Shown in pieces: positions 1 to 64,000 of a DNA stretch of 64,000 nucleotides. The stretch is from positions 1 through 64,000 of the forward strand of contig NZ_JAAIYO010000006.1 of the NCBI RefSeq assembly GCF_014930455.1, read 5' to 3'. Source of the stretch: Corallococcus soli (GTDB lineage: Bacteria; Myxococcota; Myxococcia; Myxococcales; Myxococcaceae). Numbering within the stretch: the first letter of the stretch is position 1; every line of letters begins with the position of its first letter. The position numbers were made by a program, and so were the translations under genes. A model generated the notes under the pieces. That model ran no database searches, was not told the origin of the DNA, and saw only the letters and a list, made by a program, of their open reading frames with translations.

Positions 1-196
1 GGTCGAAGCGCGTCCTGCCTTCCTGCCGCGTCCACTCCAGCCCCGTGCCCAGTTGGACCTGCTGCTTCTGCTGGGGCGCGGCCCCGTTGCCGAGGAAGAA
101 CTCCTGCACCCGCCCCTGCACCCCGTCCGCCGCGAGCGCGGGCACCGACACGAGGCCCAGCAACCCCACCGCCGCACGCCGCCACGCATCCACCAT
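1..196 (-). CDS. secreted or outer-membrane protein, N-terminal part only
   Basis: The gene runs off the left edge of the window, so only the first 65 codons are visible. It starts at an ATG whose complement is at 194-196. The frame encodes a signal peptide: basic residues (WRR), a hydrophobic core (AAVGLLGLVSV) and a PALAAD-type signal peptidase I site near residues 22-24. The exported part begins with a Gln-rich stretch followed by VQLGTGLEWTRQEGRTRFD. That could be the first beta strand of an outer-membrane protein, but this is inference. Stop-free reading and GC-rich third positions support a real gene. The product cannot be named from this fragment. Confidence 0.55.
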   Translation of the reverse strand, partial: MVDAWRRAAVGLLGLVSVPALAADGVQGRVQEFFLGNGAAPQQKQQVQLGTGLEWTRQEGRTRFD

Positions 197-370
197 TCCC
201 CGAGGGTGCGCATGCGCCTGACGCTCCGGGGCTTCCCCGTCGTGCCGTCAGGAGCCCGTCTGCCTGGTTGCTGAGACGCACGAGGAAACGGGCAGGGGCT
301 CGGAGTGGAGCCTTGCATCACCCGGGGTGAGGGTGGCAGGAGACCCAGGCACTCCTCCAAGGGACCGACC

Positions 371-1900
371 ATGACCTCCGGAATGAAGACCTCTCCTCCC
401 TTCGCACGCGGCGCCGTGGCCCTCTTCGCATTGGCGCTGTCGTCCTGTGGCGGCAAGGAGGTGCGCCCGGGTGACGAGGTTCCCGGTGACGTCGCGGAGG
501 CCTGCACGACGGACGTGCCCTCCACCGACCCGGCCAGTGGAGCGTGCGCGCCGGTGCGGTTGCAGTGCGCCAAGGACCTGAACGACTTCAAGACGGACCG
601 CTACGTCTGGCGCGATAGCGATTGCCGCGTGCGTTCGGTGTCGCTGGTGCGCAACGACGCGGCGGATCCCGCCGGATGGAATGGCGGCTACATCCGCCGC
701 TACACGTATGAGGTCGCCGGGGCCCAGCGCACCTGCGACGGGCAGAGCACGCAGGTGCCCGGCTGGGGCATGGTGACCAGCCACCTGAAGGAGGGCAAGA
801 CGTGGGGTGCCTGGACCCAGGACGTGCGCGGCACCGGGCGCGTCCTCTTCAAGGGTGCGCACCACGCGATGCATGAGCTGAAGTGGCCGCTGTCGCTGGA
901 TGGGAACGTGGTGCAGGTGACGGTGCAGTACCTGTTCGCCACCGGCCGCGACCACCCGCTCTACGCCATCACCCACGACGCCTCCGGCTTCCCGGCGGAC
1001 CAGATTGAAGCCGACGTGCGCTCGCCCTACGGCGACCTGGCCTTCGACGACAACGCCAACACGGACATCGCGGGCCTGGGCTGGGGCGACAAGCACCGCT
1101 TCGTCACGCTGAACTCGCCGGTGACGATGAACAGCGGCTGGGACTACCGCGAGCCCAACGTGGTGCCCTACACGCGCATGTGGACCGCGGCGCCGGACGC
1201 GGAGATGGGCGTCGTGCAGACCCAGACCTGGCAGCAGAAGCCCGCGGGCGGCTACTGGCTGTATCCGCAGTGGGGCACGCGCCACGAGGCCGGCCCCATG
1301 CCCGTGGCCTACAACTGGCCCTACCAGCTCAACCAGTACGAGCTGCCCTCCGTCACCAACTCCCACCGCCTCGCGTGGGGCAGCAACTTCGGCGCGGTGG
1401 GCAGGACGCAGTACCCCCGGATGGGGGACGACGCGATGCTCTCCGGCCACCCGTACCAGAGCTATTCGGTCTTCATGGTGCTGGGCACGCACGCGTCCGA
1501 CCCGGTGCTGTCGCTCGCGTCGGAGGTGGAGACGTGGCAGGGCGTGAAGCTCACCGCCACCGAAGGCACCGTGCGCACGCGCGGCCCGGGCGGCGTGGGG
1601 CGCACCGACACGGTGGCGTATGACGTCGCGGGCTACAACCCCGTCTACGCCACCTGGGAAGCGGACGCGGCCTCCAACCGCGTGACGCTGAAGTTCGACA
1701 TCGGGGGCCGCCCCCTCGTGCACCCGATGGTGGTGGTGCACGGCTACACCGCCACCAGCGCACCGAAGTCGGTGACGCTCAACGGCCTGGCCCTCACGGC
1801 GGACGCGGACTACTTCGCGTCGGTGGACACCGCGGGCAAGAGCCTGTGGCTCACCCTCCAGCGCGACCTGGTGGACACCGCCACGCTGCGGGTGGAGTAG
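371..1900 (+). CDS. putative lipoprotein of unknown function
   Basis: I do not recognise this 509-residue protein. The open frame reaches upstream to a GTG at 305, but the ATG at 371 is preferred because it puts a lipoprotein signal directly at the N-terminus: Lys at residue 6, a hydrophobic run (GAVALFALALSS) and a lipobox ending in Cys (LALSSC). The mature part is rich in Trp, Tyr and Gly, has scattered Cys, and lacks further membrane segments. The last 90 residues (VVVHGYTATS ... LNGLALTADADYF) look like a small beta-sandwich accessory domain, as seen at the ends of secreted glycan-active enzymes; that resemblance is only suggestive. It is convergent with the next gene, with a strong terminator hairpin between them. 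Confidence 0.75.
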   Translation: MTSGMKTSPPFARGAVALFALALSSCGGKEVRPGDEVPGDVAEACTTDVPSTDPASGACAPVRLQCAKDLNDFKTDRYVWRDSDCRVRSVSLVRNDAADPAGWNGGYIRRYTYEVAGAQRTCDGQSTQVPGWGMVTSHLKEGKTWGAWTQDVRGTGRVLFKGAHHAMHELKWPLSLDGNVVQVTVQYLFATGRDHPLYAITHDASGFPADQIEADVRSPYGDLAFDDNANTDIAGLGWGDKHRFVTLNSPVTMNSGWDYREPNVVPYTRMWTAAPDAEMGVVQTQTWQQKPAGGYWLYPQWGTRHEAGPMPVAYNWPYQLNQYELPSVTNSHRLAWGSNFGAVGRTQYPRMGDDAMLSGHPYQSYSVFMVLGTHASDPVLSLASEVETWQGVKLTATEGTVRTRGPGGVGRTDTVAYDVAGYNPVYATWEADAASNRVTLKFDIGGRPLVHPMVVVHGYTATSAPKSVTLNGLALTADADYFASVDTAGKSLWLTLQRDLVDTATLRVE

Positions 1901-1913
1901 CGCTTCAAGAAAG

Positions 1914-1948
1914 ACAGGCCCTCGCACCCGGAAGGCGCGAGGGCCTGT
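1914..1948. terminator. bidirectional intrinsic terminator between convergent genes
   Basis: A perfect 12-bp stem (ACAGGCCCTCGC at 1914-1925 pairing with 1937-1948) with an 11-nt loop. It is preceded by AAGAAAG and followed by a pyrimidine-rich TTCCTCTTCTC tract. It lies between the stop of the plus-strand lipoprotein at 1900 and the stop of the minus-strand gene at 1994, so it can serve both. The 9-mer AGCGCTTCA flanks it as direct repeats at 1899-1907 and 1959-1967. Confidence 0.8.
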
Positions 1949-1993
1949 TCCTCTTCTCAGCGCTTCAGGACGTCACGCGCAAGGGCGCGAGCG

Positions 1994-2698
1994 TCAGTCC
2001 GCCGAGCCGCTGCCGCCGAAGGCCTGCGGGGTCTCCGAGCGCAGGCGCTCCCACTGGGCGCGGGCGTCCTTCTCCACACGCTTCTGCTCGTCCACGCGGC
2101 GGCGCGAGTCCTCCACGTCGCGCTTGGCCTCCGCCACGGCGGACATGAAGTTGGCCTCCGACATGTCCTTGGCACGGACATCACCGGTGCTCTCCAGGGC
2201 CTGGAACTCGGCCAGGTGCAGCTGCGCTTCCGCCACCCTCAGCTCGGCGTCGCGCAGGTCCTTCTCCGCCTTGCGCGTCTCAATCTGCCGGTCATGCCAC
2301 GCGACCTGGGCCTCGGCCGCGGCGCGTCCCGCCTCGGCGCCCTGGAGCTTGGATCTGGCCTGCGCGATGGGGCTGGACTGGCCCGTGGCCTCCGCGGCGC
2401 TCACGCCGGCCTTCTCCGCGTCCACGCGGCTCTTCGCGGCGTCCCCATTGCGACGGGCGACCTCCGCGGCGCGCTCCGCGTCACGCACGGCCACCTCCGC
2501 GCGCGTCACGTTGTCGGCGGCCTTCGTGCGGGCGAGCTGCGCCTCACGCACGTCTCCCAGCTGATCCTCGGGGACCCGCGCCATCATCGCGTCATCCACA
2601 CGGGCGGCCTTCGAGCTGCCGCAGCCCGCGAGGAACACCATCGACGCCCCCATGGCCAACCCCATCACCCAATGACGCTTCGTCCTGTTCTGGAACAT
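1994..2698 (-). CDS. coiled-coil lipoprotein
   Basis: A 234-residue protein starting at the ATG of MFQNRTKRHW; the open frame extends further upstream but that part reads as antisense. The N-terminus is a typical lipoprotein signal: basic residues at 5-8, a hydrophobic segment (VMGLAMGASMVFLAGC) and lipid-accepting Cys near residue 26. Almost all the rest (about 45-215) is Ala/Glu/Arg/Lys-rich heptad sequence (ADNVTRAEVAVRDAERAAEVARR and similar), so a long alpha-helical coiled coil is expected, as in OmpA-associated or peptidoglycan-bound envelope lipoproteins. No enzymatic motif is visible. GGGGG about 9 nt before the ATG may act as ribosome-binding site. It is divergent from the next gene. 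Confidence 0.8.
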   Translation of the reverse strand: MFQNRTKRHWVMGLAMGASMVFLAGCGSSKAARVDDAMMARVPEDQLGDVREAQLARTKAADNVTRAEVAVRDAERAAEVARRNGDAAKSRVDAEKAGVSAAEATGQSSPIAQARSKLQGAEAGRAAAEAQVAWHDRQIETRKAEKDLRDAELRVAEAQLHLAEFQALESTGDVRAKDMSEANFMSAVAEAKRDVEDSRRRVDEQKRVEKDARAQWERLRSETPQAFGGSGSAD

Positions 2699-2969
2699 GA
2701 TCTTGAACCCCCGTACGAAGATGACTGTTGGGCAACGTAGGCACTCCCTGGCCGGGGAACAGGCGGTGCGGGCGCTCCCGACGCTGCCGTCCCGCCTGGA
2801 ATAGGGCGTGAAAACCCAGTCAGGCCGGAGGGCAGGCGGGCACGGGCTGTCATCCAGCAGGGCCGTTGCCGCGCGGGGGCGCCGGAGCGTCTTGAAGAAA
2901 GGGATGTCCCAAGCGGGCGGGCGAGCGTGTCTGGAGAAGGCGCGGTCCATGCGCCACCAGGGAGGGACG

Positions 2970-3515
2970 ATGAAGCGAGCCGGCTGGGGAGTCGTGTTGG
3001 GATTGAGCTGTGCGCTGTTGGGAACGGCCTGCGAGCCCGAGGGGAGCGAGCAGGAGCCGCAGGGCACCGAAGCCGTGGAGATGCGCATCTCCCTGAGCGG
3101 GGATGCGTGCGGCGTCGTGTCCGCGCAAGCGCATGTGTGGGGCAACGACTTCCCCCCCATTGGACCGGTGGCCCTGTATGTCGGGAACGGCTACATCGAG
3201 GGCGGGGTGAGCAATGTCCCCACGGGGCTCGACCGGAGGGTGGGCGTGACGGCCTACAACGCGGTGGGGAGGGCTGTGTACGCCGGCTCCGCGTCCGTGA
3301 ACGTCTACGACGGGCCGGTGTCGCCGGTGCAGATCACCCTGATGCGCATCCCGGAGAACTGCCCGGGCTCCAGCACCGGGAGCATCCACATCATCGGCGT
3401 GCTGGAGGGCAGGACCGGTTCGGACGGAGGCTCCGCCTACGACGCGGGTCCGGGCCCTTCGTACGACGCGGGTCCGGGTCCTTCGTTCGACGCGGGCTAC
3501 GGCCCCCGTCCGTAG
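2970..3515 (+). CDS. putative lipoprotein with DAGPGPS-repeat tail
   Basis: A 181-residue protein. The ATG at 2970 is chosen because GGAGGGA lies just upstream and the product then starts with a lipoprotein signal (MKRAGWGVVLGLSCALLGTAC, lipobox LGTAC). The body (about 30-150) contains several short beta-rich stretches (VALYVGNGYIEGG, RRVGVTAYNAVGRAVYAGS) and two Cys. The C-terminus is low-complexity: an eight-residue unit of the type YDAGPGPS occurs three times and ends in FDAGYGPRP. Such Asp/Gly/Pro tails are common in myxobacterial surface proteins, but the function is unknown. The gene ends 18 nt past the stop of the convergent oxygenase gene, so the two 3' ends overlap. Confidence 0.75.
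   Translation: MKRAGWGVVLGLSCALLGTACEPEGSEQEPQGTEAVEMRISLSGDACGVVSAQAHVWGNDFPPIGPVALYVGNGYIEGGVSNVPTGLDRRVGVTAYNAVGRAVYAGSASVNVYDGPVSPVQITLMRIPENCPGSSTGSIHIIGVLEGRTGSDGGSAYDAGPGPSYDAGPGPSFDAGYGPRP
3438..3500 (+). repeat. coding tandem repeat, YDAGPGPS-type unit
   Basis: Three tandem copies of a 24-27 bp unit encoding (Y/F)DAGPGPS, followed by a degenerate fourth (FDAGYGP), at the 3' end of the lipoprotein gene. The DNA copies are nearly identical (tacgacgcgggtccggg), so slippage could vary the copy number. Confidence 0.7.
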
Positions 3516-4099
3516 AACCACGCGGTGAGGGCCAGGCGCCGCGCGTGCGAGGGCAGCACCTCGTGCTCCAGCCTCTCGCTCAGGAACACCACCAGCCGGT
3601 CCAGCACGGGCGCCACGTCCAGCGGCGCGCCGGTGTCCTCCGGGTGGAGGCGGAGCATGCCGCCGTCCGCGGGCGTCCAGCCGGCGTTGGCGTACCAGAT
3701 GGCGGTGAGGCGCCGGTTGGACTGGCCCGGGAACGCATCCCGGTGGCGGGCGTAGTGCGCGCCGCCGCCGGGGTAGCAGGCAAGCTGCACGTCGAAGCGG
3801 CCCAGGCCCAGGTACGCGCTGGAGGACACCGCTTCGCCCAGCGCGCGGAAGTGGTCCCACAGCGCTTCCAGCGCAGCGTCCGCGCCGGGCAGCACCCATT
3901 CGATGTGGTCTCCGCGCACGGAGGTGTCGAGCGCGTGGTCCCCGCCGCGCCGGATGCCCGCGGGCCGGAGCGTCCCTGCGTGCACGCGAGCCAGCGCGGC
4001 GTCCCGCACCGCGAGGGCGCGGGTCTCACCCAGGAAGGCGTCGCGCACGAAGTAGCCGTGCAAGCCCAGCGCCTCCACCTCCGCGTCCGTCAGGACCAC
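3497..4099 (-). CDS. 2-oxoglutarate/Fe(II)-dependent oxygenase, prolyl 4-hydroxylase type
   Basis: A 200-residue protein of the Fe(II)/2OG dioxygenase fold. The HxD pair is in HYARHRDAF, the distal His and the 2OG-binding Arg are in LEHEVLPSHARR, and the C-terminal strand is LALTAWFYG. Such enzymes hydroxylate proteins or small molecules using oxygen and 2-oxoglutarate. The GTG start at 4099 is preferred because GGGAGG lies 5 nt upstream. An ATG at 4201 also fits the frame, but its complement shares a CATG with the ATG of the divergent gene, leaving no promoter space. The 3' end overlaps the convergent lipoprotein gene by about 18 nt. The substrate cannot be predicted. Confidence 0.82.
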   Translation of the reverse strand: MVLTDAEVEALGLHGYFVRDAFLGETRALAVRDAALARVHAGTLRPAGIRRGGDHALDTSVRGDHIEWVLPGADAALEALWDHFRALGEAVSSSAYLGLGRFDVQLACYPGGGAHYARHRDAFPGQSNRRLTAIWYANAGWTPADGGMLRLHPEDTGAPLDVAPVLDRLVVFLSERLEHEVLPSHARRLALTAWFYGRGP

Positions 4100-4199
4100 C
4101 CGGGCCTCCCTGGCCTGCGGGCTCCAGCAACCCGCCAGGAGCCCTGACCGGCACGCTGCCCCAGGACGCCCCTCCGAAGGAAGCGGGTAGACTGGGGGC

Positions 4200-4814
4200 A
4201 TGGCGAACCTCTCGCGAGTCCTCTCCGTCCTCGCCGCCGCCGCCCTGGGCGCGCTGGTCGCGTGGCTGCTCTTGCGTCCGGCGTCCTTCCGGCAGCCGGA
4301 CACGGCCGTGGTGGTGGAGCAGATGCGGGAGGTGGCGCGGCTGGAGACGCTGGACGTGGCCCTCTACAAGAAGGTCGTCTTCACGCCGGAGCCGCAGGCC
4401 ACCGACGCCCTGTGGAAGGACGTGCTGCTCTGGGCCAGCTACACGCTGAAGAACCCGCACGGCCGCGCCATCGTCTTCGCGGACGCCCACCTGGGCTTCG
4501 ACTTCCAGCGCTTCGACGCCAGCCACCTGCACGCCACCGGCACGCGCGTGGACGTGCTGCTGCCCCCCATGGTGGTGACGGTGGCGCTGCGGCCGGGGGA
4601 GACGGAGATCATCGACTCCAACCTGGACAGCGCCCAGACGGCGCAGCTCCTGGAGAAGGCCCGGCTCGCCTTTGAGCGCGAGGTGCGGGAGGACAAACGA
4701 TTGAAGGACAAGGCCCGGCAGTCCGCGGAGCGTTCCCTCCGGGGCCTGCTGCTCACGCTGGGCTTCCGCGAGGTGCGCTTCGTGGAGACCCTGCCCCTGG
4801 GGACGGCGGGCTGA
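4200..4814 (+). CDS. membrane-anchored DUF4230-like protein
   Basis: A 204-residue protein with an N-terminal membrane anchor (about residues 7-26, SVLAAAALGALVAWLLL) followed by an extracytoplasmic domain. The region VVVEQMREVARLETLDVALYKKV followed by a beta-rich core and a terminal amphipathic helix (EDKRLKDKARQSAERSLRGLLLTLGF) matches my memory of the DUF4230 family, whose function is unknown. The helix-strand ending GFREVRFVETLPL fits that assignment. The gene stands alone, with 101 nt between its ATG and the preferred start of the divergent oxygenase gene. Confidence 0.75.
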   Translation: MANLSRVLSVLAAAALGALVAWLLLRPASFRQPDTAVVVEQMREVARLETLDVALYKKVVFTPEPQATDALWKDVLLWASYTLKNPHGRAIVFADAHLGFDFQRFDASHLHATGTRVDVLLPPMVVTVALRPGETEIIDSNLDSAQTAQLLEKARLAFEREVREDKRLKDKARQSAERSLRGLLLTLGFREVRFVETLPLGTAG

Positions 4815-4848
4815 CTCGGGACGGGACGCGTGCGCGCCCGATGCCGTC

Positions 4849-6102
4849 TCACGCCGACCGCAGTGAATCGCCTTCCAGCAGGAACAGCCCCGGCACGCCG
4901 TCCGGTGCATGTCCCAGCGAAGTGAGCACCTGCACGGACTCCGCGTCGGAATCCCGGCACAGCAGCGCCACCTCGCGCAGGCCCAGGCTCACGCGCAGGC
5001 GACCTCCGCCCGTGGCGGCTTCAATCCAGCGCCGCTGGGACTTCGTGAGCAGCCGCGCTCCGTCATGTCCGTCGCCGCCCGTCACGGCCCACACGCCGGA
5101 GAACGCCTCCGCCAGCCGCACCTCGCCCTGGTCGATGACGACGGGCCGCACGTCCGCGGGATGCGCCTCCAGGTTGCGCCACGCCGCCGCGTCCACCGCT
5201 TCGAGCGTGAGCCCCGGGTCCGCCAGCGCGCTGGCGGGCAGGTAGCGCACGAACTCCGCGTCCTCCAGCACGTAGTAGACCTCCAGCCCCGCCGGGCCCA
5301 TCCGGAACAGCGCGCCCTGGGTCCCCGCCACGAAGCCCACCGGCCGCAGCACCGGCCGCACCGTGTCCAGCGCCACGCCCGCCGGCCCCACGCCGGAGGA
5401 CAGGCCGCCCAGCCGCGCCGCCAGCGCCTCCGCGTGCGCGGTGAGCCCCTGGGCTCCCGGTGCCTTGCGGTACGCCGCATACAGTGAGCCCACGTCCACG
5501 CGGCCCACGCCGCCCGACGCCAGCTTCACCAGCAGGTCCCTGCCCTGACGCCGGAAGCCCACGCCCGCGCGGCCCAGCGCGGCGGTGAGCGCGGCGGTGA
5601 ACTCCGGCCGCAGCACCTGCTCCTCGGGCTTCGGAGCGGGCGGCAGGTCCGCGGCCTCCAGCTCCGCGCGCAGCAGCTTCGCCTCCGCGTCGAAGGGGTC
5701 CCGCGCCACCGCCTCCGCCACGTAGGTGCGGGCGCGCTCGGCCTCGCCCTGGCGCAGCGCGAGCACGGCGAGCACCTTCAATGCCTCCGGATCGCCGGGA
5801 CTCAAGACCAGGGCCTCCCGCAGCTCGGCCTCCGCGTCGCGGTGCCGCTCCAGGCCCAGCAGCGTGCGCGCGAGCCCCAGCCGCACCTGGAGGTCCCGGG
5901 GAAAGTCGCGCCGCAGGGCCTGCATCAGCGGCAGGGCTTCACGCTCCGCGTCCGCGTTGACCAGCGCATGCGCCACGGTGAGGCGCAGCGTGGCGCCGGG
6001 ACGTTGCGCGGCCTCGGCGCGCAGCGCGCCCAGCTCCGCGTCGCTGAGCACGTCTCCCGCCTCCACCTTGCGGCGCAGGCGCTCCAGTTCCGCCAGGGGC
6101 AT
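4849..6102 (-). CDS. TPR-repeat protein with C-terminal DUF1444-like region
   Basis: A 417-residue protein. The first about 165 residues form tetratricopeptide-like helical repeats (for example HRDAEAELREALVLSPGDPEALKVLAVLALRQGEAERARTY). Residues about 180-417 form a second domain including LLTKSQRRWIEAATGGGRLRVSLGLREVALLC; this resembles DUF1444-type domains, which is a tentative match. No signal peptide is visible, so it is probably cytoplasmic. The ATG at 6102 is preferred over the adjacent GTG at 6105. It begins 14 nt after the stop of the hybrid sensor-kinase gene on the same strand, so the two are likely co-transcribed and the TPR protein may be a partner of that kinase. Confidence 0.8.
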   Translation of the reverse strand: MPLAELERLRRKVEAGDVLSDAELGALRAEAAQRPGATLRLTVAHALVNADAEREALPLMQALRRDFPRDLQVRLGLARTLLGLERHRDAEAELREALVLSPGDPEALKVLAVLALRQGEAERARTYVAEAVARDPFDAEAKLLRAELEAADLPPAPKPEEQVLRPEFTAALTAALGRAGVGFRRQGRDLLVKLASGGVGRVDVGSLYAAYRKAPGAQGLTAHAEALAARLGGLSSGVGPAGVALDTVRPVLRPVGFVAGTQGALFRMGPAGLEVYYVLEDAEFVRYLPASALADPGLTLEAVDAAAWRNLEAHPADVRPVVIDQGEVRLAEAFSGVWAVTGGDGHDGARLLTKSQRRWIEAATGGGRLRVSLGLREVALLCRDSDAESVQVLTSLGHAPDGVPGLFLLEGDSLRSA

Positions 6103-6116
6103 CACGCGCGGGGATT

Positions 6117-8159
6117 CTAGTGGCCCGCGTCCGGGGCGCCCAGCCCTTCGGCGGGCTCCTCCTCGCTCCGGGTTTGCGTGAGGAACTCGTCCAGGGCCCC
6201 CACGTCGATGGGCTTGCGGAACACCGCGTCCACCAACGCCAGGCTTGCGCGGTTCTGCCCGCGCACGTCGGCGCCGGTGACGATGGCCAGCAGCGTCTGG
6301 GGCGAGCGCTGCCGCAGCTCCCGCGCCAGCTCCCAGCCGGTCATCTCCGGCATCACCGCGTCCAGCAGCGCCGCGTCGAAGGGCTGCTTCTCCCAGATGC
6401 GCAGCGCCACGTCCGGGCTGTGCGCCACCTGCACGTCGTAGCCCTCCTCGCCCAGCACCTCGGCCATCATCCGCGCGTTGTCCAGGTCGTCATCCACCAC
6501 CAGCACGCGGCGCGCGGGCCGGGTCAGGCGCGGCACGCCTCCCGGGGCCAGGGACGGGGGCAGCGGGGGCGGCACCGCCGCGCCCTGCGAGGTGTCACTG
6601 AAGCGCGGCAGCCGCACGACGAAGCTCGCGCCCGGGCCATCCCGCCGGTTCTCCACCGTCAGCTCGCCCCCCCAGCGCTGCACCTGCGTGCGCGCCACCG
6701 CCAGGAACAACGAGAACTGCGGCGCGCCTGGATCCCTGCGCAGCGGGTCGAACAGCCGCGCCAGCTCCTCCACCGCGTAGGGCGGCCCGCCGTCCTCCAG
6801 GTGCAGCGCCAGCCACCCCTCCCCCTCCGGCCGGGTGCGGACCTGGAGCGTGCCGCCGCCGTCCATGCGGTCCCTCGCCGACAGCAGCAGGTTGACGATG
6901 AGCTCGCGGAAGAAGCCCGCGTCCGCCTTCACGCCCCACGGGAAGCCCAGGTCCAGCTCCGTGTGCACGGGGTGCTCGCGCTGCTCCAGCTCGCCCCGCG
7001 CCAGCTCCAGCGCCTCGCGCACCGTCTGGTCCACCGGCACGTCGGCCAGGCGCTCCTCGGTGCGCTGCACGCTGAACTCCTGCAGCCGCGACACCAGCTC
7101 GCCAATCTGGCCCACCGTCTTGTCCAGCGCCTCCACGTGCTCCGGCTTGTACTCGCGCTGCAGCAGCGTGATGCGCAGCCGCAGCACGTTGAGGAAGTTG
7201 TTGAGCGCGTGCGCGGCGCCACTCGCCAGCTGCCCCAGCGCCTGCTGCCGCGTGCGGCGCAGCAGCTGCCCCTGGAGCCTGCGCACCTCGCCGTGGGCGC
7301 TCTCCAGCGCCTTGGTCTTCACCGCCGCTTCGGTCCGGTCACTGAAGGTCTGGATGACGCCGGCCAGGACCTGGTCCTCCTCCCACACCGGCGTGGCGCT
7401 CATCTCCAGCGTGGCGTCGCTGCCGCCGGGGCGCTCCACCACCATCATCACGCCGCGCACCGGCCCCTTCTCGCGCAGCGCGCGCAGGAACGGCATGTCC
7501 TGCACGCGGAAGGGCTCTCCCGTGGGGTGGCGGGCGTTGACCTGCGTCAGCACCGGCGCCAGGGAGGTGGCGGCCCGCGCCCCCACCACCGCGCGCATGG
7601 GCACGCCCATCAGCCGGCTCACCGGCGGCGAGGCGAAGGACACCATGCCGTCCGTCTCCGCCAGCAGGATGCCCACCTCCACGTGGTTGAGCACCGACTC
7701 CATCACCGCGGCCTCGCGGAAGCGGACCTCCTCCGTCTTGAGCACCCGCGCGTAGGACGCCTGCGCGGAGGCGTCCGCCTCCCACACCAGCTCCGACACC
7801 AGCTCCGCGACGTCCGCGTCGATGACGCCCCCGTTGCGGCGCGCGTAGACGTAGAGCAGCACCTCCTGGAGCGACTTGAACTCGCGCGTCAGGTCCTCGG
7901 GTTCGAAGTTCTGGTCGTACCGGAAGGCCCCGTGCGAGCGCACCACCTCCGGCCACAGCCGGATGGCGTCCTCACCCCGGTCGCGGAGCAGGCGGGCAAG
8001 CTCGTCCAGCAGGTGGTGCAGGGGCGCGCGCAGATCCCGGCCCGGGACCTCCACTTCATACGTCTCCGCGCGCACGCGCTTGGCCCACAGGCGCGTGATG
8101 CGCTCGCCCTCGTCGGAGAGCAGGCCGGACAGGGCGCTGATGGCGGTATCGGAAGGCAC
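6117..8159 (-). CDS. hybrid sensor histidine kinase with RsbRD-like N-terminus and receiver domain
   Basis: About 680 residues. The order is an RsbRD-type N-terminal sensory domain (about 10-150; ITRLWAKRVRAE ... YVYARRNG), a PAS-like domain (about 155-275), a dimerisation/phosphoacceptor region with His317 in AAHALNN, an HATPase-like domain (about 400-520) and a receiver domain (about 550-665) with Asp600 in LLDAVMPEMTGW and Lys in FRKPID. The ATPase part is degenerate: the glycine-rich lid (normally GxGLGL) reads APQFSLFLAVAR and the G1 box reads LEDGGPP, so ATP binding may be altered. The start is uncertain; no ATG is near, and GTG at 8159 or TTG at 8165 are the best candidates. No transmembrane segment, so cytoplasmic sensing. 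It is upstream of the TPR gene in one unit. Confidence 0.85.
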   Translation of the reverse strand: MPSDTAISALSGLLSDEGERITRLWAKRVRAETYEVEVPGRDLRAPLHHLLDELARLLRDRGEDAIRLWPEVVRSHGAFRYDQNFEPEDLTREFKSLQEVLLYVYARRNGGVIDADVAELVSELVWEADASAQASYARVLKTEEVRFREAAVMESVLNHVEVGILLAETDGMVSFASPPVSRLMGVPMRAVVGARAATSLAPVLTQVNARHPTGEPFRVQDMPFLRALREKGPVRGVMMVVERPGGSDATLEMSATPVWEEDQVLAGVIQTFSDRTEAAVKTKALESAHGEVRRLQGQLLRRTRQQALGQLASGAAHALNNFLNVLRLRITLLQREYKPEHVEALDKTVGQIGELVSRLQEFSVQRTEERLADVPVDQTVREALELARGELEQREHPVHTELDLGFPWGVKADAGFFRELIVNLLLSARDRMDGGGTLQVRTRPEGEGWLALHLEDGGPPYAVEELARLFDPLRRDPGAPQFSLFLAVARTQVQRWGGELTVENRRDGPGASFVVRLPRFSDTSQGAAVPPPLPPSLAPGGVPRLTRPARRVLVVDDDLDNARMMAEVLGEEGYDVQVAHSPDVALRIWEKQPFDAALLDAVMPEMTGWELARELRQRSPQTLLAIVTGADVRGQNRASLALVDAVFRKPIDVGALDEFLTQTRSEEEPAEGLGAPDAGH

Positions 8160-8335
8160 GCTCAAGGGCGGACGATGCGCACGCTCCAGGCGCCCAGCCA
8201 CCCGGCCCCCCCGGTGGGGCCCCACGCGAATGTCCGCCCGCGCACACCCTGAGGGTCCCGTGGCGGGTCCCGAGGGCCGGCCTGCCGGGCAGCCCTGGCT
8301 GATGGGGCCGGTCATCCCCACCTTCCCAGGCACGG

Positions 8336-9124
8336 ATGAGCGTGAAAGAGCGCAGGCAGAATGATCTGGAGCAGCCCGTGGTCTCCCAGCAGGCCATGGC
8401 ACAGCTCTTCCGTGGGGAGCTGAGCCGCTCCGACACGTGGCGCACGCGCCTGGACACCACCACCAACTGGGCGCTCACCACGACGGCGGCCGTCATCTCC
8501 TTCGGCTTCGCGACGCCGGAGAGCTCACACGTCACCTTCCTGGTGGGCATCTGGATGGTGGTGTCCTTCCTGCTCATCGAGGCGCGCCGCTACCGCTACT
8601 ACGACCTGTGGAACCGCCGGGTGCGCCTGCTGGAGGACGGCTGGTGGGCGCCGATGCTGCGGCGCGAGCCGGTGGATCCAGACGCCCTGCGGGAGCTGGC
8701 GGTGGAGATGTCCCGGCCGCAGATCCAACTGTCGCTGGGGTCGGCCATCGCCACGCGGCTCAACCGCGCGTATGGCCCCATCCTCATCGTCCTGTTGGTG
8801 ACGTGGTTCTTCAAGGTCTACAGCCACCCGCGACCGCCCCGCGACTTCGACGACTTCATGGAGCGGGCCCACGTGGCCTGGATCCCCGGGCCCATGGTGA
8901 TGGGGATCCTGTTGTTGATTACGTTGGCGGCGGCCTACTTCTTCATCGCGTCCTTCTTCATCCGGGCACCCCTGGGCGAGCTGCGCACGCGCCCCCGGGG
9001 CCGCCGCGCCGCGATGTGGGAGACCTTCTACCGGCCCTACGCCATCCAGCGGCGCAAGCGCCCGCGTCGCGCGGCGACCAGTCGCCCCACGCAGTCCCGC
9101 CCCTCGTCGCCTTTCGACCACTGA
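8336..9124 (+). CDS. DUF2270 integral membrane protein
   Basis: A 262-residue protein matching DUF2270, predicted integral membrane proteins of unknown function. After a charged N-terminus (LFRGELSRSDTWRTRLDTTTNWA) come two hydrophobic segments at about 44-82, then the family-typical RRYRYYDLWNRRVRLLEDGWWAP block, and further membrane segments at about 145-165 and 180-205. The C-terminal tail is strongly basic (QRRKRPRRAATSRPTQSRP), consistent with a cytoplasmic end. It starts 176 nt from the divergent sensor-kinase gene. No operon partner is visible. Confidence 0.85.
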   Translation: MSVKERRQNDLEQPVVSQQAMAQLFRGELSRSDTWRTRLDTTTNWALTTTAAVISFGFATPESSHVTFLVGIWMVVSFLLIEARRYRYYDLWNRRVRLLEDGWWAPMLRREPVDPDALRELAVEMSRPQIQLSLGSAIATRLNRAYGPILIVLLVTWFFKVYSHPRPPRDFDDFMERAHVAWIPGPMVMGILLLITLAAAYFFIASFFIRAPLGELRTRPRGRRAAMWETFYRPYAIQRRKRPRRAATSRPTQSRPSSPFDH

Positions 9125-9142
9125 GGGCCGGCCCACCGCGGC

Positions 9143-9757
9143 TCACTTCCACTGCTTCGCGATGTCTTCCTGGGTCGGCTCTGGCGGCCTGGGAGGGAAG
9201 TAGCGCGCCCGGTGGAGGCTCCAGTCCACGCGGAGCACCCGCTCCCCGAACTCCGCCACGCGGCCCTGGGCCCGCTCCACGGGCCAGGCGCGCTCACGCC
9301 CATCCGTCGTGACCTGGACGACCCGGCCGTCCTGGAAGGTGGCGCGGAGGATGAGCGGGTTGGAGCCACACCGCGAGCCCGACGCGGCGCCCTCCAGCTT
9401 CCGGCCATCCACGAACAGCAGGTCGTACTTCACGGCGTTGTACTTGTCGCCGTAGGACCAGGACCCCTTCTCGCAACGCACCACCACCTCGCGCAGCTCG
9501 CCCAGGAACGTCCGGGCGTTCGCGGCCGCCTCCGGAATCAGTCCGGGAGACCACATGGGATTCATCTGCCGCAGCTCTTCGTCCACGCTCGCGTTGAGCA
9601 GGTCCGCCAGCGTCGGACTGGGGATGTCACCCGGCAGCTCCGGCGGGTTGAGGATGGGGCGCAACAGGAAGAAGCCTCCCACGAGCACGAAGGCCGAAAG
9701 CCACATGCCCGCCAGCATCAGGCCAACCGGAAACCGCTTGCCGCTCATCTTCTTCAC
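9143..9757 (-). CDS. membrane-anchored protein of unknown function
   Basis: A 204-residue protein I do not recognise. Residues about 10-32 form one hydrophobic segment (VGLMLAGMWLSAFVLVGGFFLL) after a basic N-terminus, so it is either an anchor or an uncleaved signal. The rest is soluble with two Cys (VRCEKGS and SRCGSN) that could form a disulphide, and a Pro-rich C-terminus. The frame starts with GTG at 9757 and offers an ATG three codons later at 9748; neither has a clearly better ribosome-binding site. It is convergent with the DUF2270 gene (18 nt between stops) and divergent from the isocitrate dehydrogenase gene. Confidence 0.7.
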   Translation of the reverse strand: MKKMSGKRFPVGLMLAGMWLSAFVLVGGFFLLRPILNPPELPGDIPSPTLADLLNASVDEELRQMNPMWSPGLIPEAAANARTFLGELREVVVRCEKGSWSYGDKYNAVKYDLLFVDGRKLEGAASGSRCGSNPLILRATFQDGRVVQVTTDGRERAWPVERAQGRVAEFGERVLRVDWSLHRARYFPPRPPEPTQEDIAKQWK

Positions 9758-9924
9758 ACCCCGCCGCGAGAGCCAGGGCGCCAGCCTGCCACGGGCGGCC
9801 CTTCCCCCACACCCCGGACGGGCAGGGCCTGGGACACCCTGCGCTGATGGGGGCCATGTCCCTGGGTGAAACGTGGCTGTTTTCGTCCTTCCGGCCCCCC
9901 CGGAATTGTGGTGTGAACCGCCCC

Positions 9925-10932
9925 ATGGCGAATACGCGCACTGTGACGGTCATCAACGGCGACGGCATCGGTCCCGAGGTCTCGGCGGCCACCATTCGCG
10001 TCCTCGAAGCGCTCAAGGTCCCCCTGGAGTTCGAGTTCAAGGACGCCGGCGCGGAGGTCGTGGCCAAGTTCGGCACCAACCTGCCGCACGAAACGGTGGA
10101 AGCGGTCCTCAAGAGCGGCGTCGCCCTCAAGGGCCCCACCGGCACCGTCGTCGGCGGCGGCCTGCCGTCCGCGAACGTCGGCCTGCGCAAGCGGCTGGAC
10201 CTGTACTCGTCCCTGCGCCCGGTGAAGAGCGTCCCCAACGTCAAGACGCGCTACGAGAACGTCGACCTCGTCGTCGTGCGTGAGAACACCGAGGACCTGT
10301 ACGCCGGCCTGGAGCACATCGTCGTGCCGGGCGTCGTGGAGGCGCTGAAGATCATCACGGAGAAGGCGTCCACGCGCATCGCGCGCTTCGCCTTCGACTA
10401 CGCCCGGAAGAACGGCCGCAAGCGGGTGTCCGCCATCCACAAGGCGAACATCATGAAGCTGTCGGACGGCCTCTTCCTGGACTGCTGCCGCAAGGTCGGC
10501 CGCGAGTTCCCCGAAATCACGTACGACGAGGTCATCGTCGACAACCTCTGCATGCAGCTGGTGAAGGACCCGACCCGGTTCGACGTGATGGTGACGGAGA
10601 ACCTGTACGGCGACATCGTCAGCGACCTGTGCGCGGGGCTCGTCGGCGGCCTGGGCATGGTGCCGGGCGCCAACATCGGTGAGCGCACCGCCGTCTTCGA
10701 GGCCGTGCACGGCACCGCCCCGGACATCGCGGGCAAGGGCATCGCGAACCCCACCGCGCTGATGATGTCCGCGGTGATGATGCTGGAGTGGCTGGAGCTG
10801 AGGGACGAAGCCCGCCGCATGCAGGGCGCCATCCAGAAGGTCTACGGCGGCGACGCGAAGGTGCGCACCGGCGACCTGGGCGGCAGCGCCACCACGCGCG
10901 AGTTCACCGACGCCATCATCGCCGCGCTGTAG
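9925..10932 (+). CDS. icd: isocitrate dehydrogenase (NAD-dependent type)
   Basis: A 335-residue beta-decarboxylating dehydrogenase with the start of the family fold (TVTVINGDGIGPEV), substrate-binding LRKRLDLYSSLRPVKS, VVVRENTEDLYAGLEH, the catalytic Lys region (SAIHKANIMKLSDGLF), metal-binding Asp in ENLYGDIVSDL, and the cofactor loop AVHGTAPDIAGKGIANP. Asp-Ile after HGTAP, instead of the Lys-Tyr of NADP enzymes, indicates NAD preference. Length and the YAGLEH motif fit isocitrate dehydrogenase better than isopropylmalate dehydrogenase. It oxidatively decarboxylates isocitrate to 2-oxoglutarate in the TCA cycle. The ATG at 9925 is preferred over the upstream start at 9847 because it begins right at the conserved N-terminus. 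Followed by a hairpin terminator. Confidence 0.92.
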   Translation: MANTRTVTVINGDGIGPEVSAATIRVLEALKVPLEFEFKDAGAEVVAKFGTNLPHETVEAVLKSGVALKGPTGTVVGGGLPSANVGLRKRLDLYSSLRPVKSVPNVKTRYENVDLVVVRENTEDLYAGLEHIVVPGVVEALKIITEKASTRIARFAFDYARKNGRKRVSAIHKANIMKLSDGLFLDCCRKVGREFPEITYDEVIVDNLCMQLVKDPTRFDVMVTENLYGDIVSDLCAGLVGGLGMVPGANIGERTAVFEAVHGTAPDIAGKGIANPTALMMSAVMMLEWLELRDEARRMQGAIQKVYGGDAKVRTGDLGGSATTREFTDAIIAAL

Positions 10933-10946
10933 TCCGCGGCGGTCCC

Positions 10947-10969
10947 GGGGTGGAGCAGCCCTCCACCCC
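10947..10969. terminator. hairpin terminator between icd and the SUI1 gene
   Basis: A perfect 9-bp stem (GGGGTGGAG at 10947-10955 with CTCCACCCC at 10961-10969) and a 5-nt loop. It lies between the stops of the convergent icd (10932) and SUI1-like (10981) genes. A U-tract is lacking, so release may need Rho. Confidence 0.6.
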
Positions 10970-10980
10970 TGTCTGGCACT

Positions 10981-11361
10981 TCACCCGATGATGACCTTGC
11001 GGACGCCCCGCGCTTCCAGGAGCGCGGGGAGCCGTTCGCGCTGGTCGCCCTGCAACACCAGCGCGTCCTCCTCCACCACGCCGCCGCAGCCCAGGCCGCC
11101 CTTGAGCGCCTTGAGCCAGGTGTCGAGCTGGGCCGCGGGCAGCCCCAGCTGCTCCACCACGGTGACCTCCTTGCCACCCCGGCCCTTGCGCTCCATGCGC
11201 ACGACGGCGCGCGCGGGGCCCCTGGGTTCGGGCTTCGCCTTCGGCGCGGGCGGAGGCGGCCCCACGGGGAGCGCCTCCCGCTGCGCGGACAGGGCGGCGA
11301 AGGGGTTGTTGAAGGGCCCCGGGGACGCCGGGGCCTCGTCCTTCTTGTCGCGCTTGCCCAT
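10981..11361 (-). CDS. yciH: SUI1/eIF1-like translation factor (YciH family)
   Basis: A 126-residue protein. The N-terminal 50 residues are Pro/Ala-rich and probably disordered. The C-terminal about 75 residues form the SUI1 fold: VVRMERKGRGGKEVTVVEQL, then LKALKGGLGCGGVVEEDALVLQGD and a final RVRKVIIG-like strand. The basic KGRGGK loop and the GLGCGG segment are the family hallmarks. Eukaryotic eIF1 controls start-codon fidelity; bacterial YciH acts on initiation complexes, mostly under stress. It is the last gene of a minus-strand unit, starting 15 nt after the stop of the VKOR-DsbA fusion gene. Confidence 0.9.
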   Translation of the reverse strand: MGKRDKKDEAPASPGPFNNPFAALSAQREALPVGPPPPAPKAKPEPRGPARAVVRMERKGRGGKEVTVVEQLGLPAAQLDTWLKALKGGLGCGGVVEEDALVLQGDQRERLPALLEARGVRKVIIG

Positions 11362-11376
11362 GGCGTGCGGTGACTC

Positions 11377-12771
11377 CTACGGGTGGGCGTGGCCCTCGTG
11401 ACCGCTCTGCGCGGACGGCGCGCGCGGGGGCGGCAGCGTGATGAAGGGGGCGGCGTTGGCGTCCCCATTGGCCAGCACCAGCGAATAGATGAGCGGCGCG
11501 GACGGCGGCACCATCCGGCCGTTCAACAGCACCAGCGGCGTGCCCCGGATGTCGAACTTCATGGCGTACTCGACGTCCTGGCGCAGCTTGCCCAGCGTCC
11601 GGGGGTCGCTCATGCACGCCTCCAACTGCGGGCGCGCCACGGAGCCGGACGTGGCGATCTCCATCACCTTGTCCGTGCTCAAGAAGGCCTGGGCGGCGAA
11701 CAGCCGCTCGCGCAGCTTCCAGAAGTCCTTCGCGCCCTCCAGGCACACCTGCGCCTTGGCGGCCTCACACCGCACGCTGGGCGCGTCCGGGCCCCGGCGC
11801 GGGATGGCCGGGTTGCACGCGCCATCCAGCGGGAAGTGGCGGGCCTCCACGGACAGCTTGCCCTCGGGCGAGGCGCGCTTGATGTACGCCAGCTCCTCCA
11901 CCAGCGTCTTGCAGTGGGGGCACTTGCTGTCGGTCCACTCCACCACCTTCACGGGCGCGTCCTCCGGACCGTAGATGTGGCGCGCGGGGTAGGCGGCGGG
12001 CTGCGGCGTTCCGGCCCGGTACACCGCGAGCGCGTTGGACAGGGACTGCTTCTGCTCCTGGGGCAGGCTCGCCAGGTAGGCCTCCAGCGTCGGCGGCGTC
12101 ACGGGCGGGGGCTCCACCTCGTCCCCGTAGGTGACCTTCTCCGGGGCCGCCGAGCCCGGCACGAAGGCGCCGGCCTTCTGCGCATGCGGGGTGGCGCGGC
12201 CGGGCATCTGCATGGCGACGAAGGCGACGGCGGAGATGCCCACCGTCCACTTGAGCGCATCACCCCACTCGCCCGCCTGGGGCATCAGGGGACCGGGGAG
12301 GCCTCGCCAGGCGACGCCCGCGAAGGCGAGCACCAGCGCATAGGTGCCCATGCACGTGGGGCACATCACGCCCACCTGGGCGCTGACGGCCGCGAAGACG
12401 ATGACGGAGACGATGCCCGCGACGGCCAGCAGGCGCAGGCCGTTGGTGGCCGGGCGCACGGAGCGCTTCGCCTTCGCCCACGCGAGGTACAGCGCGCAGA
12501 GGCCCACCGCGGCGAGCCCCCACACGAGCCCCAGGCCGGCGATGGGGATGCCGAGCGTGTCGTGCACGGCGCTGGCGAAGTCCGAGTTCCAGACGGTCTC
12601 GCAGTTGACCTGCTCGCTGATGCCGCAGCTGGTGGATCCGCCCGCGCGCAGCGTGAGCAGCTCCATCCACTGGTAGATGGCGAGCCCGCTGGTGAGGATG
12701 CCCAGGACCAGCAGCGCCAGGGCGCCACGGGTGGGGACGGGGGCGGCCGGGGTCGAGGCCTTCTTGCTCAT
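11377..12771 (-). CDS. vitamin K epoxide reductase / DsbA-type thioredoxin fusion protein
   Basis: A 464-residue disulphide-forming enzyme. The N-terminal half is a VKOR-type four- to five-helix membrane domain (helices at about 15-37, 75-98, 112-132, 138-156 and 172-190). It has the loop cysteine pair C49/C57 (SCGISEQVNC) and the quinone-side active site CPTC at 137-140. After a Pro-rich linker comes a periplasmic DsbA-like thioredoxin domain with CPHC at 284-287 and the cis-Pro loop IRGTPLVLLNG near 430. VKOR reoxidises the DsbA partner with membrane quinone, so the fusion should be a self-contained protein-disulphide oxidase. The C-terminus is His/Pro-rich. Its ATG overlaps the stop of the cupin gene by 4 nt. 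Confidence 0.92.
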   Translation of the reverse strand: MSKKASTPAAPVPTRGALALLVLGILTSGLAIYQWMELLTLRAGGSTSCGISEQVNCETVWNSDFASAVHDTLGIPIAGLGLVWGLAAVGLCALYLAWAKAKRSVRPATNGLRLLAVAGIVSVIVFAAVSAQVGVMCPTCMGTYALVLAFAGVAWRGLPGPLMPQAGEWGDALKWTVGISAVAFVAMQMPGRATPHAQKAGAFVPGSAAPEKVTYGDEVEPPPVTPPTLEAYLASLPQEQKQSLSNALAVYRAGTPQPAAYPARHIYGPEDAPVKVVEWTDSKCPHCKTLVEELAYIKRASPEGKLSVEARHFPLDGACNPAIPRRGPDAPSVRCEAAKAQVCLEGAKDFWKLRERLFAAQAFLSTDKVMEIATSGSVARPQLEACMSDPRTLGKLRQDVEYAMKFDIRGTPLVLLNGRMVPPSAPLIYSLVLANGDANAAPFITLPPPRAPSAQSGHEGHAHP

Positions 12772-13094
12772 GCGTGCTCCGGAGGCGGGGTCATCAGGAC
12801 GAGGAGGCGGGCGTTGTCCGGGCCGTCGTTGACGACGCCGTGTTCGGAGCCCGCGGGGGCGAAAAGGGTGGAACCGGGGCCGTGCGTCGCTTCCTCATCG
12901 CCGATGCGGAAGCGGCAGCTTCCGTCCAACACGACGTACACCTTGTCGGACGTGGCATGCCGGTGGGGCTTCTGCGCCTGGCCCGGGGCCAGACAGTAGA
13001 CGTCGAGGAAGAAGCGACCGGACTGGAAGACGGTGTGCTTCTGGAGCTTCTCCAGGGAGAACCCCTGGAAGGCCGCAAGCTGCTTCACATCCAT
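12768..13094 (-). CDS. small cupin-domain protein
   Basis: A 108-residue single-domain cupin. Cupin motif 1 is seen in QKPHRHATSDKVYVVLDGSCRF (two His plus a Lys/Glu position) and motif 2 in GSTLFAPAGSEHGVVNDG with the last metal-binding His. Small cupins of this type bind a divalent metal and act as sensors, isomerases or dioxygenases; the substrate here is unknown. It is the first gene of the minus-strand unit with the VKOR-DsbA and SUI1 genes, overlapping the former by 4 nt. Its start is 38 nt from that of the divergent ygfZ gene. Confidence 0.85.
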   Translation of the reverse strand: MDVKQLAAFQGFSLEKLQKHTVFQSGRFFLDVYCLAPGQAQKPHRHATSDKVYVVLDGSCRFRIGDEEATHGPGSTLFAPAGSEHGVVNDGPDNARLLVLMTPPPEHA

Positions 13095-13132
13095 CGTGGC
13101 AATCGCTCCTTCGCCTCTATATAGCGACGGGC
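13095..13132. promoter_or_regulatory. compact divergent promoter region
   Basis: Only 38 nt separate the ATG of the cupin gene (minus) from the ATG of ygfZ (plus). The middle holds CTCTATATAG, the most AT-rich spot nearby and almost palindromic, so it could give a -10 element on both strands. A GGAG on the minus strand (in AAGGAGCG) can serve as ribosome-binding site for the cupin gene. With so little room, at least one leader must be very short or a promoter must lie inside a coding region. Confidence 0.45.
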
Positions 13133-14209
13133 ATGGAACCGCTGTCGCTGCATTTTGTTCACGAGCAAGTGGGTGCCCGCTTCATTTCGGTGGGCGGCCG
13201 TGAAGTGGTGGCCGGGTATGGAGACGTGGGCACGGAGTATGGCGCGGCCCGTGACGCCGTGGCACTCCACGATGCGTCCTACCGCGAAATCCTCCGGATA
13301 ACGGGGGAGGATCGCGCCTCCTTCCTCCACGGCATGGTCACCCAGGAGGTGAAGAACCTCCCGGTGGGCTCGGCCGCCTATGCCGCCTTCATCACGGTGA
13401 AGGGCGCCATGGTGGGCGACGCGCGCATCCTCAAGCGGGAGGGCGACCTGCTCCTGGACGTGGAGCCCGGCCTGGGCGCCAAGGTGCGGGAGTTCCTGGA
13501 CAAGTACCTCATCTCCGAGGACGCGGAGCTGCACGACGGCACCCCGGAGTCCGGCTGGCTGCGGCTGCTCGGCCCCCGGACGGCCCAGGTGCTGGCGGCT
13601 GTCCTGGGCCGCCCCTTCGAGGGCCTGGCGGCGCAGGCCAGTCAGCCCGCGGTGCTGGCCGGCCAGGATGTGTGGCTCCTGGGGACGGCGCTGCCAGGCG
13701 GGGTAGCCGGCGTGGACGTGCTGGTGCCGCGCGCGGGGCTGGAGGCGGTGTGGACAGCGCTCGCACAGGCGGGCGCGGCGCACGGGCTGAAGCCGCTGGG
13801 GTTCGACGCGCTGGAGCTGCTGCGGGTGGAAGCCGGGGTGCCGCGCTACGGGCAGGACATGGTGGACACCACCATTCCGCTGGAGGCGAACCTCACGCAC
13901 GCCATCTCCTACAACAAGGGTTGCTACATCGGGCAGGAGGTCATCGCCCGGGCCACCTTCCGCGGCCGGATGAACCGCCAGCTCGCGGGCCTGCTCCTGG
14001 GGGAGACGGACGTGGCGCCCGGCACGGAGCTGCGCCGGGGTGAGAAGAAGGTGGGCTGGGTCACGAGCGTGGTGCGCTCGCCGGTGAAGGGCCAGCGCGT
14101 GGCGCTGGGCTACGTGCACCGTGAGTCGCTGGAGCCGGGCACGGAGCTGACGCTCGCGGACGGGGCTGGCACCGTCACGGTGGCTGCCCTGCCCTTCACC
14201 GCCGGGTAG
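13133..14209 (+). CDS. ygfZ: YgfZ/GcvT-like folate-binding protein
   Basis: A 358-residue protein of the YgfZ branch of the aminomethyltransferase fold. The diagnostic motif KGCYIGQE occurs at about 260-268, with the conserved Cys. The N-terminal part (YGAARDAVALHDASYREILRITGEDRASFLHGMVTQEV) and the C-terminal GYVHRE/LADG segments are typical. YgfZ proteins bind tetrahydrofolate and help in repair or assembly of certain iron-sulphur enzymes such as MiaB. The length is near the family norm. There is no clear Shine-Dalgarno sequence. It is divergent from the cupin gene and followed by a lipoprotein gene 49 nt downstream. Confidence 0.92.
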   Translation: MEPLSLHFVHEQVGARFISVGGREVVAGYGDVGTEYGAARDAVALHDASYREILRITGEDRASFLHGMVTQEVKNLPVGSAAYAAFITVKGAMVGDARILKREGDLLLDVEPGLGAKVREFLDKYLISEDAELHDGTPESGWLRLLGPRTAQVLAAVLGRPFEGLAAQASQPAVLAGQDVWLLGTALPGGVAGVDVLVPRAGLEAVWTALAQAGAAHGLKPLGFDALELLRVEAGVPRYGQDMVDTTIPLEANLTHAISYNKGCYIGQEVIARATFRGRMNRQLAGLLLGETDVAPGTELRRGEKKVGWVTSVVRSPVKGQRVALGYVHRESLEPGTELTLADGAGTVTVAALPFTAG

Positions 14210-14258
14210 GATGGCCCCCGGCCGCGCTGGCCATGGCGTGGCACCGGGGGAGTCCATC

Positions 14259-14729
14259 ATGCGGAATGGAGCAATGGGTCGTGTCCTGGCGCTCGTGGGG
14301 ATGTCCCTGCTGGGCGTCGCGTGCTCGGATCCCGACGTCTGCAACCACGACTACGACTCCGTCACCTACGCGGTCACGGAGAACACGTGCGGACCTTCCG
14401 CCACGGGCACGCTGCGGGTGTTCTCCGAAGAGGACTCCTGTGAGGCCTTCGCGGAGATGGACGAGGGCCTGGGCCTTCCCACCGACGTCAATCCCCGCAT
14501 GCCCAGCAGCCGCCTCTCCTCCGGGGAGAGCCACCTGGCCCGCGAGCTCTGGGGTCTGATCTACAGCCGCTTCGACTCAGATGGAGGAGAGGTGCGTCCC
14601 TACCTCAGTCGGAACTGCAACTTCACGGACAGTGCCCCGCCGGGGCGGAAGCTCCTCTGCCGGGACATCGTGGACACGAACCCCCAGGCGCCGCAGCCCG
14701 AGTGCACCGCCGTGCTGACCCGGCAATGA
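14259..14729 (+). CDS. small Cys-containing lipoprotein, unknown function
   Basis: A 156-residue protein starting at the ATG of MRNGAMGRV, with GGGGGAG about 8 nt upstream. The signal peptide has a lipobox LLGVAC with lipidated Cys near residue 22. The mature protein has several Cys (VCNH, NTCGPS, DSCEAF, RNCNF, LLCRD, ECTAV) spaced for disulphides, and no recognisable domain. I do not recognise the family. The frame is open upstream to 14211, overlapping no gene, but that part lacks signal-peptide character. Confidence 0.72.
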   Translation: MRNGAMGRVLALVGMSLLGVACSDPDVCNHDYDSVTYAVTENTCGPSATGTLRVFSEEDSCEAFAEMDEGLGLPTDVNPRMPSSRLSSGESHLARELWGLIYSRFDSDGGEVRPYLSRNCNFTDSAPPGRKLLCRDIVDTNPQAPQPECTAVLTRQ

Positions 14730-14765
14730 AGCCAGACGTCCGCATGGCCTCCACCGAGGAGCGCG

Positions 14766-14930
14766 TCAGCCCCGTCTGCCGCGTGTCTCCAGGTGGTGCC
14801 AGAGCCCAGCCGCCAGGGCCCCAGCCGCCATGCAGATCGCAGTCACAATCCCCGCGCTGCCGACCACCTGGCCGAACGCAATCCCCAACACCAATCCGCC
14901 GAGTATTCCCCAGACAATCCTGGCTTCCAT
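14766..14930 (-). CDS. small glycine-rich membrane protein (54 residues)
   Basis: A short frame on the minus strand. The ATG (complement 14928-14930) is preceded by AAAGGGA at suitable spacing and the frame ends with TGA at 14766-14768. The product has two hydrophobic segments rich in Gly and Ala (IVWGILGGLVLGIAFG and GIVTAICMAAGALAAGLW), separated by QVVGSA, and a basic tail (ETRGRRG). It resembles in style the 79-residue Gly-rich membrane protein encoded just upstream on the same strand, so the two may be related or work together. Function unknown; the ribosome-binding site and amphipathic composition make it more than a chance frame. Confidence 0.6.
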   Translation of the reverse strand: MEARIVWGILGGLVLGIAFGQVVGSAGIVTAICMAAGALAAGLWHHLETRGRRG

Positions 14931-15236
14931 GCTGAATCCCTTTCATGCGAGGGGGAGCGCTCACGCTTCACCGGAAGGGGGCCATGGGGAATTCGAGGTT
15001 GGAGACCTTCGCGCCCCCGCGTCGCCGTTCGACGGCGAGCGCGCGCAGGACGCTGAGCCTGATTCCACAGGGATGCCCGGTCATCTCGTCCGCTCCATGG
15101 GTTGGCGCTGTCCGGCCATAGGCAGCCAACTCAAGCTAGGCGCTGAGACGAAGACGGACACCTCCCCATGCCGCTCGGGCGACCGCTCCTCCCGAAGGAT
15201 GGGAAGCCTTCGGGGGGTGGCGTCTCGGGTAGGCCC
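14931..15236. other. 306-bp intergenic region between two small membrane-protein genes
   Basis: I find no convincing gene on either strand here. It holds the ribosome-binding site of the 54-residue gene and a hairpin at 15191-15214. Composition is slightly less GC-rich than the coding DNA around it, so it may contain the promoter of the 54-residue gene. Confidence 0.5.
15191..15214 (-). terminator. hairpin downstream of the 79-residue membrane-protein gene
   Basis: A perfect 8-bp stem (CCCGAAGG / CCTTCGGG) with an 8-nt loop, 22 nt past the stop codon at 15237 on the minus strand. It lacks a U-tract, so it is only a candidate terminator. Confidence 0.4.
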
Positions 15237-15476
15237 CTAACGTTTCGGCCCGGGGGTCCCACGAAACAGGCTCAGCAGCTGACGGGCCCCCCGCGTCACC
15301 AGGCCGAACAGCAGCGCCAGGGCAAGCAGCAGGGCAGGTAAGGCGAGTGCGCCCAGCACGGCGCCCGCCAGCAAGCCGGCCACGCCCCACCCGATTCCCG
15401 ACATGAAGCCCACCACCCCGCCCGCCACGCTCCCCAGCACCGCGCCCGCAAGGATGATGGGTTCAATGAGGTTCAT
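15237..15476 (-). CDS. small glycine-rich membrane protein (79 residues)
   Basis: The protein consists largely of hydrophobic Gly/Ala-rich sequence (IILAGAVLGSVAGGVVGFMSGIGWGVAGLLAGAVLG, then ALPALLLALALLFGLV) and ends in a basic tail (LFRGTPGPKR). Two or three membrane segments with small-residue motifs are expected. No family is recognised. The ATG at 15476 has no strong ribosome-binding site (GTGACCCCGTGAC precedes it). Upstream lie about 115 nt to the stop of hppD, which is on the same strand, so transcription could also come from the tyrosine-degradation operon. Confidence 0.65.
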   Translation of the reverse strand: MNLIEPIILAGAVLGSVAGGVVGFMSGIGWGVAGLLAGAVLGALALPALLLALALLFGLVTRGARQLLSLFRGTPGPKR

Positions 15477-15591
15477 GTCACGGGGTCACGAGCGGCCTGG
15501 GCAGCCCAGGCCCACCAAACACAGCAGCAACAGGAAGCGCCAGGGTGGCCAGGAACCGAATCCCTGGCCACGCCTGTCCCGGCCCCGGGCC

Positions 15592-16755
<1,164 letters not shown>

Positions 16756-16790
16756 GTCGCTGACTCCTCGTGATGAGAAAGATGTGGGGA

Positions 16791-17450
16791 CTACGCCGGC
16801 TGCGCGTCGGGCTGCCGGTCCGGCTGCGCCGCCTGGAAGGCGGGAAGTTCGTTGCACGCCGCTTCAATGCGCAGCAGCGTGGGGTACGGCGTCAGGTCTA
16901 CACCCAAGCGGCGGGCCCCGTAGAGCTGGGGCACGAGCAGGATGTCCGCGAACGACACCGCGTCCCCCACACAATAACGCCCCACCGTGGCCTGCACCGC
17001 TGTCTCCAGGGCCGTCAGCCCGTGCGCGTTCCAGTGCGCGCCCCAGGCCTTCTCGTCCCCCTTCAACACGTCCCTGACGCGCAGCACCACCGACGTGTTC
17101 TGCAAGGGCTGGATGCCGGCATTCACCATCTCCGCCAGCATCCGCGTCCGCGCCCGGAGGTACGCCTCCGAGGGCAGCAGGGCAGGCGAGCCCCCGCGCT
17201 CCTCCAGGTACTCCAGGATGGCCATGGACTCCGACAGCCGGCGCTCCTGGCCGCCGTCGTCCGTCCACTCCAGCGTGGGCACGCGCCCCATCGGGTTGAC
17301 GGCCCGGTAGGCGGGCTGGTGCTGCTGGCCGCCGTCCTTCACCAGGTGCACCGGCAGGGACTCGAAGGGGATGCCCTTGAGGTTCAGCGCGATCCGCACG
17401 CGCCAGGACGCGGACGAGCGCCAGTAGCCGTGGAGGCGCACCTGCTTCAT
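16791..17450 (-). CDS. maiA: maleylacetoacetate isomerase (zeta-class glutathione transferase)
   Basis: A 219-residue glutathione-transferase fold protein. The N-terminal thioredoxin domain starts with LHGYWRSSASWRVRIALNLKGIPFE and has the cis-Pro segment MGRVPTLEW and the glutathione-binding LSESMAILEYLEE. The helical C-terminal domain contains YCVGDAVSFADILLVPQLY. It isomerises maleylacetoacetate to fumarylacetoacetate using glutathione. The active-site motif, usually SSCSWRVR, reads SSASWRVR, so the conserved Cys is Ala. Its ATG overlaps the stop of the fumarylacetoacetase gene by 4 nt, giving tight coupling. The C-terminus is Gln/Pro/Asp-rich. Confidence 0.92.
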   Translation of the reverse strand: MKQVRLHGYWRSSASWRVRIALNLKGIPFESLPVHLVKDGGQQHQPAYRAVNPMGRVPTLEWTDDGGQERRLSESMAILEYLEERGGSPALLPSEAYLRARTRMLAEMVNAGIQPLQNTSVVLRVRDVLKGDEKAWGAHWNAHGLTALETAVQATVGRYCVGDAVSFADILLVPQLYGARRLGVDLTPYPTLLRIEAACNELPAFQAAQPDRQPDAQPA

Positions 17451-18427
17451 GGGACCTTCACCACCGTCTGGGCGATGCGGCCGAAGGGGCTGTGGCCCTC
17501 GCCGTCCAGCATCTCGATTTCGATGGTGTCCCCCGGCTTCATGAAGGACGTCTTCGGCTTGCCCTCGTCGATGGTCTCAATCATCCGGCGCTCGGCGAGG
17601 CAGGAGATGCCCCGCGCGCGGTCCTCGTTGGACACCGTGCCGCTGCCCAGCACCGTGCCCGCCGTGAAGGCGCGCGTGCGCGTCAGGTGCTGGATGAGGT
17701 CCAGGAAGGAGAAGTGCATCTCCGGGCCCGCGTCGGTGTCGCCCACCAGCTCGCCGTTGAGCAGGCTGCGCATGCGCAGGTGCACCCGGCCGTCCCGCCA
17801 CGCGGAGCCCAGCTCGTCCGGCGTCAGCGCGAAGGGGCCGAACGCGGTGGCGGGCTTGCTCTGGAAGAAGCCGAAGCCCTTGGCCAGTTCCTCCGGGATG
17901 AGGTTCCGCAGGGACACGTCGTTGGCGATCATCACCAGCTTGATGTACTTGCCCGCGTCCTGGGCCAGCGTGCCCATGGGCGTGTCACCCAGCACGACGC
18001 AGACCTCGCTCTCGAAGTCCAGGCCCCAGGCCTCGTCGCGCAGGGGGATGTCCTGCGTGGGCGCCAGGAAGTCGCCGGAGCCCCCCTGGTAGACCAGCGG
18101 ATCCGAGCGCAGCGTGGCGGGCGGCTCCGCGTTGCGCGCCTTGCGCACCAGCAGGACGTGGTTGATGTACGCGCTGCCGTCCACCCATTCATAGGCGCGG
18201 GGCAGCGGCGCGTGCAGCGCCTTCACGTCCAGCGGGCGGCTCTGCACCGCGTCCGCTTCCAGTTGCTGGGCCAGGGCGCGCAGCTGCGGCTCGCGCGCGT
18301 CCCAGTCATCCAGTGCCGCCTGCAGCGTCAAGGCCACGTTGGTGGCCAGGGCATAGGCGGAGTTGTCCCGCTTGACGACGATGAGCCGCCCATCGCGGGT
18401 TCCGTCCTTGAGCGTCGCGAGCTTCAA
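17447..18427 (-). CDS. fahA: fumarylacetoacetate hydrolase
   Basis: A 326-residue fumarylacetoacetase-type hydrolase that cleaves fumarylacetoacetate to fumarate and acetoacetate, the last step of tyrosine breakdown. The metal-binding carboxylates are in DFESEVCVVLG, and other conserved parts are YINHVLLVRKARNAE, MIANDVSLRNLIPEELAKGFGFFQSKPATAFGPF and the closing GSGTVSNEDRA. The TTG start at 18427 is chosen because GGGAG lies 7 nt upstream and the protein then begins LKLATLKDGTRDG, the usual start of the family. The frame is open to 18481, where an ATG has no ribosome-binding site. First gene of the fahA-maiA-hppD operon. Confidence 0.92.
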   Translation of the reverse strand: MKLATLKDGTRDGRLIVVKRDNSAYALATNVALTLQAALDDWDAREPQLRALAQQLEADAVQSRPLDVKALHAPLPRAYEWVDGSAYINHVLLVRKARNAEPPATLRSDPLVYQGGSGDFLAPTQDIPLRDEAWGLDFESEVCVVLGDTPMGTLAQDAGKYIKLVMIANDVSLRNLIPEELAKGFGFFQSKPATAFGPFALTPDELGSAWRDGRVHLRMRSLLNGELVGDTDAGPEMHFSFLDLIQHLTRTRAFTAGTVLGSGTVSNEDRARGISCLAERRMIETIDEGKPKTSFMKPGDTIEIEMLDGEGHSPFGRIAQTVVKVP

Positions 18428-18856
18428 TTCCGGGCTCCCTGGGCGGCCGGAGGGGAGGAAGACGGACCGCCTGAACTGCACGGCTTTTCCGCCGGGGCAT
18501 CAGGGGAGTCAAGCACGCCTGTTGAACGCGGCGCGGCATTCCGCTTCCCCTCCAGCAACACTGTTGGCCGGTAGCACGCTCGCTGCTGCCTCCAAGGCCC
18601 CCCACGCCGGGGCCTCGTGGAAACCCCCGAGGCGGCGGGGGGCTGCCCGGCCGGCTGGCCCGCGGACGGGCGGGGGGACGCAGGGGATGGAGCCGGGAAG
18701 CGCGGACGTGTCGACTGTTCAAGACCCGAGCGTCGCACGCCCCCCGTGTGGCGCTGCCCCCTGGCAGGGACCCGGGCGGCAACCCAGGTTGTGGGGAGGG
18801 CTGTCCGGCCGACCACGACACCGGGGCGACGAGGTAGGGGCGCGCGAGGGTACTGA
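18428..18856. other. 429-bp divergent intergenic region, fahA / kinase gene
   Basis: No gene is convincing here; frames crossing it on both strands lack ribosome-binding sites and read as biased GC sequence. It must hold the promoter of the fahA operon (minus) and of the large kinase gene (plus). The only structure seen is a perfect 7-bp inverted repeat AGGCCCC / GGGGCCT at 18595-18615 with a 7-nt spacer, which could be an operator or a transcribed hairpin. A GAGGG ribosome-binding site sits 7 nt before the kinase ATG. Confidence 0.5.
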
Positions 18857-21800
18857 ATGGCGGGAGGCTTCCAACAGGCCGGCAACACCCCGGGGGAGCC
18901 ACACCCGGGCCGGCGGCTGGGCAATCGCTATGAGCTGCGCCAGCGCCTGAAGACGGGCCGGGGCATCTCCACCTGGCAGGGCCTGGACCTGCTCACCCAG
19001 GAGCGGGTGCTGGTGAAGGTGACGTCCCTGTCCGCCTTCGTGCCCACCGCCCGCCACCGCCTGGAGCACGAGGCGGAGGTGCTGGCGCGGCTGCACGGCC
19101 AGGCGCTCGTGCCCGTGCGCCACCTGGGCACCTTCGACGACCTGCTCTACCTCGTCACGCCCTGGGTGGAGGGGGAGACGCTGGAGGCGCGCCTGCTGCG
19201 CGGCCCCCTGTCCGTGCGCGAGGCCGTCACGCTGGGCCAGCGCCTGCTGGAGGCGCTCCGGGAGGCGCACCACGAGGGCATCCTCCACCGCGACGTGAAG
19301 CCGTCCAACGTGCTGGTGCGCGGCGCGCCGCTGTCGGCCGCGTGGCTCACCGACTTCGGCCTGTCGCGCAGCGAGCGGTTGGACCCCTCGCTGCGTGATT
19401 TGCCCGTGGGCACCGCGCGCTACCTGTCGCCGGAGCAGGCGGGGCTGCTCAACCGGCCCGTGGAGGCGCCGTCGGACCTGTACGCCGTGGGGCTGGTGCT
19501 CTTCGAGGCCCTGGCGGGCCGCCCCGCCCTGGAGGGCGCCTCGGTGGGCGAGGTGCTGCGCCTGCACCTCGCCGTGCACCCCCGGCTGCGGCCGGTGGGC
19601 GTGGAGGTGCCGCTCGCGATGGAGGAGCTCATCGCGCGGCTGAGCCAGACCGACCCGCGCGACCGCTACCAGTCCGCGGAGGCCGCGCTCGCGGACCTGA
19701 ACGCGCTGGAGGCCGCGCTCCTCCGGGGTGAGGCGGAGCCCGCGCTCGTCACCGGCGCGCACGACCACCGCCAGAGCCTCACCGAGCCGTCCTTCGTGGG
19801 CCGCCGCGAGGAGTTGGCCACGCTGGAGCGCGAGCTGGCGCACGCGAGGGCCGGGGGCGCCCGCGCCGTCGTGGTGGAGGGCGAGTCCGGCGGCGGCAAG
19901 AGCCGGCTGCTGGAGGAGTTCTCCGCGCGCGCCACCGGCCAGCGCGCGTGGGTGCTGCACGGACAGGCGCAGGACCAGGCCGCGCAGCGCCCCTTCCAGC
20001 TCTTCGCGGGCGTGGCGGAGGGCATCGCCCAGGCCGTTCGCGACCAGCCCGCCCTGGGGGCGCTGCTGCGCGAGCGGCTCTCCGGGCAGGAGGCCGGCCT
20101 GTGCACGGTGCTGCCCCACCTCACGGAGGTGCTGGCCCCCGGCATGTCCCAGCCCCAGTCCCAGGGCCTGGGGCCGGAGTCGCTCAGCGAGAGCCGCAGC
20201 ATCTGGTGCCTCACCGCGCTGCTCAACGCGCTGGGCACCCCCGAAGCGCCCGCGGTGGTGGTGCTGGAGGACTGCCAGTGGGCGGATGCGCTCACCCTGC
20301 GCGCGCTGGAGGCGTGGAGCCAGGGACGGCGCGCGGCGGACGGGCGGCTGCTGCTGCTGGTGTCGTTCCGCAGCGAGGAGATCCCCCAGGGACACATCCT
20401 GCGGCGGCTGTCTCCGGGCGCGCACCTCAAGCTGTCCGCCTTCGGCGCGGCGGAGGTGGCGCTCCTGGCGGAGTCCATGGCCGGCGTGCTGCCGCCGGAG
20501 GCGGTGGAGCTGGTGACGCGGCTGTCGGAGGGCAACCCCTTCATGGCGTCCGCGGTGCTGCACGGCCTGGTGGAGGACGGAGTGCTCATGCCCGGCCCGG
20601 ACGGCTGGGAGGTGCAGGCGGAGGCGATGGCGCACGCGAGGTCCTCGCGCCAGGCGGCCACCTTCCTCGTGCGGCGCCTGCGGCTGTTGCCCCCGGAGTC
20701 GCTGCACGTCCTGAGCGTGGGCGCCGTGCTGGGCAAGGCGTTCGACGCGCGGGCGGTGGCGGCCCTCTCCGGCACGCCGGTGGAGGCCGTCAACACCGCG
20801 CTGGAGCCCCCGCGCCGCCGGCACATGCTGTGGATGGAGGGCACGCGCTCCACCTTCGTGCACGACAAGCTGCGCGAGGTGCTGCTGGACCTGCTGTCGC
20901 AGGAGGAGCGGCGGGAGCTGCACCGGCTGGCCGCGCGCGCCGCCGCGCAGGCCGTGCCCACCGACCCCTTCGAGCTGGCCTACCACTTCGACGCGGCGGG
21001 CGAGCCTTCCCAGGCCCTGCCGCACGCGCTGGTCGCGGCGGAGCAGGCCCGCCAGCGCTTCGCCCTGGACACCGCGGAGCTCAACTACCGCATCGCGGAG
21101 CGCGGCGCGGCGGGCGCGGATGCCCACACCCGCTACCGCATCGCCTCCGGCCTGGGCACCGCGCTGATGATGCGCGGCCGCTACGACGAGGCCCAGTCGC
21201 AGCTGGAGGCCGCGCAGCGGCTGGCGCGCGACCGGCTGGAGCAGGGCCGCACGCTGGGGCACCTGGGGGAGCTCGCCTTCAAGCGCGGCCAGACGGTGCA
21301 GGCCAACGCCTACCTGGAGCAGGGCCTGAAGCTGCTGGGCCGCTGGGTGCCGCCCGACGCGCTCACCACCGGCGCGAGCGCCGCGTGGGAAATCCTGACC
21401 CAGGCCGCGCACACCCTGGCGCCGCGCCTGTGGCTGGGCCGCAAGTCGCTGGCGAACGGCGAGGAGGACATGCTCGCCGTCAACCTCTACAGCCGGCTGG
21501 CATACGGCTACTGGTACCAGCGCGGCCGGGCCGCCGTGCTGTGGGCCCACCTGCGCGACATGAACCTGGCGGAGCGCTACCCGCCCACGCCGGAGCTGGC
21601 GCAGGCGTACTCCGCGCACTCGCCCGCGCTCACCACCCTGCCCTGGTTCCAGCGCGCGTATGCCTACGCGGAGAAGTCGCTGGCCCTTCGCCAGCAACTG
21701 GGCGACGTGTGGGGCCAGGGCCAGTCGCTGCACTTCTATGGCCTGGCGCTCTATGCCTCGTCGCGCTTCCGCGAGTGCATTGAGCGGTGCCGCGAAGCGG

Positions 21801-23815
21801 TGCGCCTGCTGGAGCGCACCGGCGACCCGTGGGAGGTGAACAACGCCACCTTCCAGATCGCCATGTCGCTCTACCGCCTGGGCCGCCTGAAGGAGGCCGC
21901 GGGGGTGAGCCAGAAGCTGCACGCGGCGGCGCTCACGCTGGGGGACCGCTACTCGCTGCGCCTGGGCCTGGAGGCGTGGGCCAAGTCCGCCGGGGGCCGC
22001 ATCCCCGCGGCGCTGCTGGAGACGGAGCTGGCGGCGCCCACCGCCACCGACCCGCAGTCCTTCGCGGGCGTGCTCCAGGCGGAGGCCCTGCGCCTGCTGC
22101 ACGCGGGCGACCCGGCGCGCGCCGCGGACGTGCTGGAGCGCGCCGAGCGCGTGGTGGAGGACGCGCACCTGCGCCAGGAATACGTGGCCCCCATCACCCC
22201 GTGGCTCGCCACCGCGCGCCGGCAGCTCGCGCAGGAGGCCAGCCCCCTGCACCCGAAGCGCCGGGACGCCCTGCTCGCGCAGGCCGAGGCCGTGGCGAAG
22301 CGGGCCCACGCCGTGGCGCGCACCTACCGCAACAACCTGCCCCACGCGCTGCGCGAGCGCGGGCTGCTGTCCGCGCTGCGGGGCCGCCCCAAGCAGGCCC
22401 GGAGGCTCCTGAACGAAGCGCTGCGCGTGGCCGAGGCGCTGGAGATGCGCCAGGAGCGCGCGCTGACGCTCAAGGCCCGGGGCGAGGTGGGCCAGGCCCT
22501 GGGCTGGGCCGGGGCGGCGCGGGACTCGGAGGTGGCCACGCGCGAGCTGGAGGCCATGGACGACGGCCTGCACCCGGAGCCGGACAGCACGTCCGGCGTG
22601 GGCACGCTGTCGCTGGTGGACCGCTTCCCGCGCGTGCTGGAGGCGGGCCGGCGGCTGGCCTCCGCCCTGTCGCGCGAGGCCGTCTTCGAGACCGCGCGCG
22701 GCGCCATGCTGGAGCTCCTGCGCGCGGAGCGCTGCGCGGTGGTGGACCCCCGGGCCCTGGTGTCGGAGGAGGACGCGAAGACGCAGGGGCTGAGCCGCAC
22801 CGCGCTCGCGCGGGCGCTGGAGACGGGGCGCATCACCGTGCTGGGCCAGGGCCTGCCCGGCGGCATCAGCGAGAGCATGGAGCTGCTCGGCGTGCGTTCG
22901 CTGCTGTGCGCGCCGCTCCAGGTGCGCGGCAAGACGGTGGCGTGCGTGGTGGCCAGCCACCGCAAGGTGGGCGCGCTGTTCGGCGAGGACGAGGAGCGGC
23001 TGGCGTCCTTCGTGGCGGTGCTCGCGGGCGCCGCGCTGGAGAACGCGGAGAACTTCGCGCGCATCGCCGCGCTCTCCGAGGAGCAGGGCCGGCTCTACCG
23101 GGAGGAGCAGGAGGCGGTGCGCCGCCGGGACGACTTCCTGTCCATCGCCGCGCACGAGCTGAAGACGCCGCTCACGTCGTTGCAGCTGCACATCCAGGGG
23201 CTCCAGGCGAAGGCGAAGGGCGCCCCCATGGCGCCGGAGAAGCTGACCGCGAAGCTGGAGTCCGCCTATTCACAGACGCAGCGGCTGGGGAAGCTGGTCA
23301 ACGACCTGCTGGACATCTCCCGCATCGGGCAGGGCCAGCTGCACATCAAGCGCGAGGACGTGGACCTGGTGACGCTGGTGCGCGGGCAGCTGGAGCGCAG
23401 CCGCGAATCGCTGACGCGCGCGGAGTGCGAGGTGCGCTTCCACGCCACCGAGCCCCGCTTCGTGGGCCACTGGGACGCGCTGCGGCTGGAGCAGGTGGTG
23501 GGCAACCTCCTGACCAACGCGATGAAGTACGGCGCGGGCAAGCCCGTGGAGGTGACGCTGGACGGGGACGCGACCCGCGTGCGCCTGCAGGTGCGCGACC
23601 ACGGCATCGGCATCGCGGAGGAGGACCGGGCGCGCATCTTCGAGCGCTTCGAGCGCGCGGTGTCCGTGCGCCACTACGGCGGCTTCGGCCTGGGGCTGTG
23701 GATCGTCCGCGAAATCGTCCAGGCGCTGGGCGGCGGCATCGACGTCGCGAGCACCCAGGACCAGGGCTCCACCTTCACCGTCACCCTGCCCCGCTCCGGC
23801 GCGCCCATGCACTGA
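18857..23815 (+). CDS. giant Ser/Thr kinase - AAA/NACHT-like ATPase - TPR - GAF - histidine kinase
   Basis: A 1652-residue signalling protein. Order: Hanks-type kinase (about 20-290; HRD at 144-146, Lys148, LTDFGLS, catalytic loop HRDVKPSN); ATPase of the MalT/adenylate-cyclase-associated type with Walker A GESGGGKS at 342-349 and Walker B VVVLEDCQWAD; a long TPR-like helical region (about 690-1230); a GAF domain (about 1255-1410); phosphoacceptor His1433 in IAAHELKTPLTS; and an HATPase with intact N, G1 and G2 boxes (NLLTNAMKYG, DHGIGIAEED, GGFGLGLWIV). No transmembrane segment, so cytoplasmic. Such fusions are known in myxobacteria and cyanobacteria; the signal and targets are unknown. No response regulator is encoded beside it. 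Confidence 0.93.
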   Translation: MAGGFQQAGNTPGEPHPGRRLGNRYELRQRLKTGRGISTWQGLDLLTQERVLVKVTSLSAFVPTARHRLEHEAEVLARLHGQALVPVRHLGTFDDLLYLVTPWVEGETLEARLLRGPLSVREAVTLGQRLLEALREAHHEGILHRDVKPSNVLVRGAPLSAAWLTDFGLSRSERLDPSLRDLPVGTARYLSPEQAGLLNRPVEAPSDLYAVGLVLFEALAGRPALEGASVGEVLRLHLAVHPRLRPVGVEVPLAMEELIARLSQTDPRDRYQSAEAALADLNALEAALLRGEAEPALVTGAHDHRQSLTEPSFVGRREELATLERELAHARAGGARAVVVEGESGGGKSRLLEEFSARATGQRAWVLHGQAQDQAAQRPFQLFAGVAEGIAQAVRDQPALGALLRERLSGQEAGLCTVLPHLTEVLAPGMSQPQSQGLGPESLSESRSIWCLTALLNALGTPEAPAVVVLEDCQWADALTLRALEAWSQGRRAADGRLLLLVSFRSEEIPQGHILRRLSPGAHLKLSAFGAAEVALLAESMAGVLPPEAVELVTRLSEGNPFMASAVLHGLVEDGVLMPGPDGWEVQAEAMAHARSSRQAATFLVRRLRLLPPESLHVLSVGAVLGKAFDARAVAALSGTPVEAVNTALEPPRRRHMLWMEGTRSTFVHDKLREVLLDLLSQEERRELHRLAARAAAQAVPTDPFELAYHFDAAGEPSQALPHALVAAEQARQRFALDTAELNYRIAERGAAGADAHTRYRIASGLGTALMMRGRYDEAQSQLEAAQRLARDRLEQGRTLGHLGELAFKRGQTVQANAYLEQGLKLLGRWVPPDALTTGASAAWEILTQAAHTLAPRLWLGRKSLANGEEDMLAVNLYSRLAYGYWYQRGRAAVLWAHLRDMNLAERYPPTPELAQAYSAHSPALTTLPWFQRAYAYAEKSLALRQQLGDVWGQGQSLHFYGLALYASSRFRECIERCREAVRLLERTGDPWEVNNATFQIAMSLYRLGRLKEAAGVSQKLHAAALTLGDRYSLRLGLEAWAKSAGGRIPAALLETELAAPTATDPQSFAGVLQAEALRLLHAGDPARAADVLERAERVVEDAHLRQEYVAPITPWLATARRQLAQEASPLHPKRRDALLAQAEAVAKRAHAVARTYRNNLPHALRERGLLSALRGRPKQARRLLNEALRVAEALEMRQERALTLKARGEVGQALGWAGAARDSEVATRELEAMDDGLHPEPDSTSGVGTLSLVDRFPRVLEAGRRLASALSREAVFETARGAMLELLRAERCAVVDPRALVSEEDAKTQGLSRTALARALETGRITVLGQGLPGGISESMELLGVRSLLCAPLQVRGKTVACVVASHRKVGALFGEDEERLASFVAVLAGAALENAENFARIAALSEEQGRLYREEQEAVRRRDDFLSIAAHELKTPLTSLQLHIQGLQAKAKGAPMAPEKLTAKLESAYSQTQRLGKLVNDLLDISRIGQGQLHIKREDVDLVTLVRGQLERSRESLTRAECEVRFHATEPRFVGHWDALRLEQVVGNLLTNAMKYGAGKPVEVTLDGDATRVRLQVRDHGIGIAEEDRARIFERFERAVSVRHYGGFGLGLWIVREIVQALGGGIDVASTQDQGSTFTVTLPRSGAPMH

Positions 23816-23820
23816 GGGGC

Positions 23821-23847
23821 GCGCCGGGCCCGCGGGCCTACCGGCGC
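23821..23847. terminator. GC-rich inverted repeat at convergent gene ends
   Basis: Outer arms GCGCCGG / CCGGCGC enclose a second dyad GGCCC / GGGCC. The structure lies between the stop of the large kinase gene (23815) and the end of the methyltransferase gene, overlapping the last codons of the latter. No U-tract; a weak candidate. Confidence 0.35.
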
Positions 23848-24866
23848 GTCACTTCCAGGTAGATGACGTTGTCCTGCGAGTCGCGGAACAGCCGCACGTT
23901 GGCCACCTGCTCCAGCGGCGTCTCCGCCAGCAGGCCGCGCATGCCGTCCTCGTCGCGGTAGGTGAGCCACCAGTCCATGAAGGCCTCCATGTAGCCCGTC
24001 TCCGGCGGGTGCACCGCGAAGTTGGCCACCAGCAGCCGGCCCCCCGGACGCAGCATCCCGAAGAACACCGCGGTGAGGCGGCTGGCCACGGAGTCCGACA
24101 GGTAGTCGTACAGCCCGGCCGAGTACACGAAGTCCAGCTCCGAGAACGTCACCTTGCCCGACAGCAGCGCGCGCACGGAGCCGCACACCGGCCGCACGAC
24201 GCCGCCCGGGTGCAGGCGGGAGATCTCCGCCAGGCTCACCGGATCCTGGTCGAACGCGATGAGCTCCTGGAGCCGGCCCTGCGCCACCGCGCGCGACTGC
24301 TCCGCCTCCCGCAGGTGGCCGCACGCCACCGACAGGATGCGCCCGTCGGGCCGGCGCTCCGCCGTCTCATCCATCATCCGCGCGAGCAGCGCGCGGCGCT
24401 CGCGCACGCTGCGCGCGGAGGGCTGCCCGTGCATGTACCGGTAGATTTCACGGCCCGCGTGCAGCTCGTCCGCGGCGTGGTCCATGTACAGGTAGTCGAT
24501 GAGCGCCGCGTCCCCCGCGTAGCCGCGAGGCCGCTCGAAGGCGTGCCGGGTGAAGGGGCACTGGTGCAGGAAGGGGCGCATGGGGTGCTTGCGCGCCAGC
24601 TCCTGGCAGAAGCGCTTCCATACCTCCGGGCTCCACTGCCTCCGCCGGTCGATGAGGCCCCCATGCAGGGACGCCATGCCGTGGTGCAGGACCTCGTCCG
24701 GCCCTTCCAGCATCCGGGTGTGCAGCGCGTCCAGCCACTCCCGCGCTTCGACGAGCGCCTGCTCCGGCCCTTCATCTTCCGCGGGGGGAGTCACCAGGAC
24801 GAGGTGGTTGGGTTCAGGCGCGACCGGCAAAGCCGCGCCGTGGACCGACAGGATGTTCTGGCGCAT
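23838..24866 (-). CDS. SAM-dependent class I methyltransferase
   Basis: A 342-residue protein. The C-terminal part is a Rossmann methyltransferase: motif I is DGRILSVACGHLREAE, the following acidic strand is ELIAFDQDP, and later come ELDFVYSAGLYDYLSDSVASRLTAVFFGMLRPGGRLLVANF. The N-terminal about 140 residues are a helical region with RPRGYAGDAALIDYLYMDH, often found with extracellular-factor-type methyltransferases. The substrate is unknown. The start is ambiguous: the frame opens with GTG at 24905, and ATGs occur at 24875, 24872 and 24866; the last is preferred because AGGA lies 8 nt upstream. It is convergent with the large kinase gene. Confidence 0.85.
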   Translation of the reverse strand: MRQNILSVHGAALPVAPEPNHLVLVTPPAEDEGPEQALVEAREWLDALHTRMLEGPDEVLHHGMASLHGGLIDRRRQWSPEVWKRFCQELARKHPMRPFLHQCPFTRHAFERPRGYAGDAALIDYLYMDHAADELHAGREIYRYMHGQPSARSVRERRALLARMMDETAERRPDGRILSVACGHLREAEQSRAVAQGRLQELIAFDQDPVSLAEISRLHPGGVVRPVCGSVRALLSGKVTFSELDFVYSAGLYDYLSDSVASRLTAVFFGMLRPGGRLLVANFAVHPPETGYMEAFMDWWLTYRDEDGMRGLLAETPLEQVANVRLFRDSQDNVIYLEVTRR

Positions 24867-25004
24867 AGGCATCATCCTGACAACCTGGGAGCGAAGGGCA
24901 TCCACTTCCCGCGCGCCCCGGGGTCGCCCGTTCTGGCTCCTGCCGGCCAGACAGGCCCTCTACCCTCCCGTCATGCCCGTCGCCCTGGAGCGCGGACCGA
25001 CGGG

Positions 25005-25541
25005 CTAGCCTTCGATGCCCCGGAGGATCTGGAAGCTGTCCCCGTCGTCCTGCCAGGCCAGGCTCAGGCCCCGTGAAGGGCCCGCCGCGCTCCCGCCGCC
25101 CATCACGCCGTGCTGCTCCAGCGCGTCCTCGATGTCCTGTCGCACCGCGAGCACCGGGTGCACCTTCAGGCCCGTGGCGAACGCCACCGCGTCCATCAGC
25201 GCCAGGTCCTGCGGCCGGTGCGTGGCCACGTGCAGTTCGCCCCGCGCGCCCCGAAAGGACAGGCGCAGCGGAAACACCCCCAGCCGGCGCAGCACCGCGG
25301 GCGGCACCATCCGCACCACCGCCGGGGACACCTTGCGCACCTCCTCGCCCCGCACGAAGGGGACGCCCAAAAGCCGCGACAGGCCGCGCTGCACCGTCTC
25401 CGCGTCCAGGAGGTCCAGCGCCACCAGCGCCTCCCCCAGCGGGCAGCCCCAGCCCTTCTGGTACTCCAGGGCGGCGTCCACCTGCTTGGACGACACCTGG
25501 CCCCAACGCACCAGCCATTCACCCAGCCGCAGCTTCCCCAT
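25005..25541 (-). CDS. stand-alone MshEN/GspE-N-terminal-like domain protein
   Basis: A 178-residue protein resembling the N-terminal domain of type II secretion and type IV pilus ATPases (GspE/PilB/MshE) without the ATPase. The first 60 residues carry the two consecutive helical motifs typical of c-di-GMP-binding MshEN domains: LGEWLVRWGQVSSKQVDAAL followed by LEYQ, then LGEALVALDLLDAETVQRGL followed by SRLLGVPFV. The second half (PPAVLRRLGVFPLRL ... ATHRPQDLALMDAVAFATGLKVHPVLA) matches the usual second half of the domain. The ATG at 25541 opens the conserved region; no ribosome-binding site is obvious. Such orphan domains are frequent in myxobacteria and may act as c-di-GMP or protein-interaction modules. 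Confidence 0.82.
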   Translation of the reverse strand: MGKLRLGEWLVRWGQVSSKQVDAALEYQKGWGCPLGEALVALDLLDAETVQRGLSRLLGVPFVRGEEVRKVSPAVVRMVPPAVLRRLGVFPLRLSFRGARGELHVATHRPQDLALMDAVAFATGLKVHPVLAVRQDIEDALEQHGVMGGGSAAGPSRGLSLAWQDDGDSFQILRGIEG

Positions 25542-25664
25542 GAGAGGACCCCCAGCGCGCGACGTCCGCCGCGCCCAAGGGGTCATGCGCCCTGCGTGCC
25601 ACAACCTGGGTGCAATCCTTCCGCACCCTTGCACCTGAACTTCCACGACAGGGTGAAAGCTTTT

Positions 25665-25701
25665 CCGCGTCCGGCCGGTCGGAATGACAGGCCGGACGCG
25701 G
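25665..25701. terminator. perfect 12-bp hairpin
   Basis: CCGCGTCCGGCC (25665-25676) pairs perfectly with GGCCGGACGCGG (25690-25701) around a 13-nt loop. It lies 44 nt past the stop of the minus-strand secreted-protein gene at 25745. No U-tract follows on either strand, so Rho-assisted termination or an operator role are both possible. Confidence 0.55.
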
Positions 25702-25744
25702 AGGGGTTCAATCGCACGCACTCCACCGCGACCGCCGCACCGGT

Positions 25745-26113
25745 TCACACCCTCAGCGGGTGGAACTGCTCCGGGCACTCCCAATACGTGTACTCGCAGG
25801 TGGCCCGCGTCTCGTCGCACGGCACCTGCATGATGGTGATGAGCTCGCACGGGTGGAGCGGCGCCTCCAGGGCGCGGGTGCGGTGGCCCGCGTCCAGTCC
25901 GTCCGGCCGCGTGCCCGCGTCCGCGCCCCCGTCAATGCCCTCCACTGGCAGCGGCGCCACCACCGCGTGGTTGCCGGACACCCCCGCCCGCTCCCGGTCC
26001 TCCCCGCTCGCGCGGGTCTCCAGGGAGGGCTTTCCTCCCAGTGCGTCCCTCACGGACGGCACGGCCGGGGCCGCGCCCAGCACCGCGCCCAGGACATACA
26101 GCTTCGTTCGCAT
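25745..26113 (-). CDS. small secreted protein, unknown function
   Basis: A 122-residue protein. The ATG at 26113 is preferred: GGGAGG lies directly upstream and the product starts with a signal peptide (MRTKLYVLGAVLGAAPAVPS). The middle is Gly/Asp/Ala-rich and low in complexity. The C-terminal about 35 residues hold four Cys (PCELITIMQVPCDETRATC, then EYTYWEC) suggesting two disulphides. I do not recognise the family. The frame continues upstream to 26203, but without signal-peptide character. Confidence 0.7.
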   Translation of the reverse strand: MRTKLYVLGAVLGAAPAVPSVRDALGGKPSLETRASGEDRERAGVSGNHAVVAPLPVEGIDGGADAGTRPDGLDAGHRTRALEAPLHPCELITIMQVPCDETRATCEYTYWECPEQFHPLRV

Positions 26114-26310
26114 GACCTCCCCCTTGCCGGCTTCGGCTTTCCGTCGGCGCGCGTCGTGACGCACCGGGTCCGGTCGAGCTGGCAGAGACGGTTCTACCAG
26201 CAAGGTCTGACATCCCCTGCCCCGCCCGCCAGGGGAATGCGGGCGTCCGGTATCCGACGACAGGCACTGCGGTTAGGATGGCGCGCCCCGCCTGGAGAGC
26301 CGTACCGCGC

Positions 26311-26688
26311 ATGAAGATTGAAATCGCCCACCTGCCCCACGACATCATCGAGGTCATCTACCCTTCGGAAGTGACGCCGAAGGACGTGACCGACTACGTC
26401 GAGCAACTGAAGAAGGACATCACCGCTCGCGGCGGCAAGGAATGGTCCGCCCTGGTGGACCAGTCCAAGCTGCGGGTGATGCCCGCCACGGTGGTGGGGG
26501 AGATGGCGCGGCTGAACGCGTACGCCCAGCAGCGCGGCATGGTGCGCTCCGCGCGCGTGGTCGTGGACCCCGGTAGCGGCCTGCAGGCGTGGCGCATGAC
26601 CAAGAACGCCGGCCTCACCATCCCCGCGAAGACCTTCGAGACCCGCGCGGAAGCGCTGGCCTGGCTCGAAGCCCCCGACGCGGACTAG
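26311..26688 (+). CDS. SpoIIAA/STAS-like protein
   Basis: A 125-residue protein without signal or membrane segments. The pattern of short strands and helices (MKIEIAHLPHDIIEVIYPSEVTPKDVTDYVEQLKKDIT, then WSALVDQSKL, SARVVVDPGSGLQAWRMTKNAG, ETRAEALAWL) fits the SpoIIAA-like/STAS-type fold. It lacks the Asp-Ser phosphorylation motif typical of true anti-sigma-factor antagonists. The start is the ATG at 26311; an upstream start at 26278 adds a stretch that looks non-conserved. It stands alone between a divergent small secreted-protein gene and the protease gene. Confidence 0.75.
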   Translation: MKIEIAHLPHDIIEVIYPSEVTPKDVTDYVEQLKKDITARGGKEWSALVDQSKLRVMPATVVGEMARLNAYAQQRGMVRSARVVVDPGSGLQAWRMTKNAGLTIPAKTFETRAEALAWLEAPDAD

Positions 26689-26818
26689 CCCCCTCCCCCC
26701 CCCGGGGAAACCTCCTCCGTCGTGCGGACGCCCTGCGACCGCACACGTCCGTCTCCGTATTACAGTAGCACCCTATTCCTTCGCTGAGTCTGTCGCTGTC
26801 CCGTCAGGAGTCGCCCGC

Positions 26819-28459
26819 ATGTCCCAGTCCGTCCCCGCCTTCCGAGCGAAGCTGCTCGGCACCCTGTTGTGCACCCTCACCGCCCTGGCCTGCGGACCGG
26901 CCGCCGAGTCCGGCGCTCCGGAAGAGACGCCGCTGTCCGAGTCGCGCACGCCGGTCGTCTACGGCACGGATGATCGCAGGGACGTCTACGACCACCCCAG
27001 CGCGGCGCTGCAGGAGCGGGCGCGGCAGTCCACCGTGGCGCTGCTGTTCCCGGAGTCCATCGACGCCTCCAACCCGAACAACGTCATCCTCGACGGCACG
27101 ACACTGGACGAGTGGGAGAACCTCTGCACCGACCAGCGCTTCCGCGACGACCCCGCGCCGGCCTTCTGCTCGGGCACGCTCATCGACGATGACCTGGTGC
27201 TCACCGCGGGCCACTGCATCACGAACCAGTCGGAGTGCGACGACACGCGCTTCGTCTTCAAGTTCTACCGCACCGCCGAAGGGGTGATGGAGACCATCAC
27301 CAGCGCGGACGTCTTCTCCTGCAAGAGCATCGTCGCGCGCAAGGAGCAGGATTCGGGCGACCGCTACCTGGATTTCGCCATCGTGAGGCTGGACCGCTCC
27401 GCGGCGCCGCGCTTCACCCCCGCGCCGGTGCGCCCCGGCAACACGGCCCTGGCGGTGGGCACGAACGTGGCCGTCATCGGCAGCGGCAGCGGCATCCCGT
27501 TCAAGATCGACTCGGGCGGCTCCGTGCGTGAGAACAACGCGTCCTTCCTGGACTACTTCATCGCCACCACGGACACCTTCGCGGGCAACTCCGGCTCCGG
27601 CGTGTACGAGACGACCAACAACACCGTGGCCGGCATCCTGGTGTTCGGCGACGAGGACTACGTGGCGCGCGGCAGCTGCAACGTGGTCAACGTGTGCAAG
27701 GAGACGGCCTGCGCCGGCGAGGGCATCATCTACGTGAACCAGGCCATCCGCGAGCTGTGCGCGCGGACGACCAACGCGCGGCTGTGCAACACCACGCCGC
27801 CCCCGCCCACGAAGTACGACTTCACCGCGTCCAACACCGCCACCGCCACGCGCAACACCGTCAACGGCACGGTGACGCTGGCCGCCGGTGAGAAGCTCAC
27901 CGTGGGCACCTGCGGCGTCACCGGCGCGGCCGTCACCGGCGACTCGTACCTGCGCCTGCGCGGCCCGTCCGGCGCGGAGGTCGCCTCCAACGACGACGCG
28001 TGCGGCGGCACGGGCTCTCGCATCACCTACACCGCCACCGTCGCGGGCACCTATGAAGTCCGCGCCGGCTGCTACCAGAACGGCGGCTGCGGCGGCACCG
28101 TCGCCTGGGAAGTGACCCCGGGCGCAGGCACGACCCCGACGGCCGGCGCCAGCGCCTTCGAAGTCAGCGACACCGCCAGCGCCACGCGCAACACGGCGAA
28201 CGTGGACGTGACGCTCCAGGCGGGCCAGTCGCTGACCTTCGGCAGCTGCGGCGTGACGGGCGCGTCCGGCACGGGCGACACGGTGGTGCGGCTGTTCAAC
28301 GCCGCCGGCCAGCAGGTGACGTTCAACGACGACGCGTGCGGTTCGCTGTCCCGCGCGGCCTACACCGTGCCCTCCGGCGCGGGCGGCGTGTACCAGATGC
28401 GCATCGGCTGCTTCGGCGACTCCGCGTGCGACGGCACGCTGGCCTGGACCGTCCAGTAG
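26819..28459 (+). CDS. trypsin-like serine protease lipoprotein with two C-terminal beta domains
   Basis: A 546-residue exported protease. A lipoprotein signal ends in LTALAC (about residue 25). The S1-type protease domain (about 50-320) has a catalytic triad of His132 (LTAGHC), Asp185 (YLDFAIVRLD) and Ser258 (FAGNSGSGVY). Serine after GNSG suggests the glutamyl-endopeptidase (S1B) branch; specificity is not certain. Two related beta-sandwich repeats follow (about 335-440 and 450-546), each with TATRNT/SATRNT, GTCGVTGA/GSCGVTGA, a NDDACG turn and a final AW strand, probably PPC-like. AGGAG lies 8 nt before the ATG. A strong terminator follows. Confidence 0.9.
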   Translation: MSQSVPAFRAKLLGTLLCTLTALACGPAAESGAPEETPLSESRTPVVYGTDDRRDVYDHPSAALQERARQSTVALLFPESIDASNPNNVILDGTTLDEWENLCTDQRFRDDPAPAFCSGTLIDDDLVLTAGHCITNQSECDDTRFVFKFYRTAEGVMETITSADVFSCKSIVARKEQDSGDRYLDFAIVRLDRSAAPRFTPAPVRPGNTALAVGTNVAVIGSGSGIPFKIDSGGSVRENNASFLDYFIATTDTFAGNSGSGVYETTNNTVAGILVFGDEDYVARGSCNVVNVCKETACAGEGIIYVNQAIRELCARTTNARLCNTTPPPPTKYDFTASNTATATRNTVNGTVTLAAGEKLTVGTCGVTGAAVTGDSYLRLRGPSGAEVASNDDACGGTGSRITYTATVAGTYEVRAGCYQNGGCGGTVAWEVTPGAGTTPTAGASAFEVSDTASATRNTANVDVTLQAGQSLTFGSCGVTGASGTGDTVVRLFNAAGQQVTFNDDACGSLSRAAYTVPSGAGGVYQMRIGCFGDSACDGTLAWTVQ

Positions 28460-28485
28460 TCAGCCCCCGCTGGTAATGCTTCCTC

Positions 28486-28541
28486 CCGGGCCCGTGCCCC
28501 TCCACCGTCAGGGCGGAGGGGGGCGGGCCCGGTGCTTTTCC
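28486..28541 (+). terminator. strong intrinsic terminator after the protease gene
   Basis: A long stem: CCGGGCCCG and CCCCTCC (28486-28503, interrupted by TG) pair with GGAGGGG and CGGGCCCGG (28515-28532, interrupted by GG) around an 11-nt loop, followed by TGCTTTTCC. It lies 26 nt past the protease stop and shields serA from read-through. Confidence 0.85.
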
Positions 28542-28634
28542 GCCCCCGGCAGGTCGCAGCGCGCCGGGGCACCGGCACGACATCCACCGCTCCCCTGCCC
28601 CCAGGTCCGGGGGGCTTCCCCGCCCACCCGGGAC

Positions 28635-28661
28635 TTGACACCTTGGGGGGCCAGATCTAAC
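28635..28661 (+). promoter_or_regulatory. candidate serA promoter
   Basis: A consensus -35 box TTGACA at 28635-28640 is followed after 15 nt by TCTAAC (28656-28661), a weak -10 box. The start point would fall close to the ATG at 28672, implying a leaderless or very short-leader mRNA; AAGG at 28664-28667 is the only ribosome-binding sequence. Confidence 0.4.
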
Positions 28662-28671
28662 GCAAGGCGCC

Positions 28672-29925
28672 ATGAGCACACCCCGCTTCCCGCCGTCGCC
28701 CCGCCGCCCCGTCAGCAACGAGGGCCCGCTGCGCGTCCTGCTGCTGGAGAACATCCACGCCTCGGCCCAGGAGATGCTGGCGGCGGAGGGCTTCCAGGTG
28801 GAGCGCACGTCCTCCGCGCTCAAGCCGGAGGAGCTGGCGGAGCGGCTGCGGGGCGTGCACCTGCTGGGCATCCGCAGCAAGACGACGGTGCCGGAGGCGT
28901 CGCTCAAGTACGCGGAGGACCTGCTGGCGATCGGCGCGTTCTGCATCGGCACCAACCAGGTGGACCTGCTCTCCTCCAGCGTGCACGGCGTGCCGGTGTT
29001 CAACGCGCCGTTCAGCAACACGCGCAGCGTGGCGGAGATGGTGCTGGCGGAGGTGGTGGTGCTGACGCGCCAGCTCTTCGACCGCAGCCGGGAGGTGCAC
29101 GCCGGCCAGTGGCGCAAGGTGGCCACCGGCAGCCACGAGGTGCGCGGCAAGACGCTGGGCATCATCGGCTACGGGCACATCGGCTCGCAGCTGGGCGTGC
29201 TGGCGGAGTCGCTGGGCATGCGCGTCCTCTACTACGACGTGATGACGAAGCTGCCCCTGGGCAACTCGCGCTCGGTGCCCACGCTGAACGCGCTCCTGGC
29301 GGAGTCCGACTTCGTGACGCTGCACGTGCCGGCGCTGTCCTCCACGCACCTGATGATGGGGGCGGAGCAGTTCCAGGCGATGAAGCCGGGCGCGTGCCTC
29401 ATCAACGCCAGCCGGGGCACGGTGGTGGACATCCCGGCGCTGGCGCGGGCGCTGCGCTCCAAGCACCTGGGGGGCGCCGCGGTGGACGTGTACCCGGAGG
29501 AGCCGGAGGGCAACTCGGACGGCTTCGTCACGGAGCTGCAGGGCATTCCCAACGTGCTGCTGACGCCGCACATCGGCGGCTCCACGGAGGAGGCGCAGGC
29601 GTCCATTGGCAAGGAGGTGGCCACGTCGCTGCTCAAGTTCGTCAAGGGCGGCGCGACGACGGGCGCGGTGAACTTCCCCAACGTGGAGGCGCCCATCAAC
29701 CCGGGCACCCACCGCATCATCAACGTGCACCGCAACACGCCGGGCGTGCTGCGTGACATCAACCGCATCGTGTCCGACTTCAACGCCAACATCCACGCGC
29801 AGGTGCTGAGCACCGACGCCAACGTGGGCTACCTGGTGATGGACCTGGACCAGGACGTGTCCCAGCAGGTGTGCGAGGCCATCGCCGGGCTGGAGACGGA
29901 CATCAAGACGCGCATCGTGTCCTGA
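28672..29925 (+). CDS. serA: D-3-phosphoglycerate dehydrogenase
   Basis: A 417-residue enzyme that oxidises 3-phosphoglycerate to 3-phosphohydroxypyruvate, the first step of serine synthesis. It has the D-hydroxyacid dehydrogenase fold: NAD-binding GYGHIG at 166-171, catalytic Arg in INASRGTVVD (about 246), Glu in the VYPEEPEG region and His in LLTPHIGGST (about 302). The C-terminal 75 residues (HRIINVHRNTPGVLRDINRIVSDFNANIH) form an ACT domain, as in the E. coli-type enzyme that is inhibited by serine. It has a 20-residue N-terminal extension. The stop is 13 nt from that of the convergent oxidase gene. Confidence 0.95.
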   Translation: MSTPRFPPSPRRPVSNEGPLRVLLLENIHASAQEMLAAEGFQVERTSSALKPEELAERLRGVHLLGIRSKTTVPEASLKYAEDLLAIGAFCIGTNQVDLLSSSVHGVPVFNAPFSNTRSVAEMVLAEVVVLTRQLFDRSREVHAGQWRKVATGSHEVRGKTLGIIGYGHIGSQLGVLAESLGMRVLYYDVMTKLPLGNSRSVPTLNALLAESDFVTLHVPALSSTHLMMGAEQFQAMKPGACLINASRGTVVDIPALARALRSKHLGGAAVDVYPEEPEGNSDGFVTELQGIPNVLLTPHIGGSTEEAQASIGKEVATSLLKFVKGGATTGAVNFPNVEAPINPGTHRIINVHRNTPGVLRDINRIVSDFNANIHAQVLSTDANVGYLVMDLDQDVSQQVCEAIAGLETDIKTRIVS

Positions 29926-29938
29926 GCGCCGGGCGCGC

Positions 29939-31342
<1,404 letters not shown>

Positions 31343-31459
31343 GGCTCCAGGCGTATTGCACGCACCCCGGCGTGACAAGTGGCGCGGTGCGTCCAGGGTC
31401 GGCCGGCGTCGCGAGCGCGTGGCCCTCCCCGCCCCGGGGGTGGGACGGGGTGCCGGCAA

Positions 31460-31472
31460 CCGACAGTGTCGG
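31460..31472. promoter_or_regulatory. palindrome CCGACA-G-TGTCGG
   Basis: A perfect 6-bp dyad with 1-nt centre in the 231-bp region between the divergent oxidase and secreted-protein genes. It is the size of a dimeric repressor half-site pair; candidate operator. Confidence 0.4.
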
Positions 31473-31473
31473 C

Positions 31474-31492
31474 TCCGGACCGTGTGTTCGGA
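31474..31492. promoter_or_regulatory. imperfect dyad TCCGGAC / GTTCGGA
   Basis: Arms match at 6 of 7 positions with a 5-nt spacer, directly beside the palindrome at 31460-31472. The two together could bind a regulator cooperatively. Confidence 0.3.
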
Positions 31493-31522
31493 AGCCAAGA
31501 ATCCAGGCTGGGCCCGTATACG

Positions 31523-31537
31523 ACGCGACGGTCGCGT
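31523..31537. promoter_or_regulatory. palindrome ACGCGAC-G-GTCGCGT
   Basis: A perfect 7-bp dyad with 1-nt centre, 37 nt upstream of the ATG at 31574 and just after GTATAC. The position suits a repressor site over the promoter of the small secreted-protein gene. Confidence 0.45.
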
Positions 31538-31573
31538 TCCGGCCGTGCCCCCGTCCCTTCCAGGAGTCTCCCG

Positions 31574-31924
31574 ATGAAGCCGCTCAGCACCCTCGCCCTG
31601 CTGGCCTCCCTGACGCTCGCCCCTGGCGCCCTGGCCGCCGCGGAGACCCCGCCCTCGCAGGTGCCCCAGGTCTTCGCGACGGTGGATGACTATGCCGTCA
31701 TCAACCCCAGCACCGTGGAGGTCACCGGCATCCTCCAGGGGGAGACGCTGCCCCGGGTCTTCCGCTTCATCTACAACACCAGCGTGAACGCGGACTCCAG
31801 CCAGCACCTGTCGCGCTGTGACCGGCTGGCGCTGCTCGCGATGAACCGACCCGGACGCTACGTGTTCGAGATGACCCAGGGCGGCGGCTCCCAGCCGACC
31901 CGCTGCCGGCTGACGCGCCAGTAA
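31574..31924 (+). CDS. small secreted protein, unknown function
   Basis: A 116-residue protein starting at the ATG of MKPLSTLALLASLTLAPGALAAAE, a clear signal peptide with cleavage near ALA-AAE. CAGGAG is 8-10 nt upstream. The mature about 92 residues show mixed strands (VDDYAVINPSTVEVTGILQGETLPRVFRFIYNTSV), two Cys (SRCDRL, TRCRL) that may pair, and no known domain. It is followed after 15 nt by the repeat lipoprotein gene, so both are likely co-transcribed from the promoter region with palindromes. Confidence 0.75.
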   Translation: MKPLSTLALLASLTLAPGALAAAETPPSQVPQVFATVDDYAVINPSTVEVTGILQGETLPRVFRFIYNTSVNADSSQHLSRCDRLALLAMNRPGRYVFEMTQGGGSQPTRCRLTRQ

Positions 31925-31939
31925 CCCCGGACGCCCTCC

Positions 31940-33763
31940 ATGGACCTCCTGGCGAGAACGACGTGGGCGCTGGTGTGCGTGGCCCTGGGCTTCCAGCTCG
32001 GCTGCGGTGGGCGGGAGCCGGAGCCCCCGTTCCCCACGCCCGTGGATGCGGACGGCGACGGCCGTGCGGTGAACCTGGACTGTGATGACCACGACCCCGC
32101 CGTGTGGCGGGCCGTGCGGGGCTACGAGGACCTGGACGGGGACGGACACGGGGACCTGGAGCGCCCGGTCACCTGCGTGGGTGACGGCAGCGAGGGCTGG
32201 ACGGAGCAACAGGGCGACTGCGCGCCCCAGGACGCTACCCGGTGGCGGTGGCCCGCACAGGCTGTCTACCCGGACCAGGATGGAGATGGGGCCACGGGGC
32301 CCGGCCCGGTATGGCTGTGCGTGGGAGACTCGCTCCAGGGCTATCTCGAACAGGCAGGGGACCCCGACTGCGACGACCAGGACCCGCGGAGCTGGCACTC
32401 CGAGCTGGCCTGGGTGGACTCGGATGGCGACGGCGTGGGCGAAGGCACGCCCATCCGGTGGTGCACCGGGCAGGGCCGCACGCCCCCCGCAAGTCATGTG
32501 CTCGTGTCCGGGGACTGCGCGCCCGGGGACGCGCGCCGCTGGCGCATGCTGCCCTACGCCTACCGGGACGAGGACCAGGACGGCTTCACGGTGCCCCAGG
32601 CGGGAACGGTGTGCGCCGGGACGGCCCTGCCCCCGGGCCATGCCACCCACAGCATCCAGACCGACTGTGATGACCGGAACCGGAACCGCACCGTGCCCAT
32701 CGAGCGCTGGGCCGACACGGATGGCGACGGCGTGGGCGAAGGGGACCCCATCCTGCGCTGCATCAGCCCCGGGGAATCGATTCCAGGCGAGGTCTTCCAG
32801 GGAGGCGACTGCGGGCCCGGGGACGGGACGCGCTGGCAGTACCTGGCCTTCGCGTCCCGCGACGTCGACTTCGACGGCTACCTGGCGCCGGCGTCAGGCC
32901 TGCGGTGCAGTGGCTTCTGGCTGCCTTCTGGCTTCTCCGCGTCGGTCGTGAACGACGACTGCGACGACCGGGACGTGACACGCTTCCGCACCTGGAGCGT
33001 CCACGCGGACTCGGACCGGGACGGCGTGGGCGCGGGTCCAGCGACCGCCATCTGTGGCGGGGCGCAGGTGCCCACCGGCTACGCGACGACGGACACCGAC
33101 TGCGCGGCGGCGGATGCGGCGCGGTGGCGGATGCTGGCGTATGCGTTCCGCGATGCCGACGGCGACACCTTCACCGTGGAGCAGGCCGGGGAGTTGTGCG
33201 CGGGCGTGTCCCTGCCGGCGGGCCATGCCACCTACGCGATGTCCGGCCCGGACTGCGATGACTCGAATGCCTCCCGCTACCAGAGCGTGTCCGCCTTCAC
33301 GGACACGGACGGGGACGGCGTGGGCGCGGGGACGGCCACGGCCCTGTGCACCAACGGGCAGGTGCCGCCCCCCTGGTCCTCGCTGGGCACGGACTGCGCC
33401 GCGGAGGATGCGACGCGGTGGAGGGACCTCACGGCCTCCCTCGCGGACCAGGACGGAGACGGCTTCACCGCGCCGATTCCCGCGACGCTCGTGTGCACCG
33501 GGGCGGCCCTGCCGGCGCCCTACCACGCGAAGGCCGTGGGCAATGACTGCGACGACGCGGACCCGGACCTCTACCGGTGGATGGTGCTCTATCCGGACCG
33601 GGACGGGGACGGCGTGGGCGCGCCGCCCCGGCAGGTGAGCTGCATCGGACAGGCGATCCCCGGCGGCCTGTCCGTCTACGGGGACGACACCGACGACCAG
33701 GATCCGGTGCGCCAGGAGGATCCGGACGAGGCCGACGAGGTGGGCCTCATCCTGGACCTGTGA
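31940..33763 (+). CDS. repeat-rich acidic lipoprotein, MopE/metal-binding-repeat type
   Basis: A 607-residue lipoprotein (lipobox LGFQLGC, Cys near 22). From residue 47 it is built of 11 tandem units of about 46-51 residues and a degenerate twelfth. Each unit starts with DC followed by acidic residues (DCDD or DCAP/DCAA), continues with an Asp-rich loop such as DxDGDGxG, and has a second Cys about 35-40 residues on. From the second unit two unit types largely alternate: DCDD units with TDGDGVG loops and DCAP-type units with an RWRM/RWRD core and FTVP. The Asp loops look like calcium sites and the family style is that of MopE-type putative metal-binding repeats. Surface calcium-binding structural role is inferred. 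Confidence 0.82.
   Translation: MDLLARTTWALVCVALGFQLGCGGREPEPPFPTPVDADGDGRAVNLDCDDHDPAVWRAVRGYEDLDGDGHGDLERPVTCVGDGSEGWTEQQGDCAPQDATRWRWPAQAVYPDQDGDGATGPGPVWLCVGDSLQGYLEQAGDPDCDDQDPRSWHSELAWVDSDGDGVGEGTPIRWCTGQGRTPPASHVLVSGDCAPGDARRWRMLPYAYRDEDQDGFTVPQAGTVCAGTALPPGHATHSIQTDCDDRNRNRTVPIERWADTDGDGVGEGDPILRCISPGESIPGEVFQGGDCGPGDGTRWQYLAFASRDVDFDGYLAPASGLRCSGFWLPSGFSASVVNDDCDDRDVTRFRTWSVHADSDRDGVGAGPATAICGGAQVPTGYATTDTDCAAADAARWRMLAYAFRDADGDTFTVEQAGELCAGVSLPAGHATYAMSGPDCDDSNASRYQSVSAFTDTDGDGVGAGTATALCTNGQVPPPWSSLGTDCAAEDATRWRDLTASLADQDGDGFTAPIPATLVCTGAALPAPYHAKAVGNDCDDADPDLYRWMVLYPDRDGDGVGAPPRQVSCIGQAIPGGLSVYGDDTDDQDPVRQEDPDEADEVGLILDL
32078..33681 (+). repeat. eleven tandem coding repeats of about 145 bp
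   Basis: Eleven units inside the lipoprotein gene, about 48.6 residues on average. Recurrent DNA words include gacggcgtgggcg and actgcg. Even and odd units form two families that alternate over most of the array, suggesting that a two-unit block was duplicated. Confidence 0.75.
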
Positions 33764-33776
33764 GGGCTGGGGCGAG

Positions 33777-34646
33777 CTACCCCTGGATGAAGGCCAGCAG
33801 GTCGTTGTTGATGACGTCCTTGTTGACCGAACACATGCCGTGGCTGAAGCCCGGGTAGACCTTCAGCATCGCGCTCTTGATCAGCGTCGCCGTCAGCCGC
33901 CCCCCACCGTCGAAGGGGACGATCTGATCATCGTCCCCGTGCATCACCAGGGTGGGCACGTCGAAGCGCTTCAGGTCCTCGCGGAAGTCGGTCTCGGAGA
34001 AAGCCTGGATGCAGTCGTACTCGGCCTTCAGGGCGCCCATCAGGCCCTGGAGCCGGAAGCTCTCCCGGAGCCCTTCGGACACCTGCGCGCCGGGCCGGTT
34101 GAAGCCGTAGAACGCCAGGCTCAGCTCCATGAAGAAGCTGGAGCGATCCTTCTTCACCCCGGCGCGGATGCCATCGAAGACCTCGATGGGCAGGCCATGG
34201 GGGTGCCAGTCCGTCTTGAGCATGATGGGCGGGACGGCGCTGATGAGCACCGCCCTGGCCACGCGCGAAGTCCCATGCCGCCCGATGTAGCGCGCCACCT
34301 CGCCGCCGCCCGTCGAATGACCGACATGGATGGCCTTGCGCAGGTCCAGCGCGCCCGTCAGCGCGGCGAGGTCGTCCGCGTAGGTGTCCATGTCGTGGCC
34401 GCCCCAGGGCTGGGACGAACGCCCGTGGCCCCGGCGGTCATGCGCGATGGTGCGGTAGCCACGCTCGGACAGGAACAGCATCTGGTCCTCGAAGGCATCC
34501 GCCGTCAGGGGCCAGCCGTGGGAGAAGACGACGGGCTGGCCCTCCCGGGGGCCCCAGTCCTTGAAGTAGAGCTGGGTGCCATCCCGGGTGGTGACGTAGC
34601 TGCCCGAAAGCTTCCCGACGTGCGCACTGCCGGACTGGGTGTCCAT
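33777..34646 (-). CDS. alpha/beta hydrolase, non-haem chloroperoxidase-like
   Basis: A 289-residue alpha/beta hydrolase of the cofactor-free haloperoxidase/esterase group. The nucleophile elbow is GHSTGGG (Ser near 105), the acid lies in [11 protein letters not shown] (about 235) and the His in YPGFSHGM (about 264). The oxyanion segment [15 protein letters not shown] and [14 protein letters not shown] are typical of this group. It probably hydrolyses small esters and may make peracids in vitro; the natural substrate is unknown. The ATG at 34646 has AGGAG upstream. It is convergent with the repeat lipoprotein gene and a hairpin separates it from the gene upstream. Confidence 0.88.
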
Positions 34647-34766
34647 GGCTGTCTCCTGACGGTACGGCGAGGTACGACCGACGCGAAGGTGTCCCCCCGG
34701 GCGCCCTCGCACCATCGTCCCGCGAGCCCTCCGTCCGAAAGCCAGCGCACGTCCTCCCGCCCCTCA

Positions 34767-34795
34767 CGGCGGCCCGGGGTGGACCCGGGCCGCCG
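34767..34795 (-). terminator. perfect 12-bp hairpin after the dihaem protein gene
   Basis: CGGCGGCCCGGG (34767-34778) pairs perfectly with 34784-34795 around a 5-nt loop. It starts 20 nt past the stop of the minus-strand beta-propeller/dihaem gene (34815). No U-tract, yet the stem is very stable. Confidence 0.65.
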
Positions 34796-34814
34796 CGCCC
34801 TTCAAGTGCTCACC

Positions 34815-37601
34815 TCACGGGTGGCTGGCCGGGTTCGCCGGGTTCGTCCCCGCCGCCCGTTCGTCCCCGTCGAAGAACCCATCCAGGTCCCGGTCGATGC
34901 CGGCGCGCATCCCCGAGCCCGGAGGCGTGCAGGTGTACGTCAAGAGACCCTGGTTCGTGGCGACGGCCGAGCGGAGCGACGCCGCGGGCACCAGCGGCAG
35001 CGCGGCGCGGTCCGTCTTGAACAGCCCGCCGCCCACGTAGAGGAAGCCCATCTCGTAGGTGCCGGCGCGGCCCTTGGCGATGAGGTCGCACTCCCCCGCG
35101 TTCGCGCGCGCCACCAGCAGGTCGATGCGCGGCCCGGCCACCGTGGCGTTGGTGGCGGTGAGCGTCACCTGCTGTCCGACGATGGGCGCCAGGTTGGTTT
35201 CGAAGGCGAACATGTACTGCTCCATGTCCTTCTTGGCCTGGAAGCCCGCGGGCGTGTCCGGGATGCCCACCGCGTTGAAGACGGGGTGGAAGTCGAAGCC
35301 GCTGTTGAAGAGGAACAGCGTGGGGATGGCGCCGTCGCTGTTGAAGCCAATGCCACGCACCTGGTCCCCGAGGAACGGATCCGTGGGCGTGTTGCCGAAG
35401 GGGAAGCCCGCGCCGAACATGCCGACCTTCTGGTACATGTTGCGCAGGTGCGGGACCTTGGGGAACAGCGGCTCCGCGTCGAAGGAGCTCTTCCCGTCCG
35501 TGCCGAAGAAGCCCTTGAAGGGGCCCTCACCCGGGTTCGCGTTGACGTCCACGCGATGGCAGGACTCGCAGGAGCCGGGGAAGAAGCTGGTGGTGTTGAC
35601 GAAGAAGTCCCGGCCCGCCTGCTGTGACGGCGTGAGGGAGTTGTCCAGGTTGCGGATGGGGTTGGGCGGGTAGACGACCTGGAGGATGAAGTCGGAGAAC
35701 TTCTGCATCTCCACGGGCGTGAGCTGGGCGCTGCGGCCGAGCAGGTCCATGAAGGCCGGGTTGAACTGCTTGAAGGCCTCCACCTCGTTGAAGGCGCCGC
35801 CGTTGGGCTGGACGCTGGGCCCGGTGCTGCCGCCGGTGCGGTCCCCGCGCCAGTGCATGGGCCCCTGGTTCGCCATGCCGCGCAGGCTCTGGGTGGACAG
35901 CGGGCCCTTCATTGGGTGGAAGGCCGTGTCCTGGCCGAACGTCGGGTCGGGGCCGAACTCCGGCAGCACCGGGACGATGGGGTTGTAGTTGGCCGTCACG
36001 CTGCCGTCCGGATTGCCCAGGTCCCAGGTGATGCTGTCGAAGTCACCGAAGATGTGGCAGCTGCCGCAGGACGAGTCGCCGTGGCTGGAGCTGGTGCGCG
36101 CGTTGTAGAGGAACGGGCGGCCCTGGACCACGCTCGGCGGCTCCGGGTTGAACATGGGCAGGTGGGCCACCTCCGTCTTCGTGGTGGTGTTGACGACGGA
36201 GATGGCGTTGTCGAAGCGGGTCAGCACGTAGAGGCGGTTGCGCGCCTCGTCCAGCACGAGGCCGGTGGGGCCGCCGCCGCTCAATTCAATCTGGTTCGCG
36301 GTGCCAGGCACGAAGGTGCCGGCCTCCAGCGCGGAGGTGGCGTACACGCCCAGCTTCGACGAACCGAACGCGGCGACATAGAGCGTGGCGCCGTCGGACG
36401 TCACCGACATGCCCGTGGGCTGCGCGAGGCTCTTCTCGCTCTCCGTGTTGGGCGTGGCCGCGCAGCAGGCGGCGTAGTTGATGTGCGAGTTGAGGTGGCG
36501 GGGCACGACGCTCCCGCCGCTGCCCAGCACGGTGATGCGGCTCTCGTGCAGGTGGCCGCGCAGGGTGCTGCCCAGCAGGGTGCCGGGACCTTCGAAGCGC
36601 AGGTCGTTCCGGGCCTCGGTGTTGCTGACGTAGACCTTCCCACTCACCGGGTTGACGGCCATGTTGAACAGGATGGTGCCCACGCCCGCGTAGGCGCCCG
36701 CCGCGCCCGCGACCTGCACGGGCGGGTTGGCGGTGGCGGAGATGGCGAACACGTCCTTGTCCGGCAGGGACAGGCGCACGTAGGACGTCCACGGGCGGTT
36801 GAGCACGTCCACCCAGTCCGCGCCGTTGTACTTCACGATGACGGAGACCTCCGGCGCGGGCAGGCCCTGGTGGTTGACGTTGGGGCCGGGCACGCCGCCC
36901 GCGGACTCGCCGCCGTTGGGCACCAGGCTCTCGTGGATGACGGTGGTGCGGTTGCCGGAGTGGAAGGCCGCCGCGTACACGCGCGAGCCGTCCGGCGTGG
37001 CCGCGAGCGCGCGCGGCGTGTCCCCGAACAGGGTGATGCGGGTGAGCGGCGTGCCGCCCAGCGTCGCGCCCAGGTTGTCCGAGTCGAACACCCAGACGTC
37101 CGCCCGGCCGACACCCGGCGTGGTGAGCCGCGGGTCGAACCCGGTGTTCTGGCCCCGGTGCGCGGCGGTGATGAAGGCGCGCTTCTTCCCGGTGCCCGCG
37201 AAGACGATGTCGCGCGGCTCATCCCCCACGAGCAGCGTCCGCGTCACGACGCCCCCGTGCCCGCCCGCGTCCACGCGCACGATGCTCACGCTGTCGGACA
37301 GGTGGTTGACGACCCAGACCTCGTCATTGGTGCGGGCGGCGACGGCGACCGGCTCCAGGCCCACGGGCACGGAGCCCCGGTGCGTCAGGCCGCTGGTGCC
37401 CACCTGGAAGATCTCCAGCCGGTTGTCGGGCGTGTTGACGGCGAAGAGCCACTGGCCGTTGGGGGACAGGGCCAGGGGGCGGACCTGGCCGCTCTCGAAG
37501 ACGGTGAAGTGCTGCGCGGACGCGGTGAAGCTCAACAGCAGCAGCGCGGCGGACACGGCTCGCGCCATGCCACGGCGCGCGGCCGGAGGTCTGGGGTTCA
37601 T
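34815..37601 (-). CDS. secreted YVTN-type beta-propeller / dihaem cytochrome c protein
   Basis: A 928-residue exported protein. A signal peptide (residues 1-30, AVSAALLLLSFTASAQ) precedes a region of about 460 residues built of propeller blades (VRPLALSPNGQWLFAVNTPDNRLEIF, GLEPVAVAARTNDEVWVVNHLSDSVSIVRV, GPTGLVLDEARNRLYVLTRFDNAISVVNT). The C-terminal part holds two CxxCH haem-binding sites, CGSCH at about 510-514 and CESCH at about 680-684. The 170-residue spacing matches the dihaem peroxidase/MauG fold. The end has a calcium-loop-like DRDLDGFFDGDE. A periplasmic or surface oxidoreductase is likely; the partner is unknown. The ATG at 37601 follows AGAGAG. Confidence 0.85.
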   Translation of the reverse strand: MNPRPPAARRGMARAVSAALLLLSFTASAQHFTVFESGQVRPLALSPNGQWLFAVNTPDNRLEIFQVGTSGLTHRGSVPVGLEPVAVAARTNDEVWVVNHLSDSVSIVRVDAGGHGGVVTRTLLVGDEPRDIVFAGTGKKRAFITAAHRGQNTGFDPRLTTPGVGRADVWVFDSDNLGATLGGTPLTRITLFGDTPRALAATPDGSRVYAAAFHSGNRTTVIHESLVPNGGESAGGVPGPNVNHQGLPAPEVSVIVKYNGADWVDVLNRPWTSYVRLSLPDKDVFAISATANPPVQVAGAAGAYAGVGTILFNMAVNPVSGKVYVSNTEARNDLRFEGPGTLLGSTLRGHLHESRITVLGSGGSVVPRHLNSHINYAACCAATPNTESEKSLAQPTGMSVTSDGATLYVAAFGSSKLGVYATSALEAGTFVPGTANQIELSGGGPTGLVLDEARNRLYVLTRFDNAISVVNTTTKTEVAHLPMFNPEPPSVVQGRPFLYNARTSSSHGDSSCGSCHIFGDFDSITWDLGNPDGSVTANYNPIVPVLPEFGPDPTFGQDTAFHPMKGPLSTQSLRGMANQGPMHWRGDRTGGSTGPSVQPNGGAFNEVEAFKQFNPAFMDLLGRSAQLTPVEMQKFSDFILQVVYPPNPIRNLDNSLTPSQQAGRDFFVNTTSFFPGSCESCHRVDVNANPGEGPFKGFFGTDGKSSFDAEPLFPKVPHLRNMYQKVGMFGAGFPFGNTPTDPFLGDQVRGIGFNSDGAIPTLFLFNSGFDFHPVFNAVGIPDTPAGFQAKKDMEQYMFAFETNLAPIVGQQVTLTATNATVAGPRIDLLVARANAGECDLIAKGRAGTYEMGFLYVGGGLFKTDRAALPLVPAASLRSAVATNQGLLTYTCTPPGSGMRAGIDRDLDGFFDGDERAAGTNPANPASHP

Positions 37602-37686
37602 GATGTCTCTCTGGGAAGGGGGAGGGAGGCCCCACTTCAACTGTAGTGGACGCGTCTTGAGCAGGGGAACGGGTGGTCCTGGACCC

Positions 37687-37721
37687 GGTGGAAGTCATTG
37701 CACCGCGCAACGACTTCCACC
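37687..37721. terminator. 15-bp near-perfect hairpin between same-strand genes
   Basis: GGTGGAAGTCATTGC (37687-37701) and its inverted copy at 37707-37721 match at 14 of 15 positions, with a 5-nt loop. It is 26 nt past the stop of the minus-strand gene at 37748 and 85 nt before the start of the dihaem protein gene. It may end the former transcript, or act as attenuator or operator for the latter. Confidence 0.6.
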
Positions 37722-37747
37722 TCTACGCAGCCAGGATTGGCGGCTGG

Positions 37748-39022
37748 TCACTTCCGGGGCCAATCGCGGAGCAGCGCTTCGACGTCAGCCTGCTGGGTCC
37801 AGTCCAGCCGGCCCCGCAGCGCGCTCTTGCCGCACTCGATGAGGACCGACCTCCACTTGGAAGCCGACGTCTGCGGGACATGGTGTGTTCGCCGCGCCTC
37901 CCAGAACGTGCCCCCGGTCGCGTTCACCACGCGCGCCACGCAGGCGTCGAACTCCTCCTGGGGCAACCAGCGCAGGGACTCCAGGACCCCGTCCGCGTCG
38001 AAGCCCTCCAGCGAGGAGTCCTTGCCGGTGATGGCCTGGAGGGACCTCTGGCCCTGATGCTCGGGGATGAAGGACACGCCCCCGGGGCGCAGCACGCAGT
38101 GCCCCCTGAGCCATTCCTCGTCGGGTCCCTGGAGCGACGCGGGGAGGATGGCCACCTGCTTCAGGCGCACCCCGCTCCGCGCGGCGCCGCGGAGGGGCGG
38201 CTGGCGGTGCAACTCCAGGAGCGAGGCCACTTCAAAGGCATCCAACACCGCCCGCGCATGCAGCCGCCGGTCCCCCGTCACGCGCAGGTCCAGGGTGAAG
38301 GGGTCCACGGTGATGCCGCCGTCGGGGATGGTGCCCAGCCGCACCGCCTGGGGCTCACCGATGGCCGGAATCCAGAGCAGCCGCTCACTGGTGATGCGCA
38401 CCCGGCCGGAGCCCAGCAGGGGCCGCGCCAGCCACCACAGCGGCCTCAGCGTGCCCCCCATGAGGGTCGCCATGAACGAGGGGCCCCGCGAGCTGCCCCG
38501 CTCGGGATGGGGGATGAATCCCTGCATGAGGCGCCGGCCCGGATGCCAGCGGGAATCGGCTTCGAAGACGAGCACCTCGCCCGGGTTCAGCGCCTGGCTC
38601 ACGGGCTGACGCACCAGCGCATCCAGCCGCGTCAGCGCCTCTTCGAGCGGAAGGTCCGCGGGCGCCACGGCCAGCGCCTCCAGCCGACGCCGCGCGAGCC
38701 CGGGGAGCCGCTCACGCAGCTCCGACAGCTTCCGGGCCTGCCGCAGCACGGGCAGGGAGCCGCTCCAGGACTCCGAGGCCGCGCGGTGCTGGACGCGCTC
38801 CAGCGCCTCCTTCAACGCCTCCGTCCGGGAGACCAGCGTGGGCACCAGCTCCGGCCGCTTCAGCAGTCTCCGCCGCCAGCCGGACCCGGACAGCACGCGC
38901 TCCAGCTCCGCATGAAGGGGCAGCGCCTCGGCGATGAGCTCCGCGCGCCCTTCGAGCTGGCGCTCGGCGTCGGACGCCATGAGGACATCAGGCGCGGTGG
39001 AGGACCGGGGGCGCTGGGACAT
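37748..39022 (-). CDS. cytoplasmic protein of unknown function
   Basis: A 424-residue protein I do not recognise. The first about 150 residues are helical, Glu/Arg/Leu-rich (AERQLEGRAELIAEALPLHAELERVL), possibly coiled coil. The rest contains alternating hydrophobic stretches (SGRVRITSERLLWIPAIG, GITVDPFTLDLRVTGDRRLHARA, GVSFIPEHQGQRSLQAITG) resembling PH-like or GRAM-like beta domains that occur twice; this is only a suggestion. No signal or membrane segment except a mildly hydrophobic patch (LRPLWWLARPLLG). The ATG at 39022 is preferred. The next gene on the same strand ends 65 nt upstream, so it may belong to the unit with the two genes at 39088-40610. Confidence 0.7.
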   Translation of the reverse strand: MSQRPRSSTAPDVLMASDAERQLEGRAELIAEALPLHAELERVLSGSGWRRRLLKRPELVPTLVSRTEALKEALERVQHRAASESWSGSLPVLRQARKLSELRERLPGLARRRLEALAVAPADLPLEEALTRLDALVRQPVSQALNPGEVLVFEADSRWHPGRRLMQGFIPHPERGSSRGPSFMATLMGGTLRPLWWLARPLLGSGRVRITSERLLWIPAIGEPQAVRLGTIPDGGITVDPFTLDLRVTGDRRLHARAVLDAFEVASLLELHRQPPLRGAARSGVRLKQVAILPASLQGPDEEWLRGHCVLRPGGVSFIPEHQGQRSLQAITGKDSSLEGFDADGVLESLRWLPQEEFDACVARVVNATGGTFWEARRTHHVPQTSASKWRSVLIECGKSALRGRLDWTQQADVEALLRDWPRK

Positions 39023-39087
39023 GGCGCCGCGAAGCTTAACGCCCCGGGGCCATGGACGGAGGCAGCGCGCCCGAGCGCTCCCGCGCC

Positions 39088-39933
39088 CTAATCGCCCGGC
39101 GTCTCCAACTCCAGACGTGCGCACTGGCGCAGCACCTCTTGTGCGTCGGTGGACCCGGCGCCAGGGGGTGGAGCGACTTCGAGCCAGGGCACGGGAGGTT
39201 GGGTGGGCGTGCCTTCGGACTCCTGGAGGAGCGTGAGCAGCTCCCGCGCGGGATCCCTTTGAAGCAGGGGCACGGCCTGCGCCGGAGATCGCGCGGCAGA
39301 CACCTGCCCTGGAGCAGCGGGCGCCAGCACGGGCGGCTCGTGGTGCATCTGTCCAGGAGCAGCGTACGCCGGCACGGGGTGCTCCGTCACGTCCGGGAGG
39401 GGAATCGCCGCGGCCTGGAGCAGGGCCGCAGGGTCTGGGCGCAGGGACACCGTGGCGACGGGCTCCGCGGGCAGGATGTCATCCGGGTCGAAGCCGAAGG
39501 GCACACCGGGCGGCGGCCTGGGAGGCGTGCCCCGCTCGGGCTCCAGGTCGAAGGGCGAAGGCCCCTCCGGCATGGGCACGCACCTCAACGCGTTCGGGCG
39601 CGGCGTGGGCGCGCCGGAGTCCAATGGCTCCGGGGAGACCTCCGACGACACCGGAGTCATCCGGGGCGTGACGCTGGAAGGCTCCAGACGCGGAGGCCAC
39701 AGCGGCACCGGCAACAGCACCACCTCCGGCTCGCGCACGGGCAGCGAGCGCACCCGCGCGCCGCCCCTCGGCGCCGTGGCCTCCGCGAGCGCCGCCGCAT
39801 GTTCGGCCAGCACCCGCTCCGCCCAGCCCTTCACCCACCGCGCCAGGGCCAGCACCCACGCCAGGTGGCACCGCGCCCGGAGCGGCGGCCCGCCCTGCAC
39901 GGCCCTGACGGGAGGGACGGCCCCGCGCGTCAC
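39088..39933 (-). CDS. proline-rich protein, translationally coupled to the Pvc16-like gene
   Basis: A 281-residue protein of unknown function. The GTG start at 39933 overlaps the TGA of the upstream gene (GTGA) and has GGAGG 6 nt upstream, the classic arrangement for coupling. Residues 1-60 form a helix-rich basic segment (CHLAWVLALARWVKGWAERVLAEHAAALAEATAP). The remainder is Pro/Ala/Glu-rich and probably disordered (PEPLDSGAPTPRPNALRCVP, PRPPPGVPFGFDPDD). The C-terminus again looks structured (ARELLTLLQESEG). Because of the coupling it is probably a partner or scaffold for the upstream protein. A longer reading upstream to 40131 would overlap that gene and is not supported. Confidence 0.7.
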   Translation of the reverse strand: MTRGAVPPVRAVQGGPPLRARCHLAWVLALARWVKGWAERVLAEHAAALAEATAPRGGARVRSLPVREPEVVLLPVPLWPPRLEPSSVTPRMTPVSSEVSPEPLDSGAPTPRPNALRCVPMPEGPSPFDLEPERGTPPRPPPGVPFGFDPDDILPAEPVATVSLRPDPAALLQAAAIPLPDVTEHPVPAYAAPGQMHHEPPVLAPAAPGQVSAARSPAQAVPLLQRDPARELLTLLQESEGTPTQPPVPWLEVAPPPGAGSTDAQEVLRQCARLELETPGD

Positions 39934-40610
39934 CCGTCCTCCTTCACGGGCATCCGGATGATCAACGGCGCGGTGCCGGAGGCGAGCACCTCCGACTCCA
40001 CCGCCAGCATCTCGCCCTCGGCCCGCACCTCCAGGCGGCCCAGCGACCGCGCGGGCGGCACACGGGGGAACTGGAAGTGGCCCTGCGCATCCGTGCGCGT
40101 GCTCAGTTGCAGGGACGGCAGCGCCACCCACGCGCCCCGGATGGGCACGTCACCGGGCCCCACCACCTGGCCCAGCAGCGCGGACGGCGAGGGAGCGCGG
40201 CCCACCAATGACAGACATCGCGCCTCCGCCGGGGGCTGATCCTTGCGCACCTGCACCCGCAGGCGGAAGGCGGGGCGCGGCACCGAACGGAGCCCCGCCC
40301 AGAGCGCGGCTGGCACCGGGCTCAGGTCCACTTCAATCTCCTTGTCGCTCATGGCCGCGAAGACCAGGTCGCCCAGCAGCCGGTGCGCGCGCTCCGGCGT
40401 GTCCGCGCCCACCGTCACCAGATAGCAGACGGTGAACTGCAGGACGCCCCGCTTGCCCGGGCGCGCCATGGGCGCCGGCCCCAGCTCCAGCAGGTAAAGA
40501 CAGACGCCCCGCTCCAGGGAGTCCCGGTCCGGTACGCCCAGGTACACCGGCGCATCCGTGGCGACACGTCCTACCCACGCCCTCATGCGTTGATCGACTT
40601 CGTCGATCAT
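39930..40610 (-). CDS. Pvc16/DUF4255-like protein with carboxypeptidase-regulatory-like domain
   Basis: A 226-residue protein. Residues 1-130 (MIDEVDQRMRAWV, CLYLLELGPAPM, VCYLVTVGADTPERAHRLLGDLVFAAM, EVDLSPVPAALWAGLRSVPRPAFRLRV) resemble the DUF4255/Pvc16 N-terminal family, tube-capping proteins of contractile injection systems. I assign this from pattern memory, so it is tentative. Residues 140-226 form a small beta domain of the carboxypeptidase-regulatory type (LLGQVVGPGDVPIRGAWVALP, TRTDAQGHFQFPRVPPARSL). No other injection-system genes (sheath, tube, baseplate) occur in the window. A perfect 8-bp inverted repeat covers its first codons. The ATG at 40610 is preferred. Confidence 0.62.
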   Translation of the reverse strand: MIDEVDQRMRAWVGRVATDAPVYLGVPDRDSLERGVCLYLLELGPAPMARPGKRGVLQFTVCYLVTVGADTPERAHRLLGDLVFAAMSDKEIEVDLSPVPAALWAGLRSVPRPAFRLRVQVRKDQPPAEARCLSLVGRAPSPSALLGQVVGPGDVPIRGAWVALPSLQLSTRTDAQGHFQFPRVPPARSLGRLEVRAEGEMLAVESEVLASGTAPLIIRMPVKEDG

Positions 40611-40884
40611 CCTTGGCCCCCCGGTTCCCGGCCTGTCCACCGCTACGCCGTGTCTGCCCATCGTACGCTCGCAGGACCTCGTGCGTCTGCCCATTGCCCA
40701 CGGGATGGAGCGGGACGTCCGTGAGCCGACAGGGATTGGACGTGTCCGGAACCGGGCAGTCACCGCTCCGCACATCGCGGCATCCCGGAAAGCCCGTACG
40801 GGTTTCACACGACATCGCTTCTCTTCTGGGGTGCCTTCCGCGAAAGATGTCCACCGGGCCGGCAACCACCGTGGAACTTTCGTC

Positions 40885-41505
40885 ATGACGATGGACTTCC
40901 TTTCAATGAGACGACGCACCTCCCTGCTGTCCTCCGGCCTCGCGCTGGGGTGTCTGGCGGCACTCGGCTTCTCCACCCCCGCCATGGCGGAGGACGAGGG
41001 TTCGAAGCACACCCTGGGCCTGATGGTGGACGCGGGCGCGCCCCACGGCATCGGCGTGTCCGCGGTGCTGCGGCCCACGCAGTGGCTGCGGCTGCAGGCG
41101 GGCCCCACCACCAACACGCTGAGCGTCGGCGTGCGCGGCGGGGTGAGCCTGCTGCCGCTGGACACGTTCATCGCGCCGTCGCTCAACGCGGAGGTCGGGC
41201 ACTACTTCGGCTCCGAGTACAGCGACGTGCTGGACTGGCTGGGCCGCGAGCCGAGCACGACGTCGCAGGCCATCCGCGACGTCACGTACAACTACGTGAC
41301 GGGCAGCGTGGGCCTGGAGGTGGGCGCGCACAGCCGCTTCAACTTCTTCCTGCACGTGGGCCTGAGCTACGTGGCGCTCACGGTGCCGGACCCCACGCCG
41401 CTCATCCAGGACGCGACCAACGACGACACCGTCACGTCCGGGCCGCTGCACGTGCGCGCCACCATCCCGTCCGTGAAGCTGGGCTTCATCCTCTACTTCT
41501 TCTGA
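40885..41505 (+). CDS. outer-membrane beta-barrel-like protein
   Basis: A 206-residue exported protein. ATGs occur at 40885, 40891 and 40906; the last would start exactly with the signal peptide (MRRRTSLLSSGLALGCLAALGFSTPAMAEDE), so the true start may be 40906. The mature about 180 residues have alternating amphipathic strands (HTLGLMVDAGAPHGIGVSAVLRPTQWLRLQAGPTTNT, YVTGSVGLEVGAHSRFNFFLHVGLSYVALTV) and end in the aromatic C-terminus ILYFF, typical of outer-membrane barrel proteins. It is 18 nt upstream of a lipoprotein gene and probably co-transcribed with it. Confidence 0.8.
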   Translation: MTMDFLSMRRRTSLLSSGLALGCLAALGFSTPAMAEDEGSKHTLGLMVDAGAPHGIGVSAVLRPTQWLRLQAGPTTNTLSVGVRGGVSLLPLDTFIAPSLNAEVGHYFGSEYSDVLDWLGREPSTTSQAIRDVTYNYVTGSVGLEVGAHSRFNFFLHVGLSYVALTVPDPTPLIQDATNDDTVTSGPLHVRATIPSVKLGFILYFF

Positions 41506-41523
41506 GCCAGGAGACTCCCCACC

Positions 41524-42075
41524 ATGCGTACGAAAAACTTCCGCACCCTCCTGCTCTGCTGCGCCCTGCCCCTCTTCACCACGGGCTGTGAGTCCCTCTT
41601 CGCCATCGAGGTGGAGGCCGAGGAGATCTGCAAGGCCGAGGACGACCTGTCCTTCCCCGCCGCCATCCCGGGCACTGCGTCCGTGGAGCAGGCCATCCAG
41701 GTGCCGCTGGGCGACTTCGCCAGCGCGCTGCCCGACGACACCGACGTGGAGACCCAGCTGCGGCTGAAGGTCTTCACCGCCACCGCCACCACCGACATCA
41801 GCGGCATCGAGCGCGCGAGCCTCTCCGTGCGCAAGCCCGGCTCCGCGGAGTACGTCCTGCTGGGCGAGTTCCGCGGCGCGGGCAACGGCGGCGCCACCAA
41901 CACGCTCCAGCTCACCGGCAGCGGCGCGGTGGACGTGCTGGACCTGGCGAAGCAGGAGGAGCTGGAGTTCCTCTTCCAGGCCTCGGGGTCGCTGCCCGAA
42001 CAGCCGTGGAGCGCGGACGTCCGGGTGTGCGTGGGCGCCAAGGCGAGCGCCAACTACTTCAACCTGGTGTTCTGA
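41524..42075 (+). CDS. lipoprotein paired with the beta-barrel protein
   Basis: A 183-residue lipoprotein with signal peptide and lipobox ending in TTGC (Cys near residue 22). The mature part is acidic at the start (EVEAEEICKAEDDLSF) and then beta-rich (TQLRLKVFTATATTDISGIERASLSVR, TNTLQLTGSGAVDVLDLAKQEELEFLFQASG). Three Cys including one near the C-terminus (VRVCVGA). No known domain. Directly follows the barrel gene, so the two probably form one envelope module. A hairpin follows its stop. Confidence 0.78.
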   Translation: MRTKNFRTLLLCCALPLFTTGCESLFAIEVEAEEICKAEDDLSFPAAIPGTASVEQAIQVPLGDFASALPDDTDVETQLRLKVFTATATTDISGIERASLSVRKPGSAEYVLLGEFRGAGNGGATNTLQLTGSGAVDVLDLAKQEELEFLFQASGSLPEQPWSADVRVCVGAKASANYFNLVF

Positions 42076-42092
42076 CGGGCCTGCGTCCCCGT

Positions 42093-42117
42093 CCCCGGCG
42101 TCAGGACAGCGCCGGGG
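42093..42117. terminator. hairpin at convergent gene ends
   Basis: CCCCGGCG (42093-42100) pairs with CGCCGGGG (42110-42117) around a 9-nt loop, 17 nt past the lipoprotein stop and overlapping the stop codon of the minus-strand gene at 42101. No clear U-tract. Confidence 0.5.
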
Positions 42118-42568
42118 CGGGGGCGGCGGGCTGGATGCCCAGGTGCTCCAGGCGCGTGCCGAGCACGTGGTCGAAGAACGGATGCGTCACGCACCAGTTC
42201 GCGTCCGGCACGCGGCCCAGGTGGTGGTCGCACAGCCAGGGCACGCTCGCCCGGGCCCACGCCGGGTCCAGGTGCGCCCGGCGGTGCACGCGGTGGAAGT
42301 TGAACGCGCAGGCCCACACCGTGCCCACGAAGAAGGGGGCCAGGGGGAGCAGGGGGACGTGCGCGAGCGCGAGCACCGCCAGCCCCACCCGCTCCCGCAG
42401 CTCCGCGGCGCGCGTCCACCGCGAGCGCAGGTACGCGTCCGCGCAGGGTGACGCCGCGAAGGCCGGGTGCGGTGGCACGGGAGCGTGACGGCGGCCCGGC
42501 GCCACGTACCGGCGCAGCGCCCACTCCCCGAAGTTCGAGTACGCCCAGCCCAGCGGAATGCCGATCAT
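42101..42568 (-). CDS. small fatty-acid-hydroxylase/sterol-desaturase-like protein
   Basis: A 155-residue membrane protein with the His clusters of the fatty-acid hydroxylase superfamily: FHRVHRRAHLD, then LCDHHLG and VTHPFFDHVLGT. These would hold a di-iron centre. A hydrophobic segment (VGLAVLALAHVPLLPLAPFFVGTVWACAF) precedes the first cluster. The protein is shorter than the usual 200-300 residues of the family and may be a compact variant. The start is ATG at 42568 with a GGAGGGGAC sequence upstream. Substrate unknown (lipid hydroxylation expected). Convergent with the lipoprotein gene. Confidence 0.72.
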   Translation of the reverse strand: MIGIPLGWAYSNFGEWALRRYVAPGRRHAPVPPHPAFAASPCADAYLRSRWTRAAELRERVGLAVLALAHVPLLPLAPFFVGTVWACAFNFHRVHRRAHLDPAWARASVPWLCDHHLGRVPDANWCVTHPFFDHVLGTRLEHLGIQPAAPAPALS

Positions 42569-42600
42569 CGTCCCCTCCCCTCTCCCGTGGGGATGGGCAC

Positions 42601-42616
42601 GCGGGGGCGCCCCCGC
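42601..42616. promoter_or_regulatory. 16-bp perfect palindrome between divergent genes
   Basis: GCGGGGGCGCCCCCGC is a perfect palindrome without spacer, about 30 nt upstream of the hydroxylase-like ATG and 140 nt before the transglycosylase start. A continuous palindrome suits a dimeric DNA-binding protein, but in GC-rich DNA chance cannot be excluded. Confidence 0.3.
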
Positions 42617-42756
42617 AACACCGAAGCGAGCGGCAGTGCACAGCGCGGCCAGCCCCCGTGAGGCGGGCGACAGGGGCCGGCCCCCGGGGGAGGTGCTGAC
42701 GCAAGGTGTTCACGGCGCGGGGCCGGAAGTTGGACGGGACGGCTCCGGGCCCGTAA

Positions 42757-43542
42757 GTGGGGAGGGTGGGACGCAAGCGGACCGTGGGCGGCTTCGACAT
42801 TCCGAAATGGGCGTGGCTGGCGCCGTGCGTGCTGGTGCCCGTGGTGCTGCTCAACGTGGGCGTGGCGTGGCTGGGCGAGACGCAGGTGTCGCCGCTGTCC
42901 TTCTCCTTCCTGAAGACCAAGGCGCGAGCGCTGGGCGCCTACGCGGCGCACCGGCCCGCGTGCATGCTGGATGCGCACCCGCCGCTGGAGCCGCTCATCG
43001 CGGACGCGGAGCGCCGGCACGGGATTCCGTCAGGGCTCCTGCGGGCGCTCATCCAGGTGGAGTCGGAGACGCGGGTGCACCGCATCTCACCGGCGGGGGC
43101 CATGGGCCCCGGGCAGCTCATGCCGGACACGGCCGCGATGATGCGCGTGGAGGACCCCTTCGACCCGGCACCCTCCATCGACGCGAGCGGGCGCTACCTG
43201 GCCGAGCAGCTTCGCCGCTTCCGCGACGTGCGCCTGGCCGTGGCCGCGTACAACGCGGGGCCGGGCTCGGTGAACGGGCGCGTGCCGCGCAACGGGGAGA
43301 CGGAGTTCTACGTGGCCAAGGTGCTCGCGGCGTACGAGCACACCCGCCCGCCCGCGCCCCGGAGGAAGGCACCGGAGAAGGCACCCGCGGTCCAGGCCGC
43401 CGCGAGGAAGGCCCGCCCGTCCGGCGCGCATGCGAAGCCCCCGGTGGCCCCCAGGGTGACGACGCCCGTGAAGAAGCCCGCGCCCCCGCCGGTGTCCCCC
43501 GCCAGGGCCGCGCCCCGGCTCGCGTCCGCCCAGAAGGCTTGA
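42757..43542 (+). CDS. membrane-anchored lytic transglycosylase (SLT family)
   Basis: A 261-residue protein with an N-terminal membrane anchor (about 17-38, WAWLAPCVLVPVVLLNVGVAWL) and a soluble lytic transglycosylase domain (about 75-210). The catalytic Glu is E102 in LIQVESETR; the motifs AGAMGPGQLMPDTA and AVAAYNAGPGSVN follow. It cleaves the glycan strands of peptidoglycan with anhydro-sugar formation. The last 55 residues are Pro/Ala/Lys-rich. The frame starts at a GTG (42757) without a good ribosome-binding site; a second GTG at 42766 sits directly after GGGGAGG. Exact start uncertain. Confidence 0.85.
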   Translation: MGRVGRKRTVGGFDIPKWAWLAPCVLVPVVLLNVGVAWLGETQVSPLSFSFLKTKARALGAYAAHRPACMLDAHPPLEPLIADAERRHGIPSGLLRALIQVESETRVHRISPAGAMGPGQLMPDTAAMMRVEDPFDPAPSIDASGRYLAEQLRRFRDVRLAVAAYNAGPGSVNGRVPRNGETEFYVAKVLAAYEHTRPPAPRRKAPEKAPAVQAAARKARPSGAHAKPPVAPRVTTPVKKPAPPPVSPARAAPRLASAQKA

Positions 43543-43563
43543 GGGCGGGAGCGCGGGAGGGCG

Positions 43564-44331
43564 TCAGCCTCCGCGCACGCGGGCCGCGTCCACCCGGGAG
43601 GCCTGGAGGCCGCTGGCGGCGGCCGTGTCCAGCCACAGCTCCACGTCGCGGTGCAGTTGCAGGAACGACGCCGGGCACCGGGGCGTCAGCGGCCCGTGCA
43701 CCATCGCCGTCACCGCCGCCGCCTTGTTCACCCCGAAGGCCAGCACCACCACCTTGCGGGCCTGGAGGATGGCCGCCATGCCCAGCGTCAGCGCCGCCAT
43801 GGGCACGCGCGACGGGTCGTCACCGAACGGCAGCACGTGCGACAGCCGCGTCTCCCGGCTCAGGCGCGCGCGGTGGCTCGTCGCCGTCAACACCTCGCCG
43901 GGCTCGTTGAACGCGATGTGCCCGTTGGGCCCCACGCCCAGCAGCAGCAGGTCCAGGCCCCCGGCCGCCGCCAGCGCCGCGTCGTAGCGCGCGCACTCCG
44001 CCTCCGCGTCCGGCGCGCACCCATCCAGGAAGTGGATCCGCTGCGTTGACAGATTCACATGCCGGAACAGGTGCCGGTCCATGTACGCCCGGAAGCTGCC
44101 CCCGTCCTCCGGCGGCAGGCCCAGGAACTCGTCCACGTTGAACGTCGTCGCCCGCGACAGGTCCAGCGCCCCCCGCGCGGCCAGCTCCGCCAGGCCCCGG
44201 TACACGTTGAGCGGAGAGCGCCCCGTGGTCAGCCCCAGCACCAGCTCCGGTGTGTGGCGGACGGCCTCGGCGATGCGCGCCGCGCAAGTGCTGGCCGCCT
44301 CCTGCTCCGTCTCGAACACGCGTAGGTTCAT
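43564..44331 (-). CDS. nagB: glucosamine-6-phosphate deaminase
   Basis: A 255-residue enzyme that converts glucosamine-6-phosphate to fructose-6-phosphate and ammonia. The sugar-phosphate-isomerase fold shows GLTTGRSPLNVYRGL (phosphate loop), the catalytic Asp67 in NVDEFLGL, and GVGPNGHIAFNEPG (132-145) with His138. The Asn before Gly-His, instead of the Asp of E. coli NagB, is common among other NagB proteins. The ATG at 44331 has GGAGG about 5 nt upstream. It is divergent from pfkA, with 149 nt between; both products meet at fructose-6-phosphate. Confidence 0.9.
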   Translation of the reverse strand: MNLRVFETEQEAASTCAARIAEAVRHTPELVLGLTTGRSPLNVYRGLAELAARGALDLSRATTFNVDEFLGLPPEDGGSFRAYMDRHLFRHVNLSTQRIHFLDGCAPDAEAECARYDAALAAAGGLDLLLLGVGPNGHIAFNEPGEVLTATSHRARLSRETRLSHVLPFGDDPSRVPMAALTLGMAAILQARKVVVLAFGVNKAAAVTAMVHGPLTPRCPASFLQLHRDVELWLDTAAASGLQASRVDAARVRGG

Positions 44332-44480
44332 GGGCCCTCCAGCATACGCCGGCCCCCGTTGACAAGCCTCCACCCCACGGCCGTTCCCCCGCACGCCCTG
44401 GGGCCGGGAGCGTCCCCCGGTGAGCGTCCGGCGCAAACGGTCCTCACACGCGAGGCCCGGGTCGGGCTAGAACCGGACCC

Positions 44481-45518
44481 ATGAAAGTCGCCGTGCTCAC
44501 CGGCGGGGGTGATTGCCCCGGCCTCAATGCGGTCATCCGCGCCATCGTCCGCCGTGCCAGCGAGCACGGCTTCGAAATGATGGGCCTGCGGGATGGGTGG
44601 AAGGGCCTGCTGGACGACAACCACTTCCGCCTCACGCGGGAGACCACCTCCGGCATCCTGCACCGGGGTGGCACCATCCTGGGCACCTCGCGCGTCAACC
44701 CGTTCAAGGTGGAGAACGGGCTGGAGCGCGTGAAGCGCTCCATTGAACGCAATGGCATCCACGCGGTCATCGCCATCGGCGGCGAGGGCACCCTGTCCGC
44801 CGCCACGCGCATGTCCCAGGAGGGCGTGCGAATCGTCGGCGTGCCGAAGACCATCGACAACGACCTCAACGGCACCGACTTCACCTTCGGCTTCGACACC
44901 GCCGTGGGCATCGCCACGGAGGCCGTGGACCGGCTGCACTCCACCGCCGAGTCCCACAAGCGCGTCATCGTCTGCGAGGTGATGGGCCGCCACGTCGGGT
45001 GGATCGCCACCTACGCGGGCATCGCGGGCGGCGCGGACGTCATCCTCGTCCCGGAGATCCCCGCCGACCTGGAGGCCGTCGCCCAGCACCTCCAGCGCCG
45101 GCACGCGGGCGGGCGCACCTTCTCCATCGTCGTCGTCGCGGAAGGCACGCGCATCAAGATGTCCGCGGACCAGAACGAACAGCTGGTCACCACGGGCTCG
45201 CTGGACGAAGCCGGCCGGCCCCGCCTGGGCGGCGTGGGCAACATCGTCGCCTCGGAGATTGAACGCCGCACCGGCTTCGAGACGCGCGTGTCCGTGCTGG
45301 GCCACATCCAGCGCGGCGGCGCCCCCACGGCGCACGACCGGGTGCTCGCCACCCGCTTCGGCGTGCATGCGTGCGACATGGTCGCCCGGGGCGAGTTCGG
45401 CAAGATGGCCGCCCTGCGCGGCAACGAAATCGTCAGCGAGCACCTCTCCGAGGCCACCCGCGAGCTCAAGCGCGTGCCCAAGGAGTTCTTCGAGGTCGCC
45501 CAGGTCTTCTTCGGCTGA
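44481..45518 (+). CDS. pfkA: ATP-dependent 6-phosphofructokinase
   Basis: A 345-residue kinase that phosphorylates fructose-6-phosphate in glycolysis. ATP-binding glycine motif VAVLTGGGDCPGLNAV, catalytic TIDND (PKTIDND at 122-128), MGRHVGW and RGGAPTAHDR are all present. The cofactor signature is mixed: GGEGT at 100-104 has the Gly typical of ATP enzymes, whereas Lys in PKTID is the residue found in pyrophosphate-dependent ones. This Gly/Lys combination is the one I recall for the actinobacterial ATP-PFK group. No kinase gene adjoins, unlike the pkn4-pfk pair described in Myxococcus xanthus. A hairpin follows the stop. Confidence 0.93.
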   Translation: MKVAVLTGGGDCPGLNAVIRAIVRRASEHGFEMMGLRDGWKGLLDDNHFRLTRETTSGILHRGGTILGTSRVNPFKVENGLERVKRSIERNGIHAVIAIGGEGTLSAATRMSQEGVRIVGVPKTIDNDLNGTDFTFGFDTAVGIATEAVDRLHSTAESHKRVIVCEVMGRHVGWIATYAGIAGGADVILVPEIPADLEAVAQHLQRRHAGGRTFSIVVVAEGTRIKMSADQNEQLVTTGSLDEAGRPRLGGVGNIVASEIERRTGFETRVSVLGHIQRGGAPTAHDRVLATRFGVHACDMVARGEFGKMAALRGNEIVSEHLSEATRELKRVPKEFFEVAQVFFG

Positions 45519-45538
45519 CAGTCGACTTTAACGTACTG

Positions 45539-45576
45539 CGCCATGCCCTCCTCCGCTGGGAGTGAGGGGCATGGCG
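45539..45576 (+). terminator. hairpin terminator after pfkA
   Basis: CGCCATGCCC (45539-45548) pairs with GGGCATGGCG (45567-45576), extended inside by TC/GA past a bulged G. It lies 20 nt past the pfkA stop. Only TTGCGC follows, so termination efficiency is uncertain. Confidence 0.55.
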
Positions 45577-45628
45577 TTGCGCATCCGGTAGCATCCGCGC
45601 CTCACCCGTTCGCGAAGGGATGATGCCG

Positions 45629-47263
45629 ATGCTCACCGGTCGCATGATGGACTTCCCGCTCACCCTGACGCACATCCTGGAGCGTGCGCGTTCGTATTAC
45701 GCCACGCAGGAGATCGTCAGCCGCAATCCGGACAAGTCCCTGCACCGCTACACGTACGCGGACTTCCACAAGCGCACGAGCCAGCTGGCCAACGCGCTGA
45801 CGCGGCTGGGGGTGAAGCCGGGCACGCGGGTGGCGTCGCTCAGCTGGAACCACCACCAGCACCTGGAGGTGTACTTCGGGGTGCCGGCGATGGGCGCGGT
45901 GATGCACACGCTCAACCTGCGGCTGCACCCCAAGGACCTGGCCTACATCGCGAACCACGCGGAGGACACGGTGGTGGTGGTGGACCGGTCGCTCTTGCCG
46001 CTCCTGGAGAAGTTCGAGAAGTCAGCGCCCTGCATCAAGCACGTCATCGTCATCCCGGATGACGGCCCGGTGCCGGAGGGGCGGCTGGACTACGAGAAAC
46101 TGCTCGCGGCGGAGTCGGACACGTTCGCGTTCCCGCGCCTGGATGAGAACAGCGCGGCGATGCTCTGCTACACGTCCGGCACGACGGGCAACCCGAAGGG
46201 CGTGCTCTTCAGCCACCGCTCCATCGTGTTGCACACGCTGGTGTGCTGCCTGCCGGAGGTGCTGGGCCTCAAGGACACGGACACGGTGCTGGCGGTGGTG
46301 CCCATGTTCCACGCGGCCGCGTGGGGCCTGCCGTTCGACGCGCTGCTCACCGGCGCGAAGCAGGTGCTGCCCGGACCGCACCTGGATCCGCAGTCGCTGC
46401 TGGAGCTGATGCGGGATGAGAAGGTCACGGTGGCGGGCGGCGTGCCCACCATCTGGCTGGGCATCCTGGCGCAGTTGGATCGCGAGCCGGGCAAGTGGGA
46501 CCTGAGCCCGATGCGGCACATGGTGATTGGCGGCTCCGCGGCGCCGCCGTCGCTCATCGACGGGTTCCGCAAGCGCCACAAGCTGGAGGTGCTGCACGCC
46601 TGGGGCATGACGGAGATGAACCCGGTGGGCACGCTGGCGCGGCTGAAGGGGGATCTGCACACGGCGTCGCCGGAGGCGCAGCTGGATGCGTATGCGTCGC
46701 AAGGCTATTCGGTGCCCTTCGTGGAGACGCGCCACGTGAGCGACACGGGGGAGATCCTCCCGTGGGACGGCAAGGCGATGGGCGAGCTGGAGGTGCGCGG
46801 GCCCATGGTGGCGGCCTCGTATTTCGGGGACGAGGGCAAGGACCGCTTCACGGCGGACGGCTGGTTCAAGACGGGCGACGTGGTGACCATCGACGCTGCG
46901 GGCTACCTGCACATCACCGACCGCAGCAAGGACGTCATCAAGTCGGGCGGCGAGTGGATCAGCTCGGTGGCGCTGGAGAACGCGCTGATGGCGCACCCGT
47001 CCGTGCTGGAGGCGGCGGTGTTCGCCGGCAGGCACGCCAAGTGGGACGAGCGGCCGCTGGCGGCGGTGGTGTTCAAGGCCGGGCTGCAGGCGACGAAGGC
47101 GGAGCTGACGGCACACCTGGAGAAGCAGTTCGCGAAGTGGTGGCTGCCGGATGACTTCCTCTTCGTGCCGCAGATTCCGCGCACGTCGACGGGGAAGTTC
47201 CTGAAGATGAAGCTCCGGGAGGACTTCGGGGACCACCTGTTGAAGACCCCGGTCGCGTCCTGA
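45629..47263 (+). CDS. acyl-CoA ligase (AMP-forming, FadD-like)
   Basis: A 544-residue adenylate-forming enzyme. P-loop motif YTSGTTGNPKGV, the WGMTEMNPVG core motif, the hinge TGDVVTIDAAGYLHITDRSKDVIKSGGEWIS and the C-terminal Lys in TSTGKFLKMKL are all intact. It activates a fatty acid to the acyl-CoA through acyl-AMP; chain length cannot be judged. The ATG at 45629 is preferred over two others at 45620 and 45623 because AAGGGA lies 8 nt upstream. It is separated from pfkA by a hairpin and followed by a FHA gene about 85 nt downstream. Confidence 0.92.
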   Translation: MLTGRMMDFPLTLTHILERARSYYATQEIVSRNPDKSLHRYTYADFHKRTSQLANALTRLGVKPGTRVASLSWNHHQHLEVYFGVPAMGAVMHTLNLRLHPKDLAYIANHAEDTVVVVDRSLLPLLEKFEKSAPCIKHVIVIPDDGPVPEGRLDYEKLLAAESDTFAFPRLDENSAAMLCYTSGTTGNPKGVLFSHRSIVLHTLVCCLPEVLGLKDTDTVLAVVPMFHAAAWGLPFDALLTGAKQVLPGPHLDPQSLLELMRDEKVTVAGGVPTIWLGILAQLDREPGKWDLSPMRHMVIGGSAAPPSLIDGFRKRHKLEVLHAWGMTEMNPVGTLARLKGDLHTASPEAQLDAYASQGYSVPFVETRHVSDTGEILPWDGKAMGELEVRGPMVAASYFGDEGKDRFTADGWFKTGDVVTIDAAGYLHITDRSKDVIKSGGEWISSVALENALMAHPSVLEAAVFAGRHAKWDERPLAAVVFKAGLQATKAELTAHLEKQFAKWWLPDDFLFVPQIPRTSTGKFLKMKLREDFGDHLLKTPVAS

Positions 47264-47347
47264 AGTGGTTGAAGCGACCGCCGGGCACCTGACACTGGGG
47301 GCTGGCGGCTCGCGCTGGGGCGGGGCTGGGGTTACGGTAGGCAGGTG

Positions 47348-47884
47348 ATGCCTTCCGTCCAACAGCTCCGCCCGTTCGCCTACGCGCCCGTGCAGGCCTT
47401 CCTGCAAGCCTCCGGGCCGGTGGTGCTCATCCAACAGCCGCCGGAGCCGGTGTTCCAGCAGGTCGCGCTGCGACTGGCGGAGGCGCGCACGGTGGGCATG
47501 GCGCACCGCTCCCGGCTGGTGGACAGGCTGCTGGTGATGCTCCAGGGGTTCGACTCGCTGGAGGTGCACTTCCTGGCGCCGGAGTCGGACGGGCAGGAGC
47601 TGCGGGTGGGGCGCACGGAGGGCTGCGCGCTGATGGTGCATGACCCGTCGGTGTCGAAGCAGCACGCGGTGCTGCGCTGGCACGAGAAGCAGGGGACGTG
47701 CTCGGTGCACGACCTGGGCTCCATGAACGGCACCTGGCTGAACGCCGCGGCCCTGGGCGAGGGCGAGGTGCGGCTGCTGGCGGACGGGGACGCGCTGTCG
47801 TTCGGGGACGCGCAGTTCCTGTACCTGCGGGCGGAGACGCTGCACTCGCACCTGCGGCTCGCGAGCCCGGGCGGCGGGATGTGA
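47348..47884 (+). CDS. FHA-domain protein
   Basis: A 178-residue protein. Residues about 80-165 form a forkhead-associated domain: LRVGRTEGCALMVHDPSVSKQHAVLRW with the conserved GR, S and H residues, then VHDLGSMNGTWLNAAAL. FHA domains bind phosphothreonine peptides, so it likely reads out signals of Hanks-type kinases, two of which are encoded elsewhere in this window. The N-terminal about 75 residues are helical and have no clear domain. The ATG at 47348 is preferred over the GTG at 47345. It is convergent with the immunity gene, 4 nt between stops. Confidence 0.85.
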   Translation: MPSVQQLRPFAYAPVQAFLQASGPVVLIQQPPEPVFQQVALRLAEARTVGMAHRSRLVDRLLVMLQGFDSLEVHFLAPESDGQELRVGRTEGCALMVHDPSVSKQHAVLRWHEKQGTCSVHDLGSMNGTWLNAAALGEGEVRLLADGDALSFGDAQFLYLRAETLHSHLRLASPGGGM

Positions 47885-47888
47885 CGGT

Positions 47889-48608
47889 TCAGTCGGCCGC
47901 GGGCAGCTCGCGGTAGGTGACGTCCGCGGGACCCAGTCGCTGGAGGACTTCGACGAAGCGCTCGCTGACGACGCGCGGGTTGGCGCCTGCGAGGCCGAAG
48001 ACGTCGAGCCCTTCCGGGATGGACGAGCGCAGCAGCCAGCGCTTCGGCGGCAGGTCGAACATCTCTGGCCGGCCACAGACATCGCACGGGGGCGTCTTCC
48101 ATTCCCCGATGCAGTCGGGGTGCAGTCTCGCCAGGGGGCGGGATTCCAATTCGTAGAGCGCGGGCGTGGTGCTTCGGCGGGACTTGAGTTCCATCCGGAC
48201 CGCGATGATGCCGTTCAGCTCCTCTGCCTTGAGCAATTCGACCGCGTCCTCACGGAGCACGACCTCCCATGAGGGCCAGCAGGTGATGGGCCCGAATTTG
48301 CCTCGTGCGGTTCCGACCATGGGCCCGAAAAAACTCCCACCCTTGATGGGGATCGCGGAAGGAAGGCAGGGCCGAACCAGGGACACCAATCGCATGTACT
48401 CCGCGAAACTCGTGGGCCCCGTCACTTTTGCCAGCACGGGTTCCTCCACACCCGACAGGTCCACCGAAGGATATGCCCCCATTCCTGCCCAGCTTCCACA
48501 CCTGGGACAATCCACTCCTGGCAGATGCCATCGGTGACTGGCTCGATACGCTCCACTCCAATGTGCCGGCGCATCCCACTGTGGGCTTTTGACTTCGAAA
48601 TAGCGCAC
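47889..48608 (-). CDS. sitI: double-CXXCG immunity protein, SitI6 type
   Basis: A 239-residue cytoplasmic protein of the myxobacterial double-CXXCG paralogue family. The first motif is CPRCG (Cys34/Cys37, in LPGVDCPRCGSW) and the second CDVCG (Cys175/Cys178); together they probably bind zinc. The start is GTG at 48608 (RYFEVK, the usual start of the family), 3 nt after the stop of the toxin gene, with GAGGAC as ribosome-binding site. In Myxococcus xanthus, proteins of this family act as SitI immunity proteins for SitA-type toxins. The tight coupling to the toxin gene supports that role here. Assignment to a particular Sit group is inference. Confidence 0.85.
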   Translation of the reverse strand: MRYFEVKSPQWDAPAHWSGAYRASHRWHLPGVDCPRCGSWAGMGAYPSVDLSGVEEPVLAKVTGPTSFAEYMRLVSLVRPCLPSAIPIKGGSFFGPMVGTARGKFGPITCWPSWEVVLREDAVELLKAEELNGIIAVRMELKSRRSTTPALYELESRPLARLHPDCIGEWKTPPCDVCGRPEMFDLPPKRWLLRSSIPEGLDVFGLAGANPRVVSERFVEVLQRLGPADVTYRELPAAD

Positions 48609-48611
48609 GTA

Positions 48612-49292
48612 TCAGTCCTCGAAGGGCACGGGCATGAGGTCGACCTGTTGCCAGTACGTCATCGACAACCCGAAGAGTCCGTACTTCTGAATCATCCAGG
48701 AGGCATGCTCGAAATGACGTGGGACATCGGCCTTCGCCCCCCGGGTTTCGATGAAGTCATTCCAATCCTGATTCCAAGGTCCACCTCGCTCCCCTCTGTG
48801 GATGCGCGCGTGCACCTCCGCATCGATGGCCAGGACGTATTGGTGGATCTCGATGCCCTTTTCTTGAAAGTGCGCCTTGAACGCCTGCGGGAAGATGTGG
48901 TGCCGCTCCTTCGGCCGCTTCGCCCACGCCTCCCGGGCCTTCTCCCGTCGTAGCTCGCTCGGCAGCTTCTCGCGCGGGTGCCAGCGGAACACCATGACGG
49001 GCACCGCGCCGTCCGGCACGCCCTGATCACTGCCCCACGTTCGCCTTGGCCCGCTGCCGGGCGCCACGAACACCGGTGCGGCCGCCGTGGCACCGCGCGT
49101 GCGCACCACCCGGTCCGGCGCCAGGTCCTCGCACCGGAACAGGGCGCAGACGTCCTCCTCGCAGACGTGCGTGAGGCACTGGTCCTCATCGCGGGCCTCG
49201 CACTCCCGTGCGTCCGCCCACTCCTGCGGGGGTGAGGACACCGCCGCACAGCCTCCCAGCACGACCAACACCCACAGCCACCACACGCGCAT
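48612..49292 (-). CDS. sitA: SitA6-type polymorphic toxin lipoprotein with His-rich nuclease-like C-terminus
   Basis: A 226-residue lipoprotein. The ATG at 49292 has GGGAGGCGG upstream and gives a signal peptide with lipobox VLGGC (Cys15). A Cys-rich segment (Cys31, 39, 44, 49, 54) follows, as in the SitA6/TIGR02269 lipoprotein family. The C-terminal about 95 residues carry HHIFP (131-135), an H...IH pair (His161, His165) and GGPWNQDWNDF, resembling a DUF2380/HNH-type nuclease toxin domain. SitA lipoproteins are passed between cells by outer-membrane exchange and kill recipients that lack the matching SitI. The cognate immunity gene follows after 3 nt. The nuclease activity is inferred from the motif only. 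Confidence 0.82.
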   Translation of the reverse strand: MRVWWLWVLVVLGGCAAVSSPPQEWADARECEARDEDQCLTHVCEEDVCALFRCEDLAPDRVVRTRGATAAAPVFVAPGSGPRRTWGSDQGVPDGAVPVMVFRWHPREKLPSELRREKAREAWAKRPKERHHIFPQAFKAHFQEKGIEIHQYVLAIDAEVHARIHRGERGGPWNQDWNDFIETRGAKADVPRHFEHASWMIQKYGLFGLSMTYWQQVDLMPVPFED

Positions 49293-49488
49293 CCCGCCTC
49301 CCGGAGCTGGGCCCCTCTCTTCCAGAGATTTCCCGTTCAAACCATCCGGGTGCGCCGTGACACAGGCGAGCAACCCCGGTGTCGGTGGGACAGCGCGCTG
49401 TCAGGGGCTCCGTTATCCTCGGGCTCCCTCATGTCGAGGGCGGCCCCGGACCTCTTGAGCCCGGGACGTGAAGGAGAGCGCGGAAACG

Positions 49489-50661
49489 ATGGGAAGGCTC
49501 CTGGTCCTGCTGTTCGTCTACCTGGGCTCGTACCTCGTGCTGCGCAGGCTGTGGCCCGCCGTCACGCGCGGGTGGCGCCATGGCGTGCTGCTGGGCCTGA
49601 TGGGGCTGTCGTCCGTCGCCTGGCTGGTTCCCGCGCTGACGGGCTACGGCCTCCACGACACGCCCGCGCCGCTCGTGCCGGTGAAGCTGTTCGCCGTCAT
49701 CTGGAGCATCGCCGCGCTGGGGCTGACGCTGCTCGGCCTGCCGTTCCTGGTGCTGAAGCTGTGGAGCGAGCGTCGCCGCAAGGCCGCGCCTCCCGGGGTG
49801 GACCTGGAGCGCCGGGGCCTGCTCGTGAAGGCCGGACAGGCCATGCCCGTGCTCGCAGTCACCGGCAGCACCCTGGGCGTCGTGAGCGGCAGCCTGGGCT
49901 TCACCGTGCGCGAGGTGGAGGTGAAGCTGAAGGGCCTCCCCGCCGCGCTCGACGGCTTCCGCATCGGGCAGATCACCGACGTCCACGTGGGCCCCTTCAT
50001 CAGCCCTGAGTACCTGCGCGGCGCCGTGGACGCGATGAACGCGGCCGGCGTGGACCTCCAGGTGATGACGGGCGACCTCATCGACGACGTGAACCAGGTC
50101 GACGCGACGATGGCCGCCCTGGCCGCGAACACGGCCCGCCACGGCATGCTCGCCGTCCTCGGCAACCACGAGCACTGGCGCGGGCTGGAGGAGGTTCTGG
50201 GCGGCTACGAGGCCCTGGCCCAGCGCGGCGCCCCGGTCCGCCTGCTCGTGGACGAGTCCCACGTGCTGGAGCACGGGGGCCAACGCGTGCGCGTGGTGGG
50301 CGTGGACTATCCCATGTCCGGACGCAGCCACACCGTGCGCGAGGCCCGCTGGAAGCACTCGGCGGACACCGCCTTCCAGGGAGGCCAGCCGGACGACGTC
50401 GTCATCTGCCTGTCCCACCACCCGGACTTCTTCTCCTACGCCGCCCAGCGCGGCGCCCGCCTCACGCTCGCAGGCCACACCCACGGCGGACAGGTGGCCT
50501 TCCTGGGCATCCCGCTGTTCAGCTTCGCCTTCAAGCACATGCTGGGGCGCTACCGGTTCCGCGACAGCCACCTCTACGTCTCCGGCGGCACGGGACACTG
50601 GCTCCCCTTCCGCATCGGCGTTCCGCCCGAGGTGACGCTGCTCACCCTGCGCAGCGCCTGA
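49489..50661 (+). CDS. membrane-anchored metallophosphoesterase
   Basis: A 390-residue protein with N-terminal membrane segments (about 1-18, 32-50 and 60-85) and a further hydrophobic stretch (about 115-140, LVKAGQAMPVLAVTGSTLGVV). The C-terminal calcineurin-like phosphoesterase domain has all metal-binding motifs: GQITDVHVGPF, MTGDLIDDV, GNHEHW, SHHPDFF and GHTHGGQ. The family includes UDP-diacylglucosamine- and cell-wall-lipid phosphatases; the substrate is unknown. The ATG at 49489 is preferred over the GTG at 49468. Divergent from the toxin lipoprotein gene with 196 nt between. Confidence 0.88.
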   Translation: MGRLLVLLFVYLGSYLVLRRLWPAVTRGWRHGVLLGLMGLSSVAWLVPALTGYGLHDTPAPLVPVKLFAVIWSIAALGLTLLGLPFLVLKLWSERRRKAAPPGVDLERRGLLVKAGQAMPVLAVTGSTLGVVSGSLGFTVREVEVKLKGLPAALDGFRIGQITDVHVGPFISPEYLRGAVDAMNAAGVDLQVMTGDLIDDVNQVDATMAALAANTARHGMLAVLGNHEHWRGLEEVLGGYEALAQRGAPVRLLVDESHVLEHGGQRVRVVGVDYPMSGRSHTVREARWKHSADTAFQGGQPDDVVICLSHHPDFFSYAAQRGARLTLAGHTHGGQVAFLGIPLFSFAFKHMLGRYRFRDSHLYVSGGTGHWLPFRIGVPPEVTLLTLRSA

Positions 50662-50753
50662 ACATCCGGGCCTGGGGGACTTCCTGAAATGTCGTGCGTG
50701 GCGGTGTAACCGGGTCGGGACCGGCCGCGTACAGGGGGACAAGGAGCACTTCC

Positions 50754-51683
50754 ATGCTTTCAAAAATCCAATTCCGCCCCCGCCCGCTGTCCACCCCCGC
50801 CGCGGCTCCCGCCCCGGCCCCGAAGGCCACCAGCAAGCCTCGCGTCGACACGTTCTCGGCCGCGCCCACCGGCCGCGCCCCGAACTCGGCGCTCCGGGGC
50901 CTCGCGAAGGACAACCTGTTCGAGCCCACCCTGGCGAAGCCCGCCCTGGGTGCGGCGCCGAAGCTGAAGTTCGACGGCCTGGAGCAGCTCAACCCCCGGC
51001 GCGCGGCGGTCGACAAGGCCCTGTCCACGGGTGGCCCGGTCCCCTTCACCAACACCGACGGGAAGACGGAGCAGGTGTCCGTCGACCGCATCGCCACGCC
51101 CCTGCTTGGCGGCGCCATCTACTCCGTCACGGTCGGAGACGACACGTTCAGCGTGAGCATCGCGAAGGACGCCAATGTCGACCACCAGGCCGTCCTTGCA
51201 CAGATCATCGACGCGTACAGCGAGACGCCGGAGGACCTTCGCGGCGCGCTCGAAAGTGTCTCCGTGCGCGGGGAGAAGGGGCCGGATGGGGCGGCCGCGA
51301 CGGCGGGCGATGGACACATCACCTTCTATGACAACGCAGCCAACGTGACGGCGGACATCTTCCACCACGAGATGGGCCACCTCATCGGCCGGCAGGTCGA
51401 GAACGCCAATGACAGCGTCCTGTCCGGCATCATCGAGAAGCTGAAGGGCGAGCCCCCTCCCATCCCCGACGGTTGGGCGGAAGCCGCCGCCGCGGATGGC
51501 AATCACCTCAATGACTACACCGAGGGCAGCTTCGAGAAGTCCGGCAACTACACCGAGGACTTCGCCGAAGCCTGGTCCGAATACATGCGGGCGCTCGATG
51601 GCGGGCCCATCGCGCTCGCCGCGTTCGAAGCGCTGTACCCGGGCCGCTCGGAAGTCCTCAAGGACCTCTACCCGCCGGCGTAG
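50754..51683 (+). CDS. zinc metalloprotease, anthrax-lethal-factor-like (ATLF) type
   Basis: A 309-residue protein. The zinc site is HEMGH (205-209, in IFHHEMGHLIG) and a downstream acidic motif YTEDFAEAWSEYM (Glu268/Glu272) should supply the third ligand, a combination typical of lethal-factor-like and Pro-Pro endopeptidase-like enzymes. The first about 95 residues are Pro/Ala-rich and probably disordered (STPAAAPAPAPKATSKPR). There is no classical signal peptide, so export, if any, would use another route or the protein is released by lysis. AAGGAG lies 7 nt before the ATG. Stand-alone gene, convergent with the mtn operon. Confidence 0.8.
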   Translation: MLSKIQFRPRPLSTPAAAPAPAPKATSKPRVDTFSAAPTGRAPNSALRGLAKDNLFEPTLAKPALGAAPKLKFDGLEQLNPRRAAVDKALSTGGPVPFTNTDGKTEQVSVDRIATPLLGGAIYSVTVGDDTFSVSIAKDANVDHQAVLAQIIDAYSETPEDLRGALESVSVRGEKGPDGAAATAGDGHITFYDNAANVTADIFHHEMGHLIGRQVENANDSVLSGIIEKLKGEPPPIPDGWAEAAAADGNHLNDYTEGSFEKSGNYTEDFAEAWSEYMRALDGGPIALAAFEALYPGRSEVLKDLYPPA

Positions 51684-51698
51684 TCCGCGGGCTTCCGC

Positions 51699-52331
51699 CT
51701 ACTGCCCGTAGCCCCGGAACTGTTCGAACACGCGCGCCATCTCCGCGTCGTCCAGGATGACAGGCTCGCCCACCTGGAGCGCGCGCCAGTACATGGCCGC
51801 CAGCGTCTCCACCTCCACCGCCAGCTTGTAGGCCGCGGGCAGGTCCACCCCCACGGCCATCATGCCGTGGTTCGCGAGCAGGCACGCCTTGCGGCCCTCC
51901 AGCGCCACCATCATGTGCCGCGCCAGCTCCGGCGTGCCGAACGTCGCGTACTCCGCGCACCGCACGTCCGTGCCCCCCGCCGCGGAGACCATGTAGTGGA
52001 ACGCCGGGATGCCCCGGCGCAGACACGCCAGCGTCGTGCTGAACATGCTGTGCGCATGCAGCACCGCGCCCACCTCCGGACGCGCCGCAAGGATGTCCCG
52101 GTGCAACTGCCACTCCGAGGACGGCTTGCGCGCACCCGCGTGCGTGCCGTCGAAGCGCATGAACACCAGGTCCTCCGGCGTCATCGTCTCGTAGTTCATC
52201 CCCGAGGGCGTGAGGAGGAAGCCCCCCTCCACCCGCTGGCTCAGGTTGCCCGACGTGCCCTGGTTCAGGCCCGACGTGTTCATCCGCCGGCAGGTGGCCA
52301 CCATCGCCTCGCGCAGCGCACCGTGTTCCAT
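51699..52331 (-). CDS. class II aldolase (5-deoxyribulose/5-methylthioribulose-1-phosphate aldolase type)
   Basis: A 210-residue zinc-dependent class II aldolase. The catalytic Glu is E73 (PSSEWQLHRDI), and the metal His ligands are His92, His94 (VLHAHS) and His155 (LLANHGMM). It is the last gene of the methionine-salvage operon and its ATG overlaps the TGA of mtnA by one base. Fuculose-phosphate-like aldolases next to mtnA/mtnP act in the DHAP shunt, splitting 5-deoxyribulose-1-phosphate or 5-methylthioribulose-1-phosphate into dihydroxyacetone phosphate and an aldehyde. Because mtnB, C and D are also present, a role in 5'-deoxyadenosine disposal seems more likely. The substrate is inferred from context. 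Confidence 0.85.
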   Translation of the reverse strand: MEHGALREAMVATCRRMNTSGLNQGTSGNLSQRVEGGFLLTPSGMNYETMTPEDLVFMRFDGTHAGARKPSSEWQLHRDILAARPEVGAVLHAHSMFSTTLACLRRGIPAFHYMVSAAGGTDVRCAEYATFGTPELARHMMVALEGRKACLLANHGMMAVGVDLPAAYKLAVEVETLAAMYWRALQVGEPVILDDAEMARVFEQFRGYGQ

Positions 52332-53434
52332 CACTTCGCCTGCCTCCGCTCCGGGAAGAGCGACAGCAGCCCCTCCTCCGACGCCGGACACACGCCCCGC
52401 TCGGTGATGAGCGCCGTCACCAGCCGCGCGGGCGTCACGTCGAACGCGTAGTTCGCGGCGGCGCTCCCCGGCGGGGTGATGCGCACCGTGGCGACCTCGC
52501 CCGACGGCAGCAGGCCCGTGACGTCGCTGAGCTCCGTTCCGTCCCGCTGCTCGATGGGGATCTGCCTCACGCCGTCCTGGAGCGTCCAGTCCACCGTGGG
52601 CGACGGCAGCGCCACGTAGAACGACACGCCGTTGTCCTTCGCAGCCAGCGCCTTCAGGTACGTGCCAATCTTGTTGGCCACGTCGCCGTGCGCCGTCGTG
52701 CGATCCGTGCCCACGATGCACAGGTCCACGTCCCCGTGCTGCATCAGGTGGCCGCCCACGTTGTCCGCGATGACGGTGTGCGCGACGCCGTGCTGGCCCA
52801 GCTCCCACGCCGTCAGCACCGCGCCCTGGTTGCGCGGCCGTGTCTCATCCACCCAGACGTGCACGGGCATGCCCGCGTCGTGCGCCAGGTACACCGGCGC
52901 CAGCGCCGTGCCCCAGTCCACCGTCGCGAGCCAGCCCGCGTTGCAGTGCGTGAGCACGTTCAGCCGCCCCTTGCGGCCCTTCCTGTCCCACGCGTCCTGG
53001 AACAGCTTCAGCGCGTGCCCGCCAATGGCCCGGTTGATGGCCACGTCCTCGTCGCACAGCGCCGCCGCGTGCCGGTACGCCCCCGCCACCCGCTCCGGCG
53101 GCCTCAGCGGCGTCAGCACCCGGCGCATCCCCTCCAGAGCCCAGTGCAGGTTCACCGCCGTGGGCCGCGTGGCCCGCAGCATCGTCAGCGCCCGCTCCAG
53201 CGCCGCGTCCGACGCGTCCTCCCGCATGGCCAGACACACGCCGTACGCGGCCGTGGCGCCAATCAGCGGAGCCCCCCGCACGCGCATGGTTCGGATGGCG
53301 TGGCCCGCCTCCTCCGCCGTGGCGAGTTCCGCCTTCACGAACGCATGCGGCAGGCGCGTCTGGTCGATGATGCCCACCGTCCAGCCGTCGGCCTCGACCC
53401 AGATGGAGCGCATCGGCTCGCCTTGGACTTTCAT
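52331..53434 (-). CDS. mtnA: S-methyl-5-thioribose-1-phosphate isomerase
   Basis: A 367-residue isomerase related to eIF2B. It converts methylthioribose-1-phosphate to methylthioribulose-1-phosphate in methionine salvage. The catalytic Cys164 is in [10 protein letters not shown] and Asp244 in [19 protein letters not shown]; the N-terminal [15 protein letters not shown] is another family motif. It can act on the 5-deoxyribose analogue in other bacteria. The gene starts 16 nt after mtnP and overlaps the aldolase gene by one base. The ATG at 53434 is used; an internal ATG at residue 8 (MRSIWVEAD) is an alternative. Confidence 0.95.
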
Positions 53435-53450
53435 CGCCGTGTCTCCCGTG

Positions 53451-54335
53451 TCAGCGCTTCAGCACGCGGCCCGCCACCGCGGAGAGCTTCTCCACGAGGG
53501 CCGGGTCGCGCACGTCCGGCGAGGTCATGATGGCGTGGTCCAGCGCCGTCTGGCAGCCCTTGGCGCAGGGACCTTCGTGGCCGCCCACCAGCGGCGCGAC
53601 GTTCTTCACCAGCCCGCGCGCCTTGCCTGCGTTGCCCAGCAGCACCGCCACCACCTGGTCCACCGTCACCGCGTCGTGGTCCGGGTGCCAGCAGTCGAAG
53701 TCCGTGACCATGGACACGCTCGCGTAACAAATCTCCGCCTCCCGGGCGAGCTTGGCCTCCGGCATGTTCGTCATGCCAATCACGTCGCAGCCCCACTGCC
53801 GGTACATCTGGCTCTCCGCCAGCGTGGAGAACTGCGGGCCCTCCATCACCAGGTACGTGCCGCCGCGCACGACCTGGAGGTCCAATCCCTCGCACGCCTT
53901 CATCACCGCGTCGCCCAGGCGCGAGCACACCGGCTTCGCCATCGACACGTGCGCCACCAGCCCGGTGGAGAAGAAGCTCTTCACGCGAGCGAAGGTGCGG
54001 TCCACGAACTGATCCACCACCACGAAGGTGCCCGGCTTCAGGTCCTCGCGCAGGCTGCCCACCGCGGACACGGACAGCAGGTCCGTCACGCCGCTGCGCT
54101 TGAGCGCGTCGATGTTCGCCCGGAAGTTCAGCTCCGAGGGCGGGATCCGGTGCCCCCGCCCGTGGCGCGGCAGGAACACCACCGGCTGGTCGCCAATGCG
54201 CCCGAAGCAGAGTTCATCCGACGTCTCCCCGAAGGGCGACGACACCCGGCGCCACGACACGTCCGTCATGCCGTCAATCTGATACAGGCCGCTGCCGCCG
54301 ATGATGCCCAGCACGGGCTTGTTGGGACTCGACAT
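53451..54335 (-). CDS. mtnP: S-methyl-5'-thioadenosine phosphorylase
   Basis: A 294-residue trimeric-type nucleoside phosphorylase. It splits methylthioadenosine with phosphate into adenine and methylthioribose-1-phosphate, so no methylthioribose kinase is needed. Motifs: [29 protein letters not shown] (phosphate and base site), [49 protein letters not shown] with the purine-binding Asp. These are MTAP-like rather than purine-nucleoside-phosphorylase-like. It starts 15 nt after mtnC and is followed by mtnA. Confidence 0.95.
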
Positions 54336-54350
54336 GGGTGGAGGCTCCTC

Positions 54351-55052
54351 TCAGGGCACGCGCGCGAACGGGTCGAGCGACGTGAAGTCGTGAAACGTCG
54401 GGTGGCCGTGGCCCGGGGGAATGGACGCCTCCCCCCGGTCCAGGCAGGCCGTGCCGAACCCCGCCCGCCGGGCCGCGTCCAGCTCCGCCACGTTGTCCGA
54501 CAGGAACAGGATGTCCCCCGGTGGCAGCGCCAGCGCCTGGGCAATCTTCGTGTACGACGCGGCCTCCAGCTTGGGGCCGGTGGTCGTGTCGAAGTAGCCG
54601 GAGAACAGCGGCGTCAGGTCCCCCTCCACGCTGTAGCCGAAAATCAGTTTCTGCGCGGCCACGCTGCCGGAGGAATAGACATACAGGCGCAGGCCCCGCT
54701 CCGACCATTCGCGAAGGGCCCGGGCCGCGTCCGCGTAGACGTGGCCCTTCAGCTCCCCGCGCGCGTAGCCGTCCGCCCAGATGAGGCCCTGGAGCGTCTT
54801 GAGCGGCGTGGCCTTGCGATCCTCGCCCAGCCAGCGCTGGAGCAGCGCCACCGTGCCCACGTCGTCCAGCGCGGGCTCACCGGCCAGCGTGCGGGCGTCG
54901 GACAGGCACTGGCGCACGGAGGACCGCTGCCCGTGCGTCGCGACGTACTCCGCCAGGTGCCTGCGGGCGAAGGGGAAGAGGACGTCCCTCACGAAGGCGA
55001 TGGAGCTGGTGGTGCCCTCGATGTCGGTGACGATGGCGACGGGGGCGCTCAT
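54351..55052 (-). CDS. mtnC: enolase-phosphatase (bifunctional 2,3-diketo-5-methylthiopentyl-1-phosphate enolase/phosphatase)
   Basis: A 233-residue HAD-superfamily protein with the catalytic DIEGT motif at 10-14, SSGSVAAQKLIFGYS (motif II) and the acidic end FLSDNVAELDAARRAGF (motif IV). It enolises 2,3-diketo-5-methylthiopentyl-1-phosphate and removes the phosphate to give the acireductone used by MtnD. Its ATG overlaps the stop of mtnD by 4 nt, and 15 nt separate its stop from mtnP. Confidence 0.94.
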   Translation of the reverse strand: MSAPVAIVTDIEGTTSSIAFVRDVLFPFARRHLAEYVATHGQRSSVRQCLSDARTLAGEPALDDVGTVALLQRWLGEDRKATPLKTLQGLIWADGYARGELKGHVYADAARALREWSERGLRLYVYSSGSVAAQKLIFGYSVEGDLTPLFSGYFDTTTGPKLEAASYTKIAQALALPPGDILFLSDNVAELDAARRAGFGTACLDRGEASIPPGHGHPTFHDFTSLDPFARVP

Positions 55053-55594
55053 GGTGCGTACTTCGGGAAGCGCTCGGCGATGGTCTCGCCGGTGAAGTGG
55101 CCCACCCAGCCGTCCGGGCGAATGAAGAAGCGGATGGCCGCGAACAGCGGCGCGGGCCCCATGTCGAACCAGTGCTTCATCCCTTCCGGCACGCGGATGA
55201 GGTCGCCCCGGGTGCAGACCACCTGGAAGACCTTGCCCTGCGCGTGCAGGTAGAAGCAGCCGCTGCCCTCCACCATGATGCGCGACTCGTCCTCCGAGTG
55301 GGTGTGCTCGGAGAGGAACTTCTGGCGCGCCTGCGCCACGTTGTCCGCGTCCGGGCGGATGCGCACCACGTCCACCGTGTTGTATCCGCGGGCCTTCTTC
55401 TCCGCGTCCACCACGGCCTGGTAGGCCGCGAGCACCGCGTCCTGCCCCGCGCCGTCCGGCAGCGCGACGGAGGCGTCCACGCGCTCGAAGCGCACGCCGA
55501 TGGGGGCCAGCTCCCGTGCGATGTCCGCGGGCTCCGTGAAGACGCCCAGCGGCTCCGCCGGGGGGTGTTCCCTGTAGATCGTCAGGTTGCTCAT
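55049..55594 (-). CDS. mtnD: acireductone dioxygenase
   Basis: A 181-residue cupin-fold dioxygenase that turns acireductone into the keto acid precursor of methionine plus formate (Fe form). Metal ligands are His97, His99 and Glu103 in SEHTHSEDE and His141 in PEGMKHWFDMG. The length is normal for the family. It overlaps mtnB upstream and mtnC downstream, each by 4 nt, so translation is coupled along the operon. The final step to methionine needs an aminotransferase (MtnE), which is not in the window. Confidence 0.95.
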   Translation of the reverse strand: MSNLTIYREHPPAEPLGVFTEPADIARELAPIGVRFERVDASVALPDGAGQDAVLAAYQAVVDAEKKARGYNTVDVVRIRPDADNVAQARQKFLSEHTHSEDESRIMVEGSGCFYLHAQGKVFQVVCTRGDLIRVPEGMKHWFDMGPAPLFAAIRFFIRPDGWVGHFTGETIAERFPKYAP

Positions 55595-56220
55595 CGCAGC
55601 ACCTTCATCTTCTCGAGTTCGTACGTCAGCAGGTGTTCCAGCGCCACCACGTGGCGACGCGCTTCGGCCATGCTCCGTCCCCAGGTGTACAACCCGTGGC
55701 CCGCGATGAGGTACGCGACCAGCTCCGGCCGCTGCTCCAGGAGCGCCGTCACCTTGCTGGCGAGCCGGGGGATGTCCTGGTCGTTGGGGAAGATGGGAAT
55801 CGACACCGCCGCCTCGTGCGTGCGCGTGTCCCCCAGCGCCTTGAGCAGCTCGAAGCCCTGGAGCACCAGCTCGCCTTCGGCCAGCCGCAGGTTCGACAGC
55901 AGCGCGGACACCACGGAGTGCGTGTGCAGCACCGCGTGCGCGTCCGGCCTGTCCCGGTACAGCTGCAGGTGCAGGGGCGTCTCAGCCGACGCGCCCTCGG
56001 GCGGCGGCGCGTGGAGGTCCGCCACCAGCACGTCCGCCTCCACCAGCTCGCCCTTGTCCACGCCGGAGCGGGTGACGGCGGCCGTGCGGGCGTCCAGCCG
56101 GCGGGAGAAGTTGCCGCTGGTCGCGGGCACGAAGTTGCGCACGCTCAGGAAGCGGCCCACCTCGACGATTTCGCGGACGGCGTCGGACAGGGGGGTGGCG
56201 GGAACCGGATTGACGCGCAT
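55591..56220 (-). CDS. mtnB: methylthioribulose-1-phosphate dehydratase
   Basis: A 209-residue class II aldolase-fold dehydratase that removes water from methylthioribulose-1-phosphate. Zinc ligands are His99 and His101 (VLHTHSVVS) and His in IAGHGLYTWG; the acidic position is Glu80 in ASAETPLH. NFVPATSGNFSRRL near residue 30 is a MtnB signature. First gene of the operon mtnB-D-C-P-A-aldolase. It overlaps mtnD by 4 nt. The 87 nt upstream to the next gene contain no visible SAM riboswitch. Confidence 0.93.
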   Translation of the reverse strand: MRVNPVPATPLSDAVREIVEVGRFLSVRNFVPATSGNFSRRLDARTAAVTRSGVDKGELVEADVLVADLHAPPPEGASAETPLHLQLYRDRPDAHAVLHTHSVVSALLSNLRLAEGELVLQGFELLKALGDTRTHEAAVSIPIFPNDQDIPRLASKVTALLEQRPELVAYLIAGHGLYTWGRSMAEARRHVVALEHLLTYELEKMKVLR

Positions 56221-56262
56221 CCATCCCTCGGGGAATCAGGACGCGAGGACGTCGCGCCGATG

Positions 56263-56280
56263 CCCGGAGCATAGTCCGGG
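56263..56280 (-). terminator. weak hairpin between hydrolase gene and mtnB
   Basis: A 6-bp stem CCCGGA / TCCGGG with a 6-nt loop, 28-45 nt past the stop of the minus-strand hydrolase gene at 56308 and upstream of mtnB. It could end the hydrolase transcript. Short and without U-tract. Confidence 0.3.
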
Positions 56281-56307
56281 GCTCACCCTCGGGCGAAAGG
56301 GGCCGGC

Positions 56308-57120
56308 TCAGGTTCCGTCGAGCGCGAACGTGGCCAGCCTCGCGAACTCCTTCAGGCCGTCCTGCTCCAGCACGTCGTTGTGTCCCGCGTCCGGCACCGT
56401 CACCACCGTGGCGTGGGGGAAGCGCTGTCCCAGCGTGCGGCCCATGTCCACCGGGACGACCTCGTCCTGTTCGCCGTGGATGACCAGCACCGGGATGGAG
56501 ATGCCGGGGGCCTTGGCCAGGGACTCGAAGCGGTCGCGCACCAGCAGCGTCGCGGGCAGGAAGGGCAGCAGCCGCTGGCCCATGGCCACCATGGACGTGT
56601 ACGGCGCCACCAGCACCATGCGCGCACCGTACCCGCGCCGCGCCATCTCCACCGCGACGCCGGTCCCCAGGCTGCGTCCGCTCAGCACCACCTCATCCGG
56701 CTTCACGCCCTGCGCGCTCAGGAACTGGAGCGCGGCCTCCGCCGCCGCGTACAGGCCCGCCTCCGAGGGACTGCCCCGCGAGGCGCCGTAGCCCGGGTAC
56801 TCCACCGCGAGGAAGCCCACCCCCGCGTCCCCGAGCAGCTGGCCCAGCTGCCGCTGATGCAGCAGCTGCTCGCCGTTGCCATGGAAGTGCAGCACCGTGG
56901 GCGCGCCTGGAGGCGCGGGCAGGTAGAAGGTGTCCACGCTCAGGCCCGCCGCCAGCGGCACCTGGCCGAAGCCGGGCAGGCCCCGCAGGGCTTCCGGCTC
57001 GGAGCGGGGCGCGGGGTAGATGAGGGAGCGCTGCGCGGCGAACATGAGCGCGCACAGCGCGAAGTACAGCATGCCGGTGACGATGAGGAAGGCCATGAGC
57101 AGGCGGCGGAAGCGTTGCAC
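56308..57120 (-). CDS. membrane-anchored alpha/beta hydrolase (BEM46/YfhR-like)
   Basis: A 270-residue protein with an N-terminal membrane segment (about 9-30, MAFLIVTGMLYFALCALMFAAQ) and an alpha/beta hydrolase domain. The nucleophile elbow is SGRSLGTGV (Ser near 147), the acid lies in VIHGEQDEVVP (about 216) and the His in VPDAGHND (about 246). LHFHGNGEQLLHQ and AVEYPGYGASRG are typical of the BEM46-like group, probably periplasm- or cytoplasm-facing serine hydrolases. The frame starts with GTG at 57120; an ATG at 57096 lies near the membrane segment. Neither has a strong ribosome-binding site. Confidence 0.85.
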   Translation of the reverse strand: MQRFRRLLMAFLIVTGMLYFALCALMFAAQRSLIYPAPRSEPEALRGLPGFGQVPLAAGLSVDTFYLPAPPGAPTVLHFHGNGEQLLHQRQLGQLLGDAGVGFLAVEYPGYGASRGSPSEAGLYAAAEAALQFLSAQGVKPDEVVLSGRSLGTGVAVEMARRGYGARMVLVAPYTSMVAMGQRLLPFLPATLLVRDRFESLAKAPGISIPVLVIHGEQDEVVPVDMGRTLGQRFPHATVVTVPDAGHNDVLEQDGLKEFARLATFALDGT

Positions 57121-57170
57121 GCCGTCAGTCCATCACATCACCGGGGTGCAGCGGAGGATTCCCCAGGGAC

Positions 57171-58400
57171 TCAGGTGAACATCCCGAGCGGCGTGCCTTC
57201 CTGGTAGCCCGGGAACACCTTCGCCAGGTCCACGCCGGGGCGGCAGGCGCGCAAGGCCTCGGCCAGTGGCGCGCGCACGTCCGTCCAGGACGGCACGTCC
57301 CGGCCGTCCTGCAGGCGGTCGACCGTGAGCGCTTCGAAGCGACCGTGGACGCGGCCGCCCTTCACGCCGCCGCCCAGCGCCAGCATCACGCCGCCCACGC
57401 CGTGGTCCGTGCCCTGGTTGCCGTTCTCCTTCACCGTGCGGCCGAACTCCGTCATCACCACCACCGTTACCGTCTCCAGCTTCGGGCCCAGGTCCGCCGC
57501 GAACGCCGCGAGCGCGCCGCCCAGTTCCTCACAGCGCTTCGCGAACGCCCCCTGCGCCACGCCCTGCGCGACGTGCGTGTCCCAGCCGCCCATCTCCGTC
57601 GCCGCCACCTCCAGCCCCACGTCGCCCTTGAGCAGCCTCGCGACGTCCTGGAGCCTTCGCGCCAGCGGCGTCCCCGGGTACGTCACGCCGGGAGAGGCGG
57701 GCAGCTTCGAGAGCCTCGCGCCGTCCAGCCGGGACATGGCCTCGAACGCATCCGCGCCCGCGCCTTGCAGCGCCCGGTCCACCGCTCCGGCATAGAGCGA
57801 AGAGAAGCCCTGCCGCGCATCACCGCCCCGCCGAAGACGGAAGTCCTCCAGCCGCCCCATGGCCAGCGCTCCGGCGTTCCCATACAGCGCTCGGGGCAGC
57901 GTGGGTTGCAGCGCCACGGCCCGAAGCGGCGCGTCCGCGCTCGCGTCCTCCAGTGCGCGGTTGAGCCAGCCATCCGCCGTCGACTTGCGGCCCGGCGTGC
58001 CGGACTCCAGGAAGTCCTGCGCGTCGAAGTGCGAGCGTGGCGCGACGGGCAGCCCCACACCGGAGAGCACCGCCAACCTCCCCTGCTCCCACAGCGGCAG
58101 CAGCGCGCCCAGCGCCGGGTGCAGGCCGAACACACCCTGGAGCTTCAGCGCCGCGTGGTCGCCCTGGGCCTTGAGCGCCAGCGTGGGCCGCGCGCGCTGG
58201 TAGGCGTCGTCCTCCACGGGAGGCACCAGCGACAGGCCATCCGCGCCGCCTCGCAGGAAGACGGTCACGAGCGCGCGGCGGGCAGGCTCGGAGGGACTCG
58301 CGGCCAGGGCGCGGGAGAGGAAGGACGGCGCCAGCACGAGGCCCGCGCCCGCGAAGCCCAGGGCCTGGAGGAGCCGACGGCGGGAGAGGTGCGCGGTCAT
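57171..58400 (-). CDS. DUF1501 protein with Tat signal
   Basis: A 409-residue exported protein of the DUF1501 family. The twin-arginine signal SRRRLLQALGFAGAGLVLAPSFL stands at residues 6-28. The mature protein has features of the sulfatase/phosphatase-like fold (VTVFLRGGADGLSLVPP, TEMGGWDTHVAQG, VVVMTEFGRTVKENGNQGTDHGVGGVMLALGGGVKGG). The function is unknown. Its ATG overlaps the stop of the DUF1800 gene by 4 nt; the DUF1800-DUF1501 pair is widely conserved and its products are expected to work together in the envelope. Confidence 0.9.
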   Translation of the reverse strand: MTAHLSRRRLLQALGFAGAGLVLAPSFLSRALAASPSEPARRALVTVFLRGGADGLSLVPPVEDDAYQRARPTLALKAQGDHAALKLQGVFGLHPALGALLPLWEQGRLAVLSGVGLPVAPRSHFDAQDFLESGTPGRKSTADGWLNRALEDASADAPLRAVALQPTLPRALYGNAGALAMGRLEDFRLRRGGDARQGFSSLYAGAVDRALQGAGADAFEAMSRLDGARLSKLPASPGVTYPGTPLARRLQDVARLLKGDVGLEVAATEMGGWDTHVAQGVAQGAFAKRCEELGGALAAFAADLGPKLETVTVVVMTEFGRTVKENGNQGTDHGVGGVMLALGGGVKGGRVHGRFEALTVDRLQDGRDVPSWTDVRAPLAEALRACRPGVDLAKVFPGYQEGTPLGMFT

Positions 58401-60031
58401 TGTTTCTGGAACTCCGGCGAGCCGAGCAGCAGCCCGGCGATGAGGGGCACGTCCACCGGAGGCGCCTCGTCCACGGCGCTCGCGGCCTCCCGCTTGCGTG
58501 ACAGCGCGGCGAGGATGGTCGCTCGCGTCTCCTCCGAAGGCTTCGCGCCCAGCAGCGCCTGCCCCAGCCCGTCCACCCACTCCACCGCGGTGGGCGCCTG
58601 CTTCGGCGCGAACGCATCCAGGGCCACCCGGGCCCCGGGCAGCCGGCCGCCCACGAGGTCCAGCCCGAAGTTGAGCCGCGACACCAGCGCGCCGCTGTTC
58701 ACCCACGGCCCGGCCACCTCCGGGAAGCCCGTGGGCGCGGGCGCGCGGTAGAGCGGCTCGCCCATCAACGCCAGGTGGCGCAGGAGCCGGGGCGTCACCT
58801 CCACCTGCGCGTCCGTCGCCCGCAGCGCGGACACCACGTATTCGAAGGGCGTCTTCACCTTCGCGGCGTGCGCCTGGGGTGACTGGAACTCCGGCGACTG
58901 GAACAGCGCGCGGTACACCGTGCGCAGGTCCCCCTTCGAGTCGAGGAACACCTTCGCCACGCGGTCCACCAGCTCCGGCGGTGGCGCGTCCGCGACGAAG
59001 CGCCGCGCCAGCTTGAGCGCCACATGGCGCGCGGTGGCGGGATGGTCCGCCAGCAGGTCCAACACCTGCTCCCCGTCCTGCTCACCACCGCCCGCGGGAA
59101 TGGCCTGTCCCAGCACCACCTTCGCGTCCGCGTCGTGCGCCACCCTCCGGAAGAGGAAGGCCGGCGCCTTGCGCGGCTTGCGGAGCGTCCAGCCGGTGAA
59201 GCAGCGCGCCACCTCGCGCACGTCGTCCTGCGTGTAGCCACCGTTCACGCCCAGCGTGTGCAGCTCCAGCAGCTCGCGCGCGTAGTTCTCGTTGAGGCCC
59301 AGCTTCGGCTTCGCCTCCTCGTCCTCCGCGCCGTCCAGCTCCAGCATCGCGGCGGCCTGCTGACGACGGAAGCGCTTCGGGTGGCGCAGCTCCTCCTGGC
59401 TCAGGCCCTCGCGCGTGCTGCGCCAGTTGTCGAGATAGAAGAGCATCGCCGGGTGGTGCGCCGTCGCGCCCAGCAGCTCGCGGAAGGTGCCGAAGACGTG
59501 CGGGCGGATGGCGTCGCGCTCGTAGGCCGTGGCCAGCCACTTCACCACGCCCTTGTCCTCGGAGACGTTGAAGTGGTTGAACCAGAAGTCCACCAGCACC
59601 TCCTCCAACTGGCGCGGGCTCTCCACCGCGCGCAGCACACGCGCCGAGGAGCGCTCGAAGGCGACGCGCGCCGGGCCCCGCTCGCGCTTCTCCTCGCGGG
59701 GCATCTCCCTGGGAGGCCGGGGGTAGTCCTCCACCAACTGCTCCATGGACATGCCCAGCGTGGGAAACGCCTGGAGCTTCGCTTCGAGCCCCGCTGGCAA
59801 CGCGGCTTCGGAAGGCGGCTGGAGCTGGGCCTCCACCCACCCGTCCACGCCCAGCCGCTTCACCTCCGCCAGGTCCCGGGCCGACGGGCCGTAGGCCAGC
59901 CGTTGCAGGACGTGCACCGCGCTCGCTTCATTGAAGGGCGCGGCGGGTGGCGCCTTTCGTGGCGCGACCTGCGACCGGGACGCACACGACAAGCACAGGG
60001 CCACCAGGGGCCAGACAAGGAGGGCGCGCAT
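58397..60031 (-). CDS. DUF1800 lipoprotein
   Basis: A 544-residue DUF1800 protein with a lipoprotein signal (WPLVALCLSC, Cys near 16). Family landmarks are HVLQRLAYGPSARDLAEVKRLGVDGWVEAQL, ESPRQLEEVLVDFWFNHFNV, GLNENYARELLELHTLGVNGGYTQDDVREVARCFTGWTL and HPATARHVALKLARRFVADAPP. Function unknown; mostly helical. It is translationally coupled to the DUF1501 gene downstream. The start at 60031 lies 74 nt from the stop of the upstream kinase gene on the same strand. Confidence 0.9.
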   Translation of the reverse strand: MRALLVWPLVALCLSCASRSQVAPRKAPPAAPFNEASAVHVLQRLAYGPSARDLAEVKRLGVDGWVEAQLQPPSEAALPAGLEAKLQAFPTLGMSMEQLVEDYPRPPREMPREEKRERGPARVAFERSSARVLRAVESPRQLEEVLVDFWFNHFNVSEDKGVVKWLATAYERDAIRPHVFGTFRELLGATAHHPAMLFYLDNWRSTREGLSQEELRHPKRFRRQQAAAMLELDGAEDEEAKPKLGLNENYARELLELHTLGVNGGYTQDDVREVARCFTGWTLRKPRKAPAFLFRRVAHDADAKVVLGQAIPAGGGEQDGEQVLDLLADHPATARHVALKLARRFVADAPPPELVDRVAKVFLDSKGDLRTVYRALFQSPEFQSPQAHAAKVKTPFEYVVSALRATDAQVEVTPRLLRHLALMGEPLYRAPAPTGFPEVAGPWVNSGALVSRLNFGLDLVGGRLPGARVALDAFAPKQAPTAVEWVDGLGQALLGAKPSEETRATILAALSRKREAASAVDEAPPVDVPLIAGLLLGSPEFQKQ

Positions 60032-60105
60032 GGTGCGGATGGGAACCCCGCGCGCGGCGAAAAGTTACCGCGCTTTTCGGAGGCGCCCCTGGAAGGCGCC
60101 GGACG

Positions 60106-61350
60106 TCAGTGCGGCATCGTCGCGAAGAACGACATGCCCAGGTGGACCGCGGACGCGACCACCAGCCCCGCGCCCACCAGCATGGCCAGCGTGACGGCCA
60201 TGGGGTTGCGGTCCGCCGCACGCAGGCCCTGGTGGAAGGTCTTCTTCAGGAGCGTGCGCTGGCATTGCACCGCGCACCGGCCGTCCAGCGCGGCATCCAG
60301 CGACAGCACCATGTCGTCCACGGAGGCGAAGCGCTCCGCAGGGTCCTTCTTCATTCCCTTCGCCACGAACCACAGCAGCTCCGCGGGCACCGGCCCCTGG
60401 GCGCTGTGGGCGTGCATCGAGAACAGGGAGGGCGAGCGCGTCTGCACGCCCTTCATGATGTCCGGCACCGACTGGAGTCCGTCCAGGTAGTGCGTCAGCC
60501 CGAGCAGCTCGTGGAAGAGCACGGACAGGCTGTAGATGTCGCTGCGCGCATCCATCTGGTCGTGTTCGCCGCGCGCCTGCTCCGGGGACATGTACAGGGG
60601 CGTGCCCACCACGGAGCCGACCTCCGTGTGCAGCGGACGCGCGGACGTGAGCCCCGTCGATGCGCTTCCAGCGCCCTCCGGAAGACTCGCCGGCGCGGGG
60701 GCGCCCACCTTGCGCGCCAGGCCCCAGTCCAGCACCGTCACCTCACCGAAGGGCCCGACCATGATGTTCGCGGGCTTCAGGTCGCGGTGGATGAAGCCCT
60801 TGCCGTGCGCGTACGACAGCGCGTGCAGCACGCCCCGGAAGATCTGCACCCGCACCTGGAACGGATAGCGCACGAGCGCGTCCAGGTCCGAGCGGCGCAG
60901 GCGGGCGATGATGGACTCCAGCGTCTCCCCCTGCAGGTGCTTCATCATGAAGAAGTAGCGGCCCTGCTCATCCACGCCCACGTCGTGCACCGGCACGATG
61001 TTCGGATGGTCCAGCGTGCCGACGGTGCGGATCTCCTCCACGAAGCGCAGCACGCGGTCCAGGTCCGCGCCCGGAGGCAGCCGCTTGAGGGCGACCTCCC
61101 GCTCGATGTCGTGGTCGCGCATCAGGACGACCTCGCCCATGCCGCCCTGTCCCAGGGGACGCACCTCTTCGAAGCGCTCGCGTTGCAGGGGCACCACGGT
61201 GGGCTGCTGCCCCGTCCACTGCACCCGGGGCAGCACCGTGTTGCGCCGGTTGGTCGTCGCGGACCCGGGCGTGAGCGTGGGCGCCAGCTCCGACTGCGAG
61301 GACGGAGTGATGAGCGTGTTTTCCAGGCCGGCCGAGAGCGTTTGCCTCAT
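60106..61350 (-). CDS. Hanks-type Ser/Thr protein kinase with C-terminal membrane segment
   Basis: A 414-residue kinase. The glycine loop is GQGGMG at 67-72, the ATP Lys is K89 (VALKRLPP), the catalytic loop HRDLKPAN at 188-195 and the metal-binding motif reads LDWGLA (208-212) with Trp in place of the Phe of DFG. GTPLYMSPEQARGE marks the end of the activation segment. The kinase domain ends near 345. After a short linker a single membrane segment (about 383-410, AVTLAMLVGAGLVVASAVHLG) ends the protein; nothing sizeable follows it. The first 58 residues are disordered. The start is ATG at 61350; longer readings upstream are antisense. Substrates unknown. Confidence 0.92.
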   Translation of the reverse strand: MRQTLSAGLENTLITPSSQSELAPTLTPGSATTNRRNTVLPRVQWTGQQPTVVPLQRERFEEVRPLGQGGMGEVVLMRDHDIEREVALKRLPPGADLDRVLRFVEEIRTVGTLDHPNIVPVHDVGVDEQGRYFFMMKHLQGETLESIIARLRRSDLDALVRYPFQVRVQIFRGVLHALSYAHGKGFIHRDLKPANIMVGPFGEVTVLDWGLARKVGAPAPASLPEGAGSASTGLTSARPLHTEVGSVVGTPLYMSPEQARGEHDQMDARSDIYSLSVLFHELLGLTHYLDGLQSVPDIMKGVQTRSPSLFSMHAHSAQGPVPAELLWFVAKGMKKDPAERFASVDDMVLSLDAALDGRCAVQCQRTLLKKTFHQGLRAADRNPMAVTLAMLVGAGLVVASAVHLGMSFFATMPH

Positions 61351-61448
61351 GGGACGCCAGGAATAGCAGGCACGCCGTGCGCGCGCCCACCTACGCGCAG
61401 TCCATGACGCAAGCGCGCGAAACCACTGGGCCAGCAGCCGGCCGAGCG

Positions 61449-62111
61449 TCAGTTCGTCGGCGTAAAGGGCACGTCCAGCACCGGCAATTTCGTAGCGCCG
61501 GGCAGGTCGTAATGCCACCACTCCATCTTGTTGCGCTTGAAACCCACCCCCTCCATGGCCGCGCGCAGCACCTCGCGGTGCTTGCGCGAGGCGGGCGTGC
61601 CGCCCATGTAGCCGTGGTGCGCCTTGGGGGTGAAGTCGTCGAAGGCGGTGGGCATCTCCACCTCGCCCCCGTCCGCCGTGGCCAGCGTCAGGTCCACCGC
61701 GCCGCCCCGGTTGTGGTTGGAGCCCTTCGCCGGGTTCGCCACGTAGCCAGGCTTGGGCAATATCTTCCACATCTCGTACTGCACCGCGCGCGGCCGGTAG
61801 CAGTCGTACACCTTCAGCCGGTAGCCCTGGGGGCGCAGCAGGTCCGCGGCCTTCGTCAGGCGCTGCACCGAGTCCTGCAACAACAGACACCGCGCCCCGT
61901 CCGGGTACACCTGGCGCTTGAGGAAGTTGTCCTCCGTCGCGTAGCGCAGGTCCAGGATGAGGTCCGGGATGACGGTGGCCGCGTCCACCAGCTCCACCTT
62001 CGGCGCGGCGGCCTTCGCCTTCGGAGCCGGCTTCGGCTTCGCATCCTCCGCCAGGGCCGGGGCGCCTCCCAGCAGCGCCAGGGTCAGCGCGAGTCGCGTC
62101 GTCGCGCGCAT
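61449..62111 (-). CDS. VanX-type D-alanyl-D-alanine dipeptidase
   Basis: A 220-residue exported zinc peptidase of the M15D family. A signal peptide (residues 1-21, ending in PALA-ED) is followed by an Ala/Lys/Pro-rich linker (25-40). The zinc site is His133 and Asp140 in GSNHNRGGAVD and His200 in EWWHYD, with catalytic Glu197; Arg106 of CYRPRAVQ is the transition-state Arg. It should cleave D-Ala-D-Ala or other D,D-dipeptides from peptidoglycan recycling rather than confer vancomycin resistance, since no vanHA genes are present. Its ATG shares one base with the queC stop, so the two are co-transcribed. Confidence 0.9.
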   Translation of the reverse strand: MRATTRLALTLALLGGAPALAEDAKPKPAPKAKAAAPKVELVDAATVIPDLILDLRYATEDNFLKRQVYPDGARCLLLQDSVQRLTKAADLLRPQGYRLKVYDCYRPRAVQYEMWKILPKPGYVANPAKGSNHNRGGAVDLTLATADGGEVEMPTAFDDFTPKAHHGYMGGTPASRKHREVLRAAMEGVGFKRNKMEWWHYDLPGATKLPVLDVPFTPTN

Positions 62112-62806
62112 CAGCGCACCCCTTCCACGTAGGGGGTGGGGTCCGGCACGCCGGCCTCCTGGAAGCCCTTCGCGCGCAAGAGGCAGCTGTCGCAGCGGCC
62201 ACACGCGCGGCCCTGGACGTCCGGGTCGTAGCAGGAGTGCGTCATCCCGTAGTCCACGCCCAGCTTCACGCCGGCCTGGATGATCTGCGCCTTGGTGAGG
62301 CCGGAGAGCGGCGCGTGCACCTGGAAGCGCGCGCCCTCCACGCCCGCCTTGGTGGCCAGCTGGGCCATGGCCTCGAAGGAGCGGATGAACTCCGGGCGGC
62401 AGTCGGGGTAGCCGCTGTAGTCCACCGCGTTGACGCCGATGTAGAGGTCCGTGGCGCCCACCACCTCCGCGAGCCCCAGCGCCAGGGAGAGGAACAGCGC
62501 GTTGCGCGCGGGCACGTAGGTGATGGGGACGTCGTGGGACATGGCGTCCTCCGAGCGGTCCTTGGGCACCGGGATGTCGTCCGTGAGGGCCGAGCCACCC
62601 ACCTGCCGCAGGTCCACCGTCACCACGCGCACGTCGCGCACGCCCATGGCCTGCGCCACCGTGCGCGCCCGCTCCAGCTCCACCGCGTGGCGCTGGCCGT
62701 AGGCGATGGACAGGCACACCGGCTCGAAGCCGTCCGCCTTCGCCATCGCCAGACAGGTCGTCGAATCCAGTCCGCCGGACAGGAGCACCACCGCACGCTT
62801 CGCCAT
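62111..62806 (-). CDS. queC: 7-cyano-7-deazaguanine synthase
   Basis: A 231-residue ATP-dependent enzyme of queuosine synthesis that converts 7-carboxy-7-deazaguanine to preQ0. The PP-loop SGGLDSTT lies at 10-17, and the zinc site is formed by four Cys in [18 protein letters not shown] near 195-212. [21 protein letters not shown] is the substrate-binding stretch typical of QueC. The ATG at 62806 is preferred over the GTG at 62818 because GGAGG sits 5 nt before it. It overlaps the dipeptidase gene by one base. No other queuosine genes are in the window. Confidence 0.94.
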
Positions 62807-62861
62807 GCCATCCTCCACTTCGGGCGGCGCACGTTACACGACGGGGCCGGGCCCCGGGGCT

Positions 62862-63470
62862 TCAGTCCTGCCGGTCGCCACTCACCGTGTACACGGTGGT
62901 GCAGGTGGCCGGCTGGCATTTGCAGTTCGGGCCCTTGCCCGGCAGGAAGACGTCCGTGAGCGTGCCGCACGCGAGCGACACGTCGTAGCCGTTTTCCGTG
63001 GGAGCGGGGATGGCGCCCTCGGGGACGCCCCCGTCCAGGCGCGAGCAGTCGCGCGCCACGTTGCGCGCCTGGCTGTCGCTCAGGAGCATCACGTTGAGGT
63101 TCTCCTCGATTTCGGAGTCCTCGCAGCCGGTGCCGCACGACGCGCGGGGCGCGGTGGCGCGGTGGGTGGAGTTGACGCTCTGGCCCGTGTAGCCGGCGTC
63201 GCGCGTGAAGCCCAGCACCGTGAGGAAGCCCGTGCCCGCGTCGGTGTCGCGGGAGAAGGTGCCCTCGAAGAAGAAGGAGCCCGCGTCGTCCAGCTGCGCG
63301 AACTCGCGCGAGCCCGCGTCGCAGGTGGTGCGCGCCGCGTCCAGCTTCGCCTGGAAGCGGAACGAGCCCAGCACCTGGTTGCCCGGGTACACGGGGTCCG
63401 TGAAACAGCCCACCGCGACGGCCAGGGCCGCCGCGGGGAAGAGCGCCAGCGCGAGTCGCTTCAGGTGCAT
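62862..63470 (-). CDS. Cys-rich lipoprotein, unknown function
   Basis: A 202-residue lipoprotein with signal peptide and lipobox AVAVGC (Cys near 22). The mature part contains a repeated theme of Asp-Ala-Gly (CDAGSREF, DDAGSFFFEG, DTDAGTGFL, RDAGYTGQ) and seven or more Cys, including CGTGCED and CKCQPATC, so disulphides are likely. The family is not recognised. The ATG at 63470 follows GGGGA; a longer reading upstream lacks signal character. It lies 55 nt upstream of queC on the same strand. Confidence 0.75.
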   Translation of the reverse strand: MHLKRLALALFPAAALAVAVGCFTDPVYPGNQVLGSFRFQAKLDAARTTCDAGSREFAQLDDAGSFFFEGTFSRDTDAGTGFLTVLGFTRDAGYTGQSVNSTHRATAPRASCGTGCEDSEIEENLNVMLLSDSQARNVARDCSRLDGGVPEGAIPAPTENGYDVSLACGTLTDVFLPGKGPNCKCQPATCTTVYTVSGDRQD

Positions 63471-63483
63471 GTCGTCCCCGAGG

Positions 63484-64000
63484 TTAGACGTCCAGCGACG
63501 CCAGGGCCAATTGGTGGAAGGCTTCACTGCGGGCCAGCACCTCGCCCACGTCCACGCGCGTCGGATCGCCGCCGCGCGAGGCCGCGTCCAGTTGGGCCAG
63601 CACGCGGCCCGCCGCCAGGGACGCCGGCATCGCGCGCCAGGCCGCCACCGCCGCAGCCTCCCACGTCAGCGCCGTGCCGGGGCGGGAGAGCTGTACGCCC
63701 GCGTCCCCCAGCGCCAGCGACAACGCGCACAGCCAGCCCAGCTCCACCGCGCCGAAGCAGCCCAGCGCGCCCGCGCCCAGCACCAGCGCGTCCGGCGACG
63801 TCAGGTACGCCTCCACGCCGCCCCTGGGGTCGACGGACAGGCGCACGTGCTCCGCGCCCAGCGCGGCGAGCACCGGCTTCAGCGCGACGTACAGGCGCGA
63901 CAGGCTCTCGCCCGTCACCGGCACCAGGCCCTCCGGCTCCGGGTGCTGGAAGTCCTGCGCGGGGCGGGCCAGCGCGGACACGGGAGCGCGCGGCGCGGGG
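63484..64000 (-). CDS. protein of unknown function, 5' end outside the window
   Basis: The frame is open from the right edge to the stop at 63484 (172 codons visible). A GTG at 63981 is an in-window start candidate, but the reading frame stays open to the edge, so the real start probably lies beyond it. The visible part is Ala/Leu-rich and helical (LALVLGAGALGCFGAVELGWLCALSLALGDAG-like composition) with no recognised motif. It ends 13 nt before the lipoprotein gene start on the same strand, suggesting one transcript. Confidence 0.6.
   Translation of the reverse strand, partial: PAPRAPVSALARPAQDFQHPEPEGLVPVTGESLSRLYVALKPVLAALGAEHVRLSVDPRGGVEAYLTSPDALVLGAGALGCFGAVELGWLCALSLALGDAGVQLSRPGTALTWEAAAVAAWRAMPASLAAGRVLAQLDAASRGGDPTRVDVGEVLARSEAFHQLALASLDV

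Follow-up and report, generated by a model that had tools for sequence, protein, structure and literature searches.

A variant acidic calcium-loop repeat array and its fast-evolving upstream partner form a two-gene module in Corallococcus soli and its relatives

The window, by which is meant the whole 64,000-nucleotide stretch of Corallococcus soli DNA that was analysed (bases 1-64000 of contig 6 of a 9.4 Mb host genome), contains a two-gene module, one half of which is a protein composed of acidic two-cysteine units in tandem and the other half a small protein encoded directly upstream. The array is a variant of the known acidic calcium-loop repeats, and the protein to which it is joined is unnamed and evolves fast. 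The original prediction described the array protein and missed this partner. The two genes are inherited together, which would imply that they probably make up one cell-envelope device, and the reading tentatively favoured here is that of a calcium- and disulphide-stapled rod with a variable binding partner which binds a changing external partner. No description of the pair was found among the matches listed in a mainly open-access literature. Two unnamed protein families from predatory, social bacteria are thereby brought under one identity, with a role that can be tested.

Of the 16 genomes of the genus, the same 11 have the array and the partner. Across the class, the array profile matches 61 of 147 genomes at E <= 1e-10, with 46 matches at E <= 1.2e-91 and the remaining 15 only at E >= 7.3e-31; the cut-off for the 46 'strong' matches was set after this gap had been seen. 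The partner profile matches all 46 strong-array genomes and none of the other 101, absences that fall short of proof since the genome searches scored part of the first-look candidates (in the own genome, for example, 31 out of 88 and 9 out of 57), and across a phylum sample of 195 genomes the same 46 match. The genes are also neighbours, as the partner lies on the same strand as the array in 46 of 47 cases with 122-258 nt between its stop codon and the first unit, the exception (G117) having the gene for a 544-aa DDE transposase in between. In the window the partner stop codon is located 15 bp ahead of the array start, which is an operon-like spacing. One genome (G023) carries a further tandem partner copy at 520 nt, and another (G088) has a second partner copy (L125:3412-3789, minus strand) in an 8-kb stretch with no recognisable array.

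The surroundings of the pair are less constant. It adjoins a FAD-oxidase gene in 10 of the 11 own-genus genomes, and in the eleventh, C. llansteffanensis (G015; L003 and L033), it stands without the usual FAD-oxidase and hydrolase neighbours. Six Myxococcus loci have the upstream side alone in common with the window, and two further loci (L041 and L043) have none of the tested flanking genes in common with it. Five own-genus genomes lack the pair; in four of them the genes for the FAD oxidase and the hydrolase are directly adjacent and form a clean empty site, and the fifth (G013) has no match to either flank. A gene nearby in the window (34815-37640, minus strand) encodes a protein of 941 aa that matches a lactonase-type propeller and, weakly and at its C-terminus, a bacterial TSP3 repeat (E 0.00087, below the cut-off). 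This distribution bears on the least probable of the explanations considered, in which the array is no more than MopE/TSP3-type calcium modules in a new layout and the upstream gene is tied to it by transcript sharing alone. The 15 bp spacing and the similarity of the modules to those of MopE-associated proteins would agree with such an arrangement, but both genes are present or absent together over the 147 genomes, and the pair is kept together in different neighbourhoods and missing together from the sister genomes.

The array gene (Table 1) had been described as encoding an eleven-unit lipoprotein with acidic repeats, and this description holds. The units are 46-51 residues long, each has a DC start, a DxDxD loop and a second cysteine, and their DC starts are located at residues 47, 93, 143, 192, 242, 290, 340, 387, 438, 485 and 536. 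In the unit alignment D1, C2, D19, D21, D23 and C34 are invariant across the 11 units. A profile search of the own genome recovers all 11 units, with the next match at E 0.0015 (150 of 571 candidates scored). The C-terminal cap DTDD (residues 583-586) corresponds to a DC start in which the cysteine is replaced, and a tail like ..GLILDL follows in many, but not all, of the 47 arrays. The protein is probably a lipoprotein that is lipid-anchored at Cys22, as judged from its signal segment. Over the 47 arrays a strict lipobox, defined by a PROSITE-like pattern and sought in a stretch of at most 110 residues ahead of unit 1, is found in 18, the [AGS]C kind in 26 more and neither in 3. A promoter and terminator scan of 31300-34000 found none, such a scan being uninformative in a genome of this kind.

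Table 1. Features of the two-gene module, with positions in the window
Feature	Positions	Strand	Remarks and basis
Block with both genes, absent from four sister genomes	31380..33777		blastn breakpoints, L131-L134
Partner gene, 116-aa protein	31574..31924	+	alignment of 14, AF2, co-occurrence in 46 genomes
Array gene	31940..33763	+	607-aa probable lipoprotein, 11 two-Cys acidic units
Signal segment ending FQLG-C22, near-canonical lipobox	31940..32005	+	[AGS]C kind, outside the strict pattern
N-terminal cap, Cys-free DADGDG loop ahead of unit 1	32045..32062	+	D36, D38, D40 invariant (14 sequences)
Unit 1, type A by position	32078..32215	+	unit alignment, even/odd split
Unit 2, type B	32216..32365	+	unit alignment, even/odd split
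Unit 3, type A	32366..32512	+	unit alignment, even/odd split
Unit 4, type B	32513..32662	+	unit alignment, even/odd split
Unit 5, type A	32663..32806	+	unit alignment, even/odd split
Unit 6, type B	32807..32956	+	unit alignment, even/odd split
Unit 7, type A	32957..33097	+	unit alignment, even/odd split
Unit 8, type B; 62% identity to unit 4	33098..33250	+	unit alignment, even/odd split
Unit 9, type A	33251..33391	+	unit alignment, even/odd split
Unit 10, type B	33392..33544	+	unit alignment, even/odd split
Unit 11, type A	33545..33685	+	unit alignment, even/odd split
C-terminal cap DTDDQDP and acidic-hydrophobic tail ..GLILDL	33686..33760	+	tails Cys-free in 47/47 arrays

The units of the array protein fall into two types, as originally proposed, and alternate completely. 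Odd units start with DCDD and have 46-49 residues, even units start with DC[AG][PA] and have 50-51, and of the 462 possible splits of the 11 units into five and six, the even/odd split ranks first by within-minus-between similarity, with an identity of 43% within types versus 35% between them. The alternation had been placed from the second unit onwards; the split test has it begin at unit 1, units 1 and 2 both being untypical. These tests used 23 distinct proteins out of 52 loci, and in 20 of the 22 other proteins the same split ranks first or second, the exceptions being L014 (rank 8 of 252) and L016 (rank 230 of 252), in which the alternation slips. Counted from the last unit over the 47 arrays, 227 of the 270 A positions have a DCDD start, as against 21 of the 230 B positions, so that the alternation is strong but imperfect across the relatives. 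The consensus sequences are DCDD.da........y.D.DgDGvGag.....C.g...p.G.s for type A (270 units) and DCap.DatrWr.l.y.hrD.DgDG.Tvp..g..C.G..LP.gY for type B (230 units). Units 4 and 8 score higher against each other than against the same-place units of M. xanthus, a closeness which may reflect gene conversion.

The skeleton of the unit is constant throughout the relatives. The arrays read from the 46 strong-match genomes, 47 in number with two in G071, hold 500 units; in the reading, a leading DC string was dropped if it stood over 70 residues ahead of the following one. Every one of the 500 units has exactly two cysteines, the second of which is located 31-36 residues past the first, in support of the claim of a second cysteine in each unit. 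Since the units were located by DC and a loosely acidic motif, their first cysteine is given by construction; a unit without it would, however, appear at double length, and the unit lengths over the 47 arrays are 46-53, with zero merged double-length units. The strict DxDxD motif, a looser form of which was partly used to locate the units, is likewise present in 500 of 500. The residue after the third loop aspartate is most often glycine, in 93% of the A units and 89% of the B units, and the units conform to the linear motif Dx[DN]xDG of calcium loops.

The Cys-free caps enclose eleven first cysteines and as many second ones. Pairing within units would use all of them, whereas pairing across unit borders would leave one at each end, which favours a closed module; one disulphide inside each unit, which formed part of the original prediction, is by this parity argument indirectly supported. 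An intra-repeat, disulphide-dependent calcium site was reportedly described by Dai in 2017 (cited in PMC12045341) for the TSP3 repeats of an OmpA. Loops of the Dx[DN]xDG kind bind calcium in many contexts including strand-loop-strand arrangements (PMC3123361). AF2, run with a 14-sequence alignment, models the array with a mean pLDDT of 81.4 and a pTM of 0.38. The expected repeated module does appear in the model, as a beta-hairpin in which two strands of at least 3 residues flank the acidic loop is predicted in 10 of the 11 units (units 2-11), with only short strand pieces in unit 1, and the pLDDT in blocks of ten residues is 78-95 over units 3-10. With a pTM of 0.38 the model predicts the modules, and neither a rod nor the mutual arrangement of the units. 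Foldseek returned 24 matches to the whole array model at E <= 10, the best at 0.97 and none at E <= 0.001, and VIA gave Z >= 2 for 0 of 174 chains aligned to it; for a 607-residue model with such a pTM this lack of fold matches is no proof of a new fold. At the sequence level, a PDB search with the array protein gave a best E of 0.2 for a chance match to green fluorescent protein, and the array profile has no match among solved structures at E <= 1.

The array looks old and nearly fixed in length. Eleven units are found in 38 of the 47 arrays, ten in 7, nine in 1 and three in 1. When the units of the window protein are compared with those of ten other own-genus proteins, the best match has the same position in 109 of 110 cases, so that no recent array growth is visible and the order of the units is old within the genus. 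Against six Myxococcus proteins the same-place match holds for units 2 and 6-11 and is unreliable for units 1, 3, 4 and 5, and against six proteins from other genera same-place matching mostly fails. It was suggested that the array grew by duplication of two units at a time. Array lengths of 3, 9 and 11 would fit such steps but the seven ten-unit arrays do not, which leaves this weakly supported, and given the age of the unit order such growth could only be ancient. The three-unit array belongs to G071, whose second pair consists of an A-B-A array (L127:2833-3585, minus strand) and a partner at about 3456-3780 (minus strand) followed by a YkuD L,D-transpeptidase gene. It offers a natural small version for structural work. 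Array remnants without a partner match are found in G095 (L128:2452-3173, minus strand), where the remnant is spread over several reading frames, and in G097 (L129:2700-3362, minus strand), where a subtilase gene follows; a similar ORF is present in L128.

The relation of the units to known modules is indirect. The array protein has no Pfam and no NCBIfam family at E <= 1, and neither TSP3 nor PF11617 matches any of the 14 aligned proteins, the window protein among them, which upholds the view that the layout is unlike plain thrombospondin type 3 or MopE repeats. PF11617 is present in all five distant relatives scanned, in 5-16 stretches each. With Z set to 1000, all 14 distant proteins are matched by the unit profile at E <= 1.5e-5, with no reversed protein at E <= 10 and a best E of 2.6 among 280 shuffles, although these proteins were originally found with the array protein itself and the control therefore excludes mere composition only. 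An hhalign comparison of pattern-picked modules gave a probability of 97.8, biased by that picking. By its sequence the unit looks like the loop module that lies between PF11617 motifs, keeping just the DCDD start of the motif. A 1592-aa ORF with 16 PF11617 stretches and FG-GAP repeats was noted at L049:5098-9873 (plus strand) in a record of a Klebsiella pneumoniae MAG, a bin name which seems doubtful. A phage origin was rejected, as tblastn against 50,697 phage records gave nothing at E <= 1e-5 and the best PHROGs match has an E of 0.15, and so was membership of a known anti-phage defence, with no PADLOC family at E <= 1 for array or partner.

The partner starts with what appears by eye to be a signal-like segment, so that its export may be supposed. 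Cys82 and Cys111 are its two invariant cysteines and Met90 is also invariant (14 sequences). No fitting Pfam, NCBIfam, PADLOC or PHROG family was found for it, and the best E of its profile against the PDB is 0.95. AF2 predicts a beta3-alpha-beta2 order with a pLDDT of 76.5 and a pTM of 0.64, to be compared with the OB fold, a five-stranded barrel in which a helix stands between strands 3 and 4. The best Foldseek match to this model is weak (E 0.059), and the best VIA matches are CipA (Z 5.8) and SilF (Z 5.6), followed mostly by toxin B subunits and OB-fold domains, with some PH domains; a Z of 5.6 is, by the tool's own note, within the range of unrelated folds. Many of these best matches are OB-fold domains, and the model suggests, without proving it, an OB-like fold for the partner. 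The match to SilF and the invariant Cys82, Met90 and Cys111 could also point to metal acquisition or storage, in which the array, secreted or at the surface, would bind copper or some other metal in the manner of MopE and the partner would be a metal chaperone of the SilF/CusF type. In the same vein, the array units match modules of distant proteins of which all five scanned carry PF11617 'Cu-binding_MopE' motifs. Such a function is nevertheless improbable. The SilF score is one that unrelated folds attain, no copper gene is present among the scanned neighbours of the pair, and the array and its 14 aligned proteins lack PF11617, even if this motif covers just a small part of MopE/CorA (PMC6189053). 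Moreover, the copper ligands of CorA and MopE are two histidines and a kynurenine (PMC3912023), whereas the array alignment (14 proteins) has no invariant or nearly invariant histidine column, so that a MopE-type copper site is not to be expected in the array.

The evolutionary rates are counting estimates, which can be inflated by relaxed constraint, by misalignment of gappy loops or by codon bias, so that they suggest but do not prove positive selection on the partner. The mean pN/pS over pairs of up to six own-genus loci is 1.02 for the partner and 0.63 for the array (15 pairs each). The neighbouring genes have means of 0.13 for the FAD oxidase (15 pairs) and 0.21, 0.31 and 0.27 for the dehydrogenase, the hydrolase and the propeller protein (10 pairs each). 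Against two complete genomes the partner reaches 1.22 and 1.11, which ranks it first of 38 and first of 43 genes, the gene medians being 0.32 and 0.33. The comparison kept ORFs by third-position GC, a filter that left out the array; valued separately, it has 0.54 and 0.59, which is high but not exceptional against the other genes. Within the array (11 own-genus sequences) the cysteine codons have a pN of 0.000 and the loop aspartates a pN/pS of 0.04, with 0.68-0.84 for the other classes. In the partner 28 of 90 codons are without amino-acid change (11 sequences), and change is highest, by hand-averaged pN, in the loop that joins strands 1 and 2 (L12, 0.67), the one from strand 3 to the helix (L3-alpha, 0.51) and the one that joins strands 4 and 5 (L45, 0.59), with 0.23 in L23 and 0.00 in L-alpha4; the start of the helix and several positions in strands are as variable as those three loops. 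In 23 Myxococcus-type sequences the pN/pS of the partner is 0.78. Three other genes of the window, at 37748-39124 (minus strand), 39052-40239 (plus strand) and 16770-18092 (plus strand), have values of 0.73-0.93 between own-genus species, and no Pfam family reaches E <= 0.001 for the first two.

These rates bear on a possible and only somewhat less likely explanation than the favoured one, by which the pair is a structural part of the envelope, either a spacer or a calcium-dependent coat, and the partner varies merely as it is largely unconstrained. A near-fixed number of units with constant cysteines and aspartates and other positions free to vary is what such a part could show, other genes of the window also have high pN/pS, and the change in the partner reaches its strands and helix start. 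What speaks for more than relaxed constraint is that this change peaks in three loops and is little or none in two others, that the partner ranks first in both gene comparisons and that 101 of the 147 genomes of the class have no partner match.

In the favoured reading, that of a stapled rod with a variable binding partner, the array protein would be exported, anchored by lipid at the predicted site Cys22, and fold as a row of eleven beta-hairpin modules, each closed by one disulphide from the DC start to the second cysteine. Each DxDGDG loop would bind calcium, with the following DxDD supplying further ligands; because the two unit types alternate, it is chiefly at every second junction that the DD pair is retained. 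The product would be a rod, stiff and almost constant in length, that depends on calcium and an oxidising environment. The OB-like partner would act together with the rod, to which it most likely binds, and carry a variable binding surface, and the pair would at the cell surface most likely bind a changing external partner in the form of prey, rival, phage or kin surface. A constant skeleton of two cysteines and three aspartates per unit, usually in eleven units, together with a varying partner is what one would expect of a display device, and if the binding role is true the pair would constitute a polymorphic surface recognition locus beside TraA. A more specific version, in which this is an undescribed polymorphic recognition system of Myxococcaceae and Anaeromyxobacter relatives with positively selected OB-fold loops on, or released from, the eleven-module calcium/disulphide rod, is unlikely to hold in full, if slightly less so than a role in metal binding.

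Among known systems, the array resembles the MopE-associated modules, with which it shares the string Y-x-D-x-D-G-D-G ... C ... P-x-G-Y ... D-C-D-D. It differs from them in having no 30-residue PF11617 motif, in its two alternating unit types, and in its Cys-free caps and partner gene, and a MopE-related module without the PF11617 core would provide a simple system for calcium and disulphide stiffening of beta-hairpin arrays. MopE and CorA of methanotrophs have a calcium site in common and, like the array as predicted, are secreted or surface proteins with an acidic calcium site (PMC3912023); membership of these copper proteins was rejected, as neither PF11617 nor the invariant histidines for a 2-His/kynurenine site were found. 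Thrombospondin type 3 repeats have Dx[DN]xDG loops and cysteines too, but the array units have 46-53 residues and predicted beta-hairpins, and membership was rejected for want of a TSP3 Pfam match in the array protein (E <= 1) and the 14 aligned proteins. The four-Cys arrays that other genera of this family carry (L017, L018, L020 and L022) likewise consist of tandem DC-start, acidic-loop units of about 50 residues, but have an extra cysteine pair in many units, other domains and partly DCDG-type stretches; the genomes of three of them, G016, G020 and G031 (L018, L017 and L020), were covered by the class search and do not belong to the 46 with a partner match. The TraA/TraB kin-recognition pair is comparable as a functional analogy only, since the array protein has no PA14 or MYXO-CTERM (Pfam and NCBIfam, E <= 1) and was rejected as a TraA member. 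It too is a two-gene operon with surface display, and TraA of myxobacteria has Cys-rich repeats proposed as a stalk, together with a variable domain (PMC6372800, PMC12045341). In the pair described here a small protein of its own provides the variable part, and the predicted anchor is N-terminal. If it is a recognition system, it would represent the split-gene counterpart of the TraA stalk and variable domain.
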